Source of the DNA: Faecalicatena orotica
Lineage (GTDB): Bacteria; Bacillota; Clostridia; Lachnospirales; Lachnospiraceae
Assembly (NCBI RefSeq): GCF_003149245.1
Contig: NZ_QGDL01000007.1
Coordinates: forward strand, 243,218 to 307,217
Direction of reading: 5' to 3'
DNA length: 64,000 nt
The notes beneath the pieces are model-generated. The model had not been told where the DNA came from. It saw only the letters and a program-made list of their open reading frames with translations, and ran no database searches. Positions 1-64,000 of this stretch are shown here, in pieces (position 1 is the first letter of the stretch; every line of letters starts with the position of its first letter). The translations under genes and the position numbers were made by a program.

Positions 1-2
1 AA

Positions 3-800
3 GATATCGCGCTGGCGAATAAGGAAACACTGGTTACGGCCGGTCATATTATTATGCCGCTTGCAAAGGAGTATGGTTCGGCCATACTGCCCGTGGACAG
101 CGAACACAGTGCCATCTTCCAGTCCCTGCAGGGCGGACAGAGGAAGGCGCTGCACAAGATCCTGCTGACGGCATCGGGAGGTTCATTCCGGGGGAAGACA
201 AGGGAAGAACTTGAAAACATTCAGGTTGAGGATGCACTGAAGCACCCGAACTGGGAGATGGGACGGAAGATTACGATTGACTCATCTACAATGGTCAACA
301 AAGGGCTGGAAGTGATTGAGGCGAAGTGGCTCTTTGATGTGTCTGCCGACCAGGTGGAAGTGGTAGTTCAGCCGCAGAGTATCATCCATTCGATGGTGGA
401 ATACGAGGACGGGGCAATCATAGCCGAACTGGGAACGCCGGATATGAAGCTTCCGATACAATATGCACTTTATTATCCCGAGAGGAGATACCTGCCGGGT
501 GACAGGCTGGATTTTTCAAGTCTCTCGCAGATTACGTTTGAAAAGCCGGATATGGATACGTTTTATGGACTGAAGCTGGCATTTGAAGCGGGCAGACGGG
601 GAGGTTCACTTCCAACTGTGCTCAATGCCGCTAATGAAAAAGCCGTGGCTATGTTTCTGGACAGGAAGATCCGCTACCTGCAGATTCCTGAAATTATCGG
701 GACTTGTATGGAACATCATAAAATAATTGAGAATCCGTCCGTGGAAGAGATACTAAATACAGAACAGGAAACATATGAATTTATTAAAAACAGGTGGTAG
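3..800 (+). CDS. dxr: 1-deoxy-D-xylulose 5-phosphate reductoisomerase, 5' end missing
   Basis: Cytoplasmic enzyme of the MEP isoprenoid pathway: NADPH-dependent conversion of DXP to 2-C-methyl-D-erythritol 4-phosphate. The open frame runs in from the window edge; before the first in-frame ATG (position 54) it already reads DIALANKETLVTAGHIIM, the conserved segment after the nucleotide-binding fold. Further family marks are PVDSEHSAIFQ, the TASGGSFRG loop, KHPNWEMG with SSTMVNKGLEVIEA, and NAANEKAVAMFL near the C-terminus. Only about the last two thirds of the usual ~380 residues are here. The stop lies 3 bases before rseP, the usual clostridial dxr-rseP order. Confidence 0.97.
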   Translation, partial: DIALANKETLVTAGHIIMPLAKEYGSAILPVDSEHSAIFQSLQGGQRKALHKILLTASGGSFRGKTREELENIQVEDALKHPNWEMGRKITIDSSTMVNKGLEVIEAKWLFDVSADQVEVVVQPQSIIHSMVEYEDGAIIAELGTPDMKLPIQYALYYPERRYLPGDRLDFSSLSQITFEKPDMDTFYGLKLAFEAGRRGGSLPTVLNAANEKAVAMFLDRKIRYLQIPEIIGTCMEHHKIIENPSVEEILNTEQETYEFIKNRW

Positions 801-803
801 TTT

Positions 804-1838
804 ATGGGTATAATCTTAGCAATACTTTTGTTCAGTGCGATTATTATATTCCATGAGCTGGGGCATTTTACCCTGGCAAAGTTAAATGGAATACGCGTGG
901 ACGAATTTTCACTGGGACTAGGTCCTACAATCATAGGAAGGGAAATCGGGGGGACAAAGTTTTCATTGAAGCTTCTGCCGTTTGGCGGGGCGTGCATGAT
1001 GGGTGAAGATGATGTGGATGACCAGTCGGAAGGCAGCTTTAATACGAAGTCTGTCTGGGCCAGAATCTCTGTTATCGCGGCAGGCCCTGTATTCAACTTC
1101 ATCATGGCTCTGGTATTTTCCATCATCATGGTCGCATGGATCGGATATGATGCACCTGTACTGTCAGGGGTGGATGAAGGGTATTCGGCGATGGAACAGG
1201 GAATGAAGGAAGGGGACGTCATTACTGAGATGAACGGTAAGAGCATCCACCTCTGGAAGGAAGTGACCCTGTTTAATCTGATGAATGGAGACAGCGATTC
1301 AGTTACTGTAACTTACGAAAGAGACGGTCAGGAACATACTGTCACAGTGGAACCAAGGCAGCTGGAGGGTGATGCTAATAAGAGGCTCGGAATCCGGGGG
1401 ACCGGAGAGTATACCAAAGCCGGTTTCCTGAAATCCGTGCAGTACGGGGCGTATACGCTGCGCTACTGGGTGGACTATACGTTTGACTGTCTGAAGCTGC
1501 TTGTGACGGGTCAGGTGGGCATTAAGCAGATGTCGGGCCCTGTGGGGATCGTCAACGTGGTGGATGGAATCTATAAAGAATCCGCCCCGGCAGGATGGCA
1601 GGCCGTGGTGCTGAACCTTCTGAACATCGCGATTCTGCTGTCAGCCAACTTAGGGGTTATGAACCTGCTCCCGCTCCCGGCACTGGACGGCGGAAGGCTT
1701 GTGTTCCTGTTTGTGGAAGCTGTGCGGCGCAAAAGAGTGCCCCCCGAGAAAGAGGGTATGGTACATTTTGCGGGATTTGCACTGCTGATGATACTCATGG
1801 TTGTAGTTATGTTTAATGATATCCGGAACCTTTTCTGA
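804..1838 (+). CDS. rseP: RIP metalloprotease RseP (site-2 protease family)
   Basis: Membrane-embedded zinc metalloprotease that cuts transmembrane substrates such as anti-sigma factors and leftover signal peptides. The HELGH zinc motif is at residues 17-21 in the first transmembrane segment. A PDZ domain follows at about residues 110-190, and the second metal-ligand motif NLLPLPALDGG lies in a later membrane segment. At 344 residues it has the normal length for the family. It is probably co-transcribed with dxr. In many Firmicutes ispG follows, but here a terminator and the spore gene sleC follow instead. Confidence 0.95.
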   Translation: MGIILAILLFSAIIIFHELGHFTLAKLNGIRVDEFSLGLGPTIIGREIGGTKFSLKLLPFGGACMMGEDDVDDQSEGSFNTKSVWARISVIAAGPVFNFIMALVFSIIMVAWIGYDAPVLSGVDEGYSAMEQGMKEGDVITEMNGKSIHLWKEVTLFNLMNGDSDSVTVTYERDGQEHTVTVEPRQLEGDANKRLGIRGTGEYTKAGFLKSVQYGAYTLRYWVDYTFDCLKLLVTGQVGIKQMSGPVGIVNVVDGIYKESAPAGWQAVVLNLLNIAILLSANLGVMNLLPLPALDGGRLVFLFVEAVRRKRVPPEKEGMVHFAGFALLMILMVVVMFNDIRNLF

Positions 1839-1862
1839 TGAAAGGGCTCCGGATTGTTTGAA
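1821..1862 (+). terminator. Rho-independent terminator after rseP
   Basis: The ends of rseP form a long stem (ATCCGGA..CCTTTTC with GAAAGG..TCCGGAT) around a TGAT loop, followed by TGTTTG. The rseP stop codon lies in the loop. The downstream tract is only moderately U-rich. Confidence 0.6.
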
Positions 1863-1879
1863 TTTGTAATCATGGGAAG

Positions 1880-1900
1880 GGATTCTGCATATATATAATA
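1880..1900 (+). promoter_or_regulatory. Possible mother-cell sigma promoter of the split sleC gene
   Basis: CATATATAT at 1888-1896 resembles the -10 box of sigma-E promoters (CATACANT), and it sits about 35 bases before the sleC start at 1925. No convincing -35 was seen. This is a weak call, made mainly because sleC genes are transcribed in the mother cell. Confidence 0.25.
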
Positions 1901-1924
1901 GAAATGATTTTTGCGAGGAAATCT

Positions 1925-2640
1925 ATGACTTCTATAAAAGCAATGCAGAATAACGCCGTAGATAAAGGACGGCTGCAGATCAATGTGACATCGGACATTA
2001 CATCTTTTCCTGTATCGGGTGCTAGTATCACGATATCATATACAGGAGTGCCGGACAGTACACTAGAACAGCTGAGCACGGATGCATCGGGTCAGACAGA
2101 AGAAGTGGAACTGGCTACGCCGCCTCTTGAATACAGTCTGAATCCATCTATTGAAGAGATGCCATATGCCGAATACACATTTGATGTCAGCGCACCGGGA
2201 TTTGAACCAGTCAGTATATCAGGCGCAGAGCTTCTGCCGGAAGTGAAGGCAATACAGAATGTAAGGCTGCGTCCGAGCGAACAGCAGCAAAATGAGGAAG
2301 TGTTCGTGATTCCCGCACATACCCTGTACGGAGAGTATCCGCCGAAGATAGCGGAGGAGGAGATCAAGCCGATCAATGAGACCGGGGAGATCGTGCTGAG
2401 CAGGGTCGTTGTGCCTGAATATATTGTTGTCCACGACGGATCTCCGAGAGACACCACGGCACAGAACTATTATGTAAAATATAAGGACTATATTAAAAAT
2501 GTCGCATCCAGTGAGATCTACGCAACCTGGCCTGCCGACACCATACGGGCAAACGTGCTGGCTATTATGTCCTTTACATTGAACCGCGTATACACGGAGT
2601 GGTCACTCCGTATAAGGTCATTCAGGGTCATAGTAAGGTA
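1925..2640 (+). pseudogene. sleC: Spore cortex-lytic enzyme SleC-type, N-terminal part (interrupted)
   Basis: N-terminal 226 residues of a SleC-type cortex-lytic enzyme, which degrades cortex peptidoglycan during germination. The opening GRLQINVTSD, the domain with TPPLEYSLNP, and the run IYATWPADTIRANVLAIMSFTLNRVYTEW match the family. The authentic sequence stops at Trp 226 (2600-2602). The frame then continues 12 codons into the inserted element and ends at TAG 2638-2640. The start at 1925 is chosen for the GAGG upstream; ATG 1904 is possible but lacks a site. The other half of the gene is 10.7 kb away at 13262-13846 in a compatible frame. There are no other lesions, so the gene is interrupted rather than decayed. 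Confidence 0.88.
2588..2617 (+). other. attL: left junction of the sleC-interrupting element
   Basis: sleC coding sequence ends and element sequence begins at the dinucleotide GT 2602-2603. It is centred in a perfect inverted repeat GGAGTG-GT-CACTCC (2596-2609). The only identity shared with the right junction is GGT (2601-2603 and 13260-13262), as expected for a large serine recombinase, which needs a 2-bp core. Confidence 0.8.
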
Positions 2641-2775
2641 GTAAAACAGCCAGAAATAAATACATCTAATGGTCTGGCTTCCTATATGCTCATGCACAGT
2701 TGCCGGAATCTGATTATCAATGAATTGATTATCAAGATATTAAGTAAATCTAAATATTCTATCGAATATAAATAA
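2602..2775 (+). other. Detached alternative 3' end of the serine recombinase gene
   Basis: From the GT core at 2602 one frame stays open for 57 codons, starting VTPYKVIQGHSK and ending in SKYSIEYK before TAA 2773-2775. That stop is followed at once by a terminator. The frame is exactly the one in which the recombinase frame would arrive if the element were circular (codon TCG 13258-13260, then GTC 2602-2604). In the integrated state this piece has no start of its own. It is inferred to be the native C-terminal tail of the recombinase in the excised circle. Confidence 0.7.
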
Positions 2776-2776
2776 G

Positions 2777-2815
2777 AATACCCTCTAATTTCTCTTAAAA
2801 GGGTATTTTCTTTCA
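2777..2815 (+). terminator. Terminator after the detached recombinase tail
   Basis: AATACCCT pairs with AGGGTATT around a 15-base loop, followed by TTCTTTC. It lies directly behind the TAA at 2775, fitting the 3' end of the recombinase gene in the circular form. Confidence 0.65.
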
Positions 2816-2866
2816 ATTTTCACGTTGTGCAATTTTCACAAATATTTATGCGTTTCATGGCAATAA

Positions 2867-2911
2867 AATCCGTTTTTCAGTTCGTTTAAGCTGTAAAACG
2901 GATTATTTTTT
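2867..2911. terminator. Strong hairpin with T tract
   Basis: AATCCGTTTTTCAG pairs with CTGTAAAACGGATT, followed by ATTTTTTG. This is a typical intrinsic terminator, and the A-rich left side means it may act in both directions. It insulates the left end of the element from the reverse transcriptase unit. Confidence 0.75.
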
Positions 2912-3126
2912 GTGCAATATAGTGAAAACATTGAATTATCAGACAATATTTCAAATAGTCAGACTCGTTAACAGTAATGAAAGCAACACGAGCAGGGAGG
3001 TGACATGTTTGATTTACAGATGTAATTCACATAATATTATCTCAAATGTACGAGGACCACCGATACGAAATGTATAATCAGCAGACGTTTGAGTAGAACT
3101 TTTGAAAGGAGATAAGCAAAAAGAGC
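2912..3126 (+). other. Leader region before the reverse transcriptase
   Basis: 215 bases without a gene of convincing size. A good ribosome site (GGGAGGTG) precedes a six-codon frame, ATG 3004 to TAA (MFDLQM). No group II intron 5' end (GTGYG) or domain V was seen. It might encode a short leader or a structured RNA working with the reverse transcriptase; this is not established. Confidence 0.3.
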
Positions 3127-4377
3127 ATGAAAATGTATACTACTCCTGACAAAGCTAGTCGTTGGGAAGATATTAACTTCAAAATGGCAGAGCAAAAGGT
3201 TAAAAAGCTGCAAAAGCGTATTGCTGTGGCTTTTGGGAACGATGATTTTGATAAAGTTGCATTGTTGCAGAATATGATAATACATTCGTTTTATGCTAAA
3301 GCCTTAGCGGTGAAAATAGTTACTTCTAATAGAGGCAGATACACTGCCGGAATTGATAATGTTGTATGGATTACTCCTGAGGAGAAATTTGATGCAATAT
3401 ACAATTTATCCCGTAGGGGTTATAAGGCTATGCCATTGAAACGGATATTCATACCGAAGTCCAATGGAGATATGCGACCTCTAAGTATACCTACGATGAA
3501 GGACAGAGCTATGCAGACTTTATATAAGTTTGTATTGGAACCAATCGCAGAGTTTACAGGTGATATGGATTCCTATGGCTTTCGTCTGAATCGTTCTGCT
3601 AAAGATGCAGTTGTAAGATATATTGATATACTATTGAACTTTCCATATCTTAAATGGGTTATGAAAACAGATATTAAATCATGTTTTGATAATATAAGCC
3701 ATGAATGGGTGATGAAACATATCCCTATGGATAAAGAAATATTACTTAAATTTCTGAAATGTGGATATATGAGCCATTCGGTATATCATCCGACTGAAAA
3801 AGGAGTCCCGCAAGGTGGGAGTATATCTAATGTCATTTGTAATATGGTTCTTGATGGGTTGGAAATTTGCCTTGATGACCACTTTGGCAGTTCTCTATAT
3901 ATGATTCGATATGCTGATGATATTGTCATCGTTGCTGATAGCCAAAAAATTTTGGTACAATCGGTTGTCGCTGTGATTGAGCATTTCTTGTTGGAGCGTG
4001 GTTTACAACTCTCACAGGAGAAAACTATGGTTTCCCATGTGGAAAATGGAATCATTTTTCTCGGATTTGAGATATACCGAGAAAATAAAGTAGTAGTCTG
4101 TGTACCAGCAAGGAAAAGTGTAACTTCTCTAATGAGTAAAGTGGACTGTATTTTGTCTGCTGTATCAAAGGTATATTTTGATAAGATACCTGATGAAATA
4201 CTGTGGAAGTTATGTAATTCCTTAAAATTGGTCATAAGGGGGTGGTTAAATTATTATGCAGATATAGTAACTACACAATCTCTTCGTGATGTAAAATATG
4301 AACTTGTTTCTCAAGTAAACAAATCAACAGGAGATAACCGCATTGCAGAATTTATAAAAAAACTTTTTAAAAAATAA
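3127..4377 (+). CDS. Free-standing group II-like reverse transcriptase
   Basis: 416-residue RNA-directed DNA polymerase. RT motifs appear in order: TAGIDNVVW (RT1), IFIPKSNGDMRPLSIP (RT2), YGFRLNRSAKDAV (2a), KTDIKSCFDNI (RT3), GVPQGGSISN (RT4), IRYADDIVIV (RT5, catalytic YADD), FLGFEI (RT7). A maturase-like thumb with RGWLNYYAD follows. The QGG of RT4 and the X domain place it with group II intron RTs, not with diversity-generating retroelements or retrons. There is no C-terminal HNH nuclease and no intron RNA around the gene. The ribosome site (AAGGAGA) is about 14 bases upstream, rather far. The next gene begins 15 bases downstream. Role unknown; stand-alone RTs in mobile islands often serve in defence. 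Confidence 0.85.
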   Translation: MKMYTTPDKASRWEDINFKMAEQKVKKLQKRIAVAFGNDDFDKVALLQNMIIHSFYAKALAVKIVTSNRGRYTAGIDNVVWITPEEKFDAIYNLSRRGYKAMPLKRIFIPKSNGDMRPLSIPTMKDRAMQTLYKFVLEPIAEFTGDMDSYGFRLNRSAKDAVVRYIDILLNFPYLKWVMKTDIKSCFDNISHEWVMKHIPMDKEILLKFLKCGYMSHSVYHPTEKGVPQGGSISNVICNMVLDGLEICLDDHFGSSLYMIRYADDIVIVADSQKILVQSVVAVIEHFLLERGLQLSQEKTMVSHVENGIIFLGFEIYRENKVVVCVPARKSVTSLMSKVDCILSAVSKVYFDKIPDEILWKLCNSLKLVIRGWLNYYADIVTTQSLRDVKYELVSQVNKSTGDNRIAEFIKKLFKK

Positions 4378-4392
4378 AAGGGGGACATAATA

Positions 4393-4632
4393 ATGTCAAA
4401 AATAATGAAAAAAAATAATGCAAGAGTCGAAGAAAGAGATTTCAGGGATTCCATCGAATTCTGGAGATACAAGGATGAAGTACTTGGTGATATTTTAGAA
4501 GCACAAAACTATTTTATGGAAGTGATACTAGCAATTGAAGAAGTTCCATCACTAAGGATATTTGAACATTCATTGGTCTCAGGGTATGATGAACTTATTA
4601 AAGCAATATATGATCTTTGCTCCCCTAAATAG
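4393..4632 (+). CDS. 79-residue protein downstream of the reverse transcriptase
   Basis: Small, charged, probably helical protein, not recognised. It follows the RT by 15 bases with a good ribosome site (AGGGGG), so the two are probably co-transcribed and may work together. It has no membrane segment, cysteine motif or obvious DNA-binding motif. It does not resemble the Avd accessory protein in length. Confidence 0.6.
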   Translation: MSKIMKKNNARVEERDFRDSIEFWRYKDEVLGDILEAQNYFMEVILAIEEVPSLRIFEHSLVSGYDELIKAIYDLCSPK

Positions 4633-4639
4633 AGATTTA

Positions 4640-4690
4640 ACAGCCGTTAAAATCGAAAGCATTACGATTTCAACGGCTGTTTCTTGTAGT
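4640..4690 (+). terminator. Terminator after the RT operon
   Basis: ACAGCCGTT..AAATCG pairs with CGATTT..AACGGCTGT (4640-4680), followed by TTCTTG. It ends the two-gene RT unit. Confidence 0.75.
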
Positions 4691-5163
4691 GTTTTTGATG
4701 TAAAGAATACGTAAGTTCCTTCTGGCTCAAATCACATTTCTTTCGGTATTCTTTTTACCAATTCAGGACTTATCATTCTTTGTTCCCATATGTTCACTAC
4801 CTTTACACATAGTATTAGCGAGTATTAATATATATCTAATAATATTAGGTGTTGATTTCAGTTAGTAATTGTTTCATAGTAGATATCCCTTTCTCTTAGG
4901 CGTAATCTCCTTTTTAACCCTGTTATGCTATTACCTTGGTAATTCTCCACACAAGTAATGTTCTTTTCATCTAGGTTAGATGTCCTTTGTTCTACATGGT
5001 AATCTGACAGTTTCAGAATACTTACGCTGAACAAAATGAAAACAGTCTTAGAATGGCTCTGCATATATACAAGGTTTTTATAGGGATTTCTAGATTTTGA
5101 TGGGTGTTTATCTATAAAACAATGTATAATTATCAACCTATATATTTCGTTTGTGAAAATCTA
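4691..5163. other. Non-coding stretch inside the element
   Basis: About 470 AT-rich bases between the RT terminator and the XRE gene. The only long frame (complement of 4858-5136) has no ribosome site and an unlikely composition. No structured RNA or repeat was recognised. It may be a remnant or the site of an unrecognised small RNA. Confidence 0.3.
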
Positions 5164-5508
5164 CTATGATGATATTTTTTGTATTTCTTTTTCCTGATGA
5201 TTTATCCGTACAAAGACTTTGCATTGTTCAATACAAATGTACTTCTGTTCTTCTGTTAAAGAACGAAAAATCCGCAGTAATTCACTTTCTTGATGTGTAT
5301 TAGTTTTTTTCGTACAGTGATCTAACAGATAATCAATAGAAACATCGAAATACTCTGCTAATAGTTTTAAAGTAGAAAAATCTGGTTCACGTGTATTCTG
5401 AACGTAACTTCCCATTGTAGACGGAGCTATGTTTAAATATGTAGCCAATTCTTTTTGCGTCATATTCCGTTCTTCAATCAAAGTACGTAAGTTATTGCCA
5501 AAACTCAT
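5164..5508 (-). CDS. XRE-family transcriptional repressor
   Basis: 114-residue Cro/CI-type regulator. The N-terminal helix-turn-helix covers about residues 9-60 (MTQKELATYLNIAPSTMGSY, then REPDFSTLKLLAEYFDVSIDYLL), with a short helical tail. A strong ribosome site (AGGAGG) precedes the ATG. It is divergent from the four-gene operon starting at 5662. Two copies of a 16-bp semi-palindrome lie between them and overlap the operon promoter, so it probably represses the operon and itself. Confidence 0.85.
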   Translation of the reverse strand: MSFGNNLRTLIEERNMTQKELATYLNIAPSTMGSYVQNTREPDFSTLKLLAEYFDVSIDYLLDHCTKKTNTHQESELLRIFRSLTEEQKYICIEQCKVFVRINHQEKEIQKISS

Positions 5509-5566
5509 GTCATTTACCTCCTATCTCTCTCACATTTTAATTGATAGGTATTGTAATTTCCCTAGT

Positions 5567-5610
5567 AACTACTATACGAGTTGACAAACTACTATACGAG
5601 TTATAGAATA
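5567..5610 (+). promoter_or_regulatory. Operon promoter with two XRE operator candidates
   Basis: AACTACTATACGAGTT occurs twice, at 5567-5582 and 5587-5602, exactly 20 bp apart. Each copy is a semi-palindrome (AACT..TATA..AGTT). A sigma-A promoter TTGACA (5581-5586), 17-bp spacer and TAGAAT (5604-5609) overlaps both copies, so a bound repressor would block it. Confidence 0.7.
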
Positions 5611-5661
5611 TAATTAACATATCTTACTTTTTAAAAATCATACAAAAGAGAGGAAATCACA

Positions 5662-6516
5662 ATGAGAGCATACATAGAGAATATTAGCAAAATAGTCGAA
5701 CAAATGGATATTCAGTTACGAACAAATCTATTAATAAAGGATGGTCAGATTCAAGAGAAAAAATTGTGGGAAAATACGTATATTAAACACCAAAAAGATA
5801 GGCGAGATAGAAAAGAGGGATTTTCCATTAGCGACCACATCCGAGGGATGGTGTATGCAATGTTAAGTTCAGGGATTGCATGGGAACGGGTTGAAAATAG
5901 TATTGATATATTGACCGGAAAAATAGAAACAATAGATGAAATCTTTCATCAATATAATCCTCAGATACTATTGGAATGTTCTCCAGAAGAATTAAGTGAT
6001 AAAGTAAAGCATCTTCACTGTGCAAGTCAGAGTACAAAAAAGCAAATGAACGGATTGATACATACAAACATTGAGAAGTTAATGCAGTTAGAAAAAGAAT
6101 ACGATAGTATTGACGGTTTTTATCAAAGATTTATTGATAAAGACAGTTCATACAAAACATTGATAAAAACACTTTCCGATTCCGACAGTGTGAATAAAAT
6201 GGTAGAAATGGGAGAAGCCTTAAACGCTGAATATTTGCGTAATGTAGGTTATGACATGGCAAAACCTGACAGGCATATCCGAAGAATTTTAGGAAGTAAT
6301 GTACTAGCTTGTTCAGAACATGAAATAGTTCCATTATTTCAAACCTTTGATATAGTCAAAGATATTGCAGATGAATTAGGAAAATCTGTGGCAGAGGTTG
6401 ATTATATTCTATGGTCTTACTGCTCAAAAGGTTATGGGGAAGTATGTACAGTAATTAACCCCAAGTGTAGTATATGCGTTGCCAGACAGATTTGTAGAAA
6501 ACATGTTGAAAAATAA
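5662..6516 (+). CDS. EndoIII-like [4Fe-4S] HhH-GPD protein, divergent
   Basis: 284 residues, first gene of the XRE-controlled operon. The C-terminus has cysteines 262, 269, 272 and 278 in the spacing C-x6-C-x2-C-x5-C, exactly the iron-sulfur loop of endonuclease III and MutY. KPDRHIRRIL around residue 203 matches the segment with the catalytic Asp of HhH-GPD glycosylases. The usual LPGVGxKTA hairpin with catalytic lysine is not visible, and the N-terminal ~150 residues are unlike classical Nth. It is probably a DNA-binding or base-excising enzyme adapted to a special role. The next gene starts 9 bases downstream. A housekeeping Nth is unlikely given the length and location. Confidence 0.7.
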   Translation: MRAYIENISKIVEQMDIQLRTNLLIKDGQIQEKKLWENTYIKHQKDRRDRKEGFSISDHIRGMVYAMLSSGIAWERVENSIDILTGKIETIDEIFHQYNPQILLECSPEELSDKVKHLHCASQSTKKQMNGLIHTNIEKLMQLEKEYDSIDGFYQRFIDKDSSYKTLIKTLSDSDSVNKMVEMGEALNAEYLRNVGYDMAKPDRHIRRILGSNVLACSEHEIVPLFQTFDIVKDIADELGKSVAEVDYILWSYCSKGYGEVCTVINPKCSICVARQICRKHVEK

Positions 6517-6525
6517 AGGGGGATT

Positions 6526-7242
6526 ATGATGGTTGAAAATAAATATTTATTATACTCTCATTACGGCATAAAAGAAAATGCTACCTGTTCAGAGATCATA
6601 GTAAGGGCTGCGAAAAAATCTTATCTGGAATTTTGCAGAAGGGTTTCATTCGAGAAAAATATATCTGTAGATGACAGACGAACGTTTGAGTTTGAAGTTG
6701 AGAAGTTACTGGCTAATATGATTCCAAGATTAATAGAAGAAATCGTAAATGAGGATGAAAATCAAGAGTTATTTGACAGAAAACATAATGAAATATGTGA
6801 AGCAATCATTAACATATATAGTGGAGTGGGTGGACAATCGTATGGAATAGCGCAAAGATGGCTGAATCTAACATTGATGAATTTAGTTGTTATTTCTTCT
6901 AATCTTGAAGCAGATTATCTACATATTAAGAATGCTAGAAAATATTTTCATGTTCCGGTAGAGCAATATTTGTTAGAAGCGGCTACAACCAGATATAAAA
7001 ATAGATTTCAGCATGGCTTAAATCTGAAATATGCGCCGTTAAAACATGATAAGGCGTATAGTTATCAGATGGATTGGTTCTGTCCGGGGAAAACACAGCC
7101 ATTTGAATATTGGGAATATCCAGAGTATATAGAATTTCAATATGCTGTAAGAAACAAATTGAAAGAAGTCCCCATAAATCAAAACTATTGTGATTCTCTG
7201 GATTGGGCTTTCAAGTCTTTTATAGAAGTGTCGCAAGCTTGA
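6526..7242 (+). CDS. Uncharacterised 238-residue protein, partner of the EndoIII-like protein
   Basis: Not recognised. It is a predicted cytoplasmic, mostly helical protein without signal peptide or membrane segment. The middle contains GQSYGIAQRWLNLTLMNL, and the C-terminal half has many aromatic residues (YSYQMDWFCPGKTQPFEYW). It starts 9 bases after the EndoIII-like gene with a strong ribosome site (AGGGGGATT); ATG 6529 is an equally good start. The tight coupling suggests that the two proteins work together. Confidence 0.6.
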   Translation: MMVENKYLLYSHYGIKENATCSEIIVRAAKKSYLEFCRRVSFEKNISVDDRRTFEFEVEKLLANMIPRLIEEIVNEDENQELFDRKHNEICEAIINIYSGVGGQSYGIAQRWLNLTLMNLVVISSNLEADYLHIKNARKYFHVPVEQYLLEAATTRYKNRFQHGLNLKYAPLKHDKAYSYQMDWFCPGKTQPFEYWEYPEYIEFQYAVRNKLKEVPINQNYCDSLDWAFKSFIEVSQA

Positions 7243-7264
7243 AATAAATAGGAGGTATGTGATA

Positions 7265-8785
7265 TTGAGTGAATTAACTAAGGGAAGAAAAGAAGAGATA
7301 AAAAGTTTTATTGTTGAGAATAATGTCAGTACCTTGACAAAAGGTGACGTTGAAATTAATGCAAAAAATTTTCCAGACAAAATATTCAGAGACTATATAA
7401 CCACAAACTTTGACAAAGATAATAACGGTGTTTTGACACAAGATGAAATCAATTCAATAACGGAATTTAATGTTAAAGATAATTACCAGATTACTAGTTT
7501 GGATGGAATCGAGTATTTTCCTGCTCTGACAACTTTAAAATGTGCCAGAACTAAAGTTGCACGATTGGATGTCAGCAGGAATACTTCTTTGGAATATTTA
7601 GATTGTTCAGAAACACAAATAGTAGAATTGGATATTAGGGAGAATATATCTTTAAAAGTGTTACGCTGTTTTCTAACCGGAATTAAAAAGTTAGATGTCA
7701 GCAGGAATACTTCTTTGGAATATTTAGGCTGTTTCTATACAGAAATTGCAGAGTTGGATATTAGCCGAAATATTTTTTTAAAATGTTTAGAATGTTCTAA
7801 CACAGCAATTTCAGAACTGGACGTTAGCAAAAATACTATTTTGGAAAATTTAAACTGTGCTAATACAGAAATTACAGAGTTAGATGTCAGCAGAAATATA
7901 TCTTTGAAAAATTTACACTGTGATGATACAAAAATCACAGAGCTAGATGTCAGTCAAAATACTTCTTTGAAATGGCTAGACTGTTCTCGGACACAAATTG
8001 CAGAGCTAGATGTCAGCAAAAATACTTCTTTGGAAGTCCTAAACTGTAGTGGTACAAAAATCATAGCATTGGATGTCAGCAGAAATATATCTTTGGTAGA
8101 GTTATACTGTCCAGAAACTGAAATTGCAGAGTTAAATATTCGTAGGAATAATTTTCTGGGATTTTTAAAATGTGGTGATACAAATATAACAGAATTGGAT
8201 GTTAGCAAGAATACTTCTTTAAAACAGTTAGACTGTTCCTGGACACAAATTGCAGAGCTAGATGTCAGTAGAAATACTTCTTTAAAAAGGTTACAGTGTT
8301 CCAATACGAAAATTACAGAGTTAGATGTCAGCAGAAATATATCTTTGAAAAATTTATACTGTGATGATACAAAAATCACAGAGCTAGATGTCAGTCAAAA
8401 TACTTCTTTGGAATGGCTAGACTGTTCCTGGACAGAAATTGCAGAGCTAGATATCAGCAAAAATACTTCTTTGGAATGTTTAGACTGTAATCATACAAAA
8501 CTAAAAGAACTAGATAACAGTAGGAATACTTCTTTGGAATGTCTAGACTGTGGTGATACAAAAATCACAGAGCTAAATGTTAGCAAGAATACTTCTTTAA
8601 AACAGTTATATTGTTCCTGGACAGAAATTGCAGAGCTAGATATCAGCAAAAATACTTCTTTGGAATGTTTAAAATGTAATAATACAAAACTAAAAGAACT
8701 AGATGTCAGTAAGAGTACTTCTTTAAAACAGTTAGACTGTTCCGGTACACAATTAGTTATAAGGGAGTGTAAAAATGAAGAGTAA
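7265..8785 (+). CDS. Cytoplasmic leucine-rich-repeat protein with 19 identical-length repeats
   Basis: 506 residues. The N-terminal ~30 residues are charged. Next comes INAKNFPDKIFRDYI and the EF-hand-like loop FDKDNNGVLTQDE, then a cap TSLDGIEYFPALTTL, then 19 tandem 21-residue repeats of the type ELDVSKNTSLKxLDCSxTxI, ending eight residues before the stop. Bacterial surface proteins often carry this EF-hand/LRR arrangement, but here there is no signal peptide, membrane segment or wall anchor, so it appears cytoplasmic. The start TTG 7265 is preferred because AGGAGG lies nine bases upstream; GTG 7259 is too close. Third gene of the operon. It is probably a recognition or scaffold protein; the target is unknown. 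Confidence 0.75.
   Translation: MSELTKGRKEEIKSFIVENNVSTLTKGDVEINAKNFPDKIFRDYITTNFDKDNNGVLTQDEINSITEFNVKDNYQITSLDGIEYFPALTTLKCARTKVARLDVSRNTSLEYLDCSETQIVELDIRENISLKVLRCFLTGIKKLDVSRNTSLEYLGCFYTEIAELDISRNIFLKCLECSNTAISELDVSKNTILENLNCANTEITELDVSRNISLKNLHCDDTKITELDVSQNTSLKWLDCSRTQIAELDVSKNTSLEVLNCSGTKIIALDVSRNISLVELYCPETEIAELNIRRNNFLGFLKCGDTNITELDVSKNTSLKQLDCSWTQIAELDVSRNTSLKRLQCSNTKITELDVSRNISLKNLYCDDTKITELDVSQNTSLEWLDCSWTEIAELDISKNTSLECLDCNHTKLKELDNSRNTSLECLDCGDTKITELNVSKNTSLKQLYCSWTEIAELDISKNTSLECLKCNNTKLKELDVSKSTSLKQLDCSGTQLVIRECKNEE
7562..8758 (+). repeat. 19 tandem 63-bp repeats in the LRR gene
   Basis: Nineteen consecutive units of exactly 63 bp with no insertion or deletion. Variation is concentrated in the codons flanking the invariant Cys (xLxCxxT). 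Units 6-7 (7877-8002) and 13-14 (8318-8443) are almost identical over about 120 bp, which indicates expansion by recombination between units. Confidence 0.9.
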
Positions 8786-9161
8786 TGTAAAAATGTTTTC
8801 CCCCTGTGTTGGAAACTGGTGGTATACGGACAATGGGCAGGTATGGGGAATATATTGTTCTTTGAATGACGCTGTATTAAATGGTTCATACCGTCAATTC
8901 AGCATGTCTGACAATCATATGACCCTGTGGAGAAAAGTTGTAGAAGATTATATAGAAAATGAGGAAGAACAAAAACATGTTTATGCTCTTGGATATGATG
9001 TATATGAACATGGAAGTGTTGTCTATGATCTAAGAACACAATGCTTTTATATTATTTGCAGTGAAACTATCTATAATAATCTGATAGCGAGAAAGGCAAT
9101 AAAATCTGCATTTGGTCTCAATGGATGTAATATTGATTTTCAAAGAGTATCTCTCACATAA
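8775..9161 (+). CDS. Uncharacterised 128-residue protein, last gene of the operon
   Basis: Not recognised. It overlaps the end of the LRR gene by 11 bases, so it is translationally coupled. It contains NWWYTDNGQVWGIY near the N-terminus and HVYALGYDVYEHGSVVYDLRTQCFYI in two β-rich stretches; no membrane segment is seen. As the most downstream gene of the XRE-controlled operon it may be an accessory or effector of the LRR protein. Confidence 0.55.
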   Translation: MKSNVKMFSPCVGNWWYTDNGQVWGIYCSLNDAVLNGSYRQFSMSDNHMTLWRKVVEDYIENEEEQKHVYALGYDVYEHGSVVYDLRTQCFYIICSETIYNNLIARKAIKSAFGLNGCNIDFQRVSLT

Positions 9162-9284
9162 CAAAAAGTAGTTATTATAGACTATTTGAATTTTGCAGAT
9201 AATTCAACAAACATAATTATTACAAGAAATCTTTCTGCTATAAAAATAAACATCTCTTTTTGTTTATATTTCTTAAGAATCCAG

Positions 9285-9320
9285 AACAACCGTAATCATA
9301 TCCGATTGCGGTTGTTTTTT
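9285..9320 (+). terminator. Terminator of the XRE-controlled operon
   Basis: AACAACCG-AATC pairs with GATT-GCGGTTGTT, followed by a T run. Confidence 0.75.
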
Positions 9321-9344
9321 ATCCCCTATATATAAAAGAAACAG

Positions 9345-9373
9345 TTGACCCCTTTTCGTTTATATCTTATAAT
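9345..9373 (+). promoter_or_regulatory. Sigma-A promoter of the small serine recombinase
   Basis: TTGACC, 17-bp spacer, TATAAT, about 33 bases before the start codon at 9406. Confidence 0.75.
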
Positions 9374-9405
9374 ACGTAAACATTAACTAAAGATGAGGTG
9401 GTAAA

Positions 9406-9996
9406 ATGATTTACGGTTATGCCAGATGTTCAACAAATGAGGAATTACAGGATATCCAACGACAGGTTAGGGAATTAAAACAATTAGGTGCTACAGAGGA
9501 AACTATATATTTGGAGTATGAAAGCGGAACAAAGACGAACCGGGCGGAACTCTTTAAGTTATTAAATGTAGTGAAACACGGTGATACTATTCTTACCACA
9601 GAGGTCAGTCGTATAACCCGTAGTACAAAACAACTTTGTGATATTATAGAACTTGCAAAAGATAAACAGATTAAATTAATTATAGGGAGTTTCGTAGTTG
9701 ATTGCAGTAAGGAACTTGACCCCATGACAGAGGGAATGTTGAAAATGATGGGAGTATTTGCTGAACTTGAAAGGAATATGATAAGTCAGAGGGTGAAAAG
9801 CGGAATGGAAAATGCAAAATCTAAAGGAAAGATTATTGGCAGACCGGTTACTACTGTAGACAATATTCCAAGTGTTTTCTATAAGCATTACCCCAAATAC
9901 AAAAAAGGTGAAATCAATAAAAAAGATTTCTCACGGCTATGTTCTCTTTCCTATCCTACGATTTACAAATATTTAAGCATGGTAGAGGATGTTTAA
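9406..9996 (+). CDS. Small serine recombinase (resolvase/invertase family)
   Basis: 196 residues. The catalytic domain begins IYGYARCST with active-site Ser 9; conserved DRLTR-like and FAELERNMISQRVKSGM segments follow, then a GRP hinge and a C-terminal helix-turn-helix (about 160-190). Enzymes of this class resolve cointegrates or invert DNA between short sites. It has its own promoter. No invertible segment or res site was recognised nearby, so its function in the element is open. Confidence 0.88.
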   Translation: MIYGYARCSTNEELQDIQRQVRELKQLGATEETIYLEYESGTKTNRAELFKLLNVVKHGDTILTTEVSRITRSTKQLCDIIELAKDKQIKLIIGSFVVDCSKELDPMTEGMLKMMGVFAELERNMISQRVKSGMENAKSKGKIIGRPVTTVDNIPSVFYKHYPKYKKGEINKKDFSRLCSLSYPTIYKYLSMVEDV

Positions 9997-10007
9997 AGTG
10001 ACGCTTG

Positions 10008-10036
10008 TTGAATTTAGAGGTTCTTTTGTGTATAAT
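10008..10036 (+). promoter_or_regulatory. Sigma-A promoter of the nucleotidyltransferase pair
   Basis: TTGAAT, 17-bp spacer, TATAAT, 29 bases before the ATG at 10065. Confidence 0.65.
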
Positions 10037-10064
10037 AGTAAAAAACAGATAGATTGGAAATGTT

Positions 10065-10364
10065 ATGTGTTCAGAAAAAACAGGAATACGCAAGCAAGTT
10101 TTAGAAGAAATTATAGATTTAGCAAAGTTTTATGATCTTTCACGGGTTATATTGTTTGGCTCGAGAGCCAGAGGGGATTATCTGAAAAAAAGTGATATTG
10201 ATTTAGCGGTAGAGGGGAAGAATATCGTGGACTTTGCATTGGATGTGGATGAGAAAACAGATACCTTGTTGCAATATGACATTGTAGATATGTCAAAAGC
10301 AGATGAAGAATTATTGAAAAATATCAGAAAGGATGGAATTACATTATATGAGAAAATTCGATAA
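10065..10364 (+). CDS. MNT-type nucleotidyltransferase (HI0073/MntA-like)
   Basis: 99-residue minimal nucleotidyltransferase. The active-site pattern GSRARGDYLKKSDIDLAV gives the GSxxRG motif and the DxD pair. Proteins of this family transfer nucleotides, or AMPylate a partner in MNT/HEPN toxin-antitoxin pairs. It overlaps the next gene, which encodes the classical partner, so they probably form a complex. Inside a mobile element the pair may help maintenance or act against phages. Confidence 0.8.
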   Translation: MCSEKTGIRKQVLEEIIDLAKFYDLSRVILFGSRARGDYLKKSDIDLAVEGKNIVDFALDVDEKTDTLLQYDIVDMSKADEELLKNIRKDGITLYEKIR

Positions 10365-10743
10365 TTATTGTAGCAATTTGGCTGTTTTGGAGAAAGCATA
10401 TAAAGAAGATATTCAGAATGAATTTATTGTTTCAGGTATTATAGATAAGTTTTCCGTTCAATTTGAACTTGGATGGAAAGTGTTGAAGGAATTAGTTCTA
10501 TATGAAGGCAGTTCAATTGGAAAGACAGGCTCACCGAGAGATATTATTAAAGAAGCCTATCGCATATTTGATTTTATGGATGAAACTATTTGGCTTCATA
10601 TGCTGAAAGACAGAAATGATACAAGCCATGTATATAATGGAAATATGGCAAAAGAACTGGCGGCAAGAATCCTGAAGGAATATATTCCGGTATTTGTGTC
10701 AATAAGGGAGAGCATACTAAGCAAATATAAGGATTATTTGTAA
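10348..10743 (+). CDS. Nucleotidyltransferase substrate-binding protein, HI0074 family
   Basis: 131 residues, helical. Begins MRKFDNYCSNLAVLEKAY; contains FELGWKVLKELVLYEG and GSPRDIIKEAYR and then LKDRNDTSHVYN, all typical of the HI0074/HEPN-like partners of MNT proteins (TIGR01987 type). An upstream in-frame ATG at 10333 exists, but the family normally starts near 10348. It overlaps the nucleotidyltransferase gene. The HEPN RNase motif R-x4-6-H appears as RNDTSH, so toxicity is possible. Confidence 0.75.
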   Translation: MRKFDNYCSNLAVLEKAYKEDIQNEFIVSGIIDKFSVQFELGWKVLKELVLYEGSSIGKTGSPRDIIKEAYRIFDFMDETIWLHMLKDRNDTSHVYNGNMAKELAARILKEYIPVFVSIRESILSKYKDYL

Positions 10744-10801
10744 AATATATTTGGTGTTATATTACTCAGATTTAAGAATAACATATTTGATGATTATCAA
10801 C

Positions 10802-10839
10802 AAAAAACCACTTTGAGATTCGTTTCAAAGTGGTTTTTT
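10802..10839. terminator. Terminator after the MNT pair
   Basis: AAAAACCACTTTGA pairs with TTCAAAGTGGTTTTT around a GATTCG(T) loop. A/T tracts on both sides make it potentially bidirectional. Confidence 0.85.
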
Positions 10840-11086
10840 GTGCATTATGACGAAATACAAATTTTCAGGTCTTTTTTCTTCTAAATACAAACTTGTACGA
10901 ATATAACAATGAATACAGTTATTAAGTAAAAAAAGGACGGTGTCATAATATGTTTGATAGTAGTTAATACACAACAGAATTTCAAAACCACAGAAAAAAT
11001 TATAAGGACCATTTCAGATTGTCTTTCTCCTTGCGGTTCTCCGCAAAACTAAAGGCATCAACAATAATTTTTATTGGAGGTGCTCT
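10840..11086 (+). other. Non-coding leader before the recombinase cassette
   Basis: About 250 bases with no convincing gene. A five-codon frame starts at ATG 10951 after GGACGG. A small hairpin TTGCGG-TTCT-CCGCAA lies at 11031-11046. The promoter of the recombinase cassette should be here, but neither a clear sigma-A nor a clear sporulation promoter could be assigned by eye. Confidence 0.3.
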
Positions 11087-11230
11087 ATGAAAAGGAATCA
11101 TTTCAAAAACTTATCTTTATTTCTCCCTTGGAAAGAACATATAATAACATCATATTACTTAAAGGGATTCCGCTTATCACATCATAAGGTATATAGCTGT
11201 GCGAGTTTGGAGGTGTGTTATGGATTCTAA
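11087..11230 (+). CDS. 47-residue ORF at the head of the recombinase cassette
   Basis: A small basic protein (MKRNHFKNLSLFLPWKEH...) with an ideal ribosome site TTGGAGGT seven bases before the ATG. Its stop overlaps the start of the next gene (ATG 11220), a layout typical of translational coupling. It is not recognised. It could be a real small protein, a recombination directionality factor, or only a leader peptide. Confidence 0.45.
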   Translation: MKRNHFKNLSLFLPWKEHIITSYYLKGFRLSHHKVYSCASLEVCYGF

Positions 11231-11501
11231 AATAACAACTCTCCCCGGAAATCCAGACGAATACTCTGGCTCTGGTATAAATGAATGTGACAAGTCTGCT
11301 CGGAATATTTATGTAATAAGCAGTAAACCAACGGAGCAGGCAATGTCAGAATCAATCTATAAGAAGTTAGAAGCAGAAAGAGAGGGATTCAAGGTTATTA
11401 TTGAATTTCCCGATAATTCGGATGATGAAGCAGTTATACATGAAGAGATTAAACAGATTTTATCAAATCTTCTTCAAGAACAAATGATGAAAATTTCATA
11501 A
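11220..11501 (+). CDS. 93-residue protein upstream of the large serine recombinase
   Basis: Small acidic protein; not recognised. The start ATG 11220 is preferred over GTG 11199 because GGAGGT lies just upstream. The N-terminal part (TLPGNPDEYSGSGI) looks unstructured, and the C-terminal half is helical (HEEIKQILSNLLQEQMMK). It lies 67 bases before the recombinase, with a hairpin between. Position makes it a candidate directionality or regulatory factor of the recombinase, but the sequence does not prove that. Confidence 0.55.
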   Translation: MDSKITTLPGNPDEYSGSGINECDKSARNIYVISSKPTEQAMSESIYKKLEAEREGFKVIIEFPDNSDDEAVIHEEIKQILSNLLQEQMMKIS

Positions 11502-11509
11502 CTTATCAT

Positions 11510-11534
11510 AGAGCAGAGGATTTTCCTCTGCTCT
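11510..11534 (+). terminator. Perfect 11-bp hairpin between the 93-residue ORF and the recombinase
   Basis: AGAGCAGAGGA-TTT-TCCTCTGCTCT with only ATTCAAAAAT following. The missing T run makes it a partial terminator or an mRNA-stability element. It could lower recombinase expression relative to the upstream ORFs. Confidence 0.5.
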
Positions 11535-11568
11535 ATTCAAAAATCATTTAAGAAAGGGTGTAAAAATC

Positions 11569-13344
11569 ATGAAAAAACAACAGGAGAAAAAGGTAGTACG
11601 AATATTATTACGTGTAAGTTCAGACCAACAGTTAGAAGCCGATGGTGACTTAGGTATTCAACGAGAGATTGTTATAGAAGATATAAGGCAACATTCTGAC
11701 TGGATATTGGATTCCAAGGAATATTTTGAGGGAAGTAACAGTGGATATAAAAATTCTATCACTGACAGAGATGTCCTGCAAGAAGCATTAAGAGATGCTG
11801 AAAATGGGGAATATGATATATTGGCTGCCTATAAAGATGACCGGCTTGGAAGAAGAATGTTTGAAGTACCTGTCTATATCATGTCGTTAAAAAATTTTGG
11901 AGTTGATGTCTATACAGTCAAGGATAAAATGATTACCCCTCAAAACCCAAATGATGTTACAGAACTAATGATGTTGACCATGCGCTATGGGATGGCTCAA
12001 AAAAGTAGTTCTGATACTGGTCTCAGGGTAAGAGATACTGCACAGAAATTGGTTCAGCAAGGGAGATTTTTAGGTGGGAAGGCCCCTTATGGTTATAGAT
12101 TTGAACTTTCCGATATTATAACCAAACGTCAGCGGATGATAAATCAACTTGTTATAGTTCCTGAACAAGCTGAGGTAGTGAAATACATTTATAACCTATC
12201 TTTTCACAAAGAGTTTGGTTCTGGAAAAATTGCAAGTACACTGAATGAAGATGATAGATATAGAGCAATGGCGCCAAACGACGTATGGAAAAGTGGAACA
12301 ATCACCAGTATACTCACAAATCCAATTTATGCAGGTTATCCCACATATAACAGGCGTCAATCTTTAAATGGGAAACATCGCAGTTTAAATAGAGAAGATT
12401 GGACCTATTCGGAAATACAAATCGAAGAATATATTATTATAGAACAGGAATTATGGGAAAAGGTTCAAATCAAGAGGACTGAGAGAGCTAAAAAGTATGT
12501 CAAAAATCCAAAGAACGAAGGAGCTACTGTAATTTCAAGAAATGACGGAATGCTGGCTCTGATTGATGTAGCTTATTGTGGTTATTGCGGACGTAAAATG
12601 ACAAATGGAACAAAATATGACTACTGGACAATTAAAGCTACAGGAGAAAGAAGAACATCCAAGAAGGCTATTTATAAGTGTCAGAATGTATGGCAGGGGG
12701 TTCCCCATGAACCTTGGAAACAGATTCGGGCAGATAAGGTTGAACCGATTGTGTTTGGAGCCCTTGCAGAATATATTGGCAAGTTACAGGAAAATGAAAA
12801 TGTATTTGAACAGATTATGGACAACCAAAATAAAGAAAAGAAACAGCAGGAAAGAAAGCTATTGCAGGAGAAGCAGAAGCTTGATACTATTAAAAAGAAT
12901 ATTGATATAATGGAAGATAAAATTCCAGAAGCTATGACAGGTACTTATATCCTATCTCTTGAGGATTTAGTACATAACATAGAAAAACAAAAGCAGAATG
13001 AACAGAAACAGGCAGAAATTGTAGAACAGATAGAAACGGAATTACAAAATACTACGGTATCCATTGATGATTGGGAAACCCTCCGAAGTAAAATTCCTAC
13101 ATGGCAGGAAATATTTTTAAGTGCGGATACACCTACAAAGCGTGTTCTTGTTAATAAACTGATTGAGCGTATAGATATGACAGAGGATGAGGTGGTTATC
13201 CGGTTTAAAATCAACCTTGATAACTTCCTAACACAATCCCGAATGACCGATAACGAATCGGTACAGGAACAAAGGATACGATTTTACAATTACATCCTCT
13301 ACTGCATTCGACCACAAATGGATACCGGAAAGAAACGTATTTGA
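11569..13344 (+). CDS. Large serine recombinase (integrase/excisionase of the element)
   Basis: 591 residues. The N-terminal resolvase domain has RVSSDQQ with catalytic Ser 17, followed by YKDDRLGRRMFE. The recombinase domain contains GGKAPYGYRF and LTNPIYAGYPTYNRR. A zinc-ribbon has YCGYCGRKM with a later YKCQN, then come a coiled coil (KEKKQQERKLLQEKQKLD...) and a C-terminal domain. Large serine recombinases of this kind integrate and excise phages and elements at short att sites. The last 27 residues (13261-13341) are encoded by host sleC DNA read out of frame. In the excised circle they would be replaced by a 57-residue tail from 2602-2775, giving 621 residues. Confidence 0.93.
   Translation: MKKQQEKKVVRILLRVSSDQQLEADGDLGIQREIVIEDIRQHSDWILDSKEYFEGSNSGYKNSITDRDVLQEALRDAENGEYDILAAYKDDRLGRRMFEVPVYIMSLKNFGVDVYTVKDKMITPQNPNDVTELMMLTMRYGMAQKSSSDTGLRVRDTAQKLVQQGRFLGGKAPYGYRFELSDIITKRQRMINQLVIVPEQAEVVKYIYNLSFHKEFGSGKIASTLNEDDRYRAMAPNDVWKSGTITSILTNPIYAGYPTYNRRQSLNGKHRSLNREDWTYSEIQIEEYIIIEQELWEKVQIKRTERAKKYVKNPKNEGATVISRNDGMLALIDVAYCGYCGRKMTNGTKYDYWTIKATGERRTSKKAIYKCQNVWQGVPHEPWKQIRADKVEPIVFGALAEYIGKLQENENVFEQIMDNQNKEKKQQERKLLQEKQKLDTIKKNIDIMEDKIPEAMTGTYILSLEDLVHNIEKQKQNEQKQAEIVEQIETELQNTTVSIDDWETLRSKIPTWQEIFLSADTPTKRVLVNKLIERIDMTEDEVVIRFKINLDNFLTQSRMTDNESVQEQRIRFYNYILYCIRPQMDTGKKRI
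13246..13275 (+). other. attR: right junction of the element
   Basis: Element sequence ends and sleC resumes at GT 13261-13262. Upstream is ACGAATCG (element), downstream ACAGGAACAAAGG (sleC, reading YRNKG). It shares only GGT with attL. It lies inside the recombinase coding region. Confidence 0.8.
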
Positions 13345-13846
13345 TACGATTTCCGTGATTGTAGATGAGTTATTTGCCGACTATCTGTCCCGCCCAAATG
13401 TAAGACAGCCGATTCTGACACAGTACTGTGACGGCCGGAGGGTAAGTTGTCCAAACTGGATGACACAATGGGGTTCAAAAGCCCTTGGTGACCAGGGGTA
13501 TACCCCGATCGAAATTCTCAGATACTATTACGGGGACGACATGTACATCAACACCGCCCAGGAGATATCCGGAATCCCGTCATCATGGCCGGGATATACC
13601 CTTGAGATAGGATCCAGTGGCGATAAAGTAAGACAAATGCAGGAACAGTTAAATGTCATAGCAGGGGCATACCCCGCAATTCCGAAAATAGAGGCCGACG
13701 GAATATACGGCCCGGCTACGGCAGCATCCGTAGAAGTATTTCAGTCCGTATTCGGATTACCACAGACAGGAACAGTTGATTACCGGACATGGTACAAAAT
13801 ATCCGAGATATACGTTGGAGTATCAAGAATAGCAGAATTAGTGTAA
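13262..13846 (+). pseudogene. sleC: Spore cortex-lytic enzyme SleC-type, C-terminal part (interrupted)
   Basis: 194 residues that complete the N-terminal piece at 1925-2602. The sequence begins YRNKGYDFTITSSTAFDHKW and runs through SVIVDELFADYL, LTQYCDGRRVSCPNWMTQWGSKALGDQGY and the C-terminal peptidoglycan-binding domain (LEIGSSGDKVRQMQEQLN ... IPKIEADGIYGPATAASVEVFQ). The first 83 bases overlap the recombinase gene in another frame. A GTG at 13355 could start a shorter protein, but nothing suggests that it is expressed. Fusion with the left half gives 420 residues, close to the normal family length. Separately it has no promoter. Confidence 0.88.
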
Positions 13847-13877
13847 AAGAGTGTTATGGCTTCTTAAACACAACTAA

Positions 13878-13930
13878 GAAAAAACCTGGAAACGGAACAT
13901 TTTCAAATCATCCGTTTTCAGGTTTTTTAA
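13878..13930 (+). terminator. Terminator of sleC
   Basis: AAAAAACCTG-AAACGGA pairs with TCCGTTTTCAGGTTTTTT, with a 14-base loop and T run. It is also a possible terminator for the small ORF on the other strand. Confidence 0.85.
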
Positions 13931-13959
13931 ATTACACGGCCTGAACATGCGGGAGCGTA

Positions 13960-14109
13960 CTACTCACCGCCAGGCCCCTCCCTTGGCGGCACTTCATCAG
14001 GAATGATATTCTTCAGACCATTCTTCCCGGGCAGGTCAATCTCCGGAATATTATCATCATCGTATACATTCGCTTCTGTAGCCTTGGAGGGCAGTTTGAT
14101 TTCTCTCAT
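13960..14109 (-). CDS. 49-residue hypothetical protein
   Basis: Small acidic/proline-rich protein (MREIKLPSKATEANVYDDDN ... PREGPGGE). AAGGTG lies seven bases before the ATG, and codon use is similar to neighbouring host genes. It is not recognised. It is convergent with sleC across a shared hairpin region. Confidence 0.5.
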   Translation of the reverse strand: MREIKLPSKATEANVYDDDNIPEIDLPGKNGLKNIIPDEVPPREGPGGE

Positions 14110-14193
14110 AATCATTCACCTTACCTTTTTCATATATTGTGTACAAAAGCAGTGTGAATATGTATAAAAGGGTGAAAAAGTAAAACGATAGTC

Positions 14194-14370
14194 CTATTTT
14201 GCCAAAGAATAAAGCTGCAGAAAATTCTCTCGTTCACTCTTATTCATCCTGACAAATTCTGTGAAATCTACATCTACATAATACATGGGCTGTTCACAGC
14301 AAAGAGCGTGCGATTTATTATTGGTATAGTGGTATTTCTTGCATTTTATACAATAAAATACATGCATCAT
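14194..14370 (-). CDS. 58-residue putative zinc-ribbon protein
   Basis: Starts MMHVFYCIKCKKYHYTNN and contains a Cys-Cys pair (ALCCEQPMYY), giving a CxxC ... CC pattern that could bind zinc. The start at 14370 is favoured by GAGGGGGTG six bases upstream. It is followed by a short hydrophilic tail (RMNKSERENFLQLYS). Function unknown. Confidence 0.6.
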   Translation of the reverse strand: MMHVFYCIKCKKYHYTNNKSHALCCEQPMYYVDVDFTEFVRMNKSERENFLQLYSLAK

Positions 14371-14499
14371 TGGTATCACCCCCTCACAGTATAATAACAT
14401 AAAAATAACAGAGAGGAAATTAAAAAGTTGTTAAGAAAGGTGGATAATTGACACATTATAGAGAATAAAAAGTGGAAAAATAATAAAAAACTACAAATG

Positions 14500-14586
14500 G
14501 GTACACCACTGAAAGCGTTCTGGTACACCACAAAACTCAATTAGGGACGTAGTAAACTTGAACTTTATTACGTCCTGAACTATAAT
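14500..14586 (+). promoter_or_regulatory. Promoter and direct repeats before the transglutaminase gene
   Basis: Sigma-A promoter TTGAAC (14558-14563), 17-bp spacer, TATAAT (14581-14586). A 12-bp imperfect hairpin GGACGTAGTAAA/TTTATTACGTCC (14545-14575) overlaps it. Upstream, GGTACACCAC occurs twice (14500-14509 and 14522-14531), 22 bp apart, about two helix turns, suggesting a regulator site. The rest of 14371-14642 holds nothing else seen. Confidence 0.5.
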
Positions 14587-14642
14587 GATTGCAGGCAGCG
14601 TTTTGTTGCGGTGAAGGCGGGGGTCCGGGAAGGGGTAAATAT

Positions 14643-15866
14643 ATGGCGAGAAGAAGGAAGAGAAGGAAATGGCCGGTGTTTCTGGCCATATTGATGGTAG
14701 TTTGTATTTTTGCGGGCTTGGGGGGAGTTGTAAAGAGGCTTCTCCCGGACATTTTTGCATCTACGGGGGAAGTGATCCAGACGGTCAGGGAGAAGGCATC
14801 CGGGACGGCGGGGGTGCCTTTTGAGGCGGTCAGTGTCCAGGAAGAGGATGTTTCAGGCGGGTATTATTACCGGCAGTTGAATGAGGAGGAACAGGCGCTG
14901 TATAAAGAGCTGTACCAGGGGCTGATGGATACTTCGGATGTGATATATATGCACACCCCGGATATGGAGGCAGTCAAGACGGTCAGCCGGTACATCCTGT
15001 GTGATATGCCCCAGCTGTTCTGGTGCAGCGGGGAGATGCAGATGACAGGTTACGAGGCGTATTCCGAGGTCCGGCCGGTCTATACTTATACGGGCGGGGA
15101 AAAGGACCAGAAGCAGGCGGAAATAGATTTGGCCGTGCAGGAATGTTTTACGGGGATCAGCGGGGACATGTCTGAATATGATAAGATCAAATATGTTTTC
15201 GAGTATCTCGTGAACACGGTGGATTATAATCTGGATGCTCCGGATAACCAGACGATTTACAGCTCACTGGCAGGCAAATCGTCTGTCTGCGCCGGGTATT
15301 CCCGGGGGGCCCAGTACCTGCTTAATAGGCTTGGCATAGAATGTATTTATGTAACAGGAAATATCCCAGGTCAGGGCGCACATGCATGGAATATCGTGAA
15401 TTGCGGCGGGCAATACTATCAAATGGATGTTACTTTCGGAGACCCTGTTTTTATCGAGGCTGAGGGTGGCAAAGCGCCCCCGGAGCAGAGCATCAATTAT
15501 GATTATCTGTGCTGCAGCGATGCGGAGATCATGAAGAACCATACGGCGGATACTTTTGTCACATATCCCCAGTGCAATTCGATGGATTTAAATTATTACA
15601 GACTGAACGGCATGTATTATGAAACATTTGACCCGGACCAGCTCCTTTTGGACATGAATAATTCTATCTATAATATGGAGAGTTCTTTTACCTGTAAGTT
15701 TGCCAGCGACAGTCTCTATGAGGAGGCCCATGACATGGTTCTGGATGACCTGGTGAAGAGGGCCGTGCAGAATCTGCTGGATTATTACGGGCTGGTGTCT
15801 GTGCAGTATACGTATATCGAGGATGCGGTAATGGACAAAATAACAATTTACTGGAATTATGAATAG
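14643..15866 (+). CDS. Membrane-anchored transglutaminase-like protein
   Basis: 407 residues. A basic N-terminus (ARRRKRRKW) and one transmembrane segment (FLAILMVVCIFAGLGG) suggest an extracytoplasmic domain anchored in the membrane. The C-terminal transglutaminase-like core has the catalytic triad visible: Cys 216 in SVCAGYSRG, His 247 in GAHAWN, and Asp 262 in YQMDVTFGDP. Such domains act as cysteine peptidases or cross-linking enzymes at the cell surface. The start ATG 14643 has AAGGGG upstream; the longer frame from 14589 has none. Confidence 0.82.
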   Translation: MARRRKRRKWPVFLAILMVVCIFAGLGGVVKRLLPDIFASTGEVIQTVREKASGTAGVPFEAVSVQEEDVSGGYYYRQLNEEEQALYKELYQGLMDTSDVIYMHTPDMEAVKTVSRYILCDMPQLFWCSGEMQMTGYEAYSEVRPVYTYTGGEKDQKQAEIDLAVQECFTGISGDMSEYDKIKYVFEYLVNTVDYNLDAPDNQTIYSSLAGKSSVCAGYSRGAQYLLNRLGIECIYVTGNIPGQGAHAWNIVNCGGQYYQMDVTFGDPVFIEAEGGKAPPEQSINYDYLCCSDAEIMKNHTADTFVTYPQCNSMDLNYYRLNGMYYETFDPDQLLLDMNNSIYNMESSFTCKFASDSLYEEAHDMVLDDLVKRAVQNLLDYYGLVSVQYTYIEDAVMDKITIYWNYE

Positions 15867-15907
15867 CACGCAGGAACAGCATGGAAATAATCCACGTAAA
15901 AAAAATG

Positions 15908-16026
15908 TTGAAATATGATTTGAATTGTAGTATAATCTTTACAATTTGAGCACATGGGCGCTCTGGACACAAGAAGACTCCACGAGTGCCTTTGTTTTGT
16001 AAAATATGAAGGGAATAGGTGAACAT
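15908..16026 (+). promoter_or_regulatory. carAB promoter and leader
   Basis: TTGAAA (15908-15913), 17-bp spacer, TATAAT (15931-15936). The ~85-base leader can form GGCGCTC/GAGTGCC around GGACACAAGAAGACTCCAC, followed by TTTGTTTT, so transcription attenuation is possible. I could not identify the regulator. Confidence 0.55.
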
Positions 16027-17097
16027 ATGAAAGCGTTTCTGATATTAGAAGACGGAACCGTGTTTACAGGAATAAGCATAGGTTCGAAGAGAGAGATGAT
16101 TAGTGAAATCGTGTTTAATACCTCTATGACTGGGTATTTGGAAGTACTGACCGACCCTTCTTACGCGGGACAGGCAGTCGTCATGACCTATCCGCTGATT
16201 GGGAATTACGGGATTACGCCCGACATGGAATCTAAAAAAGCATGGCCGGATGGTTATATTGTAAGAGAATTATCCCGTGTGCCGAGCAACTTCCGCTGTG
16301 AAGGTACGATACAGGATTTTCTTGAGAAGCAGGACATTCCGGGAATTGCAGATGTAGATACCCGTGCACTCACCAAGATACTGAGAGAAAAGGGTACCAT
16401 GAATGGGATGATCACGACGAATGAGAATTATGACCTGGAAGAGATCCTTCCGAGATTGAAGGCCTACAAGGTAGGGGATGTTGTTTCCAAAGTGACATGT
16501 TCTGAGAAATATGTTCTCGAAGGAAACGGGAAAAAAGTTGCTCTCCTTGATTTAGGCGCAAAGAATAACATTGCCAGCTCTTTAAATAAACGTGGTTGCG
16601 AAGTGACTGTTTATCCGGCCCGCACAACTGCTGAAGAAATCATTTCAGCTAATCCTGACGGTATTATGCTTTCGAATGGTCCCGGAGACCCTGCCGACTG
16701 CATTTCTATTATCGAAGAAATCAAGAAATTATACAATACAGATATTCCTGTTTTTGCTATTTGTCTGGGACATCAGCTGATGGCTCTTGCTACGGGTGCG
16801 TCCACACATAAGCTGAAGTATGGACACAGGGGAGGAAACCACCCGGTGAAAGACCTGAAGACAAACCGCGTGTATATTTCATCCCAGAACCACGGATATG
16901 TCGTGGATACAGACAGTGTGGATGAGAATGTGGCCGTGCCGGCATTCACCAATGTAAATGACGGGACAAATGAAGGCCTGGAATATCTGGGAAAGAATAT
17001 CTTTACCGTACAGTTCCATCCGGAGGCATGCCCGGGACCGCAGGATTCAGGGTACCTTTTTGACAGATTCATAGAAATGATGGGAGGAACGAAATAA
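16027..17097 (+). CDS. carA: Carbamoyl-phosphate synthase small subunit
   Basis: Glutaminase subunit that supplies ammonia to CarB for carbamoyl phosphate (pyrimidine and arginine synthesis). 356 residues. N-terminal CarA domain starts MKAFLILEDGTVFTG. The C-terminal class I amidotransferase has nucleophile Cys 246 in FAICLGHQLMALA and the His/Glu of QFHPEACPGP. The start at 16027 is chosen for AGGTG upstream and the family N-terminus. It overlaps carB by one base (TAATG), so the subunits are translationally coupled. Confidence 0.97.
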   Translation: MKAFLILEDGTVFTGISIGSKREMISEIVFNTSMTGYLEVLTDPSYAGQAVVMTYPLIGNYGITPDMESKKAWPDGYIVRELSRVPSNFRCEGTIQDFLEKQDIPGIADVDTRALTKILREKGTMNGMITTNENYDLEEILPRLKAYKVGDVVSKVTCSEKYVLEGNGKKVALLDLGAKNNIASSLNKRGCEVTVYPARTTAEEIISANPDGIMLSNGPGDPADCISIIEEIKKLYNTDIPVFAICLGHQLMALATGASTHKLKYGHRGGNHPVKDLKTNRVYISSQNHGYVVDTDSVDENVAVPAFTNVNDGTNEGLEYLGKNIFTVQFHPEACPGPQDSGYLFDRFIEMMGGTK

Positions 17098-20000
17098 TGC
17101 CAAGAGATAAAAGTATAAAGAAAGTATTAGTCATCGGTTCCGGTCCGATTATTATCGGACAGGCGGCAGAATTTGATTACGCCGGAACACAGGCGTGCCG
17201 TTCCCTGAAAGAAGAGGGAATCGAGGTTGTTCTTCTGAACTCCAACCCGGCTACCATCATGACGGATAAGGACATCGCGGACCGTGTATATATCGAACCG
17301 CTTACCGTAGAAGTTGTGGAACAGCTGATTAAAAAAGAAAAGCCTGACAGCGTGCTCCCGACACTCGGGGGACAGGCAGGCCTGAACCTTGCTATGGAGC
17401 TGGATGAGGCAGGATTTTTTAAAGAAAATAATGTACGCCTGATCGGAACAACATCAGAGACGATCAAGAAGGCCGAAGACCGTCTGGAATTCAAAGCGAC
17501 AATGGAGAAGATCGGCGAGCCTGTTGCAGCCTCTCTGGTCGTGGAAAATGTCGAGGACGGCCTTGCATTTGCAAATGAGATCGGCTATCCGGTCGTACTG
17601 CGTCCTGCCTATACATTAGGAGGAAGCGGCGGCGGTATCGCAGACAACTCTGAACAGCTGGTAGAGATCCTTTCAAACGGACTCCGCCTCTCACGCGTGG
17701 GACAGGTTCTGGTAGAGCGCTGCATCGCCGGCTGGAAGGAAATCGAGTATGAAGTGATGCGTGATTCCAATGGAAACTGCATTACCGTTTGTAATATGGA
17801 AAATATTGACCCGGTCGGCGTACACACAGGGGACAGTATCGTTGTGGCTCCGTCCCAGACACTGGGGGATAAAGAGTACCAGATGCTGCGTACGTCCGCA
17901 CTGAACATCATCAGTGAGCTGAATATCACCGGTGGGTGTAACGTACAGTATGCACTTCACCCGGAGAGTTTCGAATACTGTGTTATCGAGGTAAACCCCC
18001 GTGTAAGCCGTTCCTCCGCACTGGCATCCAAGGCGACAGGTTATCCGATTGCGAAAGTAGCGGCAAAGATTGCACTGGGATACACGCTGGATGAAATCAA
18101 AAACGCGATTACCGGAAAGACATACGCAAGCTTTGAGCCAATGCTGGATTACTGTGTTGTCAAGATCCCGAGGCTTCCATTCGATAAATTTATCAGTGCC
18201 AAGAGGACACTGACCACACAGATGAAAGCGACAGGGGAAGTCATGAGTATCTGTGACAACTTCGAGGGCGCATTGATGAAGGCTATCCGATCACTGGAAC
18301 AGCATGTGGACAGCCTGATGTCATATGATTTCACAGGTCTGAGTGTGGATGGATTGACAGAGGAGCTTGCGATTGTGGATGATATGCGAATCTGGAGAAT
18401 CGCGGAGGCACTGCGCCGTGGCATCAGCTATGAGACCATTCACGCTATCACGAAGATTGATAACTGGTTTATTGATAAATTAGCCATCCTTGTGGAAATG
18501 GAACAGGCCCTGAAAACGCAGGAGCTTACTCCGGAGCTTTTAAAACAGGCGAAGAAGATCGAATTCCCGGACAATGTGATTGCACAACTGACAGGAAAAA
18601 CAGAGACGCAGATACACAACATGCGCCATGAAAACGGAATCGTGGCTGCTTATAAGATGGTAGACACCTGTGCGGCAGAATTCGCGGCAGCGACACCTTA
18701 TTACTATTCCGTATATGGAAGAGAGAATGAGGTAGAAGAGACAAGGGACAGGAAGAAGGTGCTTGTACTTGGTTCAGGCCCGATCCGCATCGGCCAGGGA
18801 ATCGAGTTCGATTTCTGTTCCGTTCACTGTACATGGGCATTTTCGAAAGAAGGTTATGAGACGATCATCGTAAATAATAATCCGGAGACCGTGAGCACTG
18901 ATTTCGATATCGCTGATAAGCTGTACTTTGAGCCATTGACACCGGAAGATGTCAAGAGCATTGTGGATCTGGAAAAACCGGACGGCGCGGTAGTGCAGTT
19001 CGGCGGGCAGACAGCGATCAAGCTGACAGAGAGCCTGATGAAGATGGGCGTTCCGATCCTCGGGACCTCTGCCGAAAATGTAGACAAGGCAGAGGACAGG
19101 GAGCTGTTCGATGAGATTCTGGAAGAGTGTCAGATCCCGCGTCCGACAGGCGGAACCGTATATACAGCTGAGGAGGCAAAGGAAGTTGCAAACAGGCTGG
19201 GCTATCCGGTACTGGTAAGGCCGTCCTACGTACTTGGCGGTCAGGGAATGCAGATTGCCATCAATGACCATGATATTGATGAATTTATTGGAATCATTAA
19301 CAGAATTGCACAGGATCATCCGATCCTCGTAGATAAATACCTGCAGGGCAAAGAGATCGAAGTAGATGCCGTATGCGATGGCGAAGACATCCTGATTCCG
19401 GGAATCATGGAACACATCGAGCGTGCAGGAATCCATTCCGGTGACAGCATTTCCGTGTATCCGGCACAGAGCTTAAGCAGTGCGGCAAAAGAAAAAATCG
19501 CCGAATACACAAGAAGGCTTGCAAAGTCCCTCCACGTGGTCGGACTGATCAACATCCAGTTCATCGTATGCGGGGAAGAGGATGTATACGTGATCGAAGT
19601 AAACCCACGTTCCAGCCGTACTGTGCCTTACATCAGCAAGGTGACGGGAATCCCGATCGTACCCCTTGCGACGAAGGTGATTATCGGAAGTAAGATCAGG
19701 GATCTGGGATATACACCGGGACTTCAGAGGGAAGCAGATTATGTGGCGGTCAAGATGCCTGTATTCTCCTTTGAGAAGATCCGCGGTGCAGACATCAGTC
19801 TCGGACCGGAGATGAAATCAACGGGAGAATGCTTAGGTATCGCAAAGACGTTCGACGAAGCACTATATAAGGCATTCTTAGGAGCAGGAATTAACCTGCC
19901 AAAATACAAGAACATGATCATGACCGTGCGTGATGAAGACAAGCCAGAGGCTGTGGAGATCGGACGCAGATTCGAAAAGATCGGGTACCGTATTTTTGCT

Positions 20001-20300
20001 ACGAAGAGTACTGCCAAAGCTTTGAATGAGGGCGGAGTCAAGGCGATTCCGGTCCGCAAGATCGAACAGGAATCCCCGAACCTGCTTGATTTGATCTTAG
20101 GACATGAGATCGATCTTGTCATCGACACACCGGCACAGGGCGCGGAACATTCAAGAGACGGATTCGTGATCCGCAGAAATGCAATCGAGACAGGTGTAAA
20201 TGTACTGACTGCAATGGATACGGCAAGGGCACTGATTACAAGTCTGGAGAATACAGATATCCAAAAACTGACCCTGATTGATATTGCTACCGTACAATAA
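17097..20300 (+). CDS. carB: Carbamoyl-phosphate synthase large subunit
   Basis: 1067 residues, full length. It has two homologous ATP-grasp halves. The first starts KKVLVIGSGPIIIGQAAEFDYAG, the second KVLVLGSGPIRIGQGIEFD at about residue 557. The ATP-binding regions VRPSYVLGGQGMQ and RPAYTLGGSGGG are both present. A C-terminal allosteric MGS-like domain follows (from about 930). Converts bicarbonate, ammonia and two ATP into carbamoyl phosphate in complex with CarA. Confidence 0.98.
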   Translation: MPRDKSIKKVLVIGSGPIIIGQAAEFDYAGTQACRSLKEEGIEVVLLNSNPATIMTDKDIADRVYIEPLTVEVVEQLIKKEKPDSVLPTLGGQAGLNLAMELDEAGFFKENNVRLIGTTSETIKKAEDRLEFKATMEKIGEPVAASLVVENVEDGLAFANEIGYPVVLRPAYTLGGSGGGIADNSEQLVEILSNGLRLSRVGQVLVERCIAGWKEIEYEVMRDSNGNCITVCNMENIDPVGVHTGDSIVVAPSQTLGDKEYQMLRTSALNIISELNITGGCNVQYALHPESFEYCVIEVNPRVSRSSALASKATGYPIAKVAAKIALGYTLDEIKNAITGKTYASFEPMLDYCVVKIPRLPFDKFISAKRTLTTQMKATGEVMSICDNFEGALMKAIRSLEQHVDSLMSYDFTGLSVDGLTEELAIVDDMRIWRIAEALRRGISYETIHAITKIDNWFIDKLAILVEMEQALKTQELTPELLKQAKKIEFPDNVIAQLTGKTETQIHNMRHENGIVAAYKMVDTCAAEFAAATPYYYSVYGRENEVEETRDRKKVLVLGSGPIRIGQGIEFDFCSVHCTWAFSKEGYETIIVNNNPETVSTDFDIADKLYFEPLTPEDVKSIVDLEKPDGAVVQFGGQTAIKLTESLMKMGVPILGTSAENVDKAEDRELFDEILEECQIPRPTGGTVYTAEEAKEVANRLGYPVLVRPSYVLGGQGMQIAINDHDIDEFIGIINRIAQDHPILVDKYLQGKEIEVDAVCDGEDILIPGIMEHIERAGIHSGDSISVYPAQSLSSAAKEKIAEYTRRLAKSLHVVGLINIQFIVCGEEDVYVIEVNPRSSRTVPYISKVTGIPIVPLATKVIIGSKIRDLGYTPGLQREADYVAVKMPVFSFEKIRGADISLGPEMKSTGECLGIAKTFDEALYKAFLGAGINLPKYKNMIMTVRDEDKPEAVEIGRRFEKIGYRIFATKSTAKALNEGGVKAIPVRKIEQESPNLLDLILGHEIDLVIDTPAQGAEHSRDGFVIRRNAIETGVNVLTAMDTARALITSLENTDIQKLTLIDIATVQ

Positions 20301-20337
20301 TAAGCAAAAAGATCATGAAGCTGACAGATAAAAAGAA

Positions 20338-20380
20338 GACCGGATTCAGACAATAACGTCTGATTCCGGCCTTTCTCTTA
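20338..20380. terminator. Shared terminator between carB and yeiH
   Basis: ACCGGA-TCAGAC pairs with GTCTGA-TCCGGC, followed by CTTTCTCTT. It lies between convergent genes and can serve both. Confidence 0.75.
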
Positions 20381-20390
20381 TGCAGAAATT

Positions 20391-21398
20391 TTACCAGATA
20401 CCCATGAAATGCTGCATCAGCAGACTGACCCCGGTAATCCCGACCCAGCAGCAGAACCCGGTGAAGATCGGTTTTGCCCCGGTCTTGACGAGCGTGACAA
20501 TATATGTATTCAGTCCGATTGCTGCCATCGCCATGATGATCAGGAACTTACTCAGTTCTTTTAACGGCGCTGTGACACTGACCGGAAGATGGAATACGGT
20601 CGTTACAACAGCCGCAAGGATAAAGAACAGGACAAAATACGGGAACGTTTTTTTGAGACTGAAGGAAGATCCTTCGGTCTTTTTTTCCTTTCTTTCCCCA
20701 TAGATGGCAAGGGCAAGGGTGATCGGGATAATCGCCAGAGTTCTTGTCATTTTGACGATTGCGGCAGCTTCCAGTGTATGGCTTGCATGAATGCCGTCCC
20801 ATGCCGCAGCCGCCGCGGTGACGGAAGAGGTGTCATTGATGGCGGTTCCGGCAAAGAGCCCGAAGCCTTCATTGCTCATGTGGAGCAGCCCGCCCAATGT
20901 CGGAAAGATCAAAGCGGCCAGTACATTGAACAGAAAGATGACAGAAATAGACTGTGCGACTTCTTCATCTGTTGCGCGGATGACCGGCGCTGTTGCCGCG
21001 ATGGCCGAACCACCGCAGATTGAGGAGCCGACTCCGACAAGGATGGCATTGTTCGGATCCAGTTTTAAAGCTTTATACAGGATAAAGGCAATAATCAGGG
21101 ATGTGCTGATTGTGCAGATAATGATGGGCAGTGACTGCCGCCCTTTTGCAAGGATTTCTGTCAGGTTCATGCCGAATCCCAGAAATACGACGGCAGCCTG
21201 CAGAATTTTTTTGGAAGTATAGGTGATACCCGGTTGTACGGTATCTTTCTGCCTGATCAGAAGTGTTAAGACCATGCCGATTAATATAGAAAAAACAGGA
21301 CCTCCGATGACCGGCACCGCTTTTCCTAAAAACCAGGATGGCACCGCAATCATCAGACAAAACAAAAGCCCCGGTCCGTTCTTTTTCAAAAAGTTCAT
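20391..21398 (-). CDS. yeiH: YeiH-family (UPF0324) putative anion/sulfate exporter
   Basis: 335-residue polytopic membrane protein with about ten transmembrane segments. Family marks: N-terminal [42 protein letters not shown], and [17 protein letters not shown] at the C-terminus. The family includes E. coli YeiH, whose gene is regulated by the neighbouring LysR protein YieE/CysL-like. A LysR gene is divergent here as well (21621), so it is probably the regulator. Substrate not proved. Confidence 0.85.
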
Positions 21399-21620
21399 AA
21401 TAAATATCCTCCATTCCTCTTACTAAGATAACATTTAAATTTCGCGGCAGTTGAGCTGATGGTATACAGTAACCATATGCATAAACTGGATAATTCTGGA
21501 TGTATCCTGCCGTGTTCTTATAGTAGCATAAAAAAATTATAAAATAAAATTATATATCTTTATTTTATCATAAAAATATATTATGATAGAAATAGAAAAG
21601 CAGTGAGACGAGGGGGAACT
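21399..21620. promoter_or_regulatory. Divergent yeiH/lysR control region
   Basis: About 220 bases, very AT-rich, with several near-palindromes (e.g. ATAAAATAAAATTATAT and TTATCATAAAAATATATTATGATA) that could be T-N11-A LysR sites. No more precise site could be fixed by eye. Confidence 0.4.
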
Positions 21621-22514
21621 ATGCAGGATTTCCGGATGGAGACATTTTTGACCGTATGCCAGTGCATGAATTTTACAAGGGCGTCAGAAGAACTGAATAT
21701 CACACAGCCAGCTGTATCGCAGCATATACGGTATCTGGAGAAGCACTATCAGGTCAAGCTGTTCCGCTATGAGGGGAAGAAGCTTAAGATGACTCCGGCC
21801 GGAGAGATGCTGCGCAGTGCGGCTATGACTATGATGCATGACGAGATTTCTCTGGAAAACCAGATCCGGCATTTGTCGGAAGGATTTCAGGATATCCGGT
21901 TCGGCGCCACGATGACGGTCGGGGAGATCGTTATGGCGCGGATCTTGAAGCGGTATCTCAGCGTGTATCCGGATGCGCATCTCCACATGGAGGTTGCGAA
22001 TACACAGGAGCTGCTCCACAAACTGGACCACGGAGACATCGATTTTGCAATTGTAGAGGGGTTCTTTAAAAAAAGTGAATATGATTTTCTGCATTATTCA
22101 ACTGAAGATTACATCGCAGTGTGCAGTCCGTCTTATCCATTTCACAGAAAGGTGAAGAGACTGGAGGACTTGTTTGACGAAAGGCTGCTTCTTAGGGAGC
22201 CGGGATCAGGAACACGTGAGGTGTTGGAACGCTATCTTGACTCTAAGAACTTTTGTGTGGAAGATTTCGTGAAAACAGCGGAAATAGGGAGCCTCCATAC
22301 GATTAAGGAGTTGACAAAAGAGGGCTTAGGGATTACATTTTTATATGAAGTCGCAGTTCGTGAAGAACTGGAAAACGGTGAATTAAAGCAGATTGAACTA
22401 AAGGATTTTCAGATCAGCCATGATTTTACATTTATCTGGAGGCGCGGAAGTATCTACGCAGATACTTATCAGGCTTTATTCAGGCGTTTTTCTGAATTGG
22501 AAGCCAAACTGTGA
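21621..22514 (+). CDS. LysR-family regulator (CysL-like)
   Basis: 297 residues. The N-terminal winged helix-turn-helix reads MEYFLT-type MDFRMETFLTVCQCMNFTRA, then ELNITQPAVSQHIRYLEKHY. The effector domain begins around residue 90 and contains GDIDFAIVEG and LREPGSGTREVLERYL, which is typical for the CysL/CbbR branch. The start ATG 21621 has GAGGGGG five bases upstream. It probably controls yeiH and may also influence sufC, which starts 28 bases downstream. Confidence 0.85.
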   Translation: MQDFRMETFLTVCQCMNFTRASEELNITQPAVSQHIRYLEKHYQVKLFRYEGKKLKMTPAGEMLRSAAMTMMHDEISLENQIRHLSEGFQDIRFGATMTVGEIVMARILKRYLSVYPDAHLHMEVANTQELLHKLDHGDIDFAIVEGFFKKSEYDFLHYSTEDYIAVCSPSYPFHRKVKRLEDLFDERLLLREPGSGTREVLERYLDSKNFCVEDFVKTAEIGSLHTIKELTKEGLGITFLYEVAVREELENGELKQIELKDFQISHDFTFIWRRGSIYADTYQALFRRFSELEAKL

Positions 22515-22541
22515 TTATCATGGAGAAAAGGAAGTGCAAAG

Positions 22542-23291
22542 ATGTTAAAGGTAGAACATTTATCATATGACGTATCCGAAGAAGGCCGGCAGTCTGAGAT
22601 TCTCTCTGATGTCAGCTTCTCGGTGGAAGACGGAGAGATGCTCGTTATCACCGGCCCGAACGGGGGCGGCAAGTCCACACTGGCTAAGCTTTTGATGGGG
22701 ATCAACAGGCAGACGGCAGGGAAGATTTATCTGGATGGGACGGATATTACGGACATGTCGGTCAATGAACGGGCAAAAGCAGGCATGGGGTTCGCATTCC
22801 AACAGCCGCCGCGTTTCAAGGGGATGACCGTAAGACGGCTTTTATCTCTGGCGGCAGGAACAAAGCTTTCCGAGGATGAGTGCTGTTCACTCTTAAGCAG
22901 CGTGGGATTATGTGCGATGGAATATATTGACAGGGAGGCGGATGCGACGCTTTCCGGCGGGGAGATGAAGCGAATCGAGATTGCGACGGTACTCGCAAAG
23001 AAACACGACATCTGTATCTTTGATGAGCCTGAGGCAGGAATCGATCTATGGAGCTTCTCCATGCTGATCAAACGTTTTGAGAAGATACACAAAGCCAAGA
23101 AGGAGAGCCTGATCCTGATTTCCCATCAGGAGCGTATCATCCAGATGGCTGACCGTATTATGGTCATTTCAGACGGAAAGGTAGAATCTATAGGGGCTGC
23201 CAAGACGGTCATGCCGCAGCTTTTCGGGCAGGAGGCAGAGTCATGCACATGCGGCATGCAAAAGGGAGGTGAGATCTGTGAAGCTGAATGA
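22542..23291 (+). CDS. sufC: SufC-like Fe-S assembly ATPase
   Basis: 249-residue soluble ABC ATPase. Walker A GPNGGGKST, Q-loop FAFQQPPRFKGMTVR, signature LSGGEMKRIEIA, Walker B CIFDEPEAGID and switch His in ISHQ are all intact. The QQPP and DEPEAGID forms are typical for SufC rather than transporters. It overlaps the following SufB/D gene, its scaffold partner. The pair provides iron-sulfur clusters. Confidence 0.9.
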   Translation: MLKVEHLSYDVSEEGRQSEILSDVSFSVEDGEMLVITGPNGGGKSTLAKLLMGINRQTAGKIYLDGTDITDMSVNERAKAGMGFAFQQPPRFKGMTVRRLLSLAAGTKLSEDECCSLLSSVGLCAMEYIDREADATLSGGEMKRIEIATVLAKKHDICIFDEPEAGIDLWSFSMLIKRFEKIHKAKKESLILISHQERIIQMADRIMVISDGKVESIGAAKTVMPQLFGQEAESCTCGMQKGGEICEAE

Positions 23292-24201
23292 AGTAGCGGA
23301 AAACGTACTCAAAGTCATTGATTCTTATGGTTTTAAACAGGAAGGGGCCTTTAACCTCCGCCTGAACGGCATGGCAGTGTGCCACGGTGACAGCCGCCAT
23401 ATCAGGATCGTAAAAAAAGAAGATAAGCCGGGGATTGATATTTATATCAGTGGGGAGGCAGAACAGGAGCAGGTCCACATACCGGTCGTTATGTCCGAGC
23501 CGGGCATGAAGGATGTTGTTTATAATGACTTTTATATAGAAGACGGGGCGGACGTCACAATCGTGGCCGGCTGTGGAATCCATAACGACGGATGCAGCGA
23601 GAGCCGCCATGACGGAATACACGCCTTCCATGTAGGGAAGAACGCGAATGTGAAATACGTGGAGAACCATTATGCGGAAGGAACGGGAAGCGGGGATAAG
23701 GTGCTGAACCCTGTCACCAAGATTTATGTGGGCGAGAATTCAGTATTTACGCTGGAGACCACGCAGATTAAAGGCGTAGATTCCACAGAGCGGGAAAGCT
23801 TTATCGAACTGGCAGAGGGAGCGAAGCTGTATGTAACAGAGAAGCTTATGACGCACCGGGCACAGACCGCGGTTTCGAATATGGATGTGCAGTTAAATGG
23901 TGAGAACAGTTCAGCCAGAATCGTTTCACGATCCGTTGCGAGGGGGACATCCAGACAGGTATTCCACCCGAAGGCAGTCGGAAATGCCCTGTGCCACGCC
24001 CATGTGCAGTGTGATTCCATCATCATGGATCAGGCCCGGATCAGCTCGATCCCGGAAATCAATGCGAATCATGTAGATGCCCAGATCGTGCATGAGGCCG
24101 CGATCGGAAGGATCAATAGTGAGCAGCTGACAAAGCTCATGACATTCGGACTGTCAGAGGAAGAGGCAGAGGCGGTAATCATAGAAACATTCCTGAACTG
24201 A
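23278..24201 (+). CDS. SufB/SufD-family scaffold protein, short form
   Basis: 307 residues, beta-helix core of the SufBD family. Conserved C-terminal motif: SRSVARGTSRQVFHPKAVGN, HVQCDSIIMD, IPEINANHVDAQIVHEAAIGRI, LMTFGLSEEEAEAVII. It is shorter than canonical SufB (~465 residues), as in the minimal SufCB (SMS) systems of archaea and anaerobic Firmicutes. The start GTG 23278 fits the ribosome site GGGAGGTG. No sufS, sufU or sufE is adjacent. Assigning SufB versus SufD from sequence alone is uncertain. Confidence 0.85.
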   Translation: MKLNEVAENVLKVIDSYGFKQEGAFNLRLNGMAVCHGDSRHIRIVKKEDKPGIDIYISGEAEQEQVHIPVVMSEPGMKDVVYNDFYIEDGADVTIVAGCGIHNDGCSESRHDGIHAFHVGKNANVKYVENHYAEGTGSGDKVLNPVTKIYVGENSVFTLETTQIKGVDSTERESFIELAEGAKLYVTEKLMTHRAQTAVSNMDVQLNGENSSARIVSRSVARGTSRQVFHPKAVGNALCHAHVQCDSIIMDQARISSIPEINANHVDAQIVHEAAIGRINSEQLTKLMTFGLSEEEAEAVIIETFLN

Positions 24202-24247
24202 TCCATGCAGGAAGGAGCAGTGCCGGGAATGAAGAAGGAAAAAGTGA

Positions 24248-25684
24248 ATGACAAATGAATTTAACAATTACAGGCTCTCAGAAGATATTCTGGAAGCACT
24301 AAGCGGTCTGGGATACAGAGAACCGACCAGAATACAGAGGGAAGTGATTCCGCCTATGCTTGCGGGGAAGAATGTTATCGTAAAAGCCCCCACAGGCAGC
24401 GGGAAAACGGCCGCGTTTGCCATCCCTATCTGTGAAGACATTAGGTGGGAGGAAAATGCACCCCAGGCACTGGTACTGGAACCGACCCGTGAGCTGGCAG
24501 TTCAGGTCAGCGAGGAACTGTTCCATATCGGAAGAAAAAAGCGTCTGAAGTCAGTGGCAGTGTTCGGCGGTTTTCCCATCGACAAGCAGATCCGGTCGCT
24601 GCGCCAGAAGTCCCATATCGTGACAGGGACGCCCGGGCGCATGATGGATCACCTTGAAAGAGGGAGTCTGAAGCTTGCTAAAGTAGAATGGCTTGTAATA
24701 GATGAGGCGGACCTGATGCTTGACATGGGATTTATAGATGAAGTGAAGAAGATTCTCTCTCTGGTCCCGGCAGGCTGCAGGGTATCGCTGTTTTCTGCAA
24801 CACTGAAACCGGAGATTCAGGAACTTGCCGATGGATATATCCCGGATGCAGATCTTGTGTTTCAGGAAGCAGAAAATGAGCAGGAACCAGTAATTACTGA
24901 GAAACTGTATGAGACAGACCAGGAACGCAAGTATGAAACCCTGCTTGATGTCCTTATCGACGAGAACCCGCAGAGCTGCATGATTTTCTGCGGTACAAGG
25001 GAGATGACAAATGTCCTTTTCCAGAAGCTCCGGAGAAGGCGGATATTCTGTGGGATGCTGCACGGCGAGATGGAGCAGAGGGAGCGCCTGAAGACAGTAG
25101 ACGCATTTAAGAGGGGTTGTTTTCGTTTTCTGATTGCAACAGATGTGGCGGCAAGGGGGATTGATTTTGAACAGATCACCCATGTGGTGAACTACGATTT
25201 CCCGACCGGGAAGGAAACCTATGTGCACCGGATCGGCCGGACAGGCAGAAATGGCAGATGCGGTACGGCCGTCAGCCTTGTGACTGTTGATGACAGAAGG
25301 ATGCTGGAACAGGTGGAGAAGTATACAGGGAGGGAGCTTCCGGTAATTAAGGCGCCTCTGGCAGGGGAAGAAAAGGAAAAAGCATTCTGGAAATCCCAGC
25401 GTATCAAAACAGAAGCAAAGCCCAAAAAAGGAGCTGCCCTGAATGAAGGGATCACCCGCCTGTCAATCGGGGGCGGTCGTAAATCCAAGATGCGTGCCGG
25501 AGATATTGTAGGGACGATCTGTAGTATTGAGGGGATGGAGGCGTCCGATATCGGCATTGTGGATATCAGGGAGAGCATAAGCTATGTGGAAGTTCTGAAC
25601 GGGAAAGGAAATCAGGTGTTAGAATGTCTGCAGGCGAAACCAATCAAGGGGAAGATACGTAAAGTCAGAAAAACAAGGCTGTAG
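24248..25684 (+). CDS. dbpA: DEAD-box RNA helicase DbpA/YxiN type
   Basis: 478 residues. Motifs: Q motif PTRIQREVIPPMLAG, Walker A APTGSGKTAAF, PTRELA, TPGR, DEAD as VIDEADLMLDMGF, SAT, and in the second domain RGIDF and HRIGRTGR. The C-terminal ~75 residues (TRLSIGGGRKSKMRAGDIVG) form the RNA-binding DbpA domain that recognises hairpin 92 of 23S rRNA. It acts in 50S ribosome assembly. It starts 46 bases after the SufB/D gene, perhaps in one operon. Confidence 0.9.
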   Translation: MTNEFNNYRLSEDILEALSGLGYREPTRIQREVIPPMLAGKNVIVKAPTGSGKTAAFAIPICEDIRWEENAPQALVLEPTRELAVQVSEELFHIGRKKRLKSVAVFGGFPIDKQIRSLRQKSHIVTGTPGRMMDHLERGSLKLAKVEWLVIDEADLMLDMGFIDEVKKILSLVPAGCRVSLFSATLKPEIQELADGYIPDADLVFQEAENEQEPVITEKLYETDQERKYETLLDVLIDENPQSCMIFCGTREMTNVLFQKLRRRRIFCGMLHGEMEQRERLKTVDAFKRGCFRFLIATDVAARGIDFEQITHVVNYDFPTGKETYVHRIGRTGRNGRCGTAVSLVTVDDRRMLEQVEKYTGRELPVIKAPLAGEEKEKAFWKSQRIKTEAKPKKGAALNEGITRLSIGGGRKSKMRAGDIVGTICSIEGMEASDIGIVDIRESISYVEVLNGKGNQVLECLQAKPIKGKIRKVRKTRL

Positions 25685-25708
25685 CCAGCCTGAGAAAGAG
25701 GTGGGGAT

Positions 25709-28700
25709 ATGATCCAGCCGGGAGATGCAGTCAGAGCGGTCAAGAGGTTTTTCGACGCGTATCTGACCCAGAGAGATATAGAAGCAACAATGGACTGCCT
25801 GACAGAAGAGGTACAGTGGGTCGGGACAGGCAGGTCGGAAATGGTTTACGGAAGGGAACAGGCAAAGCAGGCTCTGCTTATGGAGTTCTCACAGGCACCG
25901 GGATCATGCCATATTGAATATGAAAGTCTGGAAGAGGTCCTGATCTCAGAACGGTGTGCCGCAGTTCTGCTTACAGCATCTGTATATCCGGACGAAATGG
26001 ACGCGGATATAATCTGGTTCCGGGTCAGTGCGGTCTGTGTGTCACAGAAGGATGAAGAATGCAGGATTGCAGCGGTTCATGCGTCAACCCCTGACAGCCG
26101 GCAGGAGGAAGGGGAATTCTTCCCGGCCTCAGGTCTCAGCCGTTTCGAGATGGAATACCAGCTGGGGAGCAGGGCACTTGACATTATAGGAAGGAGCATC
26201 CCCGGGGGAATGATGGGTGCCTATATGGAGCCGCCGGATTTCCCTCTTTATTATATCAATGATTTTCTGCTGGATTATCTGGGATATACATATGAAGAGT
26301 ACACAGAAGCTATTGATGGTAAACTGATTAATTGTGTACACCCGGAGGACCGCGGGCTGGTTGAAAGTATTGTGACAGATGCCTGTCTGGGGGACAGGCC
26401 TTATGAAGTGCAGTACCGGATGCGGAAAAAGGACGGCAGTTATATCTGGGTGAATGATGTAGGAAAACTGGGGCGCTCCGAGGACGGGCGTGATATCTGC
26501 CTCAGTGTAGTGCGTGACATTACTGTGGAAATAGAGTCGAGGCAGCGCCTTGAGGAGCAGGCAGAAGAACAGAAACGGCAGGCAGGACAGTATGACCATC
26601 TGTTCCAGTCAGTCCTGTGCGGGATCGTACAATACCGGCTCACTGACGGCCGGGTGGTTTTCATAAGGGCGAACAGGGAGGCCGTCCGTCTGTTCGGTTA
26701 TACGGAAGAAGAATTCTGGAAGATCAAAGAGTGGGATCTGGCGGGCCTGGTTGTGGAGGAGGACCGTGACCAGGTTCTCCGGGAGGCACGCGGCCTGCAG
26801 AAGCCCGGAGATATGAGGCGGTACGAGTACAGGGTACGCCAGAAGGATGGCACCCCCTGCTGGATCATCGGAAGTGCGGAGGTGCTGGAAGATAAAGAAG
26901 GCAATGTATATATCCAGAGTGTATATCTTGATATTGATGCCCGGAAAAAAGCGGAACTGCGCAGCAGCAGGCTGTCGGAGCAGGTAAAAGCCAGCAATGA
27001 GATCATCCACCTCGCACTGGAACATACGACCACCTGTGAATTTTATTACTATCCCGAGACAGAAAAATGTGTGGTACCGAAAAGAACATGCGAAATGTAC
27101 CAGTGTCAGGAGCTTTACGAGAATATGCCTGAGAGTATCGCCAGGGATCTGGTGGACGCAGAATTCAGACCTGCTTTTTATGAGATGTACGAGAAGATTC
27201 ATAAGGGGGCTAAGACAGCTTCCTGTGAATTCCGGGGGAGGAACGGCTCTTTCTGGTGCAGGGAGACCATGTCTGTAATTATAAGTGAGGAAGACAAAAC
27301 CCCCAGACTTGTGATTGGGATTGTAGAGGACATCACCCGCCAGAAAGAAGTAGAGGCGGCCCTTCTGGAGACCCGTTCAAGGGACAGCCTTACCGGGCTG
27401 TACAAAAAAGAAATCGGCATTGCCTGTGTTCTGGACTTCTTAAACAACAGAGAACCCGGTGACCACGGGGTCATGATGCTGCTTGATATGGACAATTTCA
27501 AAGATATCAATCATAAGGAAGGCAGTATTTTTGCAGATGCCATCCTGCAGGAGGTCGCGGACATCCTCCGTGCGGAGAGCGGGCCGGATGATATTCAGGT
27601 TCGTCTTGGCGGTGACGAGTTTATGCTTTTTTATAAACACAGCAATAAGTGTGAGGCCACTGTCAACGGCCCGCGCATCGCAGGGTTGGTCCGCAATATC
27701 CTGACGAACACGGAAAAAGACGTTCATGTATCAGTCAGCATCGGAATGTGCAGTACCGAAGTCTGTGATGATTACAACGGGCTTTACCGGTGTGCAGAGA
27801 GTACCTTGAAATATGTAAAGGAAAATGACAGGGGCAAGGCGGCATGTTATCTGGATACGTCCAATGAACTGGGGGTTTTCTTAACGCAGCTGTACACAGA
27901 GGAACATCTGGTAAATGATATTGAGGCGGGAGGGCCTGCTGCTTCAGCCGATCTGGTATCCTTTGCTCTCGATCTGCTGGGAAAGGCGAAGAACCTGAAT
28001 GACGCTGTTTTCCTGCTGCTAGCGAGAATTGGGAAGACTTATCATTTCGACAGGGTCTCGATTATTGAGGCAAGCAAAGCTTATTTAAGCTATCACTTTT
28101 CTTACCAGTGGGCACGTAACAGGGCTGACCTCCAGCTGGGGCAGGATTTTTATGCTTCGGAAGAAGACTTTGATATCTGTGCACATATGTATGATGAGGA
28201 TGGTCTGGCTCAGGAGAATGTAAGAGAGGGAATTTCCCGTTTTCCATCCTGCCTTCATGCGGGTATCTGGAATTACGGGGAGTATGCGGGTTCAATGAGC
28301 TTCGAGGTGGATCAGGAAGGGTATGAGTGGACGAAAGAGCAGAGAAAGCTTTTGAAAGAACTGGTCAAGATTGTCCCGTCGTTTATCATGAAATCAAAAG
28401 CAGATGCGGTCAGTCAGGCAAAAACGGATTTCCTTTCCAGAATGTCCCATGAAATCCGGACTCCCATGAACGCGATCAGCGGCATGACAACGATTGCAAA
28501 AAGTGTGCTCGGTGACAGGGAAAAGACGCGGGAATGCCTGGAGAAAATCGAATCGGCCAACACGTACCTGATCGAGCTTATTAATGACATACTGGATATG
28601 TCACGCATTGAGAGCGGCAAAATGGAATTGGGCTATAGTGCCGTGGATCTGCCCCAACTGCTTATGAATTTGGAGTCCATGTTCCGTGTGCAGGCGGCAG

Positions 28701-29569
28701 AAAAGCATCTGTCTCTGCTGTTTGAAAATGAATATCGTAAGAGATGCTGTCTGGCAGCGGACAGCCTGCGGCTGAATCAGGTACTGGTCAACATTATCGG
28801 AAATGCAATTAAATTTACAGATCAGGGAAGTGTAGTTGTGCGCGTAGAGACACTGGAAGAGGAGCCGAAAGCGGTGCTGCGTTTTTCCGTGACAGATACC
28901 GGCATCGGAATAGAAGAGGCAGCGATGTCGCGTATTTTCAATGCCTTTGAACAGGCAGACTCTGCAACGGCGGCTGTGTACGGCGGGACAGGGCTGGGCC
29001 TTTCCATATCCAGCCGTCTCATTCAGATGATGGGCGGGACACTGGAAGTACGCAGTGAAGTTGGAAAAGGATCCGAATTTTTCTTTACCCTGATACTGGA
29101 TTATGCAAAAGAAGAGAAAAAAACGGATGAACAGGATGAGCAGCAGGGTCCGGTTATGGACTTTACTGGATGCCATATTCTTTTAGCAGAAGACAATGAA
29201 ATGAACAGTGAGATCGCAAAGACCATCCTCGAGATGCATGGATTCACAGTCACCTGTGTATCTGATGGACTTGGGGCGCTGGAGGCATACTGCCGGGCAG
29301 AGCCTGGGACGTACGATGCCGTGCTGATGGATATCCGTATGCCTGTAATGGACGGTCTGGAGTCTGCCCGCAGGATCAGGACATCCCGGCGGGCGGATGC
29401 CAGATCAATACCGATCATTGCACTTACTGCCAATGCATTTGATGAGGATACGAAAAAATCAATGGACAGCGGTATGGATGGACACTTATCAAAACCGATT
29501 GACGTAGATAAGATGATGGAGCTCTTAGGAAGATGCATTTCAAGGAACAAGAAGTTAAATCAGATATAA
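25709..29569 (+). CDS. Hybrid histidine kinase with SnoaL, PAS, GGDEF, GAF and REC domains
   Basis: 1286 residues, no membrane segment seen. Domains in order: SnoaL/NTF2-like (about 1-130); three PAS folds (about 160-275, 295-410, 425-550); GGDEF diguanylate cyclase (560-720) with an intact LGGDEF near residue 633; GAF (about 750-885); HisKA with SHEIRTPMN, His 914; HATPase with NIIGNAIKFTD, DTGIGI and GTGLGLS; C-terminal receiver with phospho-acceptor Asp in LMDIRMPVMDG about residue 1208. It combines c-di-GMP synthesis and phosphorelay in one chain. No signal output protein is next to it; the convergent neighbour is a second diguanylate cyclase. Confidence 0.88.
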   Translation: MIQPGDAVRAVKRFFDAYLTQRDIEATMDCLTEEVQWVGTGRSEMVYGREQAKQALLMEFSQAPGSCHIEYESLEEVLISERCAAVLLTASVYPDEMDADIIWFRVSAVCVSQKDEECRIAAVHASTPDSRQEEGEFFPASGLSRFEMEYQLGSRALDIIGRSIPGGMMGAYMEPPDFPLYYINDFLLDYLGYTYEEYTEAIDGKLINCVHPEDRGLVESIVTDACLGDRPYEVQYRMRKKDGSYIWVNDVGKLGRSEDGRDICLSVVRDITVEIESRQRLEEQAEEQKRQAGQYDHLFQSVLCGIVQYRLTDGRVVFIRANREAVRLFGYTEEEFWKIKEWDLAGLVVEEDRDQVLREARGLQKPGDMRRYEYRVRQKDGTPCWIIGSAEVLEDKEGNVYIQSVYLDIDARKKAELRSSRLSEQVKASNEIIHLALEHTTTCEFYYYPETEKCVVPKRTCEMYQCQELYENMPESIARDLVDAEFRPAFYEMYEKIHKGAKTASCEFRGRNGSFWCRETMSVIISEEDKTPRLVIGIVEDITRQKEVEAALLETRSRDSLTGLYKKEIGIACVLDFLNNREPGDHGVMMLLDMDNFKDINHKEGSIFADAILQEVADILRAESGPDDIQVRLGGDEFMLFYKHSNKCEATVNGPRIAGLVRNILTNTEKDVHVSVSIGMCSTEVCDDYNGLYRCAESTLKYVKENDRGKAACYLDTSNELGVFLTQLYTEEHLVNDIEAGGPAASADLVSFALDLLGKAKNLNDAVFLLLARIGKTYHFDRVSIIEASKAYLSYHFSYQWARNRADLQLGQDFYASEEDFDICAHMYDEDGLAQENVREGISRFPSCLHAGIWNYGEYAGSMSFEVDQEGYEWTKEQRKLLKELVKIVPSFIMKSKADAVSQAKTDFLSRMSHEIRTPMNAISGMTTIAKSVLGDREKTRECLEKIESANTYLIELINDILDMSRIESGKMELGYSAVDLPQLLMNLESMFRVQAAEKHLSLLFENEYRKRCCLAADSLRLNQVLVNIIGNAIKFTDQGSVVVRVETLEEEPKAVLRFSVTDTGIGIEEAAMSRIFNAFEQADSATAAVYGGTGLGLSISSRLIQMMGGTLEVRSEVGKGSEFFFTLILDYAKEEKKTDEQDEQQGPVMDFTGCHILLAEDNEMNSEIAKTILEMHGFTVTCVSDGLGALEAYCRAEPGTYDAVLMDIRMPVMDGLESARRIRTSRRADARSIPIIALTANAFDEDTKKSMDSGMDGHLSKPIDVDKMMELLGRCISRNKKLNQI

Positions 29570-29572
29570 AAC

Positions 29573-29602
29573 AGGCCCCGGAGCGTATCCGGGGCCTTTG
29601 CA
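29573..29602. terminator. Shared terminator between the hybrid kinase and the diguanylate cyclase
   Basis: AGGCCCCGG-AGCGTAT-CCGGGGCCT followed by TTG. GC-rich stem between convergent genes. Confidence 0.85.
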
Positions 29603-29609
29603 TTACTGT

Positions 29610-31313
29610 TTAATTTTCATCAATACACCTGTGTATCTGCTCCCGGTATACTGCCTTATCCTTGTACATTTCCATGTCTGATTTCCTCAACAGCAGATTC
29701 ATGGCATTCCCACAGGCGGCCTCAGATGATGCATAGCCTGAAGAAACGGAAAAGGAAAATTCACAGGTTTCATTTTCCCTGTCGATCCGGTCTTTTAGTT
29801 TCTCAATGAGGCCGGGCAGATCCACACCCGGGGACTGAATGACCACGACAAATTCGTCTCCGCCTATGCGGAAGACCCGTCCCAGTCCCTGAAAAGTATC
29901 TGTAATGCACAGGGCCGCCGCCTTTAAGATGATGTCGCCGGCTTTATGTCCGAAGGTATCGTTCGTAACTTTTAAATTATTGAGGTCAAAGGAACAAAGC
30001 GAAATAGGAACAGGCGTATCAACCCCCCGCATTTCGTCCATCAGGTTTTCAAACGCAAGACGGTTCTCAACCCCGGTGAGGAAATCTCTATAAGCAAGAT
30101 CCTTGAGAATCTGGTGCTCTGTGTAATCATGCATGAAGGCTAGCATAACCCGGATACAGATATAAACCATGATTCCGATAAACATTAAAAAGCCATACCG
30201 CAGAAACCGGCTGTTGTCCGTCTGGGGCGATATGTAGAACTGAATCAGAGAAAGTAAGGCTGATACGATCAGCACGATCAGAGCTGCCAGCATAGGCCGG
30301 GCGTATGGAGACCGGTCCTTCCTGTAACGCTTCAACAGGAATATGAGAAGTACAATTACACTGAATACAATCAGGAAATGTGTAACAGGGAGCATTTCTA
30401 CAAAACTGAAGATATTGAGTGAAAATAAAACACCCTGTACCATTATATTAAGCAGCAGAAGGAATTGTACTCTGGTCAGTATGCCATATTTATCGGGGCA
30501 AAGTTTACCGACAAATGAAAATACAGGAATTGGCAGAGACATAAAGCTATAAAAGGAAAGTACACATACAATGACCGGGTTCTTCCAGAATAACTGCGGT
30601 AGCTGGGAATCTGTGAAAACCCAGATTACAGATAATAAAAGAAGAAATGCCAGGGGACGCAGCATGCTGCAGCCCTCCCATCTGCCTCTGTTCTTCTGCC
30701 ACAGATAAAGGGCCAGCAGGAATATGCCGGTAATGAGCATAAAAAACAGGCTTATAATCAATTCTATATGAGAAAAAAGATAGTCTGTGATGTAAGCGCT
30801 CCCCGTGCCAAGTTTAATGGAATTCAAGCCGGTTTGAAGAAGCTTGTAAGGCTGATAGACTTCAATCGAAACGGTCTGTCCGCCCATGTCTGTATTCAGG
30901 GGAATCTGGGCAGTAAAATGTCCTGTCATACCTGATGGCGCCTTAATCTTGCCGGCAGAATAGTCATAGATACATAAATCATTGACAAATACTTTGATAT
31001 AGGTGTAGTTCACTTCAATGAAAAGGCAGTCATAGTCCGTGAGCTCCGGCAGTGTTTTAGAAAATGTCACGGGACCCTGAGAATCTTCTTTCCATTTACT
31101 GATCTCGGGAATTGTTGTTATAGTTCCTGAACTGTCGGCAATGTACCAGTCTTCAGAAAAAGAACGAATTCCGGAGTCCTGAAACCGGCTGTATGGTGCA
31201 TCATTCTGTAAACAGGAGGACACGATTGAAAAAGTATATATAAGAAGGGTGAGCAGGATGACTCCCAAATAGATATGCCCGGACTTATTTACTTTTTGGC
31301 CTGGCTCATTCAT
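29610..31313 (-). CDS. 7TM membrane diguanylate cyclase
   Basis: 567 residues. One N-terminal transmembrane segment (IYLGVILLTLLIYTFSIV), an extracytoplasmic domain of about 150 residues, seven membrane segments (about 180-390; 7TMR-DISM type) and a C-terminal GGDEF domain. The cyclase has DFLTGVENRLAFE, DLNNLKVTND and an intact IGGDEFVVVI active site, so it should synthesise c-di-GMP. The extracytoplasmic domain resembles those binding carbohydrates, but the ligand is unknown. Confidence 0.87.
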   Translation of the reverse strand: MNEPGQKVNKSGHIYLGVILLTLLIYTFSIVSSCLQNDAPYSRFQDSGIRSFSEDWYIADSSGTITTIPEISKWKEDSQGPVTFSKTLPELTDYDCLFIEVNYTYIKVFVNDLCIYDYSAGKIKAPSGMTGHFTAQIPLNTDMGGQTVSIEVYQPYKLLQTGLNSIKLGTGSAYITDYLFSHIELIISLFFMLITGIFLLALYLWQKNRGRWEGCSMLRPLAFLLLLSVIWVFTDSQLPQLFWKNPVIVCVLSFYSFMSLPIPVFSFVGKLCPDKYGILTRVQFLLLLNIMVQGVLFSLNIFSFVEMLPVTHFLIVFSVIVLLIFLLKRYRKDRSPYARPMLAALIVLIVSALLSLIQFYISPQTDNSRFLRYGFLMFIGIMVYICIRVMLAFMHDYTEHQILKDLAYRDFLTGVENRLAFENLMDEMRGVDTPVPISLCSFDLNNLKVTNDTFGHKAGDIILKAAALCITDTFQGLGRVFRIGGDEFVVVIQSPGVDLPGLIEKLKDRIDRENETCEFSFSVSSGYASSEAACGNAMNLLLRKSDMEMYKDKAVYREQIHRCIDEN

Positions 31314-31436
31314 GAATGCTCCTCCTTTCTACTGCAATTCGCTTTGACTGATATTATATCATACTTTCGAACCGGTGTGAAATGAAAATAGAGGCAGGCA
31401 GAGTTTCATAATCTTAAAAAACTATTGAGTCTGTGG

Positions 31437-31464
31437 TTGAAAATATTGATGGAAAGTGTATAAT
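31437..31464 (+). promoter_or_regulatory. Promoter upstream of the thiED riboswitch
   Basis: TTGAAA, 16-bp spacer, TATAAT; transcription would begin just before the riboswitch. Confidence 0.6.
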
Positions 31465-31483
31465 TAAGAACGATGATATGAAA

Positions 31484-31568
31484 AAGGGGAGCCTGCGTAA
31501 GCAGGCTGAGAGTAAGCTGGTATTGCTTAGACCCGTAACCTGATTTGGATAATGCCAACGTAGGGAGA
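31484..31568 (+). ncRNA. TPP riboswitch (THI element)
   Basis: Contains the conserved aptamer parts: GGGGAGCCTGCG, CTGAGA, ACCCGTAACCTGAT, GGATAATGCCA and TAGGGA in the right order. It senses thiamine pyrophosphate and controls thiE downstream through the terminator at 31588-31630. Confidence 0.97.
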
Positions 31569-31587
31569 TATGGAAGCAGACTTTGCG

Positions 31588-31630
31588 GATATACCTGTTT
31601 TGGTATATCTGCTTTTTTATTAAGGAGGAA
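31588..31630 (+). terminator. Expression-platform terminator of the TPP riboswitch
   Basis: GATATACC-TGTTTT-GGTATATC followed by TGCTTTTTTAT. It lies between aptamer and thiE, so TPP binding should favour termination. Confidence 0.8.
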
Positions 31631-31634
31631 TTGT

Positions 31635-32312
31635 ATGAAAAGGATTTTGGGAACAGCTAAAGGGCAGAAGACTAGGTGCCGCAGGGAAAGCATGCTTTTG
31701 TACGCGGTGACTGACCGCACATGGCTTGGGGACGCCACGCTTGCAAAACAGGTCGGGGCGGCCATAAAAGGGGGAGTTACTTTTATCCAGTTTCGGGAAA
31801 AACATCTGGATAAGGAGGCTTTTATCAGAGAGGCTAAAGAAATAAGGGAGGTCTGTATGAACTATCAGGTCCCCTTTGTGATCAATGACCATGCAGATAT
31901 TGCAGCTGCGATTGATGCAGACGGCGTGCACGTCGGCCAGAAGGATATAGATGCCCTGGATGCGCGCAGGATACTGGGGGAGGACAAGATCATCGGGGTG
32001 ACGGCCCGGACTGTGGAACAGGCCCTGCGGGCGCAGGAACACGGGGCAGACTATCTTGGGGTTGGGGCAGTTTTTCAGACAAACACGAAAGCAGATGCCG
32101 TAGAGGTGAAAAGAGACACGGTAAAGGCAATCTGTGAAGCCGTGGATATCCCTGTCATTGCAATCGGAGGAATCGGGGAGGACAATGTACTTCAGCTTGC
32201 AGGAAACGGGCTGTGTGGAATCGCGGTGGTAAGCGCCTTGTTTGCCCGGCCGGATATTGAACAGGCCGCCAGAAATCTCAAACGGCTGTCTGAAAAGATG
32301 GTAAACCAATGA
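31635..32312 (+). CDS. thiE: Thiamine-phosphate synthase
   Basis: 225 residues. Couples HMP-PP and thiazole phosphate to thiamine phosphate. TIM-barrel marks: LLYAVTDRTWL, FIQFREKHLDKEAF, FVINDHADIAAAIDADGVHVGQ, DYLGVGAVFQTNTK (TPT-like loop), PVIAIGGIGEDNV. ATG 31635 has AAGGAGG upstream. The first ~20 residues are an extension compared with most ThiE proteins. Confidence 0.95.
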   Translation: MKRILGTAKGQKTRCRRESMLLYAVTDRTWLGDATLAKQVGAAIKGGVTFIQFREKHLDKEAFIREAKEIREVCMNYQVPFVINDHADIAAAIDADGVHVGQKDIDALDARRILGEDKIIGVTARTVEQALRAQEHGADYLGVGAVFQTNTKADAVEVKRDTVKAICEAVDIPVIAIGGIGEDNVLQLAGNGLCGIAVVSALFARPDIEQAARNLKRLSEKMVNQ

Positions 32313-32344
32313 GAAACGGACAGGATAAGAAAGGAAGTACGGCT

Positions 32345-33151
32345 ATGAAGACCGCATTAACAATCGCAGGGAGTGACTGCAGCGGCGGTGCTGGCATACA
32401 GGCGGATATTAAGACGATGCTGGCAAACGGGGTATATGCCATGAGTGCGGTCACGGCGCTGACGGCCCAAAATACGACCGGTGTGGCAGGAATTATGGTG
32501 GTGGAGACGGAATTTCTGAAGAAACAGATCGACTGCATTTTTACGGACATCCGGCCGGATGCGGTAAAGATCGGGATGGTGCCCACTGCAGGGCTCATAG
32601 AAGCAGCAGCAGAAAAACTGAAGGAATACCGGGCCGGTAACATCGTCGCAGACCCTGTCATGATTTCAACAAGCGGGGCAAGGCTGATCGATGAAGACGC
32701 AGAAGCTGTTTTAAAAGAAAAGCTGCTCCCTGCGGCAGCACTTGTTACCCCGAATATTCCTGAGGCAGAGGTCCTTTCCGGCCTTACGGTCCGGTCAGAA
32801 GAAGACATGGTGCACGCTGCTGGAATCATTTACCACAGGTACGGATGCGCGGTCCTTTTAAAAGGCGGCCACAGGACCTGCGATGCCAATGATCTGCTGT
32901 ATCAGAAGGACGGGACACGGTGGTTTTTTGGAAAAAGGATTGAAAACCCAAATACACATGGAACAGGATGCACCCTGTCCAGCGCGATAGCCTCAAATCT
33001 GGCAAAAGGATATGATCTGGAGACGTCTGTTGAACGGGCAAAAGAATACCTGTCAGGCGCACTTAGGGCCATGCTTGACTTAGGAAAAGGAAGCGGGCCT
33101 CTGGACCATGCCTTTGTAATGGGTTGCAGAAATTCAAAAAAGAACATATAA
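32345..33151 (+). CDS. thiD: Hydroxymethylpyrimidine (phosphate) kinase
   Basis: 268 residues, ribokinase-like fold. MKTALTIAGSDCSGGAGIQADIKT is the typical N-terminus; VADPVMISTSGARLI and the anion-hole/catalytic motif NTHGTGCTLSSAIAS are present. Phosphorylates HMP and HMP-P for ThiE. ATG 32309 overlapping the thiE stop is a possible start, but 32345 fits the family and has AAAGGAAG upstream. ThiM and the full thiazole pathway are not here, so the pair may serve salvage. Confidence 0.93.
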   Translation: MKTALTIAGSDCSGGAGIQADIKTMLANGVYAMSAVTALTAQNTTGVAGIMVVETEFLKKQIDCIFTDIRPDAVKIGMVPTAGLIEAAAEKLKEYRAGNIVADPVMISTSGARLIDEDAEAVLKEKLLPAAALVTPNIPEAEVLSGLTVRSEEDMVHAAGIIYHRYGCAVLLKGGHRTCDANDLLYQKDGTRWFFGKRIENPNTHGTGCTLSSAIASNLAKGYDLETSVERAKEYLSGALRAMLDLGKGSGPLDHAFVMGCRNSKKNI

Positions 33152-33203
33152 TAATATATCGGCTCCGAAAATGCCGGTCAGACTATTGAGTGGGAGACGG
33201 TAT

Positions 33204-34082
33204 ATGAAGAAAAAATATTTAGGAATTATTTACATTGTATTATCCGCTTTTTGTTTTGCACTTATGAATATGTTCGTACGCCTGTCAGGTGACCTGCCGT
33301 CCGTACAGAAAAGCTTTTTCAGAAATCTGGTGGCGCTTGTCTTTGCATTCGCCATCTTAAAAAAGGACAGGGTCTGGTTTTCCGGAAAACGGGAAAATAT
33401 CAAGTACCTGTTTCTACGCTCCGCAGCAGGGACGGTCGGGATACTCTGCAACTATTATGCGATTGACAGGATGGTCCTGTCAGATGCCTCTATGCTGAAT
33501 AAGATGTCCCCGTTTTTTGTCATCATCTTCAGTTTCTTTATATTAAAAGAAAAAATAAAACCCCCGCAGATTCTGATTGTGGCCGGGGCGTTTCTGGGAA
33601 GCCTTCTGATCATCAGGCCGACGGCACATATTTTCCAGTCCCCGGCGGCACTGGTCGGACTCTTAGGCGGGCTCACGGCCGGACTGGCATACACTTATGT
33701 CAGACTGCTGGGTGAGAAAGGGGAGAAGGGACCGTTTGTCGTATTCACCTTCTCCACATTTTCCTGTGTTGTAACGCTGCCGTTCCTCATTTTCCAGTAT
33801 CATGCGATGAGCGCCATGCAGCTTGTTTATCTGCTGTTTGCCGGTCTTTGTGCGGCAGGCGGGCAGTTCAGCATTACGGCGGCATACTTCCATGCCCCGG
33901 CACGGGAGATTTCCGTCTATGATTATTCACAGATTGTATTCTCCGCACTGCTGGGATTCTTCGTGTTCGGACAGATTCCGGACGTGTTAAGCTGGATGGG
34001 GTATGCTGTGATCTGTGTGATGGCAGTATTGATGTTCCTGTATAATAACCGTGGGAAAGACGAAGGGAGGACGCATGCATGA
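33204..34082 (+). CDS. EamA/DMT-family transporter
   Basis: 292 residues, about ten transmembrane segments in two EamA repeats (5-140 and 150-285). Contains FCFALMNMFVRLSGDLPSVQ and SPFFVIIFSFFILKEK at the end of the first repeat. Members move metabolites or amino acids; the substrate cannot be deduced. The start ATG 33204 has GGAGACGG upstream. It overlaps the GntR gene by four bases (ATGA). Confidence 0.85.
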   Translation: MKKKYLGIIYIVLSAFCFALMNMFVRLSGDLPSVQKSFFRNLVALVFAFAILKKDRVWFSGKRENIKYLFLRSAAGTVGILCNYYAIDRMVLSDASMLNKMSPFFVIIFSFFILKEKIKPPQILIVAGAFLGSLLIIRPTAHIFQSPAALVGLLGGLTAGLAYTYVRLLGEKGEKGPFVVFTFSTFSCVVTLPFLIFQYHAMSAMQLVYLLFAGLCAAGGQFSITAAYFHAPAREISVYDYSQIVFSALLGFFVFGQIPDVLSWMGYAVICVMAVLMFLYNNRGKDEGRTHA

Positions 34083-34801
34083 AAAATGGGATTTCATTAA
34101 TTACACCGGTATCCAAAGACCTGCTGTATACCAAGATAGCAGATGCAGTCTCAGACTATATTAAGAATAACCACCTGATGCCGGGGGATAAGCTCCCTTC
34201 TGAACGGGAGCTCGCGGCAAGCTTCCAGACCAGCCGCCACACTGTTCGTGAGGCACTGAGGGTTCTTGAGAACCAGGGGATCATCTCTTCACAGATCGGC
34301 AGCGGGACCTATGTTGCACACGTCGAGGAGGAATCTTCCCTGTATCTGGAATCTGTTAAGATCAACTATCTGGAAATGCTGAATATTAAAACCGAGCTTG
34401 AAAAATACGCTATCAGTCTGGCTGCAGAGCGTGTAGCTGCAAAAGACTTAGAGGAACTGGAGAGCCTGCTTGGCCGGATAGAGGACGGCAGCCAGAGGGG
34501 TGTCTTTGAATCTGACACGGATAAACAGTTTCACTACCGTTTATCAGAACTTTCCGGAAATAAGATGCTGGCCCAGATGATTAAAAAAATGATAGAGGCA
34601 TTTGATGAATATTACAGCATCCTGCCGCAGTCCACACAGCTGTGCTTAAGAACAGTTGCAAGGCATCGGGAACTGCTGGATGCGATCAGCCGGAAGGATA
34701 CCGAAGCCGCAGCAAAGGCATGTGATGAAATTCTTCTGATCGACCAGACTCTGATCATGGAAAATAGGGGCTCACGGGACAGAAAAATGGAGGAAAAATG
34801 A
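34079..34801 (+). CDS. GntR-family regulator, FadR/FCD subfamily
   Basis: 240 residues. The N-terminal winged helix reads MPGDKLPSERELAASFQTSRHTVREALRVLENQGII; the C-terminal all-helical FCD domain (about 95-225) binds a small ligand, probably with a metal. Coupled to the DMT gene. A TGGTTGGACCA site, the FadR-type operator form, lies between this gene and the fucosidase and suggests that it controls the latter. Confidence 0.87.
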   Translation: MKNGISLITPVSKDLLYTKIADAVSDYIKNNHLMPGDKLPSERELAASFQTSRHTVREALRVLENQGIISSQIGSGTYVAHVEEESSLYLESVKINYLEMLNIKTELEKYAISLAAERVAAKDLEELESLLGRIEDGSQRGVFESDTDKQFHYRLSELSGNKMLAQMIKKMIEAFDEYYSILPQSTQLCLRTVARHRELLDAISRKDTEAAAKACDEILLIDQTLIMENRGSRDRKMEEK

Positions 34802-34812
34802 GGGCAAATATG

Positions 34813-34868
34813 TTGACAAAAGAACAAACAATGAGTATGATAACTTTATAGAACAATTGGTTGGACCA
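34813..34868 (+). promoter_or_regulatory. Promoter and GntR operator before the fucosidase gene
   Basis: TTGACA (34813-34818), 17-bp spacer, TATGAT (34836-34841). Just downstream, TGGTTGGACCA (34858-34868) fits the TGGTnnnACCA consensus of FadR-type regulators and sits where binding would block transcription. It lies in a larger GGTTG..CAACC palindrome. Confidence 0.6.
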
Positions 34869-34963
34869 CTCAACCGGTATGACAAGTTAGGAGCGCCGCC
34901 CGGACATGTAAAACCGGAGTAAGGCGGGCAGAAAGTGGTGAAATGGAGAGAAAGGAAGAAAGC

Positions 34964-36211
34964 ATGAAAGACACGAGGCAGAAATGGTTTAAAGATGCAA
35001 AATACGGCCTGTTCATACACTGGGGACTGTATTCCCTTCTGGGAGGGGAGCACAAAGGCCAGAAGACAGAGCATATTGCGGAATGGATCATGAATTATCT
35101 TGACATTCCGGCAGAAGAGTACAGGGAGCTTGCGAAGTCGTTTCGCGGGGAGAATTTCTCGGCTGAAGATATTGTAAGGCGTGCGAAGGAAGAATGGGGA
35201 ATGCAGTATCTGGTGTTCACGTCAAAACATCATGAAGGATTCGCCATGTGGGATTCCAAATGCAGTGATTACAATGTTGTGAAAGCTTCACCGTACGGAA
35301 AGGATGTCTTAAAAGAATTCCAGCTTGCATGCAGGAAATACGGCATGAAGTTCTGTCTGTATTATTCTCAGGCACAGGACTGGGATGATCCGGACGGATA
35401 TGCATACGGCAAAGATAACAGTCATAAGAATTTCAGAAAGTATATGGACAACAAGTGTATTCCCCAGTTAAAGGAACTGCTTACAGAATACGGGGAGATT
35501 TCGATACTCTGGTTTGATACTCCTATGGATATGAAAGAAGAAGAATCCCGGGAGCTCATCGAACTTGTAAAATCATACCAGCCTGCATGTATTATCAGTG
35601 GCAGAATCGGAAACGGCCTGGGAGAATATCTTTCCACCGGAGATAATTTTATTCCGAGGCTCACATATGAAGGTGACTGGGAAGTACCGGCTACACTGAA
35701 TGACACATGGGGATTTAACAAAGATGACGAGAACTGGAAAGAGCCGGACGATATCCTGAGGCTCCTCTTAAAGATTGTAAGCAGGGGCGGCAACTATCTG
35801 CTGAATATCGGACCGGACGGGACAGGTAAGGTGCCGGAAAGATCCTGTGAGATTCTAAGTGAAGTAGGAAAATATGTCAGGGAGAATGCAGAAGCCATTT
35901 TCGGCACGAAACGTGTCGATCTGTACCCGTACGATCTGGAATGGGCCCAGCTTACCCGAAAGGACCATAAACTCTATGTACATGTGTTAAGGCCCCAGAT
36001 GAGGATTGAACTTCTTAATGTTGCCAACAGGGTAAAGGGTGCATATCTGGTCAGAGATGGGCAGAAGCTTGTATGCCGTGCAAGAAAAATCTGCGAAGGA
36101 GACAGTATGGTTGAGGTAGACCTCCCGGCTGACCTGAAACGCGGGAGAAAATACGCGGTATGTATCGAACTGGAGGAAGAGGAACCAATATTCGAACCAA
36201 TCCGCGGATAG
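34964..36211 (+). CDS. Alpha-L-fucosidase, GH29
   Basis: 415 residues, no signal peptide, so cytoplasmic. GH29 marks: WFKDAKYGLFIHWGLYSLLGGE, TSKHHEGFAMWDSK, ILWFDTPMD with the nucleophile Asp about residue 185, and NYLLNIGPDGTG. Releases fucose from imported oligosaccharides. The start 34964 has AAGGAAG six bases upstream; 34943 is an alternative. Probably under the GntR regulator just upstream. A fucose-utilisation operon is not visible in the window. Confidence 0.9.
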   Translation: MKDTRQKWFKDAKYGLFIHWGLYSLLGGEHKGQKTEHIAEWIMNYLDIPAEEYRELAKSFRGENFSAEDIVRRAKEEWGMQYLVFTSKHHEGFAMWDSKCSDYNVVKASPYGKDVLKEFQLACRKYGMKFCLYYSQAQDWDDPDGYAYGKDNSHKNFRKYMDNKCIPQLKELLTEYGEISILWFDTPMDMKEEESRELIELVKSYQPACIISGRIGNGLGEYLSTGDNFIPRLTYEGDWEVPATLNDTWGFNKDDENWKEPDDILRLLLKIVSRGGNYLLNIGPDGTGKVPERSCEILSEVGKYVRENAEAIFGTKRVDLYPYDLEWAQLTRKDHKLYVHVLRPQMRIELLNVANRVKGAYLVRDGQKLVCRARKICEGDSMVEVDLPADLKRGRKYAVCIELEEEEPIFEPIRG

Positions 36212-36367
36212 AAAGCGGACAGAATCATTTATCAAGTCTTTCACGGGAAAAAGATTCGTGATATAATATAGGGCGTAGCAAGACTGCCTGAAGGGGATAC
36301 ATAAACGGCAGGATGCCGGAGTATTTTCATAAAAGAGGCAATTTGCAGAAAGAGAGGTGTTTTTCAA

Positions 36368-37432
36368 ATGGAGCAAAATGGAAATCTGATGTGGGCACTG
36401 GTCAAGGAAAAGGCGAAGCAGGGTCTGTGGCTCAGACAGCGGGAGATCCCCGCAACAGGGAAGAACGATGTCAAGATTAAGATCCATAAGACTTCAATCT
36501 GTGGAACCGACGTACACATTTATAATTGGAACGAGTGGGCACAGAACACAATTCCGATCGGTCTCACGGCCGGACATGAATATGTCGGGGAGATCGTTGA
36601 GATCGGGGAGAATGTAGAAGGATTTAAGATCGGCGAGATGGTCTCAGGGGAAGGCCATATCGTATGCGGGAAGTGCAGGAACTGTCTGGCAGGACTGCCG
36701 CATCTGTGCAGGAACACGCAGGGCGTAGGCGTGAACCGCGACGGAGCATTTGCCGAGTATCTGGTAATACCGGCGAAGAATGTATGGAGATGCAGTTCAT
36801 CCATTGAGGAAGAGTTATATTCCTGCTTTGACCCGCTCGGAAACGCAGTACATACTGCTCTGGCGTTCAACATGATTGGGGAAGATGTGTTAATCACAGG
36901 AGCCGGACCGATCGGCTGTATGGCGGCAGCAATCAGCAGACATGTAGGAGCCAGACACGTAGTCGTGACCGACATGAACGAATACCGTCTGGAACTTGCG
37001 AAAAAGCTTGGTGCAACCAGAACTGTGAACATTGGGAAAGAAAAGCTGGAAGATGTAGAGCATGAACTCGGTATGAAAGAGGGCTTTGATGTAGGGCTTG
37101 AGATGTCCGGAAACCAGGCCGGTTTCAATGACATGGTCAACCACATGAAGAACGGCGGAAAGATTGCGCTTCTGGGACTTCAGAAGGCAGATGCCCGCAT
37201 CAACTGGGAGAAGGTCATTTTCAACGGGCTGACAATCAAAGGAATCTACGGAAGGGAGATGTGGGAGACATGGTATAAGATGACGACCATGCTCCAGAGT
37301 GGTCTTGACATCAGCGAGATCATTACACACAGATTCGACATCCGTGATTACGAAAAAGGATTCGAAGCCATGAACAGCGGCAATTCAGGCAAGGTAGTCC
37401 TGGACTGGACCCATATTCACGAAGAACGATAA
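36368..37432 (+). CDS. tdh: L-threonine 3-dehydrogenase
   Basis: 354-residue zinc-dependent medium-chain dehydrogenase. Catalytic zinc motif [17 protein letters not shown] and GHEYVGEI, structural zinc cysteines in CGKCRNC..GLPHLC, NAD-binding [10 protein letters not shown]. The NWNEW segment is distinctive for Tdh. Oxidises threonine to 2-amino-3-ketobutyrate, which Kbl (next gene, 21 bases after) converts to glycine and acetyl-CoA. A possible -10 TATAAT is at 36262. Confidence 0.95.
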
Positions 37433-37453
37433 TAAAAGAGGGAGATTTTGGAA

Positions 37454-38653
37454 ATGGAACAATGGAAGAACGGCTTATTAGACATTTACAGAAACGAGAT
37501 CAAAGGAATTACAGACGACGGTCTGTTAAAGAATGAAACTCCCCTCTGCTCACCTCAGGGAAGAGAGATCAGTCTGGAAGACGGCAGAAAAGTAATCAAT
37601 ATGTGCGCCAACAACTATCTTGGACTGGCCGACGACCCGAGGATTATCGAAGCTGCAAAGCAGGCATATGACGAAAGAGGCTACGGCCTGTCATCCGTAC
37701 GTTTTATCTGCGGAACACAGGACATCCATTTACAGCTGGAAAAGACAATCAGCAATTTCCTTGGAATGGAAGATACGATACTGTACTCCTCCTGTTTTGA
37801 TGCCAACGGAGGTCTCTTCGAGACGATCCTGACAGCGGACGATGCGGTCATCAGTGACGAGCTGAACCATGCCAGCATTATCGACGGGGTACGTCTGTGC
37901 AAGGCAAAACGCTTCCGTTATAAAAACAACAACATGGAAGACCTGGAGGCAAAACTGAAAGAAGCCGATGAAGCGGGCGCGAGAATCAAGCTGATTGCGA
38001 CAGACGGTGTATTTTCAATGGACGGCATCATTGCCGACTTAAAAGGCGTATGCGAATTAGCAGAGAAATACCATGCACTTGTCATGGTAGATGACAGCCA
38101 CTCAGCAGGCTTCGTCGGAAAGACAGGACGCGGGACGGCAGAGTACTGCGGGGTGACAGATAAAGTTGATATCATCACGGGAACGCTCGGCAAGGCATTA
38201 GGCGGGGCATCAGGCGGATACACAAGCGGAAGAAAAGAGATCATCGACTTACTCCGCCAGAGAAGCCGCCCGTACCTCTTCTCCAATACTCTGGCACCGG
38301 CGATCGTAAAGGCAAGTATGGAAGTCTTCAAAATCCTTGAAGCGGATACCTCTTTGAGAGATCATCTGGAAGAAGTCACTGCATACTACCGTGAGAAGCT
38401 GACAGAGGCTGGGTTTGACATTATCCCGGGAGTACACCCGATCGTGCCGATTATGCTCTATGACGAGCGCAAGGCAACCGAGATGGCGTCCCGCATGATG
38501 GCAAAAGGAGTCTATGTAGTAGCATTCTCTTATCCGGTAGTACCGAAAGGAAAAGCAAGAATCAGGACACAGGTATGCGCGTCTCACACGAAGGAAGATA
38601 TTGATTACATTGTAAAATCTTTCATAGAAGTAAGAGATGAAATGCAGGCATAA
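37454..38653 (+). CDS. kbl: Glycine C-acetyltransferase (2-amino-3-ketobutyrate CoA ligase)
   Basis: 399-residue PLP enzyme of the alpha-oxoamine synthase family. Contains [36 protein letters not shown], and the PLP lysine in [13 protein letters not shown] (Lys 247). Works with Tdh to form glycine plus acetyl-CoA from threonine. ATG 37454 is preferred over TTG 37448. Confidence 0.95.
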
Positions 38654-38730
38654 TGCGTAACGGTCATGGCCGAAAGTTATCCGGTATTTGTTTAAATGAA
38701 TAAATACCGGGTATTCTAAAAACAAAGAAA

Positions 38731-38782
38731 AACGGGAACTTTACACCATATAGTCTTAGGTGAAAGTTCCCGTTCTTTTTTG
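38731..38782. terminator. Shared terminator between kbl and the iminopeptidase gene
   Basis: ACGGGAACTTT-ACC pairs with GGTGA-AAGTTCCCGT, then TCTTTTTT. Lies between convergent genes. Confidence 0.85.
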
Positions 38783-38808
38783 AAAAGCTGTCCCAATCAG
38801 ATCACTGA

Positions 38809-39690
38809 TTAGTCGTACTTCTCCATCCATTCGTTAACGAGCTTGCAGTACTTATCATTTTCTTCTACAAAGCACATATGTCTGCATCCGTCAAACAGCT
38901 CCCATTTGGAGTTCGGGATCAGGTCATACATTGTCTTTGCTACAAACGGTGTACAAAGGTCATTTGTTCCGTTGATGATCAGGGCAGGTTCTTTGATATC
39001 ACCAATCTTATCACGGTACTCCCATCCGCCGAGGCTTCCTGTCGGGTTGTACTCATTCGGTCCCCATCCCGCAACATAAGCTTCTGTACCGGATTTCTTC
39101 GGGCGGCGCAGGCATTCCGGAGAATCCTCTGTCACTTCACCTGCACAGTGGAGCAGCATGAATCTCTCATTAGCAGCAAGATATGCAGGATCATCGAAAT
39201 TACCTGTCTCTTCAGCCTTTGCGATCGCATCCTGATCTTCCTGTGACATGAACTTAATCATACGGTGCTGCTCGTGAGCCCACAGCTCAGCAGCCGGAAG
39301 TGTACTGGAAAGGATAACTGACTTAACACCTTCTGGTTTGTAATCGCAGAGGTATTCAATTGCCAGCATTCCGCCCCATGACTGTCCTAACAGATGCACT
39401 TCGTCCAGTCCGAGATGCTTTCTCAGCTCGATCAGCTCATTGTCCCATGTCTCTGAGCACCAAAGCTCCGGATGTCCGTCCACGTAAGAATTACCGCAGC
39501 CGATCTGATCGTAGGAGATGATAGCGCGTCCTTCCTCAGCAAGTCTGTCCAGTACTTCAAAATAGTTGTGTGTGGAGCCAGGACCGCCGTGCAGTAAAAC
39601 AAGCGGCTTCTTGTTACCTTTGCATTCCCCAACGATGCGGTAGTAAGTCTTGTACCCCAGATACGGCATATAACCTTCAATGACTTTCAT
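38809..39690 (-). CDS. pip: Proline iminopeptidase-type alpha/beta hydrolase
   Basis: 293 residues, cytoplasmic. Oxyanion motif LLHGGPGSTHNYFEVL, DQIGCGNS, nucleophile Ser in LLGQSWGGMLAIEYL, and a C-terminal GCRHMCFVEE carrying the catalytic His. This is the bacterial prolyl aminopeptidase family that includes tricorn-interacting factor F1; it releases N-terminal residues, often proline, from peptides. Single-gene unit with AGGAGGGT upstream. Confidence 0.87.
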   Translation of the reverse strand: MKVIEGYMPYLGYKTYYRIVGECKGNKKPLVLLHGGPGSTHNYFEVLDRLAEEGRAIISYDQIGCGNSYVDGHPELWCSETWDNELIELRKHLGLDEVHLLGQSWGGMLAIEYLCDYKPEGVKSVILSSTLPAAELWAHEQHRMIKFMSQEDQDAIAKAEETGNFDDPAYLAANERFMLLHCAGEVTEDSPECLRRPKKSGTEAYVAGWGPNEYNPTGSLGGWEYRDKIGDIKEPALIINGTNDLCTPFVAKTMYDLIPNSKWELFDGCRHMCFVEENDKYCKLVNEWMEKYD

Positions 39691-39814
39691 ATATGTACCC
39701 TCCTTGCCGTTTTACGGCTCTTTTTAATACTTCTCCATTATAGCAGACTTGTCTTAGAGTTTCAATTCTACGCATGGGAAATCTTTCACAAAATAACCGG
39801 CTGGTTTACTCCTT

Positions 39815-40720
39815 TCAGATGCACCCGGTAACGTCATCCAGGCTGTTAATACCTGTGTTTATAAATTTCCGGATATTTTCATTAAAAGGTTTTAACCGGT
39901 TGTATAGAAAACCTATTTCACGAGGCAGGATTGGATTCGACAGTTTTATTTCTGTTAGAATTCCAGATGTTAACTCAGACATAACAAATTGTTTTACAAC
40001 GCAAGATATTCCTATGCCCATTTTAGCAAATTCAATCAATACGTCCATTTCATTCGCTTCGAGAATGTGAGATGGATATATATTATTTCGGGCATAATAT
40101 GCGTTGATATGCCTGCGGGAAATATTATCTTTATTAAGAAGCATGATGTTTCCATATTCAAATATTTCATCATTCCTGCAATTCAATCTGACAAAATATG
40201 AGGGAGTACAAACAAATATATATTCAATTTTTCCCAGAGAATAGTAATTGGCATCACCTATATTTTCGGGCTTTGCTGCCAGAGCTAAATCTATGCTGCA
40301 TTCATTAAGCATTGCACACGCTCCTGCTGAGGAAGTGCAGGTAATAGAAACATCAGTATTTGGATATGAATAGATGAATGCTTTAAGATAAGGAATTAAA
40401 AAATATTTACATAATACGTTACTGGAAGCAATTCGTAATTGTCCTGTACTTTCTGGGAATCTGAGGCTGTTTTCTGTATCTGACAGTATATTAAATGCCT
40501 TTTTTACACTGTCATATAATATTCGTCCACTCTCTGTCAATTCGACACCTTTTGATTTCCTTATAAATAGCGTGGTATTAAGATTATCTTCAAGTTTTTT
40601 TATCGCAATGCTTATAGCAGGCTGGGATATAAATAGTTGATTGGCAGATTTAGAGATACTGCTATTCTCTGCAACAGAAAGAAATATTTTATATTTAGAA
40701 AAATTATCAAATGTATCCAT
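39815..40720 (-). CDS. LysR-family regulator
   Basis: 301 residues. N-terminal helix-turn-helix with FLSVAENSSISKSANQLFIS and QPAISIAIKKLEDNLN; effector domain from about residue 90. Codons are far more AT-rich than the surrounding genes. Divergent from the methyltransferase gene, 101 bases apart, and probably its regulator. Likely acquired together with it. Confidence 0.85.
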   Translation of the reverse strand: MDTFDNFSKYKIFLSVAENSSISKSANQLFISQPAISIAIKKLEDNLNTTLFIRKSKGVELTESGRILYDSVKKAFNILSDTENSLRFPESTGQLRIASSNVLCKYFLIPYLKAFIYSYPNTDVSITCTSSAGACAMLNECSIDLALAAKPENIGDANYYSLGKIEYIFVCTPSYFVRLNCRNDEIFEYGNIMLLNKDNISRRHINAYYARNNIYPSHILEANEMDVLIEFAKMGIGISCVVKQFVMSELTSGILTEIKLSNPILPREIGFLYNRLKPFNENIRKFINTGINSLDDVTGCI

Positions 40721-40821
40721 ATATTCTCCTATAAATTTGATTTATATATTATATAAAAACCATATATTTGAATTATATCATTGTGAATAGTATAATTCAA
40801 TCAAAACAAGGAGGATGTATT

Positions 40822-41601
40822 ATGGAAATATTTGAATTTGATGGTCAGAAATATAAGCAATCGTCTAAACATCAAAAAGAATGGGGAAAAGAATTGATTT
40901 CCCAGTTAGCATTAAAAGGAGATGAAACTATTTTAGATTTAGGTTGTGGAGATGGTATTCTTACAGAACAATTATCATCATTTGTGCCTAATGGAAAAGT
41001 TATAGGTATTGATGCTTCCACAGGAATGATTGAAACAGCGAAAGAAATTAAAAAAATCAATCTAGAGTTTATACAGATGGATATTAACAATCTGTCTTTT
41101 GCAGATAAATTTGATATTATCTTTTCTAATGCTGCATTGCATTGGATAAAAGACCATAATAAACTTTTAAGAAAAGCTTATAAAGCATTAAAAACGAATG
41201 GGGTTATATTATGGGACTTTGGAGCTTCTGGTAATTGTTCTAATTTTTTTGAGGTTGTTCAAAATAAAATAAAAGATGAAAGATATACACAAAATTTTGA
41301 AAATTTCGAGTGGCCGTGGTATATGCCATCATTATCTGAATATGAAAATCTGGTTTCTTCGATTGGCTTTTCTGATACTTCAATTTCTGAAATAAATAGA
41401 GACAGATTCTTTTCAGATTCTTCTGAAATGATAAAATGGATAGACCAGCCTAGCATTGTTCCGTTTTTACAATATCTTCCAGATGATTTGAAAAATACTT
41501 TTCGACAAGAAGTAGTTGAAGAAATGATTAAAAAGACACAACAGAAGGATGGTAGTTGTTTTGAAACATTTCGCAGAATAAGAGTATATGCTGTTAAATA
41601 G
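40822..41601 (+). CDS. SAM-dependent methyltransferase, Tam-like
   Basis: 259 residues, class I methyltransferase. SAM-binding ETILDLGCGDGILTEQL, then IGIDASTGMIETAKE, and LHWIKDHNKLLRKAYKALKTNGVILWDFG. The overall pattern is near trans-aconitate methyltransferases (Tam), though the substrate is open. ATG 40822 has a perfect AAGGAGG site; the longer frame from 40768 has none. AT-rich like its divergent LysR neighbour. Confidence 0.8.
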   Translation: MEIFEFDGQKYKQSSKHQKEWGKELISQLALKGDETILDLGCGDGILTEQLSSFVPNGKVIGIDASTGMIETAKEIKKINLEFIQMDINNLSFADKFDIIFSNAALHWIKDHNKLLRKAYKALKTNGVILWDFGASGNCSNFFEVVQNKIKDERYTQNFENFEWPWYMPSLSEYENLVSSIGFSDTSISEINRDRFFSDSSEMIKWIDQPSIVPFLQYLPDDLKNTFRQEVVEEMIKKTQQKDGSCFETFRRIRVYAVK

Positions 41602-41619
41602 GGAATGGTGAAAACTTGA

Positions 41620-42067
41620 TTTCCACTGTTGTCCCTGCTTCAATTTGATGCAGGGCATCCAATAGTGGAAATTTTGTCTTGTATAAAACATCATGCAGTG
41701 CTATACTGACCTCACATCAAAATCCCAGACCGTTTTATTCATAAAATTCTAAGGTCTGAATGTTATTTTTTACATAGAGTAGAAGATAAATCTGATTTCC
41801 TTGGCGGTTCAGCCGGAAATTACCAGTTTTGATGAACTAAAAATTAAATAAGGTGGATCTGGTCAGTGTCCAGACAATGTACTCTGCTTTATGTTATCAT
41901 ATAAAATTTCGGACTTTTTGTATGGTAATACTAGATTGAAACGGTATGGAACTGTATATATAATAAAAATAGAAGAGTACGTCTAACGTGTCATCTGGCA
42001 TATTCACCGGAAAGAAGGAGGACATTTATGTCAGAAGAAAATCATGTTGCGTATCAGAACAAAGACA
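41620..42067 (+). repeat. Copy A of a 410-bp duplicated control segment
   Basis: 41620-42067 matches 54297-54744 with about 95% identity and no gap. It contains a hairpin TTTCCACT.TTG/CAATAGTGGAAA (41620-41671) with inner CCCTGC/GCAGGG, a second stem CAGACC/GGTCTG near 41728, a sigma-A promoter TTGAAA-17-TATAAT (41936-41964), and the ribosome site AAGGAGG before ATG 42028. It fills the 426-base gap after the methyltransferase. Confidence 0.85.
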
Positions 42068-42597
42068 TGATAGAGGCAAACGAACTGTAGCGGGCCCTTT
42101 AACGGCGGAGGAACAGATGCAGTTTATAATCCTCCCGCTGACGCATCGGGGAAAGGAAGAGAAAGAAGCGTGTATCCGGCGCTGCTTCGATCTGGCGAAG
42201 CAGGTGGAGGACGAACAGGAGCAGGTATTCATACTCGCTGGTATACTGGTATTTGCAGATAAGGTAATAGATAACGAGGATTCTAAGGAAATGAGGGAAT
42301 GGATTATGCTGACAAAGGTATCGAAATTATTCGAAGAAGAGAAGATTGAGTATGGGAAAAAAGTGGCTGCGGAGGTTGCAGAGAAGGCAGCTCTAGCAGC
42401 TGCGGAGGCGGCAGAGAAGGCCGCTAAGAAGGCAAAAGAGGACTCTGAAAAAGCTGCCAAGAACCGCTAAAGAAAATGAAATCGAGATTGTAAAAAGGAT
42501 GCTGTTTAATGGGATTTCTCTGGAACAGGTAAAAGCGGTAGTGACTATTTTAACGGAGAAAGAGATAAAGGACTTGCAAAAGGAAATTAATAGTTAA
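42028..42597 (+). pseudogene. Rpn-like nuclease family gene, degraded copy A
   Basis: Opens MSEENHVAYQNKD exactly like copy B (54705), then 102 bp are missing in frame, and a further deletion creates a TAG after IEANEL. The remaining parts read in other frames: LTAEEQMQFIILPLTHRGKEEKEACIRRCFDLAKQ, then DEQEQVFILAGILVFADKVIDN..., then an alanine-rich tail. Another frameshift lies near 42455. It retains a middle segment that copy B lacks. Non-functional as read. The family is a Lachnospiraceae-rich PD-(D/E)XK nuclease/transposase-like group. Confidence 0.75.
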
Positions 42598-42615
42598 GTT
42601 GTGTATAAATGTATG

Positions 42616-42648
42616 CGCCCCATATACTTGATGTGGGGCGTTACTATT
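42616..42648 (+). terminator. Terminator after the degraded copy A
   Basis: CGCCCCA-TATACTTGATG-TGGGGCG followed by TTACTATTTA. Confidence 0.6.
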
Positions 42649-42772
42649 TACAGATGTGCATCTGTCGCAGATACAAATATTAGATAATAACAAAAGTAAA
42701 AGAAAAATAACAGAAAATAATACGACAATTTTGTGTATATTTTACAAAAAAGAATCTTAAAGGGGATATGTA

Positions 42773-42833
42773 TTGACAGATAAAATAAAAGGTGTTAATC
42801 TCAAATTGTAAACGTTATCAGAAAACGTTTGCA
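42773..42833 (+). promoter_or_regulatory. lacI-type gene promoter and operator
   Basis: TTGACA at 42773 with a poor -10 about 17 bp downstream, followed by GTAAACGTT..AAACGTTTGC (42808-42833). The GTAAACGTTTGC-type palindrome is the usual LacI/GalR operator and recurs before the ABC operon (43974-43987), suggesting autoregulation. Confidence 0.55.
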
Positions 42834-42846
42834 AGAGGAGGAACTT

Positions 42847-43863
42847 ATGAAATCCAGCACGTTAAAGGATATCGCCCAGAAATTAAATATGTCAGTTGCG
42901 ACAGTATCGAGGGCGGTTAATAATAAAGAGTATGTGAAGGAAGAGACCCGTAAAAGGGTACTTGAAGCACTGGAAGAATATAATTATGTTCCCAACGAAG
43001 TAGCACGTTCTTTGAAGCTTCAGTCCACCAAGACTATAGCCGTTATTCTTCCTGATATCTGCGAGGCATTTTTTGGGGAGATTATAAAAGGGATTGACCA
43101 GATTGTTTCACCAAAGGGATATACGATTATCGTAGCCGACACAAACGAGAAGAAAGAGAATGAAGAGAAATATCTGTCACTTCTCCAGCAGAAAAGAATA
43201 GATGCCCTGGTGTTTGCAACAGTAGATCTTTCAGGATGTAATGTGAAGAAGTACCTTCCCAGCCTTCCTGTAATTTTTATAGATAATATACCGGAACTTC
43301 AGGGGATTGACTCGGTTACGATTGATAATGTGCAGGCCAGCAGCATGGCGGTTGATTATCTGTTCGAACAGGGACATGAGCGGATTGCCACGATTATCGG
43401 TTCCGTGAAGGAGACGACTGGTTTTGCAAGGCGTGAAGGATATCTGAACGCTCTCAACAGACGGGCGGTGCCTGTGGACGAACATTTGATACAGTATGGG
43501 AATTATAAGGAGAATGACGGATTCAGGTGTATGGAAAAGTTAATTCAGAACATTGAGGAGCATCCGTTTACCTCTGTTTATGTAACGTCTGAAAAGATGA
43601 CCTTTGGGGCTATTAAAGCACTTCGGGAATATGGACTCCGTATCCCCGAAGACATCTCACTGGTCGGCTTTGATGTACAGGATAAAGCTCAGCTGATCAG
43701 TCCGAGTATCACGACGATACGGCAGCCTGAGAATCTGATCGGCAGCCGGGTAGGAGAACTGCTTCTTAAGCGTCTGGAGGAAAAGGAAGAGGAGAAGCGG
43801 GTGCCGCAGCAGATACTTTTAAGACCGTCTATTGTAGTGGGGCAAAGTGTAAAGAAGATATAA
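42847..43863 (+). CDS. LacI-family transcriptional regulator
   Basis: 338 residues. Helix-turn-helix and hinge: TLKDIAQKLNMSVATVSRAVN, then NYVPNEVARSLK. The periplasmic-binding-like effector domain runs from residue 60. The start at 42847 (GAGGAGG upstream) is preferred over TTG 42829. It precedes a sugar ABC operon carrying the same operator palindrome and is the likely regulator of 44014-54261. Confidence 0.9.
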   Translation: MKSSTLKDIAQKLNMSVATVSRAVNNKEYVKEETRKRVLEALEEYNYVPNEVARSLKLQSTKTIAVILPDICEAFFGEIIKGIDQIVSPKGYTIIVADTNEKKENEEKYLSLLQQKRIDALVFATVDLSGCNVKKYLPSLPVIFIDNIPELQGIDSVTIDNVQASSMAVDYLFEQGHERIATIIGSVKETTGFARREGYLNALNRRAVPVDEHLIQYGNYKENDGFRCMEKLIQNIEEHPFTSVYVTSEKMTFGAIKALREYGLRIPEDISLVGFDVQDKAQLISPSITTIRQPENLIGSRVGELLLKRLEEKEEEKRVPQQILLRPSIVVGQSVKKI

Positions 43864-43915
43864 CGGTTTCCTGCTTTTGGGCTGATTTAAGAGGTAAGCG
43901 AAAGGGATGCCGGAG

Positions 43916-43987
43916 GACGTTTATGGGGGATCAACTCCATAAACGTTTTCCAGCAAAATTTTTTACCAAAATATGTAAACGTTTGCA
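43916..43987 (+). promoter_or_regulatory. Terminator-like hairpin and operators before the ABC operon
   Basis: ACGTTTATGG-GGGATCAACT-CCATAAACGT with four T's forms a 10-bp hairpin (43918-43947), possibly the lacI terminator. ATGTAAACGTTTGCAG at 43972-43987 is an almost perfect LacI-type operator close to the operon start. CCATAAACGTTTTCC is a second, weaker match. Confidence 0.55.
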
Positions 43988-44013
43988 GAAATTGAAAAGG
44001 AAGGGAAAATGAG

Positions 44014-45534
44014 GTGAAGAATTTGCAAGAAGAGCTATTAAAGATGGAAGGGATCTGTAAGGCATTTCCCGGGGTCAGGGCACTGGATGAAGCCGCAATC
44101 ACCGTGAAAAGAGGAGAGATTCATGCATTGATGGGAGAAAACGGTGCAGGCAAGTCAACGCTGATGAAAGTACTAAATGGGCTGCTCACGCCTGACAAGG
44201 GGCATATCTGGTTCAACGGAGAGGAGATCCATGTGGAAAATCCGGCCTCGGCACTGAAAAAAGGAATTGCAATGATCTATCAGGAATTGAATCCCGTAAG
44301 AGACATGACAGTGGCAGAGAACATATTTCTTGGCAGAGAGTTTACAAGGGGAAAGGGCATTTTTGTGGACAGGAAGAAAGGGGAGGAGGAAGCTGAAGTA
44401 CTTTTAAAGAAGTTTGAGCTGGATATCAGGCCCGGTGCAAAGATGAGGGGGCTTTCCCTTGCAAAGATGCAGATGATTGAAATTGTGAAGGCTGTTTCAT
44501 CAGGGGCAAAGCTAATCGTCATGGATGAACCTACCTCTTCACTGACAGATGATGAAATAAGAGTTCTTTTCAAAAAGATTCTGGAGTTAAAAAAGGAACA
44601 GGTTTCGATCGTATACATATCACACCGCATGGAAGAAATATTTGAGATCGCGGACACAGTTACTGTCATGCGGGACGGAAAATATATTGATACAAAGAGA
44701 GTGGGTGAGATTGATAAAAACACCCTGATCCATATGATGGTTGGACGTGAGCTTTCCAATATCTTTCCAAAAGTACCTGTGGAGATTAAAGAACCTGTGT
44801 TAGAAGTGAAACATTTTAATTCCCGGCGTTTTTTTGATATTTCATTTCATGTCAGAAAGGGAGAGATCCTTGGTTTTTACGGATTGGTCGGTGCAGGGAG
44901 AAGCGAGGTATTTAAGAGCATATTCGGTATGGACTCCTATGAAAGCGGTGAGATCATTGTAGACGGAAAGACACGGGATATCAAGAATCCCCATCAGGCA
45001 ATCGAGGCGGGGATTGCGATGGTGACAGAGGACAGGAAAGAGTATGGACTGGTGCTTTGCAGGTCGATCCGGGAAAATATAGCTCTGCCAAATCTGGACA
45101 GGTTTGCAGGAAAGCTGTTTCTTGACGGTCGGAAAGAAGAAAAAGAGTGTAAGGATATTGCAGGGAAGATATCAGTAAAGATGAGCAGTATGAATCAGCT
45201 TGCGGGCAATCTGTCCGGCGGCAACCAGCAGAAGGTTGTGCTTTCCAAATGGCTGATACAAAACCCGAAGATTCTGGTATTGGATGAGCCGACCCGCGGA
45301 ATTGATGTCGGGGCAAAGGCAGAGATTCATTCTCTGATGTGTGAGTTTGCAAAACAAGGAATGGCGATTATTATGATTTCCTCGGAGCTTCCGGAAGTGA
45401 TGGGGATGAGTGACAGGATCATGGTAATGGGAGAAGGCAGGATCAAAGGAGAATTCCGGTATGGTGAATATTCTCAGGATGAGATACTTGCGTGTGCTTT
45501 GGGCGGGAAGGAGTATGTGAATAATGAAGAATAA
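44014..45534 (+). CDS. Sugar ABC transporter ATP-binding protein, RbsA type
   Basis: 506 residues, two fused ATPase domains. First: Walker A GENGAGKST, signature LSLAKMQMIEI (degenerate), Walker B LIVMDEPTSSLTD. Second: LVGAGRSE, LSGGNQQKVVLSKW, LVLDEPTRGIDVG. Typical of CUT2 family importers of monosaccharides and related compounds. GTG 44014 is taken as start; TTG 44023 has the closer GAGGTG. Overlaps the permease gene by 11 bases. Confidence 0.9.
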   Translation: MKNLQEELLKMEGICKAFPGVRALDEAAITVKRGEIHALMGENGAGKSTLMKVLNGLLTPDKGHIWFNGEEIHVENPASALKKGIAMIYQELNPVRDMTVAENIFLGREFTRGKGIFVDRKKGEEEAEVLLKKFELDIRPGAKMRGLSLAKMQMIEIVKAVSSGAKLIVMDEPTSSLTDDEIRVLFKKILELKKEQVSIVYISHRMEEIFEIADTVTVMRDGKYIDTKRVGEIDKNTLIHMMVGRELSNIFPKVPVEIKEPVLEVKHFNSRRFFDISFHVRKGEILGFYGLVGAGRSEVFKSIFGMDSYESGEIIVDGKTRDIKNPHQAIEAGIAMVTEDRKEYGLVLCRSIRENIALPNLDRFAGKLFLDGRKEEKECKDIAGKISVKMSSMNQLAGNLSGGNQQKVVLSKWLIQNPKILVLDEPTRGIDVGAKAEIHSLMCEFAKQGMAIIMISSELPEVMGMSDRIMVMGEGRIKGEFRYGEYSQDEILACALGGKEYVNNEE

Positions 45535-46510
45535 GAAATCGGTACTAAGTAATGAGAATATTGCATTATATGTCAGAAGCTATGCCTTAATGGGCATATT
45601 CCTCCTGATGTGTATCGCATTTGCGATTGCTTCCCCGACATTTTTGACAATGTCCAATATTATAGGAGTTTTCAGGCAGATCTCCACGAACGGCATTCTG
45701 GCAATCGGGATGACACTGGTTATTATCACCGGGGGAATCGACCTTTCTATCGGGCCGCTGGCCGCAATTGCGGGAGTGGTGTCAGCTATGATTCTGGAAA
45801 AATATCCGGATCTGCTGCTGCCGGCTCTGTTATCCGGGATTATTGCTGCGGCAGTAATGAGCATGTGGACAGGACTTCTGGTTGCTAAGATGCGGATTGC
45901 CCCATTCATTGCATCTCTGTCGACGATGTCCATTGCAAAGGGCATTGCGCTTCTGGCTGCGGATGGTGTTCCGCATACGATATCTAATGCTGCCTATATC
46001 AAGATCGGCAACGGATATCTTTGGGACCCGAATAAGACAGGCGGTTTAAGTATCCCGACACCAGTGCTTGTTATTTTTATCGTGGCCGTTGTGATCTGGA
46101 TTGTCTTGAACAAAACAAAATACGGACGCCATATATATGCTGTGGGAGGGAATGAAAATGCTGCGATTGCCTCAGGAATTAATGCAGCGAGGGTCAAATT
46201 CTGTACCTATGTACTAAACGGGCTGTTGTGTGGTATTGCAGGAATCGTGCTCGCCGGGAGAATTACATCCGGACAGCCGACTGCAGCAGCGGGGTATGAG
46301 ATGGATGCGATCACGGCCGTCATAGTAGGCGGGACAAGTATGACAGGCGGTGTTGGCAAGATAGGCGGAACAATAATTGGCGCACTGATAATCGGAGTTC
46401 TCAACAACGGACTGATTCTTATGGGAGTGTCGTCCTACTATCAGCAGATTATCAAGGGTATCATTATTGCCGTCGCAGTGTTACTGGACATGAAAACAAA
46501 GAAGAATTAG
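45524..46510 (+). CDS. Sugar ABC transporter permease, RbsC type
   Basis: 328 residues, about eight to ten transmembrane segments. Typical CUT2 permease features: GGIDLSIGPLAAIAGV, YAVGGNENAAIASGIN, GYEMDAITAVIVGGTSMTGG, GALIIGVLNNGLILMG. Forms the membrane channel with the ATPase before it and the binding lipoprotein after it. Confidence 0.92.
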   Translation: MKNKKSVLSNENIALYVRSYALMGIFLLMCIAFAIASPTFLTMSNIIGVFRQISTNGILAIGMTLVIITGGIDLSIGPLAAIAGVVSAMILEKYPDLLLPALLSGIIAAAVMSMWTGLLVAKMRIAPFIASLSTMSIAKGIALLAADGVPHTISNAAYIKIGNGYLWDPNKTGGLSIPTPVLVIFIVAVVIWIVLNKTKYGRHIYAVGGNENAAIASGINAARVKFCTYVLNGLLCGIAGIVLAGRITSGQPTAAAGYEMDAITAVIVGGTSMTGGVGKIGGTIIGALIIGVLNNGLILMGVSSYYQQIIKGIIIAVAVLLDMKTKKN

Positions 46511-46527
46511 AAAAGGAGAGCCGTGTT

Positions 46528-47544
46528 ATGAAAAAGAGATTATTGAGTCTGCTGCTTTGTGCAGCAATGGTTATGGCAATGCTGGCAGGATGTGGAAATT
46601 CAAAGGATTCCGGAAATGACAGCGTGGATGACAAAGGTACGGACAGTAAAAGTGAGGACGGGCCAGACAGTGGAAAGGTGTATAAGATCGGTGTATCCAC
46701 ACAGGCCTGGAAGTATGAGTTTATTAAAAACATGGTAAATGCACTCAATAAACTGGATGATGATATGGACCAGGTAGAACTTGTCATGGTGGACAGCGAG
46801 GATTCTGTGGAAAAACAGCTCAGTGACGTCGATACAATGATTGCACAGGGTGTAGACGGTATTCTTCTGAACTGCTTAAGCTTTGAAGGAAGTTCATCCG
46901 CAGTGGAGGCATGTAAAAATGCCGGAATTCCTCTGGTCGAGTTTATCTCTTATACGGAAAACGAAGATTACGCCACATTCGTAGGCACAGACGTAAAGTC
47001 CTCCGGTATTATGGCAATGGACCTGATTGCAGATGCGATAGATGAAAAAGGAAAGCTGTTTGAAATTCAGGGCGTTATCGGGCATACGGCACAGATTAAC
47101 AGAGGAGCGGGAATCGCAGAGGAATTGAAAAACTATCCTGACATTGAACTTGTAGAGTCACAGTCAGGAGAATTCTCAAAGGATAAGGCGATGGCTGTAA
47201 CAGAGGCCTGGCTGGCAAAATATCCGGCAGGAGAGATCGATGCGATCGTAGCCCATAACGACCAGATGGCGTTAGGTGCGTTAAACGCGTGTCAGGCAGC
47301 AAACAGGACAGAGATTAAGATTGTCGGGATTGACGGAGATGCTGAAGCACTTCAGGCGGTTATGGACGGGAAAATGGCGGCAACCGTTGTTGATTACTGC
47401 GAGGAAGAGTGCAAGCTTGCCGTAGAAGAGATGGTAAGCATACTGGACGGAAATGCCCCGAAGAAAGAAATACTCGCGGATTATGTACCAGTCAGCACGA
47501 AGGAAGAGGCACAGAAATTCATGGATCTTCGTTCAGGAAACTAA
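46528..47544 (+). CDS. Sugar-binding lipoprotein, RbsB type
   Basis: 338 residues. Signal peptide with lipobox AMLAGC (Cys about residue 23), an acidic Ser/Gly linker, then a periplasmic-binding fold type 1 with YKIGVSTQAWKYEFIKNM, DTMIAQGVDGILLN, AHNDQMALGALNAC and IVGIDGDAEALQAV. It captures the sugar-like substrate for the importer. The substrate is unknown; downstream genes suggest a modified amino sugar or glycopeptide. Confidence 0.9.
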   Translation: MKKRLLSLLLCAAMVMAMLAGCGNSKDSGNDSVDDKGTDSKSEDGPDSGKVYKIGVSTQAWKYEFIKNMVNALNKLDDDMDQVELVMVDSEDSVEKQLSDVDTMIAQGVDGILLNCLSFEGSSSAVEACKNAGIPLVEFISYTENEDYATFVGTDVKSSGIMAMDLIADAIDEKGKLFEIQGVIGHTAQINRGAGIAEELKNYPDIELVESQSGEFSKDKAMAVTEAWLAKYPAGEIDAIVAHNDQMALGALNACQAANRTEIKIVGIDGDAEALQAVMDGKMAATVVDYCEEECKLAVEEMVSILDGNAPKKEILADYVPVSTKEEAQKFMDLRSGN

Positions 47545-47590
47545 AGAAGGTTTTATGACACTCCCAAAGAATCAGTAAAGGAAAAGACAG

Positions 47591-49036
47591 ATGAAAATAC
47601 TGGAAGGTTCGTTTCAATGTGAAGCAAATACGTTTTGCAGACAAAGAACAGAAACAGAAGATTTTGAGGTTTTTACAGGGGATGCGCTGCTTGAAAAGAT
47701 GGCGGCTACCCCGGTATTTTGCGAAGCAGGAGCACAAGTTGTCCCGCTGCTCTATGCAAGTGCCCTGCCGGGCGGGATGGTATCTCGGAAAGCATTTGAG
47801 CATTACCGTACAATTTTCATAGAACTCATACAGAAAAACAGAGACGCAGACGGAATTTACCTGTATCTCCACGGGGCGATGTATGTAGAAGGACTGTGGA
47901 GCGGGGAAGAGCAGCTTGTGAAGTCGATCCGTGAAGTGGTTGGTGACGGGGTCCCGATATCTGTGGCACTTGACTATCATGCCAATCTTTCTGACGGATT
48001 TATTAAAGCTGTCAATGCCATCCAGGGATTTAGGACAGCCCCTCATGTCGACCATGATGATACGGAGAGGCGGGCCGCAAAGTCACTGCTGAAGTGCATC
48101 AAAAGGCACATATGCCCGGCACCGGTATTTGTCCGGGTACCATATTTAGGAGGGGATGCCGCGACAACAGACAAAGAACCATTTGTTACTATCACAAAAT
48201 ATTTACAACATATGGATGCGTCGGAAGAGGTGATATCCTGCGCATTTTTCAACGGACAGCCCTGGTATGATTCCCCATATACAGGAAACTGTGCAGTGGT
48301 TTCCGGTACAGACAGGCAGAAATGTTTTCAAGCGGCAGTAAAGCTCGCAAAGACTTTCTGGGATGGAAAGGAGAATCTTAAGATTGAACAGGCAATGAGC
48401 ACAGATCAGGCAGTGGAAGAGTCACTTCAGAATCAGAAGGGCGTTCTTTTTGTCACAGATTCCGGGGACAATACAACGGCCGGGGCAGACGGGGAGGGAA
48501 CTCTTCTTTTGAGAAAATATCTGGAACAAAACCAGAAAGGCGTCCTGGTCTGCGGGATTCACGCCCGGAAGGCGGTCGATGAGCTTTTGAAATCAGAAGC
48601 AGGCGAAAGCCGGGATATCGTGTTATGCCGTGGACAGTGTGAGAAACAGGAAATAGAAACGCCATGCCGGGTTATTTTGAGAAAAAAAGGAATCGTCTAT
48701 GGCTGGGCAGGAGATGAGGTTGGTGAGGGGGTCTTAGTGAGCTGTGGGAATACGGATATTGTGCTCACAAATGCACGTGCTGCATTTACGACACCGGAAC
48801 ACTTCAAAAAAATGGGCATACGGCCGGAAGACTATCAGGTCGTTGTGATAAAGATGGGATATCTGTTTCCGAAATTAAGGGAAATATCAAACCGTTTTAT
48901 TTTTGCCATGACGCCGGGAATCAGCAGCAATGATTTTACACAGATCGATTATCAGAATCTGAAGAAACGAGTGTATCCGATTAATAACGACATTACATGG
49001 GAAGAGATTATGGAAGAAGCGGAGGTGAGAACATGA
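47591..49036 (+). CDS. M81 family (MlrC-like) metallo-hydrolase
   Basis: 481 residues. N-terminal DUF1485-like domain: EGSFQCEANTFC, GIYLYLHGAMYVEG, VALDYHANLSDGFI, GFRTAPHVDHDDTERRA with metal-ligand candidates D-H-N and H-D-H. C-terminal part: VTDSGDNTTAGADGEGT and FAMTPGISSND. The family includes microcystinase C, which opens peptide products; other members are probably amidohydrolases. The gene follows the ABC importer and ends overlapping the glycosidase gene (ATGA-like). Confidence 0.85.
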   Translation: MKILEGSFQCEANTFCRQRTETEDFEVFTGDALLEKMAATPVFCEAGAQVVPLLYASALPGGMVSRKAFEHYRTIFIELIQKNRDADGIYLYLHGAMYVEGLWSGEEQLVKSIREVVGDGVPISVALDYHANLSDGFIKAVNAIQGFRTAPHVDHDDTERRAAKSLLKCIKRHICPAPVFVRVPYLGGDAATTDKEPFVTITKYLQHMDASEEVISCAFFNGQPWYDSPYTGNCAVVSGTDRQKCFQAAVKLAKTFWDGKENLKIEQAMSTDQAVEESLQNQKGVLFVTDSGDNTTAGADGEGTLLLRKYLEQNQKGVLVCGIHARKAVDELLKSEAGESRDIVLCRGQCEKQEIETPCRVILRKKGIVYGWAGDEVGEGVLVSCGNTDIVLTNARAAFTTPEHFKKMGIRPEDYQVVVIKMGYLFPKLREISNRFIFAMTPGISSNDFTQIDYQNLKKRVYPINNDITWEEIMEEAEVRT

Positions 49037-51156
49037 AACAGATAATCCCGGAAGTAAAGCAGATCAGGAAAAAGAGGGGGTATACAAAATCATTTTCAGG
49101 AGTTTCCTTGTCTGCCGGGGTACCTTTTGGGAAGGAAGCAGAAGAGATTCTACACTTAAAGCTGTGGAATTATGAGGAGCTGGAGTGCGGGCATGATACT
49201 ATCAGGATAATCTTAAGGAATCTGGAAGATGCCAGAAAGCTCCCGGATGTGTGTATGGAGCTTCACGAAATGGAAGGAAGCATACCAGAAGAATCGGCAG
49301 AGCTCTTTTCCAGGCAGGGGTATTTGCTGGATATTACAGAAGACGAGGTGCGGATCTTTACAGATACACAGGAAGGCTTTGCATATGCACTGTCCACGGT
49401 GAAACAGCTGCTAGAAGGCGGTGAGCAGTTTTATCTGCCGCAGATATGTGCAGCAGACTGGCCTTCCATAGAGTACAGAAGCCTGTCCGTGACTTTTGCA
49501 TGGTATGCCGGTTACGGAAGATTCGGCTTTGATATGCAGCTCTGGGGCCTGAAGGAATGGAAACAGTTTTTGGATATCTGTTCTGATTATAAGATGAACC
49601 AGCTCAATATGTGCCTTTACGGTTACTGGCCGTTTCGTATGGAGGGGTATCCGGAAGCAGAACTTCGGGGACTTAAGATGAAGCTGTGGAATCCGGAGAG
49701 TGAAAACTGGGTGGAGGTCGAATATATGCATCCGAATCTTGCGGAAGAGTTCCTGCCGCAGCTGATCGAGTACGGGCATAAGCTTGGGATCCGGTTCTAT
49801 GCGTACATTGGGCTGAACAGCTATAGCGGGGGATACTCGAATGCCCATAAGGAAAAACGGATGAAAATGCAGAAGGACAGCCATTTTATCAATGATTTTG
49901 ACAGTCTGTGCCTTAGTGATGAGGGGACGGTCCAGTATTTAAAGAAGAGTATGAGAAGTATTGTCTCACAGGGATTCGACGGAATTGATTTTGAGGAAAG
50001 CGAGGAGGCATTCTGGTATTGTAACTGTGAAAGGTGCAGGGAAACATTCTGGAAAGGATGCAGTACGCCGGAAGAGACACTCCATGCGGCAAATACCTGG
50101 CTGCTCCAGATTCTTTACGAGGAACTAAAGGCAGCGAAGCCGGATATTACGATTGGAATCCGGGCGTGGAGACAGCCTCCGCTTGTGCGCCCGGAGGAAC
50201 TGATTGCTAAAATGAAGGCAAGTATTCCGGATGATGTCGTATTATTCTGGGCACCGGGACAATATGTTGAGGAGAGTGAGTTTGAGAAGTGGATTCATGC
50301 CTTCGGCAGAGAAAGGATACGTGCAAGAGATACCGAGGCAATTGGATTTGCGGCCGGTCTGGGACGACTGATCCGTCCGCTGAAATGCAATGGGCTGCGC
50401 TGTGAAGAGGAACCAATTACACAGTATATTGACGAGGATATCCGGCAGCATAAGGGGTCTGTCAGGATGCATGCGGCCGGGATCAATGGGTACCTGTTTG
50501 AGTGGTATGGATTTTTTATGGCTTTCTTTGCCCACGCATATTATGGCTGGGGCGGTGAAAAAGAGACAGAGGAATTTTACAGATATGCTTTGGAGACCGT
50601 GTTTGGGGATCTGGCGGATGACATTTATTTCGTTATGACAAACATGTTTACGATACACGAGAGCCAGCTGAACATATTTGAACTGGAATTCCCATTTGCA
50701 AAAAATAAAGTTGAAAAAAGAGATATACCCCGGATTCAGGAGGCTGTCAGGCTTTATCCGGATCTCATGCAGAAGCTGGATCATATTATAGAAGAATTAC
50801 GTTCTGATAAAAGACATTATGAATTTGCACTGCACTTTAAGAAATGGAAAATTTCTGTGATGCGCAGCAGAATCATATATGATATGGCTCTGGAGTCACT
50901 GAAGTTTGAGGAAGCAGAGTCGGAAGAGGAAAAGCAGGACTGCTTAAGGAGAATGTATCTGGATAATGAAAGAGAGTTTGAAATTATCCGTGAAAATTAT
51001 TTTGATGTGAACCCGGTTTTGGAGACGGGAACAGCATCCTGCATGATTCCTTATCATGAACTGAAGAGGTGCATATTAAACAGACTGTACCCTGACAAGA
51101 AACAAGAAAGGCCGGTTTATCTGGGGGTAGAATCTCTGGGATGGATGTGGTTCTAG
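49033..51156 (+). CDS. Putative TIM-barrel glycosidase with GH20/GH67-like N-domain
   Basis: 707 residues, no signal peptide. The N-terminal ~120 residues resemble the GH20b/GH67N accessory fold (GYLLDITEDEVRIFTDTQEG, YALSTVKQLL). A barrel follows with PSIEYRSLSVTFAW, QLNMCLYGYWPFR and FDGIDFEESEEAFWYCNCERC, where acidic residues near 318-323 could be catalytic. No family-specific active site is certain, and the substrate is open. Cytoplasmic location implies imported oligomers. Start ATG 49033 has GAGGTG upstream. Confidence 0.6.
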   Translation: MKQIIPEVKQIRKKRGYTKSFSGVSLSAGVPFGKEAEEILHLKLWNYEELECGHDTIRIILRNLEDARKLPDVCMELHEMEGSIPEESAELFSRQGYLLDITEDEVRIFTDTQEGFAYALSTVKQLLEGGEQFYLPQICAADWPSIEYRSLSVTFAWYAGYGRFGFDMQLWGLKEWKQFLDICSDYKMNQLNMCLYGYWPFRMEGYPEAELRGLKMKLWNPESENWVEVEYMHPNLAEEFLPQLIEYGHKLGIRFYAYIGLNSYSGGYSNAHKEKRMKMQKDSHFINDFDSLCLSDEGTVQYLKKSMRSIVSQGFDGIDFEESEEAFWYCNCERCRETFWKGCSTPEETLHAANTWLLQILYEELKAAKPDITIGIRAWRQPPLVRPEELIAKMKASIPDDVVLFWAPGQYVEESEFEKWIHAFGRERIRARDTEAIGFAAGLGRLIRPLKCNGLRCEEEPITQYIDEDIRQHKGSVRMHAAGINGYLFEWYGFFMAFFAHAYYGWGGEKETEEFYRYALETVFGDLADDIYFVMTNMFTIHESQLNIFELEFPFAKNKVEKRDIPRIQEAVRLYPDLMQKLDHIIEELRSDKRHYEFALHFKKWKISVMRSRIIYDMALESLKFEEAESEEEKQDCLRRMYLDNEREFEIIRENYFDVNPVLETGTASCMIPYHELKRCILNRLYPDKKQERPVYLGVESLGWMWF

Positions 51157-51196
51157 CCGGGGAGAGATACGGTTAAAACAGGGCAGGTGCAAAGTG

Positions 51197-51529
51197 ATGA
51201 AACGAACTGGAATATATTTTGAAGTAAGAGAGAATAAGAGAGAGGCTTATATTCAGGCACATGAAAACATATGGCCTGAAATGCGTGAAGTGCTTAATGA
51301 GGCGGGAATCCGGAATTATTCCATCTGGAATCTGGGAAGGAAGCTATTTGCTTATTATGAGACAGACGATGAAGAAAGGATGCAGGCAGTTCTTGATTCC
51401 AGTAAAGTCTACGCAGACTGGAGGGAAAGGATGGAGGAATTCGTCTATATTGAGGAAACAGCCGGCAGGAAAGAATGGCCGATGGAACTGGTATTTTTTA
51501 ATCAGGGAGAAGAAAAGGAGGTTTTGTAA
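51197..51529 (+). CDS. rhaM: L-rhamnose mutarotase-like protein
   Basis: 110 residues. Matches RhaM: RTGIYFEVRENKREAYIQAH, IWPEMREVLNEAGIRNYSIW, FAYYETDDEERMQAVL and the conserved DWR motif. Interconverts anomers of L-rhamnose or a similar sugar. No rhamnose isomerase or kinase is nearby, so the true substrate may be another sugar released by the preceding glycosidase. Overlaps the following gene start (TAATG). Confidence 0.85.
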   Translation: MKRTGIYFEVRENKREAYIQAHENIWPEMREVLNEAGIRNYSIWNLGRKLFAYYETDDEERMQAVLDSSKVYADWRERMEEFVYIEETAGRKEWPMELVFFNQGEEKEVL

Positions 51530-52704
51530 TGTCATATTTTAATCAGGGAGAAACAGACAGAAGAATGGAAAAGGTCCGCGCGATCTTAGAGGAAGGCGGG
51601 CTTGATGCTGCTTTGATTTATTACGATGAACTGAATATTGCGAACGGGTGGTATGTAACAGGCTGGTGCCCGCAGTTTGAAAAGGGAGCAGTTTTTCTCC
51701 CTGCTAAGGGAGAAGCAATCCTGCTGGGTGGTCCGGAAAGCGAGCCGTTTGCAAAGATGAGCAGTGCAGTGCGGGAAACACGCAATTTTACGGTATTTAT
51801 GGTGCCAGATGAAGAATATCCAAATGCCAGCATTATAGATTTTGAAAAGTTATACGAGGAACTTAACGGAAAAGGAATTTCATTAAAGCGGATTGGCGTC
51901 GTCGGGACGACTGTGATTCCCCATGCCGTTTACACACAGTTTGCAGAAGGGTTCAAAGGCGTGGAACTGGTGGATATCACAGATGAATATGAGGCTCTGC
52001 GTTCCCATAAGTCAGAGTGGGAACTGGATAACGTAAGACAGGCGACGGCACTATCATACCAGGCGTATCTGGAAATGAAGGAATTAGTAAAACCGGGTAC
52101 ATATGAACACGAGATTGCAGCCGCCGGTGAGTATGTATGCCGGAAAAATGGTGCAAACAGCTTTGCATATGCAACGATTGTCGGAAGTGGGGAAAGATCC
52201 AACGCTGTGGTACCGACTGCGATCAACAAGGAATTAAAGGACGGCGAATGGGTCATGCTTGGAATTGCGCCGAGAGTCAATGGTTATGCGGGAACATTTG
52301 GAGAAACGGTGCCCGTATCAGGTACGTATACGGAGGAACAGAAATGGGCGGTTAATGTTTTGAGGAAGGTACTCAGGGCGACGAAGGCCATGCTGAAACC
52401 CGGAGTATCCGGAAAAGAGATTGATGTGCCCGGACGTGAGATCTTTCAGGAGGAAGGGCTCCTTCCCTATCTCGTCTGCCCGTTTGCACATACAATCGGA
52501 CTGATGGAGGCAGAGGCTCCTTTCTACGGCCCGAACTCTGAAGATGTACTGGAACCGGGGATGACGGTATGTGTTGATGTGAGTTTCTTCGGACATCCAA
52601 CACTGCATGGGGCAAGAATCGAAACTGTTTATACAATCACAGAAGATGGATGCAGACCGCTTTGCCCGGAACTGGATGCATGGTTTGAAGAGGATGTAAA
52701 ATAG
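51529..52704 (+). CDS. M24 family (creatinase/Xaa-Pro dipeptidase-like) hydrolase
   Basis: 391 residues. N-terminal creatinase-like domain (YDELNIANGWYVTGWCPQFE) and C-terminal pita-bread fold from about residue 160. Several metal ligands of true M24 peptidases appear changed: the DxxxxxxxxxxD segment reads MLGIAPRVNGYAGTFGETV and lacks the usual first Asp, while HTIGLME and the last Glu (GARIETVYT) remain. It may therefore be a metal-independent creatinase-like hydrolase rather than a peptidase. Good ribosome site AAGGAGG. Confidence 0.8.
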   Translation: MSYFNQGETDRRMEKVRAILEEGGLDAALIYYDELNIANGWYVTGWCPQFEKGAVFLPAKGEAILLGGPESEPFAKMSSAVRETRNFTVFMVPDEEYPNASIIDFEKLYEELNGKGISLKRIGVVGTTVIPHAVYTQFAEGFKGVELVDITDEYEALRSHKSEWELDNVRQATALSYQAYLEMKELVKPGTYEHEIAAAGEYVCRKNGANSFAYATIVGSGERSNAVVPTAINKELKDGEWVMLGIAPRVNGYAGTFGETVPVSGTYTEEQKWAVNVLRKVLRATKAMLKPGVSGKEIDVPGREIFQEEGLLPYLVCPFAHTIGLMEAEAPFYGPNSEDVLEPGMTVCVDVSFFGHPTLHGARIETVYTITEDGCRPLCPELDAWFEEDVK

Positions 52705-52716
52705 GAGGGAATGAAA

Positions 52717-53076
52717 ATGGAGATTGGAAAAAAGACATGGGTGTTTGCTGACGGAGATCTTCCGCCCAGAGGTGAGGAGGAGCCTTTCGGTCACGAGGCT
52801 CTGATGATTGTGAATGCGGGAAAAGAGGATGCCGGGATCAGGCTGGACCTGCTCTTTGAAGCTGAGGAACCAAAAGAAGGGATTCTGCTGAATGTACCGG
52901 CAAAACGTGTCTGCTGTTTTCGTATGGATGAACCACTGGGGGAAGAACAATACCAGATCAGGCCGGGGCAGTTTGCGGTCATTGTAAACAGCAGTGTACC
53001 AGTTGTGGCGGTCTACGGCCGTCTTGACAGAAGGAAAGACATGGCATACTATCCGGTTGCCGGCTACAGTGTTTAG
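52717..53076 (+). CDS. ASRT-like (sensory rhodopsin transducer family) protein
   Basis: 119 residues. Contains WVFADGDLPPRG, HEALMIVNAG, DLLFEAEEPKEG and PVVAVYGRLDRRKD. This matches the small beta-sandwich family named after the Anabaena sensory rhodopsin transducer, where members are often sugar-linked and not associated with rhodopsin. ATG 52717 is chosen because AGGAGG lies eight bases before. It ends directly against the MFS gene (TAGATG). Confidence 0.75.
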   Translation: MEIGKKTWVFADGDLPPRGEEEPFGHEALMIVNAGKEDAGIRLDLLFEAEEPKEGILLNVPAKRVCCFRMDEPLGEEQYQIRPGQFAVIVNSSVPVVAVYGRLDRRKDMAYYPVAGYSV

Positions 53077-54261
53077 ATGAAGAAGCTGAAACTATTTCTG
53101 ATATCACTGGTACTACTGTTTCTTCTCGGAATTGAATCCGGCGGATTCCAGATTTCACTGCTTAAAATGGCGGAGGACTTCGGCCTGTCAGGAACCGGGA
53201 ATGGAAGTCTGGTTGCGGCACAGTACAGTGCGATAATTATGATGCCGTTTTTGTTTGGAATGGTGGCAGAACGTGCGGGGAAGATAAGAATTCTCCGCAT
53301 ATTCTGCCTTGTCTTTGCTGTCGGATGTGGAATTGTTGTATCGGCACATGCCTATGAGATATTTCTCCCGGGAATCTTTCTGATCGGTTCAGGATATAGT
53401 GTGTGTGAAAGCCTGGTTTCGGCTGTTTTGACGGAGCAGTACCGGGAAAAAGCGGGTTTGTATCTGAACCTTGTACAGGGTGCGTTCAGCCTTGGGGCAG
53501 TGGCAGGGCCCCATCTGATATCATGGGCCGCAAAGCAGGGAGCAGGCTGGAATATCCTGTTTATTATCTGTGGTATTGGATTTCTCGTTCTCTGGGGCTG
53601 CTTACTTTTAAAGGGAAGCAGTGGAAACCATTGTATAAGTGAGGGACTATGCAGCAAGCTGCCGGATATTAAAACAGCAGCGCCGGCAGTTAAAAAAAAT
53701 GTGAATGCAGGTAGTGCAGTAAAGTTCCCGCCCATTTTTTTCCTGCTTGTGTTTTCTTTTTTCCTTTACGGAGGCATGGAAGTTGGAGTCAGTTATTATA
53801 TTGATTCCTACATGCAGATCGAATTAAGAGGGGCGACGTTGTCTGCATGGGCAGTTTCATCTTTCTGGCTTTTTATGGTCCCGTCCCGTTTCGCATCGGG
53901 ACTTTTGTATCGGTACAGGCGGTTCCTCCTTCCATCCTGTTTCCTTCTGTCAGTACCTGTTCTGTTTTGGATTTCTATGACAGAAAGGGCAGAATCGGCT
54001 GTGATTTTGTTTTCCATTCTGGGATTGTTACTTGGGACACTTTGGCCTAATCTCATGGGGACTGCGACGGAGGATTTCAAAGAAAGAGCGGCAATGGCAG
54101 CAGGTATCATGTCTGCCGGCTGCGGGATGGGGGCAGTTTTGTCTCCACTCATTCTTGGAAAACTGGCAGGAGCCGGTGAGTTAAGATACGGGTTTATACT
54201 GCTGGCTGTATGCAGTCTGGCAGGAGGAATCCTGTGTATCTGTTATCTGAAAAAGCGTTGA
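53077..54261 (+). CDS. MFS transporter
   Basis: 394 residues, twelve predicted transmembrane segments. Loop motif GMVAERAGKIRILRI after segment 2 fits the MFS A-motif. The central loop (about residues 190-210) is hydrophilic. Related to FucP/sugar MFS proteins in architecture. Likely a second importer or an exporter of a product of the cluster. Confidence 0.82.
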   Translation: MKKLKLFLISLVLLFLLGIESGGFQISLLKMAEDFGLSGTGNGSLVAAQYSAIIMMPFLFGMVAERAGKIRILRIFCLVFAVGCGIVVSAHAYEIFLPGIFLIGSGYSVCESLVSAVLTEQYREKAGLYLNLVQGAFSLGAVAGPHLISWAAKQGAGWNILFIICGIGFLVLWGCLLLKGSSGNHCISEGLCSKLPDIKTAAPAVKKNVNAGSAVKFPPIFFLLVFSFFLYGGMEVGVSYYIDSYMQIELRGATLSAWAVSSFWLFMVPSRFASGLLYRYRRFLLPSCFLLSVPVLFWISMTERAESAVILFSILGLLLGTLWPNLMGTATEDFKERAAMAAGIMSAGCGMGAVLSPLILGKLAGAGELRYGFILLAVCSLAGGILCICYLKKR

Positions 54262-54296
54262 TTTCTTGAACATGAAATGTATTGCAAGCTATATGG

Positions 54297-54704
54297 TTTC
54301 CGCTGTTGAGCCTGCTTCAATTTGATGCAGGGCATCCAATAGCGGAAACTTTGTCTTGTATAAAACATCAGGCAGTGCTATACTGACTTCACATCAAAAT
54401 CCCGGACCGTTTTATTCATAAAATTCTTAGGTCTGAATCTTATTTTTTACATGGTGTAGAAGATAAATCTGATTTCCTTGGTGGTTCAGCCGGAAATTAC
54501 CAGTTTTGATGAACTAAAAATTAAATAAGGTGGATCTGGTCAGTGTCCAGACAATGTACTCTGCTTTATGTTATCATATAAAATTTCGGACTTTTTGTAT
54601 GGTAATACTAGATTGAAACGGTATGGAACTGCATATATAATAAAAATAGAAGAGTACGTCTAACGTGTCATCTGGCATATCCACCGGAAAGAAGGAGGAC
54701 ATTT
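54297..54704 (+). repeat. Copy B of the 410-bp duplicated control segment
   Basis: Colinear with 41620-42027 (offset 12,677 without gaps). Same hairpin, but a base pair has changed on both sides (A-T in copy A, G-C here: TTTCCGCT/AGCGGAAA), same promoter TTGAAA-17-TATAAT (54613-54641), same ribosome site. The hairpin may end the MFS operon. Confidence 0.85.
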
Positions 54705-55430
54705 ATGTCAGAAGAAAATCATGTTGCGTATCAGAACAAAGATATTGCGGCAAAGTATCTGGCTGAGCATTTTTCAGACAAGTCTTTTGCTACATATGGG
54801 GTGAAGGTGCCCCGGATTGTACAGGTACTGCCCACAAACCTGCCTGTGATAGAGGCAAACGAACTGCGGCTGGACAACCTGTTTTTACTGGAGGATGGCT
54901 CACTTGCACTGGTCGATTATGAGAGTTCATATGCAGATGCGGATAAGATAAAGTATCTGAATTATATTATCCGTACTTTAAAAAGAAGTATGACTGAAGA
55001 CAATATCATGCGTAAAATCCGGATGATCGTGATTTATACGGCGGACATAGCTCCGGGACAGACAAGGCCGAATCTGGATATTGGCTGTCTGCAGTTTCAG
55101 CTGGAGGACGAACAGGAGCAGGTATTCATACTCGCTGGTATACTGGTATTTGCAGATAAGGTAATAGATAACGAAGATTCTAAGGAAATGAGGGATTGGA
55201 TTATGATGACGAAGGTATCAAGATTATTTGAGGAAGAAAAGATTGAGTATGGGAAAAAAGTGGCTGCGGAGGCAGCAGAGAAGGCGGCTAAGGAAGCCGC
55301 TAAAGAAAATGAAATGGAGATTGTAAAAAGGATGCTGTCTAATGGGATTCCTCTGGAACAGGTTAAAGCGGTAGCGACTACTTTAACGGAGAAAGAGATA
55401 AAGGACTTGCAAAAGAAAATCATACGGTAA
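54705..55430 (+). CDS. Rpn-like nuclease/transposase family protein, internally deleted
   Basis: 241 residues. N-terminus: AYQNKDIAAKYLAEHFSDKSFATYG, VIEANELRLDNLFLLEDGSLALVDYESSY, RMIVIYTADI, which fits a PD-(D/E)XK-type nuclease core (D-x-E in VDYESSY). C-terminus: EDEQEQVFILAGILVFADKVIDN, RLFEEEKIEYGKK and an alanine-rich coil. Compared with copy A, the segment between QFQLE and EDEQEQ is missing, so ~60 or more residues are lost, although the frame is kept. It may be a shortened but expressed protein or a pseudogene. Confidence 0.65.
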   Translation: MSEENHVAYQNKDIAAKYLAEHFSDKSFATYGVKVPRIVQVLPTNLPVIEANELRLDNLFLLEDGSLALVDYESSYADADKIKYLNYIIRTLKRSMTEDNIMRKIRMIVIYTADIAPGQTRPNLDIGCLQFQLEDEQEQVFILAGILVFADKVIDNEDSKEMRDWIMMTKVSRLFEEEKIEYGKKVAAEAAEKAAKEAAKENEMEIVKRMLSNGIPLEQVKAVATTLTEKEIKDLQKKIIR

Positions 55431-55486
55431 CTAATTTCCTAAATTATTTTTTATGACTACTTAAATACTGATTTCATGAAGTTGGA

Positions 55487-55513
55487 ACATATCTGAATAC
55501 CGAACATACCGTA
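55487..55513 (+). promoter_or_regulatory. Sigma-K-like promoter
   Basis: AC at 55487-55488, 16-bp spacer, CATACCGTA at 55505-55513. This agrees exactly with the AC-N16-CATAnnnTA consensus of mother-cell sigma-K promoters. It lies 31 bases before the ATG of the thioester protein. Confidence 0.6.
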
Positions 55514-55544
55514 TCATAAGAATAAATTTACTGGAGATCAAATT

Positions 55545-57191
55545 ATGATACAAGTCATTAATCAGCAGACTGTCCGGATCGTATCGCGTCCTTTTACGAT
55601 TTACCCTGGTACCGATCTGACAGGGACTGCGACAGGTGATCCGGAAGTGCGCAACTACTGTTCACTGCCTTCTACTACAGAATCCAGATATCATCTGGAC
55701 CGGCCGGATCACAACAATATATTTCAATTCAGACTGACTCAAAATGGAACGACGGGTTTTGCATATTGTCTGGATAAATTTGCGGATGGACCATATGGGG
55801 ATATTCCCTATGTAAGTGCTCCGTTTGAATCTATTTTCGAAACAGCCACGGAGAGACAAAAGCAGATGCTTGCCTGGATACTGGCAAATACTTTTCCAAC
55901 GGTCAGCGCGGCACAGACATTTGCACTAGCGGGGGTAGACCCAACAGCAAACCCTCCATTGGATGACAATGATGCCTACGCTGCTGTTCAGGTGGCCCTG
56001 TGGGTTTTATTGGGGCAGATTGCGCCTGATGAAGTATATTTTTTAGATTGTACTACAGATGAAGCACATCCGAAGTCGGCAAGAATGCGTGCTGCCGTCC
56101 TGCGTCTTCTGGAACTTGCAGGAGAATTTGCAGACTCAGCAGCAGTACCGGCGCCCCCAAAGGCGGCAAACCAGAACTGCTGCAAAAATACAGGGATTGA
56201 CTGCTGCAATACGGGAGAAATTCCATCAGATGTAAGCGTACCATATCTGGTATTTTCAGGCTGTCCGAATGAATTAAGGACAGTATGTGGAAGACTATTG
56301 ATAGGCCCTTTCAGACTTCAGTCCGGACTGACTGGGCAGCCAAGTATTACGATAGAACCTTTATGCACATGCCAGGATGATTTTTCAGCAGTATTTATGG
56401 ATTTCTGTGGAAATAGTATCGAAGCACCGTCTATAGGAGACGAATTTTATCTGGCTGTCAGAACGATGAAGGATTATATATGCTTTACGTTAAGTGCATC
56501 ATTTACAACAGATGTAACACGTGTGGTTACCATGAAGCCTGAGAGTTCACCAAATTATCAGCCGATTGGAACCGGGCTGCTTAATGAAAGAGTTACAGTT
56601 ACAGCAGAAATTTGTGTATGCGCGGCAGCAGGTAAAGTAAAAGAGAAATCCTGCAGACCGGGGATAAACATTAATAATAATACTTCAAATAATAATAACA
56701 ACAATAATAATAACAATAATAATAGTAATTCAAATCAGGGGGGCGGAATGTATCCTTATCCGCCATGTATATGCGGGTATCCTCCGTATAACGGATATTG
56801 GCCAAGACCGCCGTATTTTCAGGAACCACCGTACCCGCCATACCCACCATATCCGCCGGAACCACCGTATCCCCCATATCCACCGAGGCCGCCATACCCA
56901 CCATATCCGCCGGAACCACCGTATCCGCCATATCCACCGAGGCCGCCGTATCCGCCATGTCCGCCGGAACCACCGTGTCCGCCGAAGCCGACGTGTCCAC
57001 CAAAGCCGCCGTGTCCGCCGGAACCGCCATGCCCGCCGAAGCCGCCGTGTCCGCCGGAACCGCCATGCCCGCCAAAGCCGCCGTGTCCCCCATGTCCACC
57101 GAAACTGCCCTGTCTTCCGAAGCCCCCTTGCTGCTGTAACCAGTCATGCAGCTCAGAGGAAGAGAAGCATACAGGAACAGCGGAGAGGTAG
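55545..57191 (+). CDS. Thioester-domain protein with Asn linker and Pro/Tyr/Cys-rich tail, possible spore-surface protein
   Basis: 548 residues, no signal peptide and no sortase motif. N-terminal TQXA-type thioester domain: candidate Cys 75 in FAYCLDKFADGPYGD and Gln 149 in AAVQVALWVLL, the pair that forms the internal thioester in Gram-positive adhesins. A cysteine-rich middle follows, then a beta domain (about 220-365). Next come an asparagine-rich linker and about 130 residues of PPYPPYPPEPP then PPCPPKPPC repeats, ending in CCCNQSCSS. Together with the sigma-K-like promoter this suggests a mother-cell protein of the spore coat or exosporium. Function inferred only. Confidence 0.75.
   Translation: MIQVINQQTVRIVSRPFTIYPGTDLTGTATGDPEVRNYCSLPSTTESRYHLDRPDHNNIFQFRLTQNGTTGFAYCLDKFADGPYGDIPYVSAPFESIFETATERQKQMLAWILANTFPTVSAAQTFALAGVDPTANPPLDDNDAYAAVQVALWVLLGQIAPDEVYFLDCTTDEAHPKSARMRAAVLRLLELAGEFADSAAVPAPPKAANQNCCKNTGIDCCNTGEIPSDVSVPYLVFSGCPNELRTVCGRLLIGPFRLQSGLTGQPSITIEPLCTCQDDFSAVFMDFCGNSIEAPSIGDEFYLAVRTMKDYICFTLSASFTTDVTRVVTMKPESSPNYQPIGTGLLNERVTVTAEICVCAAAGKVKEKSCRPGININNNTSNNNNNNNNNNNNSNSNQGGGMYPYPPCICGYPPYNGYWPRPPYFQEPPYPPYPPYPPEPPYPPYPPRPPYPPYPPEPPYPPYPPRPPYPPCPPEPPCPPKPTCPPKPPCPPEPPCPPKPPCPPEPPCPPKPPCPPCPPKLPCLPKPPCCCNQSCSSEEEKHTGTAER
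56670..57130 (+). repeat. Low-complexity codon repeats in the thioester protein
   Basis: An AAT-repeat region (56670-56735, poly-Asn) followed by CCG/CCA-rich units coding PPYPPYPPEPP and PPCPPKPPC (56800-57120). Length changes by slippage are likely. Confidence 0.85.
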
Positions 57192-57491
57192 ATTTTGGAC
57201 GAGAAAGAAAAAATAACAGGGATTTATAAAATATCTGCCAATAAATCGTAAAAGGGCACATAGTGTAAGTATTTATATTATGCTATACTGAATAAGTAAC
57301 ACAGCGGCGCAGCTGCTGTGTTACTTTCTAAATAAACCAGTTTATTATGAAAAAAGCCCTGCCGGTATCCATCTGTAATAAGTCTGCAACATCTCCTGTT
57401 TATGATGAGTGTGTAAGGAACAATAGTAACAAAAGAGTACTGTACTCACCGGTTTATACGGCATTATGACAGGAGAAAGGAGATATGGGTT
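57192..57491. other. Intergenic region with a perfect 12-bp hairpin
   Basis: AAGTAACACAGC-GGCGCAGCT-GCTGTGTTACTT at 57294-57326 with no T run after it. It may be an mRNA end, operator or RNA structure. The rest of the 300-base gap has nothing recognised except a purine-rich ribosome site AAAGGAG before 57492. Confidence 0.4.
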
Positions 57492-58469
57492 ATGAAAGAG
57501 ATATGGAGGAAGTACAAGGCTGCGGTTATTGCGGGAGGTCTGGTTGTATGCATGACAGCCGTGCTGGGTGCCGGAATGAAACTTACGAACACGCTGGCTG
57601 TCAGTGAGATTGTAAAGGCGGCAGATAAAGAAATGGATGAGCCGTCAGATATAGTCAAAATATATTATGAAGTATGGGATCAGAATGCACCATATAAAGA
57701 GTATAATCAGGATCAGGAGACTGCCGCAAAGGTATGTGAAAAGTACGGGTTGGATTATGATACGGTTACGCTGGAAGAAATCACACCAGAAATGTCCTCT
57801 TATGCGGAAGCACTGAGGCTTTTAAAAGATTTAGGTAATTCCCCCTTGCTCGAGGAAAGTATTAAGGATGGTAAGGCAGGTCCTGTGCAGTCACTCGAGA
57901 TGTATATCTGTGAGATTTATGCATTTTCCGGAGGGAAAGATGTGATAGAAGCATACTGCGGGGAACACGGCATTAATCCGGACAAGTCTGTAGTTTCTGA
58001 TTTAACGGCAGAGGAATTGATTGAAATTGGGAATCTGGCTTTTGATACTTCAGACCACGGGACAGAAAAAGAGAAGGACCGAATTAACAACAGACTGTAT
58101 AAAGAGCACCAGCTTGACAAGAAGATTGCAAAGCAGGTATGTGAGAAATACAATCTGAATTACGATACCGCGAAGGTAAAAGATATTAAGGGTGAAATCT
58201 CTGCCTACGAGGAGGCACTGTGGCTGTTGAAATACCTGGGGGCATCGACACTGTATGAAGATAATGCCGAAAGGGACGGTTATAAGATCGTGGAATGGTC
58301 ACTGGAAGCCCATATACGAGATACGAACCAGCTCGAGGATGCAAGAAATGCAATCGGAGAATTTTGCAGAAAGAGGGGGATTGACCCGGATAAGGCAGTG
58401 ATATCTGATTTTTCGGCAGAAGATCTGACAAAGATAATCGTCGATGCGGCTGCGGGGGGAAAGCATTAG
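57492..58469 (+). CDS. Membrane-anchored protein with two homologous domains
   Basis: 325 residues. One N-terminal transmembrane segment (AAVIAGGLVVCMTAVLGAGM), then an extracytoplasmic part built from two related ~130-residue units. CEKYGLDYDTVTLEEITPEM..YAEALRLLKDLG is repeated as CEKYNLNYDTAKVKDIKGEI..YEEALWLLKYLG, and YCGEHGINPDKSVVSDLTAEEL as FCRKRGIDPDKAVISDFSAEDL. The family was not recognised. It lies 66 bases before a two-component system and may be its sensor accessory or target. Confidence 0.7.
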   Translation: MKEIWRKYKAAVIAGGLVVCMTAVLGAGMKLTNTLAVSEIVKAADKEMDEPSDIVKIYYEVWDQNAPYKEYNQDQETAAKVCEKYGLDYDTVTLEEITPEMSSYAEALRLLKDLGNSPLLEESIKDGKAGPVQSLEMYICEIYAFSGGKDVIEAYCGEHGINPDKSVVSDLTAEELIEIGNLAFDTSDHGTEKEKDRINNRLYKEHQLDKKIAKQVCEKYNLNYDTAKVKDIKGEISAYEEALWLLKYLGASTLYEDNAERDGYKIVEWSLEAHIRDTNQLEDARNAIGEFCRKRGIDPDKAVISDFSAEDLTKIIVDAAAGGKH

Positions 58470-58535
58470 GATACTAGTAACTGTTCTGAGTTCATGAATA
58501 GTTTTACGAATCATACATAAAAACAGGGGGCGCCT

Positions 58536-59183
58536 ATGGCAGATATTTTAATTGTCGAGGATGACAAAAGCATCAATGAATTAATCAGGCGTACAATCGA
58601 AATGACAGGACACAGAGGGTTTTCCGCCTTTCAGGGGCGGGAAGCCCTGAGGTCCGTAGAGCAAAAAGCACCGGATCTGATTTTGCTGGATATGAATCTG
58701 CCGGATATGAGCGGCTTTGATTTATTGAAGCAGTTCAGGGAGATTCCGGTCATCTGCGTGACTGCAAGGGGCGAGATTTCCGACAGGGTAAAGGGGCTGA
58801 ACGGCGGGGCCGAAGACTACATTGTAAAACCATTTGCAATGGACGAGCTTACGGCACGTATACATGCAGCGCTGCGCCGTTCTCATAAGGAGCAGACGCT
58901 GTACCGGATCGGGGATGTGGAAGTGGATACGGCGAAGGCTGTTGTTACGAAAAATGCAGAAACGGTAGAGTTGACTTCCCGTGAGTATGAACTGCTGAAG
59001 GTACTTCTTGACAACAGAAATATTGCGCTTTCCAGAGACAGGCTTCTGGATCTGGCATGGGGAATGGATTTTTACGGGGATGACAGAACTGTTGACGTCC
59101 ATATCCGGCGCCTGCGCAAGAAACTGGGGCTGGAGAGGGAGATAAAAACGATATTTAAATATGGGTACCGATTGGAGATTTAA
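58536..59183 (+). CDS. OmpR-family response regulator
   Basis: 215 residues. Receiver domain with acidic pocket (IVEDDKS), phospho-acceptor Asp 52 in LILLDMNLPDMSG, and Lys in IVKPFAM. The C-terminal winged helix has ELTSREYELLKVLLDN and DDRTVDVHIRRLRKKLG. Partner of the histidine kinase that follows. Confidence 0.93.
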   Translation: MADILIVEDDKSINELIRRTIEMTGHRGFSAFQGREALRSVEQKAPDLILLDMNLPDMSGFDLLKQFREIPVICVTARGEISDRVKGLNGGAEDYIVKPFAMDELTARIHAALRRSHKEQTLYRIGDVEVDTAKAVVTKNAETVELTSREYELLKVLLDNRNIALSRDRLLDLAWGMDFYGDDRTVDVHIRRLRKKLGLEREIKTIFKYGYRLEI

Positions 59184-59184
59184 G

Positions 59185-60297
59185 ATGCAGCTATGGAAAA
59201 AGAATTTTCTTGTTACATTTCTGTTTTTCCTGATTATTATAGAGGGAAGCCTGCTTGCCCTCCATGCTGTTCTGTACCGCAGTGAACTTAAAGACTGGAT
59301 CAGCCGGGCTGTATCGGGGGAGCAGGGGATTGCCTACATGCTGTCTGGCTATCAGGAAACTGACAGGGGAAAGCTGGAGGAAAAGATAGAAGATGCGGCC
59401 AAAAGATATCTGGCCACAGGGGTTAAAATCAGTGTGTCAATTGATGAAGAAAAGGTGGTTGACTATATTCCCTTAGATGCCGCGGACAGCGGCAGACTGC
59501 AGGTGGTTACCTGGCGAAGGACACCTTATATCCTGATCCGGGACAGCATTGTAATGTCAGGCGGTGCAGTTCTGCACATCTCTTATATGGAAAGCATGGC
59601 TTCTTTCAATGATACACAGAAGCAGCGCATCATACAGATAATGCTTCTGAGTGTCCTGATTGCAGCAGTCATAGGGACTATGCTGTACCTGACAATGAAG
59701 CGTATTAACCGGCCGGTCAGCCAGATTGCCCATGAACTGCGAACACCGCTGACCGGAATTCAGGGATACGCAGAATATCTGATGATGGGGAATCTCAGCG
59801 AAGAAGACCGTTTTTTTGCTGCACAGCAGATTGTAGAGAGCTCGCTCAATATGGGAAATATCGTTGAGAAGCTTCTGATTATGGGTGGTATGAGGGAAGG
59901 ACGTGTACAGATGCAGAAGGTAAGGCTTAAGGAACTGCTTGACCAGATAAAACTGCTGTACCCGGATCTGGAAGTGGACTGCCGGATAGAAACGGTACAG
60001 GGGGACCCGACTTTAATACGCTGTATGCTGGAAAATCTGGTACATAATGCGGTGAATGCAGGCGAACATGTAAAGCTTACGGCAGATAAACAGGATATCA
60101 TCATCTGGAATGACGGGGAACCAATCAGCGAAAAGAAGTTAAGGCAGATGAACCGGGTTCAGGGGCTCCACCCGGAATATGCGGACAGGCATGGGTTTGG
60201 AATCGGGCTGTGCCATGAGATAGCAGGCGTGCATGGCTGGAGACTGGTCTACAGGTCCTCAAAGGAAGAGGGGACAACTACTTCGGTCATCCTGTGA
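59185..60297 (+). CDS. Sensor histidine kinase
   Basis: 370 residues. Two transmembrane segments (about residues 7-30 and 155-178) enclosing a ~120-residue extracytoplasmic sensor, no HAMP-length linker, H-box IAHELRTPLTGIQGYAEYL with His 183, N-box MLENLVHNAVNAG, G-box as YADRHGFGIGLCHEIAG. The G1/F boxes are short. ATG 59185 with TTGGAG upstream is preferred over 59161. Phosphorylates the preceding regulator. Confidence 0.9.
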   Translation: MQLWKKNFLVTFLFFLIIIEGSLLALHAVLYRSELKDWISRAVSGEQGIAYMLSGYQETDRGKLEEKIEDAAKRYLATGVKISVSIDEEKVVDYIPLDAADSGRLQVVTWRRTPYILIRDSIVMSGGAVLHISYMESMASFNDTQKQRIIQIMLLSVLIAAVIGTMLYLTMKRINRPVSQIAHELRTPLTGIQGYAEYLMMGNLSEEDRFFAAQQIVESSLNMGNIVEKLLIMGGMREGRVQMQKVRLKELLDQIKLLYPDLEVDCRIETVQGDPTLIRCMLENLVHNAVNAGEHVKLTADKQDIIIWNDGEPISEKKLRQMNRVQGLHPEYADRHGFGIGLCHEIAGVHGWRLVYRSSKEEGTTTSVIL

Positions 60298-60330
60298 GGG
60301 AAGGGAATCGTGGGAATTTTTTATCTGTCC

Positions 60331-60359
60331 TTGACATTAGGAGTGTTACAGGATAAACT
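60331..60359 (+). promoter_or_regulatory. Promoter of the thiamine-precursor operon
   Basis: TTGACA, 17-bp spacer, TAAACT; transcription starts just before the riboswitch. Confidence 0.6.
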
Positions 60360-60378
60360 AAATGTGGAATTAAATAAG

Positions 60379-60467
60379 ACAGGGGTGCTGGTGTAAACCG
60401 GCTGAGAGTAAGGTAAACAGACCTTTAACCCGTATACCTGATCTGGATAATGCCAGCGTAGGAAAGT
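60379..60467 (+). ncRNA. TPP riboswitch
   Basis: AGGGGTGCTGG, CTGAGAG, ACCCGTATACCTGAT, CTGGATAATGCCAGCG, GGAAA in the conserved order of the THI element. It heads the transporter operon 60635-63457. Confidence 0.97.
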
Positions 60468-60525
60468 AGATATACAGAGTATACTTATAGAATAAAGAAG
60501 TTTTATAAGACATATGAAGCATGCG

Positions 60526-60560
60526 AACCTCGCCAGACATATCTGACGGGGTTTTCTTTT
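60526..60560 (+). terminator. Expression-platform terminator of the second TPP riboswitch
   Basis: AACCTCGCCAGA pairs with TCTGACGGGGTT (one mismatch, one G-U) and is followed by TTCTTTTCG. TPP binding would favour termination ahead of the operon. Confidence 0.75.
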
Positions 60561-60634
60561 CGTTTTCAGGATACCTAATTCCAAGATGTGCCATAAGACA
60601 TGTCAGAAAAATTCAAAATCAGGAGGAAAAAAGT

Positions 60635-60931
60635 ATGAATGCAAGTGTAGCAATCCAGACACTGCCGGAGGCGGCAAATGATGAGGAACTGATCCGTATC
60701 GTCGATGAGGTGATTGACTATATTAAAAGCACCGGCTTGAACTATTATGTAGGACCGTTTGAAACAGCAATAGAGGGAGATTATGATGAACTGATGGATA
60801 TTGTAAAAGAGTGCCAGCATATTGCAATCCGCGCGGGCGCACCATCGGTAGCGGCTTATATCAAAGTATCCTACAAGCCGGAAGGAGACGTGCTTACCAT
60901 TGAAAAGAAAGTCACAAAACACCACGCATAA
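60635..60931 (+). CDS. Thiamine-binding protein, MTH1187/YkoF-like family
   Basis: 98 residues, ferredoxin-like fold. NASVAIQTLPEA, VIDYIKSTGLNYYVGPFETAIEGDYDELMDIV and AAYIKVSYKPEGD fit the MTH1187/YkoF family, which binds HMP/thiamine and is often in thiamine operons. The start ATG 60635 has AGGAGG upstream. Its 3' end overlaps the permease gene start (TTG 60900) by 32 bases. Confidence 0.85.
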   Translation: MNASVAIQTLPEAANDEELIRIVDEVIDYIKSTGLNYYVGPFETAIEGDYDELMDIVKECQHIAIRAGAPSVAAYIKVSYKPEGDVLTIEKKVTKHHA

Positions 60932-61688
60932 AGAGGGCAGGAACTGGTCAGCCAGTTTCTGGCCGGCATTCGCCATTCTGGTGATTTTAGCCCTCTGGCA
61001 GACAGCCAGCGGGACCGGCCTGATCTCAAAGTTTATGCTGCCCTCACCGATAGATGTCGTGAAATCTTTTGTATCTGATTTCCCGGTACTGATGAGCAAT
61101 GCGAAGGTAACGCTCATCGAAGCATTTGTAGGTCTTGCAATGGGGGTTTTGATCGGGTTCTTGATGGCCGTCTTAATGGACCGGTTTGAAAAGGTTTATC
61201 AGGCATTTTATCCACTGATTGTCCTGACGCAGACGGTTCCGACAGTGGCAATTGCACCGCTTTTAGTTTTGTGGTTCGGATATGAGATGCTGCCGAAGGT
61301 AATTCTGATCGTCATCGTGACGTTTTTCCCGATCACCGTAAGCCTGTTGGATGGATTCCGTGCGGCGGACAGGGATACGATTAATCTGATGCGTTCAATG
61401 GGTGCGTCAAAGATGCAGACATTCTGGTTTGTGAAGTTTCCGGGTTCCTTAAGCCAGTTCTTTGCAAGCCTCAGGATTTCTGCATCCTATGCAGTAGTCG
61501 GAGCGGTGATTTCTGAATGGCTGGGAGGATTTAACGGACTGGGAGTATATATGATCAGGGTAAAGAAAGGATTTTCGTTTGATAAGATGTTTGCAGTCAT
61601 CTTTCTGATATCGGTAATCAGTCTTGTTCTGATGAAGCTGGTCAATTTGCTTCAGAAAAAATGCATGCCCTGGGAAGAAACGAAATAG
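60900..61688 (+). CDS. ABC transporter permease for a thiamine precursor (ThiX-like)
   Basis: 262 residues, six transmembrane segments; SsuC/TauC-type permease with EAA loop SLLDGFRAADRDTINLMRSMGASKMQTFWFVKFPGSL. It belongs to the NMT1/THI5-type transporters that import formylaminopyrimidine or HMP. TTG 60900 is the only start before the first hydrophobic segment in this frame, with AAGGAGA eleven bases upstream. TPP-riboswitch control supports the substrate. Confidence 0.85.
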   Translation: MKRKSQNTTHKEGRNWSASFWPAFAILVILALWQTASGTGLISKFMLPSPIDVVKSFVSDFPVLMSNAKVTLIEAFVGLAMGVLIGFLMAVLMDRFEKVYQAFYPLIVLTQTVPTVAIAPLLVLWFGYEMLPKVILIVIVTFFPITVSLLDGFRAADRDTINLMRSMGASKMQTFWFVKFPGSLSQFFASLRISASYAVVGAVISEWLGGFNGLGVYMIRVKKGFSFDKMFAVIFLISVISLVLMKLVNLLQKKCMPWEETK

Positions 61689-61702
61689 AGGAGAAATGGT
61701 TT

Positions 61703-62719
61703 ATGAAAAAGAGAATTTTAGCGCTTTTACTCGCTGCTGCGCTGACTGCCAGTATGGCCGGATGCAGCGGCAAATCGGAAGATACAAAGAAATCGGATCA
61801 GGGTTCAGATAAAGACCTTACAAAGCTTACTTTTGTGCTTGACTGGACTCCGAATACGAATCACACGGGTATCTATGTGGCTCAGGAAAAAGGCTACTTT
61901 GCTGATGCAGGACTTGACGTGGAGATCGTGCAGCCTCCGGAGGACGGGGCGGAAGTTCTGGTTGCGTCAGGAAAAGCACAGTTCGGTGTTTCCTTTCAGG
62001 ACAGCCTGATGCCTGCTTTTACCGGGGATGATGCACTTCCGGTCGAAGCCGTTGCGGCGGTTTTACAGCACAACACATCCGGTATTATTTCCCGCAAAGG
62101 GGAAGGTCTGGACCGTCCAAAGGGATTGGAAGGCAAGAAATATGCCACATGGAATCTGGAACTGGAAAAGGCTACTCTGCAAAATGTTGTTGAAGCGGAC
62201 GGCGGAGATTTCAGCAAAGTGGAACTGATTCCCAGTACCGTGACGGATGAGGTGTCAGCACTTCAAAGCAAATCTGTGGATGCAATCTGGATTTTCTATG
62301 GATGGGCGGGGATTGCGACAGAAGTTGCAGGTCTGGATACCGACTATTTTGCATTTAAAGACATCAACAGTGCCTTTGATTTTTATACACCGGTCATCAT
62401 TGGAAACCGTGAATGGATGAAAGAAAATGCGGATACAACGAAGGCATTTTTATCTGCGGCAAAGAAAGGCTATGAATTTGCAATCGAGAACCCGAAAGAC
62501 GCCGCCGACATCCTGTGCAAGGCAGTGCCGGAGCTTGATCCTGACCTCGTACAGGCAAGTCAGGAATACATGAAGGACCAGTATAAAGCAGAAGTCAGCC
62601 AGTGGGGATATATCGATCCTGCAAGGTGGAATGCTTACTACAACTGGATCAATGAGAACGGCCTGTCAGAAGAGGAAATCCCTGAAAACACAGGTTTTAA
62701 TAACGATTATCTGGAGTAG
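61703..62719 (+). CDS. NMT1/THI5-like substrate-binding lipoprotein (ThiY-like)
   Basis: 338 residues. Signal peptide with lipobox SMAGC. Mature part starts TKLTFVLDWTPNTNHTGIYVAQEKGYF, the hallmark of THI5/NMT1 family binding proteins, with GKAQFGVSFQDSL and AIWIFYGWAGI later. It binds a thiamine pyrimidine precursor outside the cell. ATG 61703 is chosen for AGGAG upstream and for the signal peptide. Confidence 0.92.
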   Translation: MKKRILALLLAAALTASMAGCSGKSEDTKKSDQGSDKDLTKLTFVLDWTPNTNHTGIYVAQEKGYFADAGLDVEIVQPPEDGAEVLVASGKAQFGVSFQDSLMPAFTGDDALPVEAVAAVLQHNTSGIISRKGEGLDRPKGLEGKKYATWNLELEKATLQNVVEADGGDFSKVELIPSTVTDEVSALQSKSVDAIWIFYGWAGIATEVAGLDTDYFAFKDINSAFDFYTPVIIGNREWMKENADTTKAFLSAAKKGYEFAIENPKDAADILCKAVPELDPDLVQASQEYMKDQYKAEVSQWGYIDPARWNAYYNWINENGLSEEEIPENTGFNNDYLE

Positions 62720-62722
62720 AAA

Positions 62723-63457
62723 ATGGCAGAACTGATAGTAACAGATGTGACAATGTCCTATGAAGGGCAGAACATTATTGAGGATATTTCCATAGAACTG
62801 CATGAGAACGAGCTGGTCTGCCTGTTGGGAGCTAGCGGCGGAGGGAAGACGACCCTGTTTAATGTGATTTCCGGTCTGAATATACCGGATAAGGGGAGGA
62901 TATTGCTTGACGGGCAGGATGTCACAGGACAGCCGGGCCATATCAGCTATATGCTGCAGAAGGACCTGCTGCTTCCCTACCGTACGATCGAAGATAATGC
63001 GGCACTGCCGCTTCTGATCAAAGGGGAGAAAAAGAAAGCGGCAAGGGAGAAAGTGAGCCCTTATTTTGAAGAATTCGGGTTGGAAGGAACGCAGAAGAAA
63101 TATCCGCATCAGCTTTCAGGAGGAATGAGACAGAGGGCAGCTCTTCTTCGGACTTATATGTTTTCGAAAGATGTCGCCCTGCTTGATGAACCGTTCAGCG
63201 CACTGGATACTCTGACGAAAAGCGATATGCACAGGTGGTATCTGGATGTCATGGATAAGATCCGGATGTCCACATTGTTTATCACTCATGATATTGACGA
63301 GGCAGTCCTGCTGTCGGACCGGATCTATCTTCTGACAGGGGTCCCGGGAAAAATTACAGAAGAAATCATGATAAAGGAACCAAAACCCCGGAGGAGGGAT
63401 TTCAATCTCTCGGAGGAATTTCTGGGATACAAACGGATGATTATAGAAAAATTGTAA
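62723..63457 (+). CDS. ABC transporter ATP-binding protein (ThiZ-like)
   Basis: 244 residues. Walker A GASGGGKTT, signature LSGGMRQRAALLRT, Walker B VALLDEPFSALDT and switch His in FITHDIDEAV are intact. NitT/TauT-type ATPase; energises uptake with the preceding permease and lipoprotein. Separated from the lipoprotein gene by three bases. Confidence 0.92.
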   Translation: MAELIVTDVTMSYEGQNIIEDISIELHENELVCLLGASGGGKTTLFNVISGLNIPDKGRILLDGQDVTGQPGHISYMLQKDLLLPYRTIEDNAALPLLIKGEKKKAAREKVSPYFEEFGLEGTQKKYPHQLSGGMRQRAALLRTYMFSKDVALLDEPFSALDTLTKSDMHRWYLDVMDKIRMSTLFITHDIDEAVLLSDRIYLLTGVPGKITEEIMIKEPKPRRRDFNLSEEFLGYKRMIIEKL

Positions 63458-63527
63458 TGAAAAACAACAGGTAAATGAAAGCGAAAACAGAATGGACAGG
63501 GGACAGACCTGTCAGAAAAAGATACGC

Positions 63528-63574
63528 GCGGGTATCTGCCGGCAGAAAAGTCAGGCAGATACCCGCTATTTTTG
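63528..63574 (+). terminator. Terminator of the thiamine-precursor operon
   Basis: GCGGGTATCTGCC pairs perfectly with GGCAGATACCCGC and is followed by TATTTTTGT. Confidence 0.92.
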
Positions 63575-63693
63575 TATTTACATTTGTATGACGTTTGTTT
63601 CGCTAGATGTCTGTTTTCGTTGGAAGACTTTTGTGTTTTAAAATTACAGGATTCTATGATATAATCTCGTCTTTGACACATGTGAGAAAAAAT

Positions 63694-63733
63694 AAGTGCC
63701 ACAATCCTAGGAAATTGGCGGGTTGTGGCACTT
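63694..63733 (-). terminator. Hairpin behind the transposase gene
   Basis: AAGTGCCACAA pairs with TTGTGGCACTT around an 18-base loop. On the minus strand it lies just after the transposase stop and is followed by TATTTTTTC, so it fits a terminator. The rest of 63575-63763 contains nothing else recognised; an IS terminal repeat should be near but was not identified. Confidence 0.65.
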
Positions 63734-63763
63734 TGTACCCTGTGTGCGGTATATAGTAATGTT

Positions 63764-64000
63764 TTATCTTCTCTTGCTTTTTTTCTGGATCTCTTTCATT
63801 TTTCGCTTGGTTAAAAACTGATAGTCTGTCCGGAAGCCGCATGCTTCATGCAGCTCATCCGTTATGGTCTGCCGTTCATATAACGGCATAAAACCCTGCT
63901 CCTCTATATCGGCAAAATTCATGCTTTTCAGTATCTGGAGCAGCTGCTCTGTAGTACAGGGGCTTTTCAGGGATCTCTTCAGCAGTCTGAAATGGAGCAG
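63764..64000 (-). CDS. Transposase, C-terminal part (IS1634/IS4-like), runs off the window
   Basis: 78 residues to the stop at 63764. Reads LLHFRLLKRSLKSPCTTEQL, then ADIEEQGFMPLYERQTITDELHEACGFRTDYQF and a basic tail KRKMKEIQKKSKRR. The end resembles C-termini of IS1634/IS4-type DDE transposases in clostridia; family assignment from this tail alone is uncertain. The gene start is beyond the window. Confidence 0.55.
   Translation of the reverse strand: MLHFRLLKRSLKSPCTTEQLLQILKSMNFADIEEQGFMPLYERQTITDELHEACGFRTDYQFLTKRKMKEIQKKSKRR

Follow-up and report, generated by a model that had tools for sequence, protein, structure and literature searches.

The only sleC gene found in a Faecalicatena orotica genome is split by a site-specific element predicted to be excised in the mother cell

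Introduction

Among the closest known systems to the element reported here is skin, which splits the sporulation gene sigK and carries its own large serine recombinase (LSR), CD1231 in C. difficile and SpoIVCA in B. subtilis. In C. difficile, the recombinase works with a 72-aa recombination directionality factor, CD1234, excision has been shown to occur in the mother cell, and sleC is a sigma-K target, as far as the available text of that report goes (PMC5025042). A second system, gin, interrupts gerE of Bacillus cereus ATCC10987, where the LSR GirC and the small protein GirX rejoin the gene (PMC5595907, available text). Prophage-like elements have also been reported in yabG (yin, C. botulinum), spsM (SP-beta, B. 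subtilis), spoVFB (vfbin) and spoVR (vrin) (PMC10747680, PMC4191935, available text). In the portions of the literature accessible to our search, the described targets were sigK, spsM, spoVFB, spoVR, gerE and yabG, and none in sleC was found.

Here we describe an element within sleC in a 64,000-nucleotide stretch of the Faecalicatena orotica genome (the window). Like skin, it splits a sporulation gene, bears an LSR and is expected to permit precise rejoining, and it has a candidate small partner protein; its target is a cortex hydrolase gene rather than a sigma factor gene, and mother-cell excision, demonstrated for skin, is here inferred (PMC5025042, available text). As in gin, phage genes were not seen in the window cargo; whereas gin spans 28.6 kb, has three serine recombinases and interrupts a transcription-factor gene, sleC elements span 2 to 18 kb and often have one LSR (PMC5595907, available text). 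The accessible accounts of yin, SP-beta, vfbin and vrin differ in that sleC is not a named target and no series of elements at one site across dozens of species is described (PMC10747680, PMC4191935).

Results and discussion

The window sleC consists of two parts on the forward strand, a 5' part of 226 codons (positions 1925 to 2602), recognised by homology to the intact sleC of relatives, and a 3' part of 194 codons (13262 to 13846) with a C-terminal peptidoglycan-binding domain over cut-off (PG_binding_1). The break falls between a Trp codon (TGG, 2600 to 2602) and a Tyr codon (TAC, 13262 to 13264). Together the parts sum to 420 residues, the same total as the frame proposed in a first-pass annotation of this DNA, whose positions for the sleC parts, the AT-rich element and the LSR were all confirmed. 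The identity of the gene is supported by the intact homologue of genome G148, which matches the solved SleC pre-pro-form 9h68 (E 6.2e-135), and the 3' part was matched in 259 of the 397 genomes of the family. Five intact relatives, among them a same-genus genome with an uninterrupted sleC, read through the junction point with no gap and no extra residue, in agreement with the earlier claim that joining neither adds nor removes a residue. These genes also provide a precise empty site. An intact second sleC, combined with the lack of such a site in relatives, had been named as evidence against a developmental switch; a genome search returned a single 5' part (E<=10) and a single 3' part (E<=1e-5), and no second sleC. 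The split copy is the only sleC found in the window genome.

A second in-frame ATG for the 5' part lies at 1904, and the match to intact relatives runs through residue 233 of the frame that begins there. Position 1925 is the better start because a -10-like box of the TGCATATA type (1886 to 1895, forward strand), a putative promoter element, lies too near the ATG at 1904. By raw motif count, TGCATATA-type motifs were common to the region before sleC in 47 loci.

The element has a GC content of 33.4%, compared with 48.2% in the flanking DNA. Its two ends have GGT in common, and comparison with 49 left and 61 right junctions of other loci left GT as the shared core (2602-2603 and 13261-13262), upholding the shared dinucleotide first noted at the joint; the unit between the two cores is therefore 10,659 bp (2603 to 13261). 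The putative attL and attR regions extend over 2577 to 2629 and 13235 to 13287 of the forward strand. Joined, the element ends form a symmetric attP, with arms matching at 15.4 of 26 positions compared with 6.6 for shuffled sequence. The skin-like layout suggested by the first-pass annotation is thus borne out by sleC parts flanking an LSR-bearing element, by att sites and by the empty site in relatives.

The LSR (591 aa, 11569 to 13344, forward strand) was aligned with 12 relatives. Its Resolvase and Recombinase domains scored over cut-off, while its zinc ribbon, at 21.8 bits, fell short of the 25.3-bit cut-off; the genome contained one copy of this LSR (E<=1e-5). The frame crosses attR and ends about 80 bp within the sleC 3' part; thus, the last LSR codons are supplied by the host when the element is integrated. 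Upstream lies a small gene of 52 aa (11343 to 11501, forward strand; longest frame 11199-11501). BLAST recovered a relative of it in 30 of 37 complete elements, and a profile search placed one ahead of the LSR in 77 of 82 loci. No known family was found for it, and none of 44 database relatives had a functional name. Position, size and conservation make this gene a candidate recombination directionality factor.

The remaining cargo, on the forward strand unless stated, begins with a reverse transcriptase that resembles group II maturases (3127 to 4377; RVT_1 and RVT_N over cut-off), which scored 281.6 bits against TIGR04416, below its cut-off of 300; no group II intron RNA was found around it at E 0.1 or better. 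It is followed by a helix-turn-helix regulator on the reverse strand (5164 to 5508; HTH_3 over cut-off), a protein with a weak match, over part of its length, to the PADLOC DNA glycosylase model OGG (5662 to 6516; E 2.2e-8), a leucine-rich-repeat protein (7259 to 8785; LRR_4 over cut-off) and a 196-aa small serine recombinase (9406 to 9996; Resolvase domain over cut-off). ORFs related to the OGG-like protein and to the small serine recombinase were each found in 4 of 37 elements. Two overlapping genes at 10065 to 10743 encode a nucleotidyltransferase and a substrate-binding partner (Polbeta/NTP_transf_2 and NTase_sub_bind over cut-off), a pair which we take to be MNT/HEPN-like. Searches of the cargo for defence systems gave partial matches only.

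The window element, seen at first as a single case, is one of a family. All 12 close relatives of the LSR (E<=1e-60) among the 397 family genomes were accompanied by a sleC part that breaks off at this junction. The same was true of 78 of 79 loci in a second collection, which overlaps with the 397-genome set, and the 79th locus ends with its contig. Cultured hosts in this second collection include Sellimonas caecigallum SW451, Mediterraneibacter catenae SW178, Schaedlerella arabinosiphila DSM 106076 and Hespellia stercorisuis DSM 15480. The same insertion point, which the first-pass annotation had proposed to look for in related genomes, is therefore present in dozens of them, and chance is excluded. 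Complete elements (n=37) measured between 1.96 and 18.1 kb; the smallest consists of the LSR and the small gene and nothing else. Among at least 10 short sleC frames listed, two (G192 and G324) were not interrupted at the junction. Each genome in these comparisons is represented by one assembled state, and neither an excised junction nor a circle was seen.

The sleC parts were well preserved. All 47 readable 5' parts were open to the junction. Of the 60 readable 3' parts, 52 were full length; in the genomes of the other eight a second break was found, with the remainder of the gene located elsewhere in the genome. In five species pairs with the element in both members, pooled dN/dS was 0.032 over 1,500 codons, and 43 nonsynonymous differences were observed compared with a crude expectation of about 1,061 without selection. 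LSR dS in the element-carrying pairs was of the same order as sleC dS. One pair with unlike LSRs, L066/L123, gave a dN/dS of 0.165 for the 3' part and was left out of the pool. An intact-sleC control yielded no pair below the dS limit among 11 genes. The window sleC was too distant from the intact same-genus gene for this measure (dS 1.89 for the 5' part, saturated for the 3' part), with dN of 0.105 and 0.048, respectively. Consistent with the earlier view that the halves carry no other damage, frames were open in the window and in relatives; constraint was measured in the relatives' parts, and the window sleC itself contributes its open frames. Strong constraint on interrupted parts implies that the gene is reassembled and in use. 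The low dN/dS shows that sleC is used, and not when excision occurs.

The host carries spoIVA and a sigK-type gene, and spoIVA was detected in 13 of 13 tested genomes. The window genome has three Hydrolase_2 (SleB/CwlJ-type) domains besides sleC, so other enzymes may share cortex hydrolysis with SleC in this host.

Collectively, these data point to a probable course of events: in sporulating cells, the LSR would cut the element out within the terminal mother cell, with precise recombination at the GT core. The only sleC found would thereby be rejoined to serve the spore, and the element would be retained in the forespore chromosome. Acting alone, the LSR would integrate the circle into an intact sleC (attP x attB); together with the small protein it would reverse integration (attL x attR), in the manner of CD1231 and CD1234 of C. 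difficile skin (PMC5025042, available text). Both the occurrence of excision and its confinement to the mother cell are what we infer here. A broader proposal seems to us evenly poised between right and wrong: that sleC may be assembled by DNA splicing across Lachnospiraceae, with a spreading mobile element, as small as 2 kb and equipped with an LSR and a small directionality protein, acting as a DNA-level intron that is removed in the mother cell only, at one or more of up to three sleC positions, and so gates the formation of germination-competent spores.

The main competing explanation, which we regard as unlikely although it deserves serious weight, is that this is an ordinary phage-derived element for which sleC is a harmless attachment site; excision would occur at low frequency in any cell, free of developmental control, and a few restored cells or other cortex hydrolases would suffice. 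Movement between hosts fits this explanation: LSR identity and sleC identity were weakly correlated (r 0.12, 53 loci), and loci L065 and L066 share an LSR at 100% identity with sleC 3' parts at 91%. In a viral contig of 145.7 kb there is an LSR with 55% identity, as well as an apparent free attP; among named phages and plasmids no LSR was found at 60% identity or more, with weaker matches in 190 and 68 records. Other Hydrolase_2 domains, present in 13 of 13 tested genomes, and promoter scans that gave no clear evidence of sporulation control point the same way. However, strong constraint on a sleC that has stayed split through speciation requires regular use, and the minimal elements have no visible mobile function beyond the LSR and small gene.

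Permanent inactivation of sleC by the insertion, with halves in decay, is suggested by the cut through the catalytic region and the lack of a second sleC in the search. It is already contradicted for the family by the absence of frame lesions and the scarcity of nonsynonymous differences described above, and we give it very little credence. The window does come from a draft assembly of 32 contigs, but an assembly artefact is scarcely conceivable, as the same junction occurs in independent assemblies, including the single-contig G319 and the three-contig G104.

If mother-cell excision of the sleC element is correct, developmental gene rearrangement would recur across a family of anaerobes, beyond a few Bacillus and Clostridium genes, and its point of action would be germination, by which spores return to growth. 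Dozens of genomes in which a germination gene looks broken would be accounted for, a compact module of LSR and partner whose natural target is known would become available, and the timing of a mobile element to a terminal cell would be directly testable. Genome-based predictions of sporulation and germination will score sleC as broken where it is possibly working.

Upstream of the LSR and small gene, patterns built on sigma-factor consensus sequences gave z scores of -1.2 to 4.0, compared with up to 2.3 for a control motif. The highest was a forespore-type pattern (z 3.95), and there was no clear enrichment of mother-cell, forespore or vegetative patterns. A de novo search, run with 40 restarts on the real sequences and with 12 on each of four shuffled sets, recovered a strong 34-nt motif conserved ahead of the small gene (11283 to 11316, forward strand), present at a score of 12 or more in 51 of 75 loci and missing from the other 24, among them the 1.96-kb minimal element. 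The motif was at first read, with the B. subtilis SpoIIID consensus in view, as a SpoIIID box in a sporulation promoter, which it may be, although a search of 22 genomes showed no host promoter class with its exact core; the native upstream motifs of spoIVA and sigK differ from it in look. Coding constraint is disfavoured as its source because a stop closes the small-gene frame through the motif in L069 and L080. The window copy contains TGTGACAAG; for C. difficile CD1234 the available text gives the motif TGTAACAAT (PMC5025042).

Division of sleC by an element encoding its own recombinase

The first-pass annotation had described a sleC gene split by an AT-rich element with its own large serine recombinase (LSR). 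This arrangement is real, and it extends well beyond the single case noted. In the window (G000:C7:243218-307217 of a 5.72-Mb draft genome), the two parts of sleC, at 1925-2602 and 13262-13846, are separated by a 10,659-bp element with a GC content of 33.4%, compared with 48.2% in the flanking DNA. Genome-wide searches detected the sleC 5' part, the sleC 3' part and the window's LSR once each. The intact sleC protein of G148, a genome of the same genus, matched the solved SleC pre-pro-form 9h68 with an E value of 6.2e-135. The break point falls inside a stretch with a weak SpoIID-domain match, below the cut-off of that family.

The LSR (11569-13344; 591 amino acids) is preceded within the element by a small gene (11343-11501), and its frame runs over the right attachment site, ending about 80 bp inside the sleC 3' part. 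Because of this crossing, the last codons and stop of the integrated LSR are supplied by sleC, and in the circular form they would come from the other end of the element. The remaining cargo comprises a group II-like reverse transcriptase (3127-4377; close to group II maturases but below the family cut-off), a helix-turn-helix regulator, a protein that resembles OGG weakly, a protein with leucine-rich repeats, a small serine recombinase and a nucleotidyltransferase pair. No intron RNA was recognizable around the reverse transcriptase. Elsewhere in the window, two TPP riboswitches were observed, at 31475-31583 and 60371-60482.

A family of sleC elements

Searches of 397 genomes from the window's family matched the sleC 3' part in 259 and found relatives of the LSR at an E value of 1e-60 or better in 12. 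In all 12 with an LSR relative, a sleC part broken at the same Trp/Tyr codon junction adjoins the LSR or, in G319, lies about 1 kb from it. A contig collection was then scanned with an alignment of these 12 LSRs, and the best 80 of 117 relative-encoding stretches yielded 79 loci. In 76 of the 79, the fetched DNA included a part of sleC that breaks off at this junction, at a distance of 150 bp or less from the LSR match in 68 of these 76. The DNA of loci L096 and L097 stops inside the sleC 5' part, and the LSR of L129 is truncated at a contig end. Interruption of sleC is a family of cases rather than one. Since the two sets overlap (locus L064 and a contig of genome G032 have an identical length of 47,784), the query was built from sleC-linked LSRs and the best 80 of 117 stretches were examined, the link between LSR and sleC applies to this LSR clade only.

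The LSR was collinear with sleC in 54 of the 76 loci and opposed in 22. Complete elements within the fetched flanks (n = 34) measured 2,696 to 15,544 bp; further complete elements are those of the window (10,659 bp), G104 (9,364 bp) and G319 (18,097 bp). In G315 (locus L062), the element that interrupts a sleC paralogue is about 1.96 kb long and contains nothing besides the LSR and the small gene. Record labels were mostly Lachnospiraceae genera, with a few metagenome records labelled Bacteroidales or Bacillus. Since Sellimonas caecigallum belongs to Lachnospiraceae, the window's family is taken to be Lachnospiraceae as well.

Constraint on the divided gene

Of 49 sleC 5' parts, 47 were open to the junction and two ended at a contig edge. 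The 61 3' parts included 52 of full length, one at a contig edge and eight ending after 70 to 105 residues (L079, L080, L084, L087, L094, L112, L121 and L126; genomes G397-G404). The second break in these eight lies near the residues CPNWM/L in six and after GSKYLGD in two. The missing remainder was located in every one of these genomes: three have it 57.8 to 66.0 kb further downstream, with contig and strand unchanged, and five have it on another contig. In these genomes, sleC is in three pieces. In G397, the remainder is abutted by another LSR (488 amino acids).

Across five species pairs in which both members carry the element, the pooled dN/dS of the sleC parts was 0.032 (1,500 codons), with 43 nonsynonymous differences observed and, as a crude figure, about 1,061 expected without selection. 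Three pairs were left out of the pool: L106/L108 lacked any differences, and the LSRs are dissimilar within both L103/L118 (dN/dS 0.032) and L066/L123 (dN/dS 0.165). The dS values over the five pairs were of the same order for the LSR (0.17 to 1.05) and sleC (0.23 to 0.77), consistent with the split state having been inherited.

Attachment sites and movement between hosts

Left ends (n = 49) read TGGTA in 47 cases and TGGTG and TTCTA in one each, and all 61 right ends read xGTA(C/T); the left end in the window is TGGTC. The comparison fixes GT (2602-2603 and 13261-13262 in the window) as the common core. The arms formed by the two ends of an element were symmetric around the core at a mean of 15.4 of 26 positions in 35 elements, compared with 6.6 after shuffling.

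Identities of LSR and sleC were weakly correlated (r 0.12; 53 loci), and L065 and L066 have 100% identical LSRs with sleC 3' parts that are 91% identical. Outside the pairs with fitting dS, the elements clearly move between hosts. LSR relatives were also present on nine viral contigs, three of them close, and two of these three (L143 and L144) contain sleC parts as well. On L145, a 145.7-kb phage-like viral contig, an LSR of 55% identity is followed by an apparently uninterrupted attP of the sleC-element kind, and no sleC match was found within the 21.7 kb fetched. These observations suggest that phages targeting sleC may exist.

A candidate directionality factor and its upstream motif

BLAST clustering placed the small gene directly upstream of the LSR in 30 of the 37 complete elements; this count includes a second copy in L082, which lies at a distance from the LSR. 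Inspection by eye of the remaining seven found it in six, with L124 doubtful. A profile from 13 small proteins matched in 77 of 82 loci, and two of the five misses lack upstream DNA. Pfam and PHROGs searches returned nothing beyond sporadic weak matches, each to a single member, and none of 44 database relatives has a functional name. Since the C. difficile skin element is described as requiring a small directionality protein (PMC5025042), the small gene product is the best candidate for a directionality factor.

Ahead of the small gene lies a conserved 34-nt motif (11283-11316 in the window; log-likelihood ratio 509.7, compared with 106 to 118 in four shuffles). It scored at least 12 in 51 of 75 loci and lies exactly 60 nt from the core of the small gene in 18 of these 51 (range 48 to 135); it is missing from the minimal element of about 1.96 kb. 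Its exact pattern occurred at seven places in 22 genomes, three of them within sleC elements, compared with three for a reversed control, and the upstream motifs of native spoIVA and sigK look unlike it. The motif is seemingly private to the elements. Sigma-factor patterns showed no clear enrichment upstream of the LSR and the small gene. A TGCATATA-type box, scored without a shuffled control, was seen upstream of sleC in many loci, and sleC is listed among the sigma-K targets of C. difficile (PMC5025042).

Relation to known interrupted sporulation genes

Interrupted sporulation genes named in passages of PMC10747680, PMC4191935 and PMC5595907 are sigK, spsM, spoVFB, spoVR, gerE and yabG. Among the open-licence papers listed in literature searches, none dealt with an element in sleC, and one may be in print elsewhere; the main text of a large LSR survey (PMC10083194) does not mention sleC. 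By its anatomy and constraint, the sleC element would work like a skin-type element. It has those structural features of that class that could be tested, and its excision from sleC, with the timing of that step, is predicted.

Thirteen genomes were tested, namely G148 and 12 that carry the element. In all of them spoIVA was over the cut-off and Hydrolase_2 domains were present, with three in the window's genome; SleC therefore need not be the only cortex hydrolase. The sigK model was over the cut-off in four genomes, including that of the window, just under it in seven, weak in G042 and split in G032. The sigK-type gene of G032 lies in two parts, at C1:57063-57341 and 82751-83101, 25.4 kb apart, which likely represents a skin element alongside the sleC element of this genome.
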